This document shows positions 1 through 10,915 of a stretch of DNA of 10,915 bases, one piece after another. A model generated the notes under the pieces. That model worked only from the letters and a program-made list of their open reading frames with translations, was not told where the DNA came from and ran no database searches. Both the position numbers and the translations under genes were made by a program. How positions within the stretch are numbered: position 1 is the stretch's first letter; the number at the start of each line of letters is the position of its first letter. The stretch is from positions 1 through 10,915 of the forward strand of contig JANXTD010000678.1 of the NCBI GenBank assembly GCA_025352585.1, given 5' to 3'. The DNA is from Fimbriiglobus sp. Its GTDB lineage: Bacteria > Planctomycetota > Planctomycetia > Gemmatales > Gemmataceae.

Positions 1-1392
1 CGGCTTCGGCTCGTAGCCCAGCTCCTTCGCCCGCCGCCTCAGCCCCCGCTCCAACCGCTCGCGCACCTGCTCCGCGTAGGCCTCCTCCGTCTTCTTCACG
101 TAGGCCACCCCGTACCTCACCAGGCCGTAGACGATCCGCGCCAGCTTGTGCGCCGCCGCCGTGATCGCCTTCGGCGCCCCCAGCCGCGAACGCTGCCGGC
201 GCAGGTAGGCCCCGAGGTAGCCCTTGCTGCGGATCAGGCTCCAGGCCGCCAGCCGGAAGGCCCGGCCCGCCCGGTTCTTCCCCTTCCGCGTGCGGCTCGA
301 CTTCACCTTGCCCCCGGTCTGCTTGAACTGCGGGCAGAGCCCCAGCCAGCTCGCGAAGTGCCCCGCCGTCGGCCACTTCGCGAAGTCGCCCCCCAACTCG
401 CTCACGAGCGTGAGGGCGTTCACTTCGTCGATCCCCTCGATGGCCGTGAGGTCGACCCCGAGCACGAAGTCGAGGGCCGTCCGGACGTCGAAGGCGGGGT
501 CGTGCGGCTTCGTCCCGCGCACCCGCGGCTTCGGCGGCAGCGCCGGCAAGTCCGACTTCCGCTTCAGGGAGCGCAGGTGCGCCGCGATCTCCCCGTCCAG
601 TTCGGCGATGACCTCGCCGTACTTCTCCCACAGGCTCAGGCAGTGCCGGAGTTCGGAGACGAACTCCGGGCGGTAGCGGCCGTCGAGGGCCTCGGCGATC
701 GCCGCCTCGGCGCATTTGCAGCGGCGGTCGCGCAGCGCGGCCAGCGCCCGCGGGTCGCGTTCGCCCGCGGCGATGGCGCGGATGATCTTCAGGCCCGTGG
801 CCCCGGTGACGTCGCCGAGCACCTTCGTGAGCTTGAGGTTCATCAGCTCGAGCGCCTTCTGCATGCGCCGGATGTGCTGGCCCGACAGCCGGACGAAGTT
901 GGCCCGCTGGCGGACGTAGTCGCGCAGGGTCTGCGTGGCCCCGTCGGGCTGGAAGATGGGCGGCAGCAGTCCGTGGGCGTGGAGGCGGCGGATCCACTGG
1001 CGGTCGAGGCGGTCGGTCTTGGGCCGCCCCTTGATCTGCCGCGTGAAGGCGGGGGCGGTCATCACCGTCGTGAACCCGGCTTCGATGAGGGTGAGGAACA
1101 GCACGTGCCCGTAGACGCCGGAGGCTTCGAGGGCGACGGTGGTGACACCGCACTCGCGCAGCCACCCGACGAGGGCGCGGAGGCCGGGGGTGTGGGCGGG
1201 GAACTCGCGGACGGGGTCGGAGCCGTCGGGGGTCGATTCGACGCAGACCCAGCGGGTGGAGTCGCCGACGTCGAGGCCGGCGGCGTGGGCGTGCCGCACG
1301 GGCAGGGAGGCGAGTTCGGCGCACTCCCCGGCGGCGCGGCGGTCGGCGTCGGCGATCCGGGACGGGGGCGAGGGGGCTCGGGAGAGGGACAT
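1..1392 (-). CDS. IS110-family transposase (3' end outside window)
   Basis: This is a DEDD recombinase that moves the element through a bridge RNA joining donor and target DNA. The 464 codons present start at the ATG at 1392, which has a strong GGAGG 5 nt upstream. The N-terminal RuvC-like domain (about residues 38-200) has the expected acidic set: D41 in AGLDVGDS, E89 in VALEASGVY, and D127 and D130 in KTDRLD. A helical linker follows. The second domain (about 314-425) carries LTAIEGIDEVNALTLVSELG and HFASWLGLCP, as in the Transposase_20 family. At the SG(G) site, where the family usually has its nucleophilic serine, this protein reads KQTGG, so threonine T359 replaces serine; the alignment is from memory. 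Already longer than many IS110 transposases, it lacks a stop inside the window. Apart from T359 nothing suggests it is broken. Confidence 0.93.
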   Translation of the reverse strand, partial: MSLSRAPSPPSRIADADRRAAGECAELASLPVRHAHAAGLDVGDSTRWVCVESTPDGSDPVREFPAHTPGLRALVGWLRECGVTTVALEASGVYGHVLFLTLIEAGFTTVMTAPAFTRQIKGRPKTDRLDRQWIRRLHAHGLLPPIFQPDGATQTLRDYVRQRANFVRLSGQHIRRMQKALELMNLKLTKVLGDVTGATGLKIIRAIAAGERDPRALAALRDRRCKCAEAAIAEALDGRYRPEFVSELRHCLSLWEKYGEVIAELDGEIAAHLRSLKRKSDLPALPPKPRVRGTKPHDPAFDVRTALDFVLGVDLTAIEGIDEVNALTLVSELGGDFAKWPTAGHFASWLGLCPQFKQTGGKVKSSRTRKGKNRAGRAFRLAAWSLIRSKGYLGAYLRRQRSRLGAPKAITAAAHKLARIVYGLVRYGVAYVKKTEEAYAEQVRERLERGLRRRAKELGYEPKP

Positions 1393-1720
1393 GGGATCCT
1401 CCGGACGGGGAAAGGAAAAAGTGGCGTCGGGATGCGGCGGGGGGGTCGGCAGCGGGAACCAGCCGTCCCAACGGGATCGCACCGGAGTCGGCTACTGACA
1501 GGGGTGCGTCACCAACGAGTGGGCCGAAAATCGCCCCCCGACCCAAGCGAACCATCGGGCCGCGCGGAGGCGGCACCAGAAACGTGACGGGCGTGATCGC
1601 CGGACCCCGACGCCACGGATACGATAGGCGGGGCCGCCCCGAAGTTCCCGGCCGCCCGGGGCCCCCCACGAACCGGGCGCTGCAACTGGTTGACAGATAT
1701 TTCGACTGAGTCGCGGATGT
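1393..1720 (-). ncRNA. Candidate IS110 bridge RNA region
   Basis: This stretch lies directly upstream of the IS110 transposase and has no convincing gene. In the IS110 subgroup the bridge RNA is encoded in the non-coding end upstream of the transposase. Several short hairpins are visible on the transposase strand: a GC-rich one at about 1628-1667 with GGGGCC and GGCCCC arms; one at 1533-1560 with CCCGA/TCGGG arms around a 13-nt loop; and a small one near 1462-1475 (CCGT/ACGG, loop of 4). Large loops on stems fit a bridge RNA, but no guide/core match can be shown without the flanking target. RNA ends and promoter are undetermined. Confidence 0.3.
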
Positions 1721-1886
1721 GTTGAGGTTGCGTCGAAATCCCTGAAATACAAAGAAATTGCGGCGATTCGACGTAGGGATTGTACACCGGATACATTGAG
1801 TGTGAAAGGCCAACTCTGCCCTCTTTCTGCCCTCCCGTCTTTGTCCGCTTGTCCCATCTCGCGTGCATCCCGAGAATTTCACTGAA
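1721..1886. other. Intergenic stretch, no supported feature
   Basis: This is more AT-rich than its surroundings. Two minus-strand open frames cross it from about 1860 to 1495, but their compositions are unlike a protein and they overlap each other. A TACAAT that could serve as a -10 box lies on the minus strand near 1780, with no convincing -35 box. Nothing else is supported. Confidence 0.4.
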
Positions 1887-2082
1887 TTATGGCCTGTAGG
1901 ACGAACTGTGGTCGTACCGGCGGGCCGCGTCGTCTCGCCACTCCTTATTTATACGCCGCCAACTTCCGGTCGGGCGCAAACATCGCGTCCCGGTCGATAA
2001 AGTCCAGCAGCGGCTTCCCGACCGGAACCTTTCGCCGGAGCATTGACTCCAACATCACCAGCGAGTGACGGGCGGCTTCGTC
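1887..2082 (-). pseudogene. 3' remnant of a second Ser/Thr kinase gene
   Basis: The minus strand from 2082 encodes the C-terminal tail of a close relative of the intact kinase at 4737-8003. From DEAARHSLVMLESMLRRKVP through KPLLDFIDRDAMFAP to RKLAAYK, about 33 of 46 residues match residues 1038-1083 of the intact protein. The DNA is also clearly alike, for example the shared ACTCC-AACA and CTCGCCACTCCTT segments. The frame ends at a TAA (1945-1947) because about 4 nt have been added (TATAAATAAGGAG here, TACAAGGAG in the intact copy). If that is undone, reading continues through EWRDDAARRY to a TAA at 1887-1889. Kinase similarity stops abruptly at about 2083, where a transposase remnant begins on the other strand. 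The kinase domain, TM segment and most TPRs are gone, so this cannot be functional as a kinase. Confidence 0.8.
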
Positions 2083-2085
2083 GCG

Positions 2086-2336
2086 GGCGGGAAGCGGCGG
2101 GTGCGGATCGCCGCCGTGTCCGGGGCGTTCCCTGCAAGACGCATGACAAGAAGGTGTACGACCGCACGCGGGTGGTGGGCCCGCCGGGGGTGAAGCGGAC
2201 CGGGGACACGGCGTACCAGGGGACCGGCCGGTTCACACCGGCCGCTCGCCAAGATGGACACTTTTCGGCGAGCAGCCGGCGTGAGCAGGCCGGTGAATTC
2301 GGACTGCCGACGCATCGATTTGCCATAATCGGTTGC
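2086..2336 (+). pseudogene. Decayed IS5-type (DDE_Tnp_4-like) transposase fragment
   Basis: The clearest part is 2142-2226, reading HDKKVYDRTRV, a spacer, then GDTAYQGTG. This matches the HDKK-x-YD...GDTGYQG block around the second catalytic Asp of IS5/DDE_Tnp_4 transposases; the Asp codon is at 2205-2207. Just upstream, in another frame (2092-2133), KRRVRIAAVSGAF matches the strand that precedes HDKK in this family, so a 1-nt loss or 2-nt gain lies at about 2134-2141. Downstream, SRREQ...HRFAIIG (to about 2336) faintly resembles the Arg-rich helix with the catalytic Glu (usually R-x-x-VEH-x-I), but the Glu is not preserved. The first catalytic Asp and the N-terminal domain are absent. No terminal repeats were found. 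Family assignment is from motifs recalled, not a search. Confidence 0.6.
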
Positions 2337-2379
2337 CGCACCAACCCGGTTCGGGAGCACCCCATCGTCCGGGGAAAGG

Positions 2380-3279
2380 TCACTTGTCCGGCGCGAGCAA
2401 GATCGCGTTCAGCCACTCGATGAACTCGCGGTCGGCTTTCAGCTTGGCGGTGTAATACGGCACGTAATACCCCATGCGGAACTGCTGGTTGATCCCCTCG
2501 TTGACCTCGGCTTCCAGACGCGACTTCGGCGCAGGAAAATCGAGCGGCGCATTCAGTTCCCGAAGCAGCTTCGTCGTCGTCTTCACCGAATCCTTCGACA
2601 CGTCGAGCATTTCGAGGATGGTCGCTCGCTCGGTGCGGCGGTGTTCCAAGAGCACTTCTCGCACCGCCGTGAGTTGCTCCTTTTCGAGCTGCGCTTCCTG
2701 GGCAACTAACAGGCAGCACTCGACGAACGCGGCTCGATTCTCCGCTTCGGCCGCCTTCTTCAACTCCGCGTCGCGCGAGACGGCGTAGGCCCACGCCGCG
2801 GCGTATAAGCGCAGCGTCTTCTTTCGCGCTGCCGCGTCGAGCAAGCCAGCCGCCGGCACCCAACTCGGATGGAGGACGATCTTCTCTTTCAGCCATGTCG
2901 ACTCTTCATCGGCCGACGTGCGGTGCTTGGCCGGCTCGGCGACCGATGCTAGGCAGCGGCACTTCCACTTCAAGATGCGGAACGATTTCTTGAACGGGTA
3001 TTCCTTGATCACGAGATCGACGTCGTCGAGCGCGGCCGCATACTCGCCCTTGAAGTACCTCGCCGTCGCGCGAAGCCCGAGAGCGTCGGGGTCGATCTTG
3101 CCCTTCTTGGCTTTGATCTGCTCGTTGGCCGCGTCGATTTGGGCATCGAGGACGCGAGTCAAGTGATCGATGTCGCCGGTTTGCTTCGGGGACGGCCCCG
3201 GCCGAGGTTCGTCGGCCGCCGCACAGCCGAACGCGGCGAGAGCAACGAACAGAACGACGCATCGCGACGGTGCAACCAT
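2380..3279 (-). CDS. Exported TPR-like protein of unknown function
   Basis: A 299-residue protein. I chose the ATG at 3279: it has GGAG 8 nt upstream and gives a compact signal sequence (MVAPSR, then a hydrophobic run to about residue 18). A GTG at 3297 would add six residues. The signal ends AAFGC-AAADE, so it could be a lipoprotein with an imperfect lipobox at C19, or be cut after AAA by signal peptidase I. After a Pro-rich linker, residues 63-98 (DALGLRATARYF...EYAAALDDVDLVIKEYP) look like one tetratricopeptide repeat. The rest (about 130-299) is charged and helical, with KKAAEAENRAA and REVLLEHRRTERATI, and ends FIEWLNAILLAPDK. I do not recognise a named family. It is downstream of and co-oriented with the sigma/kinase pair, now separated from it by IS630. 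A role in the same pathway is conceivable but unproven. Confidence 0.75.
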   Translation of the reverse strand: MVAPSRCVVLFVALAAFGCAAADEPRPGPSPKQTGDIDHLTRVLDAQIDAANEQIKAKKGKIDPDALGLRATARYFKGEYAAALDDVDLVIKEYPFKKSFRILKWKCRCLASVAEPAKHRTSADEESTWLKEKIVLHPSWVPAAGLLDAAARKKTLRLYAAAWAYAVSRDAELKKAAEAENRAAFVECCLLVAQEAQLEKEQLTAVREVLLEHRRTERATILEMLDVSKDSVKTTTKLLRELNAPLDFPAPKSRLEAEVNEGINQQFRMGYYVPYYTAKLKADREFIEWLNAILLAPDK

Positions 3280-3316
3280 GGCGAGAACTCCGATCACTGT
3301 GGAAGAGGAACCGAGG

Positions 3317-3340
3317 TGGAGTACGCCGGCCCTTCACGCG
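3317..3340. repeat. Copy 1 of a 24-bp repeat upstream of a minus-strand gene
   Basis: TGGAGTACGCCGGCCC followed by TTCACGCG. The first 16 bases recur exactly at 9238-9253, and the next eight differ at two positions (CTGACGCG). This copy ends 38 nt upstream of the ATG of the exported TPR-like protein, and the other is 169 nt upstream of the sigma factor start; both have the same orientation. It could be a shared regulatory site or a trace of a mobile repeat. Confidence 0.5.
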
Positions 3341-3458
3341 GTTATTTCGGTTTGGCGTCGGCCGCGAGTCCTGGTCCTTGGAATTCGCTATGACGGCGGC
3401 CTTGATCGGGCGCTGGCGGCGCGGGTCAGCCCTTTCAGACTCGTCATCTTCGCGCCTA

Positions 3459-3475
3459 GTGCCGGATCAGATCGC
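3459..3475 (+). repeat. IS630 left terminal inverted repeat
   Basis: GTGCCGGATCAGATCGC pairs with the right end at 4611-4627 with two mismatches. It is preceded by the TA target dinucleotide at 3457-3458. The transposase ATG follows 38 bp inside the repeat. Confidence 0.9.
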
Positions 3476-3513
3476 TTGGTGTGCCATTCCGTCGGTCGGC
3501 ATAAGCTAACCCG

Positions 3514-4619
3514 ATGACACCAACCATGCTGGTCCGCGAACTGACGGCCGACGAGCGGCAGGCCCTCCGGCGTGGCCTCCGGTCGGCCGACGGGTTCACC
3601 GTCCGCCGCTCCCAAGCCCTCCTCGCCAGCGCCGGCGGGGCCGGGCCGGCGGTCGTCGGAACCGCCGTCGGGCTGTCCGCCCAAGCCGTCCGCAACGCGA
3701 TCCGGGCGTTCCACGCCGACGGGCTCGGGTGCCTCACTCGCAAGCCGCCGGTGGCCAAAGCCCCGGCTCGCGTCTGGGACCGCACGCACGACGACGGCCT
3801 CAAGGACCTGCTCCACCGCCGGCCCCGGGAGTTCGGGAAGCCCACGAGCCTGTGGACGCTCGCCCTGGCGGCCGAAGTCTGTCACGCCCGGGGGTGGACG
3901 ACCCGGCGGCTGACGGCCGAGGGGATGCGGGGCGTGCTCGCCCGGCTCGGCATCGGGTGGACGCGGGCCAAGCACTGGATCACCAGTCCGGACCCCGACT
4001 ACGCCAAGAAAAAAAACTGCGGGATCGGCTGATCGCCCGGGCCGCGGGCAACCCCGATTGGGTGGTCGGGTTCCAGGACGAGTGTTGGTGGACGCGGCTG
4101 GCCCAACCCGACCTCTTCGCGTGGGCGGCCGGCGACCCGCTCCGACTCGGGGCCAACGCCCGCGACCCCAAGGGGGCGGGCGGGCGGGAAGCGGTCGCCT
4201 GCTACGGGGTTCTGCGGTCCGACACCGGCGGGATGATGCTCCGGTTCTGTGAGGGGCGGCCGGTGAGTGCGACCACCGAGGAGTTCCTCGGATGGGTGTG
4301 TGGGCAACTGGCGGGCGAGGGGAAGAACGTGTTCGTCCTCGTCTGGGACAACGCCGCCTGGCACGTGAGCAAGCGGGTCCGGCAATGGGTCGAGCGGCAC
4401 AACCGGCGGGTGCGGCGGGCCAAGAGCGGGTGCCGCATCCGGGTGTGCGGGCTGCCGGTGAAGGCCCCGTGGCTGAACCCGATCGAGCCGAAGTGGGTGC
4501 ACGGCAAGCGGGCCATCGTCGAACCGGACCGGAAGTTGTCGGCGGACGAGGTGCGGCAGCGGGCGTGCGACTATTACGGGTGCAAGCCCCAACCACTCTT
4601 GGCAAAGCCGGCGACCTGA
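3514..4619 (+). CDS. IS630-family transposase, expressed by -1 frameshifting
   Basis: A DDE transposase that cuts and pastes the element into TA sites. The first frame (3514-4032) carries an N-terminal helix-turn-helix, with VGLSAQAVRNAIRAFHADGL around residues 52-71. The catalytic core lies in the -1 frame, open from upstream of the shift to 4619: D in VVGFQDECWW, D in VFVLVWDNAAWH, and E in APWLNPIEPKW. The frames join at AAG AAA AAA AAC, where A AAA AAC at 4011-4017 is a classical -1 slippery heptamer. Slipping there gives a product of about 368 residues, normal for the family. A small hairpin (CGGG-ATC/GAT-CGCCCG) starts about 3 nt after the heptamer, closer than usual for a stimulator. 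A simple indel in the eight-A run is the alternative. Without the shift the product ends 5 codons later and lacks the DDE triad. Confidence 0.9.
4011..4017 (+). promoter_or_regulatory. A AAA AAC slippery heptamer for -1 frameshifting
   Basis: In the frame of the first transposase ORF this reads A|AAA|AAC. A tRNA slip to the -1 frame pairs with AAA AAA and continues with CTG CGG into the DDE domain. The eight-A run (4009-4016) would also permit transcriptional slippage. Two-frame IS630 transposases are known; use of this site is inferred. Confidence 0.65.
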
Positions 4620-4627
4620 TCCTGCAC
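4611..4627 (-). repeat. IS630 right terminal inverted repeat
   Basis: GCGACCTGATCCTGCAC is the imperfect inverse of 3459-3475 and is followed by TA at 4628-4629. The transposase stop TGA (4617-4619) is embedded in it, so the coding region runs into the element end. Confidence 0.9.
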
Positions 4628-4736
4628 TAGGGGAGCGGCCGGGGCAGGTTCCAGGTCCCTCAGCCCGCCCGGAGATTCTCTCGGCGTGCGATCCCTTCGG
4701 TTCCTCGTCGGGAAAAAGTGGGCTTGTCGAGTGGCA
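4628..4736. other. Short intergenic stretch after the kinase stop
   Basis: Before the IS630 insertion this was continuous with 3280-3458. CCGGG/CCCGG arms near 4640-4673 could form a hairpin, but no T-run follows on the minus strand, so I do not call a terminator. Nothing else is visible. Confidence 0.3.
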
Positions 4737-7700
4737 CTATTTCACGGTCGGGGCCATGGCGTCTCGCCACTCCTTGTATGCCGCCAACTTCCTTACGGGC
4801 GCAAACACCGCGTCCTTCTCAATGAAATCCAACAGGGGCTTCCTAAAGGGAACCTTCCGTTGGAGGATTGACTCCAACAACGCTAACGATTGACGCGAGG
4901 CTTCGTCACTCACGGGCGGGAGTAGCTTGTCGTGCCCCGCGATTCGCGCCCACAAGAAGGCCAAGGGGTAAAGTTGGTCTTGCGGGACGTCCTGCCCAAG
5001 CGGTTCGAGCAATCGCATCGCTTCCGCGGGCTTGCCCGCGTTGTACCGCATCCAGGAAGCCTTTTCGCGGTACTCGCTACTAACACGCGGATTCTGTTTG
5101 GGGTTCATCAATTTCAGAGCAACCTCCCAGTCGTCGCCTGCCTCATCCCAGCGTTTAGCACCCTCGTACCGCTGCGCCCGGCGCTGGTGCAAGCTCATCC
5201 GAGCGGCAATTTCGGTCTGAGCCGTCTTCCCCAGCGACCTCGTCAACAAGTCAATGATGACCAGGTCGTTTTTCGCGCGGACGTAGGTATTTTTGCTGAG
5301 GTAATCACTGTGAAGATCATAAATTATCGTCAGTTGATTCAAGGCGTGAATCACTTCGAGATGGGGGTGCTTCTCCAGAACGGTCGCGCTGGAATACGCC
5401 TCCGTAATGCGCCCGTCCAGTGCTCGCGCCTCGGCGGCATTGAGTTGGTCGCGCCAAGCCTCGGCCGGCGCGGCGAGTTTGGCGGCGTCATCGGCATCCA
5501 GGGCGGCTTCACGGTATCGCCCCAAGGCCATCTGCCACCGGGTGCGGTCCCGGTACCGCTCGCGGAGGAAGTCGGGCTGTCGGTGCTTGTCTCGGCCCTG
5601 CCAGGCTTTGATCAGGGCGATACCCTCATCATGGTCGCGCAGCGCCTCCGCGAACCTTTTCAGTCCCGCGAAGGCTTGCGCCCTCCGCGAGTAACAGTCG
5701 AGCAAGCCATCCCAGTCGTTAAGGCGAGGCTGCTGCGACCCGCGGTAGAGTGGGCCTAGCGTGGAAATCACTTTCGCCGCCCAGACTGCGACATCCGTAG
5801 GGACGCTCTGGGCGTGCAGGATCTCCCGTTGGATGCCGGCGAGTTGGCGGGCAAACTGGTTGTTCCGAGGGTTGAGGTTTGCCAGCCGCTCCGTCACTGG
5901 CAGCACGGCCATCAGGAGTTCCATCGCCCGGTCCGGCTGGTTATTTGCCCTGGCGTGGTTGATGAGGAGTCGATGCGCCAGATACCATTCGACCTCGTCG
6001 CGGAGGTCGTCGCCATCCTTGCCGACCATGTCCCGCAGTGTCGATACGGAGACGGCGGCGCACTCGCGGCCGGCCTCGGCCTCCCCGGTGTTCGTCAAAT
6101 AATAGGCCATACTGTTACACACTTGGGCCAGTTCGCTGCGATGCTTTGGCTCCCGAGGGTCCTGCTCAAGCGTCTTCACCTGCCAGCGACGGGCGGCCTC
6201 GAACGCCACCCGCGCGCGGGGGTGGTCATTCTGGTCGCGGGCGATCACCGCCAGTCGGTAATTCGCGGCGGCTTGCTGGGCGAGATACTCCGTCCGTGCG
6301 TCGATCCGCGTGACCTCCTCCCACAGGCCCACCGCCCGCTCGCATAGCTCATTCGCCTCCTTCTTGTTCGCTCGCGCGGCCGGGGCGCGTTCATGATGGA
6401 CCTGGAATCCGGCCGAACTGAACGCTTCGGCGAGGCACGCCCGGTAAGCGACTGTGTCAGGGTGGTCCGCGGTTAGACCCTCGAACAGATCGATCGCCGT
6501 GCGGACTTGGCTAATGCCCTCCTGCGATTCGCCCAGCAGGCGGTGCAACTCACCAAGTCGCATGTGGGCCAGCCCGTTGCGGTGCCGCACCTCCGGCCGG
6601 TCGCTGTTGCGGTCGATCAGGCTGCGGAACCCCTCAATGGCGTCGCGTAGCAACCTCCGCGAGCCCGTAGTCGGCTTGCCGTGAGCGATCATTTCATTCT
6701 CGACCATCCCGATCAGGCGCTCGTGCGAGGCCAGGGACTTTTCCAGGGCGTCGCGGGAGCGCTCGGCTTCGTGGAGGGCAACGCCGGCGCTCTGATCGGC
6801 CCGCGTCGCCTCGGATCTGGCTCGCGACATCTGCCACAAGCTGAAGGCCAAGCCGAGTGTCAGCGCGGCGACAATCCCGACCGCCGCCCGCACGACGACA
6901 CGCCTCCGGCGACGTTGCTCCACATCGCGCACGGCGGCCGCCGCCCGCTCCGTTTCCGCCGCCCGCAGTTGCTGGGTGATGCGGTGCCGGTAGTCGGCCA
7001 CCCATTCGGCCACGGCACCGCCGTTCGCCGGACGATCACTCGGATCGATCGATAGGCAACGTATGGCGAGGCCGATCAACTCCGACTCGGCACCGCACGC
7101 CGCGAGGTGACCGCGGATTCCACTCAGGTCGCCGGCCGCAGCGGCCTCGAGGACGTCGTCTCGTGAGACCCCGGAGTAGACCGGTTGGCCGGTGAGCACG
7201 AACGCCAGCAATCCCCCCAGACCGAACACGTCGGCGCGGGCATCGACGGCTTCGACGCGCGCTTGTTCCGGTGCCATGAACGACGGCGTGCCGACGATGC
7301 TGCCGAGTTGCGACGCATCCACCGACGCGGGGGATGGATCGGCCGAGTCTTCAGCCGTTTCCACCAGTTCCTTAGCCAAGCCCCAGTCCATGACCTGAAC
7401 TTCGCCGAACTCGCCGACCATGACGTTCTGGGGCTTCAGGTCGCGGTGGATGATGCCGTGGGCGTGGGCGTACCCCACGGCCCGGGCTACGGATTCGAAG
7501 GTGTCGAGGAGTCCGGCGGCACCGTGCGGTTGCGCGTCCAGCGTCTGACCCCGGATCAGCTTCATCGCGAGGTAAGGTCGGCCGTCCGGCAGCGTGCCGA
7601 CGCGGTGAATGGGCGGAATGCCGGGGTGCTGCAACCGCCCGGCGATTCGCGCTTCTCGCAGGAATCGGCCTCGCGCGGCCGGCGACCCGGCGAGTTTCGT

Positions 7701-8003
7701 ACGCACGGTCTTGATGGCGATATCGCGGCCGAACGCGGGGTCGTGCCCCAGGTAGACGATGCCCATGCCGCCGCGCGCCAGTTCCGGGCCGATGGTGTAG
7801 CCATCGACCGCGTCGGGCGGGGCGACTTCATCGGGTTCGGCCAGCGGGTGCTCGGCCCACGCGAGCATCAGCGATACCAGCCGAGTTTCGCAAGCATGAC
7901 AGGTCGAAACGTGGGCATCGGTGCGGCGTTCGTCGTCGGGGCCGAGGCTCCCGTCCAGGAATTGCTTCAGCACATCTTCGGGCGGGCATTGGGAATTCGA
8001 CAT
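4737..8003 (-). CDS. Transmembrane Ser/Thr protein kinase with zinc-finger-like N-terminus and TPR tail
   Basis: A 1088-residue PknB/Hanks-type kinase. The N-terminus (about 8-45) resembles an anti-sigma zinc finger, with H31-x3-C35-x2-C38 (HVSTCHAC). The kinase domain spans about 68-340: Gly loop ARGGMG (76-81), ATP lysine K98, helix-C E117, catalytic HRDLKPQN (186-193), metal-binding D206 in DWG (Trp replaces the usual Phe), APE at 244-246 and DRP at 323-325. An Arg/Glu-rich helix (342-369) leads to one TM segment (about 370-391), then a coiled coil (392-435) and a long array of TPR-like helical repeats to about 1030. The kinase should be cytoplasmic and the TPRs across the membrane. The start follows the sigma factor stop by 3 nt, so the two are probably co-translated. 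Catalytic residues are intact. Its last 50 or so residues reappear as a broken copy at 1887-2082. Confidence 0.93.
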   Translation of the reverse strand: MSNSQCPPEDVLKQFLDGSLGPDDERRTDAHVSTCHACETRLVSLMLAWAEHPLAEPDEVAPPDAVDGYTIGPELARGGMGIVYLGHDPAFGRDIAIKTVRTKLAGSPAARGRFLREARIAGRLQHPGIPPIHRVGTLPDGRPYLAMKLIRGQTLDAQPHGAAGLLDTFESVARAVGYAHAHGIIHRDLKPQNVMVGEFGEVQVMDWGLAKELVETAEDSADPSPASVDASQLGSIVGTPSFMAPEQARVEAVDARADVFGLGGLLAFVLTGQPVYSGVSRDDVLEAAAAGDLSGIRGHLAACGAESELIGLAIRCLSIDPSDRPANGGAVAEWVADYRHRITQQLRAAETERAAAAVRDVEQRRRRRVVVRAAVGIVAALTLGLAFSLWQMSRARSEATRADQSAGVALHEAERSRDALEKSLASHERLIGMVENEMIAHGKPTTGSRRLLRDAIEGFRSLIDRNSDRPEVRHRNGLAHMRLGELHRLLGESQEGISQVRTAIDLFEGLTADHPDTVAYRACLAEAFSSAGFQVHHERAPAARANKKEANELCERAVGLWEEVTRIDARTEYLAQQAAANYRLAVIARDQNDHPRARVAFEAARRWQVKTLEQDPREPKHRSELAQVCNSMAYYLTNTGEAEAGRECAAVSVSTLRDMVGKDGDDLRDEVEWYLAHRLLINHARANNQPDRAMELLMAVLPVTERLANLNPRNNQFARQLAGIQREILHAQSVPTDVAVWAAKVISTLGPLYRGSQQPRLNDWDGLLDCYSRRAQAFAGLKRFAEALRDHDEGIALIKAWQGRDKHRQPDFLRERYRDRTRWQMALGRYREAALDADDAAKLAAPAEAWRDQLNAAEARALDGRITEAYSSATVLEKHPHLEVIHALNQLTIIYDLHSDYLSKNTYVRAKNDLVIIDLLTRSLGKTAQTEIAARMSLHQRRAQRYEGAKRWDEAGDDWEVALKLMNPKQNPRVSSEYREKASWMRYNAGKPAEAMRLLEPLGQDVPQDQLYPLAFLWARIAGHDKLLPPVSDEASRQSLALLESILQRKVPFRKPLLDFIEKDAVFAPVRKLAAYKEWRDAMAPTVK

Positions 8004-8006
8004 CGG

Positions 8007-9068
8007 TTATTCGCTCGTGCCGCGGTCGGCGAGGCGGAGGTATTCCTTGCGGATCATCTTCAAAATGCGGTAGCGGGCTTGGTAGACGGCACCGGTGGTC
8101 ATCCCCAACTCGGCGGCGACTTCCGCGGCCGGGCGTTTTTCCAACTCGTGGCATTCGAAGGCACGCCAGTTCCGGGGTTCCACGCTCCCGCGAACCGCTT
8201 CCATCGCCTCGCGCATCAGCCGCTGTCCGCGGTCGTCAATACGGCTCGAGAGATCATCGACCGAGGCGTCCTCGGCAAGTTGTCCCAGAGCTTCCAGCGC
8301 TGCGGAGCCACCGGCCCCGGCGTCTGCCGGGTGTCTGGATTGCGTGCGGACGTCGTCGAGCAGAGTCCGGCGGAGGATCGTCGCCAACCAAGGTCGGAAG
8401 TCCCCGGCGGCCGGGTCGTAAGACGCGATGTTCCGGTAAAGCTTCAGAAGCACCCGCTGGGTCACGTCCTCGGCGTCGTGGTGGAGCAGGCGATGACGGA
8501 CGAACCACTGCTGAATCGGCGGGCCGTAGACGGCGACGAACCGCGTCCAGTGGATGCCGCCGTTGCCGTCCCAGTCGCCGACGACGGGCGCGTCGGCCGC
8601 AAGCCCGAACTGCCGCGCCCGCGGGTTGGCGTAGACTTGGCGCGTCGTGTCCAGATACCAGTCGAGGGCACCGCTCTGGGGGTTCTTCCGCGCCACGCCG
8701 ACGTCGATGGTCCGGTCGCCGTTCCAGTCGCCGAGGAACGGCGTGTCGTCCGCGAGGCCGAACTTGTGTTCGGCGTCGGCCTTGCCGTCGCCGTTCGTGT
8801 CGATGGCCCAGTTCAGTCCGCCCTCGGGGTTGGCGCGGACGAACACCAGGTCGGCCTTGCCGTCGCCGTTCCAGTCGCCAGCGAGGTGACGGCCGCCGGG
8901 CTGGCCCAGGTGGCGTACTTGTTCGGCGTTGGGGCCGACGCGGTCGCCGGCGAGGAACAAGTCCTGAGCGTCGCGGACGACGCCGACGAAGTCGCCGAGC
9001 GGCGAGGCGGAGGGCACGTCGCGCGCCTCCAGCGCTTCGAGTTTCAGGGTGTGACGGGGGGGTGCCAT
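8007..9068 (-). CDS. Chimeric ORF: FG-GAP-type repeat protein N-terminus fused to an ECF sigma factor
   Basis: A 353-residue ORF. The start at 9068 has AGGAG 9 nt upstream; an in-frame ATG at 9128 would add 20 residues and lacks that support. Residues 1-170 look like a planctomycete extracellular protein: LKLEALEARDVPSA near the N-terminus, then calcium-loop-like repeats GDWNGDGKAD (64-73), DTNGDGKAD (90-98), GDWNGDRTID (113-122) and the start of another, GDWDGNG (164-170). At about 171-174 (DNA 8547-8558) the sequence switches to an ECF sigma factor: region 2 from HWTRFVAVYG through DAEDVTQRVLLKLYR and FRPWLATILRRTLLDDVR, then region 4 (about 301-345) with the helix-turn-helix AAEVAAELGMTTGAVYQAR. 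The usual first 20 or so residues of the sigma factor, including its own start, are missing. It should direct RNA polymerase to genes of the pathway sensed by the downstream kinase. Whether the product is active or exported is unknown. Misassembly is possible. Confidence 0.85.
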   Translation of the reverse strand: MAPPRHTLKLEALEARDVPSASPLGDFVGVVRDAQDLFLAGDRVGPNAEQVRHLGQPGGRHLAGDWNGDGKADLVFVRANPEGGLNWAIDTNGDGKADAEHKFGLADDTPFLGDWNGDRTIDVGVARKNPQSGALDWYLDTTRQVYANPRARQFGLAADAPVVGDWDGNGGIHWTRFVAVYGPPIQQWFVRHRLLHHDAEDVTQRVLLKLYRNIASYDPAAGDFRPWLATILRRTLLDDVRTQSRHPADAGAGGSAALEALGQLAEDASVDDLSSRIDDRGQRLMREAMEAVRGSVEPRNWRAFECHELEKRPAAEVAAELGMTTGAVYQARYRILKMIRKEYLRLADRGTSE

Positions 9069-9465
9069 CGGGAAAGTCTCCTGTCGTTCGGGTGACGAGG
9101 TCCTGTACATTCGGCTGAACGGAATCACATCTCTCTCACGCAGACCGACCCACGCAGCTGAGTCCGAAGAACTCCGACTATAAGCGCGGGGCTGAGGCGC
9201 GGCCTAACGCGGCCTCCGTATCGCCGTGTTGGACAACTGGAGTACGCCGGCCCCTGACGCGCTTTGAGAAAAATCGGCCCAGGAAGACTCGTATCGGCTG
9301 CCATCAAGGCCACCTCGCGACCGTGCCGTTCTCGGCGTCGGCCGTCTGCACTGTGCCGCAGGTCACACTTGGGCGGTGGCGACATCCCTTTTGTCTCGCC
9401 GGGGCCGGCAGATTGCGGAGCCTCGCGCCGGGCCGCCATACGGCGTGAAACGGGTCACGGCAGGG
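9069..9465. other. 397-bp gap: likely promoter region of the sigma/kinase operon
   Basis: This lies between the stop of the Sel1-repeat gene and the sigma factor start, both on the minus strand. It holds the second copy of the 24-bp repeat (9238-9261). It also holds an imperfect inverted repeat on the minus strand, AGTCGGAGTTCTTCGGACT (about 9161-9179), just after CTTATAGT, which could include a -10 box. A minus-strand open frame at 9125-9439 has Arg/Pro-rich composition without domains and is not credible. No terminator with a T-run was found. Confidence 0.35.
9238..9261. repeat. Copy 2 of the 24-bp repeat
   Basis: TGGAGTACGCCGGCCC followed by CTGACGCG. The first 16 bases are identical to 3317-3332 and in the same orientation. 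It lies 169 nt upstream of the sigma factor start on the minus strand. Sequences beyond the 24 bp do not match, so this is not a large duplication. Confidence 0.5.
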
Positions 9466-9473
9466 TCACGGCA
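9452..9473. repeat. 11-bp tandem duplication at the Sel1 gene stop
   Basis: GGGTCACGGCA occurs twice in a row (9452-9462 and 9463-9473). The second copy contains the TGA of the Sel1-repeat gene. It looks like replication slippage and has no evident effect on the protein. Confidence 0.8.
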
Positions 9474-10347
9474 GTTTCTTGAGTTCCTCGCCCGCGGGGC
9501 GGTGGCCGTTCCTCGCGGCTCGCTCCAGCCACCGCTTCGCGGCGGGGATGTCCTGCTCGGTGCCGAGGCCCTTGGCGTAGCGCAAACCGAGGTTGTACTG
9601 GGAATCGGTCATCCCGTTCTCCGCCGCTTGACGGAACCAGTACGTCGCCTGCTTCTCGTCCTTCTCGACGCCCATGCCTTCGGCGTAGTGACACGCGAGG
9701 TCGTGTTGGGCGTTGCCATACCCCTGCTTCGCGGACTTCAGGTACCAAGCGGTCGATTCCTTCAGATCCCTGTCGAAGCCTTTGCCCACGGCGTACCAGG
9801 AACCCAGCGAGTACTGAGCTTCCTTATCGCCGGATTCGGCGTCCGCGATCAACAGGGTGCGAGCTTCGTCCGGCCTGTTCTGCAACCGCGGCTCGTTCGC
9901 AAGGAGTTGCCACAGCTTGTTCCGAGCACGCGCATGTCCCTGAGCCGCGGCGGTACGAAGCCATTCGGCAGCTTGAACGTGATCCTGTTTGACACCGCGG
10001 CCCATGAAGTAATAAAGGCCCATTTGGTGTTGGGCGTCAGCGTGGCCGTTGCGCGCGGCCCGCAGAATCCAGGTAACGGCTTCGATCGTCTTCTCAGGTT
10101 GCTCATCGCGACCGAAGCCGAGTGGCGCGAGCAGTAGCATGTCCATCCCCTTGCGGTACTGCGCGTCGGCGTAGCCCTGCAGGGCCGCGGCGTTCAGCAA
10201 CCCGTCCGACTCGGCTTTCGTGACGGCGATGACCCCGCCCTTGCCCACGGTGCCTGGGTAGGCGCACGCGAGCAGGAACTGCGCCGCCGCCGCCATGTTC
10301 TGCCCGGCCGCCCGGCGGAGCCAGACGTTCGCTTCCCCGAAGTCCAC
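9466..10347 (-). CDS. Sel1-repeat protein, apparently 5'-truncated
   Basis: The protein is built from Sel1-like repeats of about 36 residues, a solenoid that binds other proteins. Seven complete repeats can be followed, among them ADAQHQMGLYYFMGRGV, EAQYSLGSWYAVGKGF, NAQHDLACHYAEGMGV and DSQYNLGLRYAKGLGT, ending EELKKLP. The only usable start is a GTG at 10347, but it cuts a repeat in half. The frame stays open upstream to 10416 and encodes the first half of that repeat (DAQHRLALAYLGGIGVEVD) before an in-frame TGA at 10417-10419. No start codon or signal peptide lies in that extension, so the true N-terminus has been lost. Immediately beyond, a different gene begins on the other strand. The stop lies in an 11-bp tandem duplication (9452-9473). 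Expression from the GTG is possible; a pseudogene is as likely. Confidence 0.75.
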   Translation of the reverse strand: MDFGEANVWLRRAAGQNMAAAAQFLLACAYPGTVGKGGVIAVTKAESDGLLNAAALQGYADAQYRKGMDMLLLAPLGFGRDEQPEKTIEAVTWILRAARNGHADAQHQMGLYYFMGRGVKQDHVQAAEWLRTAAAQGHARARNKLWQLLANEPRLQNRPDEARTLLIADAESGDKEAQYSLGSWYAVGKGFDRDLKESTAWYLKSAKQGYGNAQHDLACHYAEGMGVEKDEKQATYWFRQAAENGMTDSQYNLGLRYAKGLGTEQDIPAAKRWLERAARNGHRPAGEELKKLP

Positions 10348-10419
10348 TTCGACGCCGATACCGCCCAGGTAGGCCAGGGCCAGGCGGTGTTGCGCGTCGG
10401 GGACAAACCGGATGTATCA

Positions 10420-10915
10420 GCAAATAAGCAGCCCCGGGGGCCGGTGCAGCCCCCACCATTTGATCGTGCCGCTGGTACCAATTTCACATTCGTGCAGGTA
10501 ATGGTGACAGACGGGATGCTCAGTTGGATCGCAGAGGTTGTCGAACGAAAATAGTTCCCGTGGTCACCGCCGTCTTCGAAGACGGGGTCATCAAAAACAA
10601 GGCAGTGAATCAGACCGTCACCACCACATATTCGAAGAAGATCGAGGCGAAGTTGACCGAGTTCGACATCACTGGCACAGACGGGAAGTCGGTGCCGACC
10701 GACGACGTGGCGAAGCGACTAAAAGCCGGTGGCACCCTAGTGCTGCTGAACAACCCGCTCGACGACACCACCCGCAAGCACTTCGCCGCCGACACGCTGT
10801 TCTACAAGCCATACCTCGGGAAAGCGCGGGTGAATGTTGATAGGCTGCGGGATCAGTTGACCCGCGAGAGGGGAACGCCGATATCGCTCGTGATTGTGAA
10901 GGCGAAGGACGGAAT
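10420..10915 (+). pseudogene. 5'-truncated, frameshifted gene for a probable secreted planctomycete protein (continues past window)
   Basis: From 10551 to the right edge one frame is open with normal protein composition: IVPVVTAVFEDGVIKNKAV, then EAKLTEFDITGTDGKSVP, DDVAKRLKAGGTLVLLNN and FAADTLFYKPYLGKARV. I recognise no named domain. The style (T/V-rich strands, then DGK, then a KRL-x-(4)-TLVLL block) resembles hypothetical secreted proteins of Gemmata relatives. Upstream this frame meets a TGA at 10461 without a good start. The neighbouring frame (about 10420-10551) reads plausibly into it: QPPPFDRAAGTNFTFVQVMV, TDGMLSWIAEVVERK, then TAG at 10552. A single missing A in the run at 10548-10551 would join them as VVERK-IVPVV. 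No ATG with a ribosome site and no signal peptide is found before the Sel1 gene begins on the other strand, so the 5' end is missing too. It may be a sequencing error plus a truncated gene. Confidence 0.55.

Follow-up and report, generated by a model that had tools for sequence, protein, structure and literature searches.

A putative in-frame fusion of an FG-GAP surface-protein gene and an ECF sigma factor gene on a draft Fimbriiglobus contig

The window analyzed here, the whole 10,915-nt contig JANXTD010000678.1 of Fimbriiglobus sp., carries on its minus strand a stop-free open reading frame of 353 aa that runs from an FG-GAP-type start into an ECF sigma factor. Its product begins with the front 171 residues of one protein and goes on with another from residue 21 onward. 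Comparison with the homologs of each part leads us to favor, with about even confidence, a single recent illegitimate fusion of an FG-GAP gene and an ECF gene, unique rather than a refined regulatory design. We infer that the join exists in the cell; it is known here from one draft assembly only, a MAG in 964 contigs that is 86.95% complete.

The chimeric frame and its two halves

An earlier sequence-only reading of the window had described one uninterrupted ORF spanning FG-GAP repeats and an ECF sigma factor, with the change from one to the other at about 8547-8558. The frame is confirmed; it lies at 8007..9068 on the minus strand, open from the ATG at 9068-9066 to the TAA at 8009-8007. The meeting place also holds up. 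Homologs, collected by a search of a 5.8-billion-protein set, give a junction at 8555..8561 (minus strand), and the break is set after G170, the last codon that is certainly FG-GAP, and before I172, the first that is certainly ECF, because homologs of each half stop or start matching there. According to the same alignments, the junction falls inside the third GDWDGNG loop of the FG-GAP half. A Shine-Dalgarno-like AGGAG, read directly from the sequence, is found at 9078..9082 (minus strand), 9 nt before the ATG at 9068; the frame could alternatively open upstream, at a GTG at 9128, which would give a 373-aa protein. No promoter or terminator came up in scans of 8900-9600.

The FG-GAP half (residues 1-171; 8556..9068, minus strand) has the N-terminus LEALEARDVPSA and three GDW[DN]G motifs, and was delimited by its FG-GAP_3 match and by alignment with the 560-aa FG-GAP surface protein P0004. 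Taken alone, these residues pass the Pfam FG-GAP_3 profile over three stretches (28.7 bits; cut-off, 26.9), whereas the 373-aa form scores 23.3 bits, below the cut-off. P0004 is 73% identical to residues 1-171 and has the same N-terminus. Unlike the fusion, it has beyond the break another two GDW/GAW motifs as well as a carboxypeptidase-regulatory-like domain and an additional C-terminal stretch; the repeat set of the fusion is thus incomplete, ending in its third motif where P0004 has five.

The ECF part (residues 172-353; 8010..8555, minus strand) comprises regions 2 and 4 without the first 20 residues, as judged from Pfam and NCBIfam profiles and from homolog alignment. In searches with the whole ORF, Sigma70_r2 (E 1e-13, 51.3 bits; cut-off, 24) and the NCBIfam sigma70-ECF profile (64.6 bits; cut-off, 42.9) both pass, while Sigma70_r4_2 (E 5.5e-4, 20.0 bits) stays under its cut-off of 25.7, compared with 26.4 bits for P0002. 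The proteins P0002 and P0003 are stand-alone ECF sigma factors of 202 aa, which are 93.4% and 92.3% identical, respectively, to the fusion over the 182 residues held in common, but which have no repeat domain and do have about 20 N-terminal residues (PSTHWS...) that the fusion lacks. Their residue 21 corresponds to I172 of the fusion, and the 20 missing residues ahead of it begin MLPSTHWSAFRDADAEDGVG. Consistent with this, the Sigma70_r2 match starts at profile position 14 of 71 in the fusion and at position 6 in P0002. The sequence-only reading had placed the natural beginning of the sigma factor about 20 residues earlier, as these homologs now do, and had held that the sigma part lacks a separate start. 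That claim, too, is borne out: the earliest in-frame GTG and ATG past the junction encode residues 202 and 285, respectively, both within the sigma domain, so the sigma part has no start before region 2. Although P0002, P0003 and P0004 are relatives of the parents rather than proteins of the same strain as the contig, the identity found in both halves (73% to P0004 and 92-93% to P0002 and P0003) makes the chimera more than a chance resemblance.

The lost segment is conserved among ECF sigma factors. A segment resembling S/T-T-x-x-S-L-L precedes a conserved tryptophan in 15 of 17 aligned ECF rows (counted by eye), the two exceptions being P0128 and P0131, and the fusion has none. Counts made with regular expressions were set aside (44/89 with one pattern, 84/94 with a looser pattern that P0005 fails); since they varied with the pattern, we rest the count on the 17-row alignment. 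That alignment has 14 invariant and 7 nearly invariant positions; the fusion retains the residue at every one of them, and therefore its ECF part is without visible decay, as expected of a young fusion. The acidic motif of region 2, DAED, is intact at residues 198-201. In a three-way comparison the fusion has nine private residues, P0002 three and P0003 five; with no outgroup this is no test of rate, and it does not exclude that the ECF part may have loosened somewhat.

An AlphaFold2 model of the fusion (built from a 40-row alignment; mean pLDDT 82.5, pTM 0.58) has 11 strands followed by helices that start at residue 169, and its confidence falls below a pLDDT of 50 at residues 166-170 and 1-25. 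The predicted structure shows two parts folded separately, with no known joint architecture. A Foldseek search with the model returned ECF sigma factors as the top PDB matches (from Mycobacterium tuberculosis initiation complexes), five of them with E no higher than 0.001; TM-scores over the whole model were low.

Search for a second fusion and for the parent genes

Relatives of the two halves are separate proteins elsewhere, as the sequence-only reading had proposed: P0002 and P0003 match one, P0004 the other, and none of 217 fetched relatives (120 listed of 455, plus 97 more) contains both. Fifteen FG-GAP proteins among these relatives have alignments that cross the junction, reaching residue 225 at most, and a sigma region-2 motif is absent from all 15.

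Genomes were searched for further fusions in three overlapping sets, each of which included the source genome: 59 genomes (its own and relatives) at E 1e-3, 397 of the class at E 1e-18 and 392 of the phylum at E 1e-28, with at most 35, 5 and 5 candidates scored per genome, respectively. Among the matches listed, there was no second one with both halves in any set, and all fell on the sigma part except a single FG-only row (genome G365, residues 55-166). Some sigma matches start at query residues 122-157, at least 14 residues before the junction; the seven of these that were fetched proved to be ordinary frames of 209-260 aa without a GDW-type motif. Long open frames around ECF matches of the 59-genome set were examined at 16 loci and none held a GDW-type FG-GAP motif. 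In 13 of the 16 an ATG lies 6-34 residues before the sigma match, the exceptions being L152 (no such ATG), L157 (62 residues, among the 12 listed) and L165 (90 residues); the frames examined for L156 and L159 are shorter than the figure given by the search program.

Within the source genome each half has one place, and both places are in the chimeric ORF; otherwise there are weaker FG-GAP matches on another contig (C285) and other ECF genes. The remainder of a P0004-like protein was not found in the genome at E 0.001. A separate scan of genome contigs gave only a 39% relative. Close ECF relatives were sought in 95 family genomes at E 1e-40, where the fusion itself was the only match, and in the 397 class genomes at E 1e-30, where the rows besides the fusion are 35-43% identical.

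At the locus of another ECF gene of this genome (L003, on C455 of G000; 35% identical), an ORF carrying VEQLEPRITPTGG follows 43 nt later. This sequence presumably resembles the start of planctomycete surface proteins, and from this locus ECF and surface-protein genes may adjoin each other in this genome.

The downstream kinase and the contig

Downstream coupling of a kinase, also part of the sequence-only reading, agrees with the gene layout: a Ser/Thr kinase gene (1088 aa; 4737..8003, minus strand) begins 3 nt after the ECF stop. The kinase has a zinc-finger-like N-terminus, a kinase domain, one hydrophobic segment (by eye) and a TPR region. In the N-terminus, H-x3-C-x2-C is present as HVSTCHAC, and zf-HC2 scores 18.3 bits, below its cut-off of 22.2. 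A search for kinase relatives at E 1e-130, in which no more than 8 candidates were scored for each genome, returned only this contig's own kinase.

Similar arrangements occur at other ECF loci. Of 19 loci, 12 were counted, seven being left out for wrong orientation (L004, L031, L057, L058, L060, L061 and L063). At half of the 12 an ORF with a kinase motif, a zinc motif or both lies 7-96 nt beyond the ECF (L002, L005, L010, L012, L062 and L064), and at the other half neither kinase nor zinc motif follows (L003, L006, L007, L011, L056 and L059). In addition, the ECF protein P0005 (52% identical to the query) and the kinase P0233 both derive from jgi contigs 7848 bases long, and probably from the same contig. 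P0233, thus paired with P0005, has the same layout as this contig's kinase, to which it is 36% identical over 701 aligned residues. On this evidence the ECF-kinase pairing is an ordinary one, and a kinase with a zinc-finger-like N-terminus is a usual partner for an ECF. Sequestration by the zinc-finger-like N-terminus of the kinase would be the likelier normal control of the sigma factor. The groups ECF43, ECF59 and ECF60, linked to Ser/Thr kinases, resemble the fusion in having a kinase gene that adjoins the ECF; as described in passages of PMC8103513, however, uncharged, phosphorylatable residues stand in place of their DAED and phosphorylation restores the charge, whereas the fusion has an intact DAED and its kinase an anti-sigma-like zinc motif. 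Restoration of the DAED charge by the kinase, as in the ECF43/59 mode, does not fit here because the DAED is present.

GC3 changes across the junction, from 0.906 in the FG-GAP half to 0.797 in the ECF part (Fisher p 0.0045). In seven other ECF matches of this genome it is 0.867-0.987 (strand chosen by eye), and the genome median is 0.93 over 218 called ORFs, 19 of which stand at or below 0.82. These ORFs were called with a simple custom script on 59 usable of 80 contig stretches, 8 of the 80 having been chosen for holding matches. Elsewhere on the contig, GC3 is 0.78 in the kinase gene, 0.80 in the gene at 2383-3297, 0.76 in the right-end gene and 0.81 in a gene upstream of the chimeric frame for a Sel1-repeat protein (9466..10347, minus strand; Sel1 E 5.7e-39). 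The five scored non-IS coding stretches outside the FG-GAP half have GC3 of 0.72-0.81, far under the genome median, and only the FG-GAP half and the IS110-type gene are host-like (the IS630-like element was left out of scoring). Low GC3 across most of the scored genes makes the whole contig either an island or a misbinned stretch. Codon usage was considered, and ruled out, as a way of assigning the two halves to two organisms: the Sel1 gene, on the FG-GAP side, has GC3 as low as the ECF side, and so the contig cannot be divided into two genomes at the junction by this measure.

The contig carries two transposase loci. An IS110-type transposase gene (1-1482, minus strand; GC3 0.96) is cut by the contig end and, besides itself, has one short 80% match only in the genome. 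An IS630-like transposase (3514-4619, plus strand) is encoded in two overlapping frames, an HTH ORF at 3514-4032 and a DDE_3 ORF at 3729-4619, whose overlap contains eight consecutive A (4009-4016), as expected of a transposase made by frameshifting; partial, diverged matches to the element (74-86%) occur on five other contigs of the genome. Between the two loci, the ORF at 2383-3297 (minus strand, 305 aa) has no Pfam match up to E 0.1.

Origin of the join

The favored event would be one illegitimate recombination, either a deletion or the insertion of one gene end beside another, which would have placed an ECF gene, from codon 21 onward, behind the upstream region, the ribosome site and codons 1-171 of an FG-GAP surface-protein gene. 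The normal partner of the ECF parent would be the kinase directly downstream. After such an event the sigma factor would be made, if at all, from the signals of the surface protein, and translation along the shared message would still reach the kinase gene. The incomplete 171-residue repeat domain would sit where the first helix of the sigma factor should be, and because of this replacement the fused sigma factor has probably lost some or all of its activity. A random event would only in a minority of cases join two genes on the same strand and in frame; this weighs neither way here, because the finding was picked for being in frame.

The main rival, which comes second and is a serious possibility though short of even, is a library chimera or an assembly misjoin of unrelated genes, from one organism or from two. 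At the break itself, the parents implied by the homologs have about 4 bases in common, going by P0002 and P0004 at the protein level; an Ile there in the FG-GAP parent, as in its second blade (repeat D2), would perhaps make it 7. Assembler k-mer sizes far exceed 4-7 bases, and the overlap is therefore too short for k-mer joining by an assembler; nor does the contig sequence have Ns at the junction. Codon usage cuts both ways. A chimera of two sources would give the same GC3 change at the junction, and the ECF part and kinase (0.80 and 0.78) look foreign to a genome in which the seven other ECF matches have GC3 of 0.867 or above; a simple two-genome chimera, however, predicts a host-like right side, and the Sel1 gene there is as low as the ECF side. 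The fragmentation of the MAG is in keeping with an artifact, as is the lack of a second both-halves match among those listed in the 59, 397 and 392 genomes and among the 217 proteins. That the whole contig is atypical of its genome also counts against a real fusion. Likewise, among the protein matches listed, this contig's kinase is present (as P0219) and the fusion protein is absent; we give this little weight, and the absence may stem merely from gene calling.

Passages of PMC8103513 report N-terminally extended ECF sigma factors in Planctomycetes (the original groups ECF87, ECF88 and ECF89), state that such extensions may stem from gene fusion and note that no mechanistic information on them exists. 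As a kind, the present fusion would be a variant of these, since it likewise has additional protein ahead of a sigma factor. The extensions of ECF87-89 define groups of genes, though (PMC8103513), whereas the fusion, compared by description only, is a singleton in which part of the sigma domain is replaced, with no second case of its extension among the matches listed. A paper on planctomycete kinases notes that in Gemmataceae ECF domains are found in combination with WD40 repeats (PMC11032199). In the open-licence literature we found no paper on a fusion of an ECF sigma factor with FG-GAP repeats.

These precedents, together with the open frame, the conserved ECF core and a model in which both halves are folded (mean pLDDT as above), are what a working chimera could draw on, one whose FG-GAP half would be a calcium-binding or localizing N-terminal arm controlling the sigma factor. 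We consider it unlikely. The sequence-only reading had suggested that the repeats might act as a metal-binding regulatory arm, and an evolved arm of that kind is hard to reconcile with a repeat domain cut inside its third loop when P0004 has five motifs, with the loss of the conserved ECF start (carried by 15 of the 17 aligned rows) and with the absence of any orthologous fusion among the matches listed. The fullest version, a real, population-fixed and functional fusion in which a cytoplasmic FG-GAP domain would replace the first helix and sense a divalent metal or site the sigma factor at the envelope, under dual control with the kinase, is slightly less likely still. Most improbable is a dead or mis-sorted product, in which the surface-type start would export the sigma factor or the fusion would be degraded, the operon being kept for the kinase alone: the alignment of the N-terminus with P0004, which has a weak Planc_extracel (PF07595) match (20.7 bits; cut-off, 25.5), the lost start of the sigma domain and the kinase start 3 nt from the ECF stop would suit it, but Planc_extracel was unreported for the fusion's own FG-GAP half at E up to 1, and the frame has accumulated no stop or frameshift.

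The single recent fusion remains our preferred reading. Were the join an artifact, it would serve as a warning against inferring domain fusions from fragmented MAGs; if it is real, the contig would have caught in the act the fusion of a transcription factor gene with that of a surface-type repeat protein.
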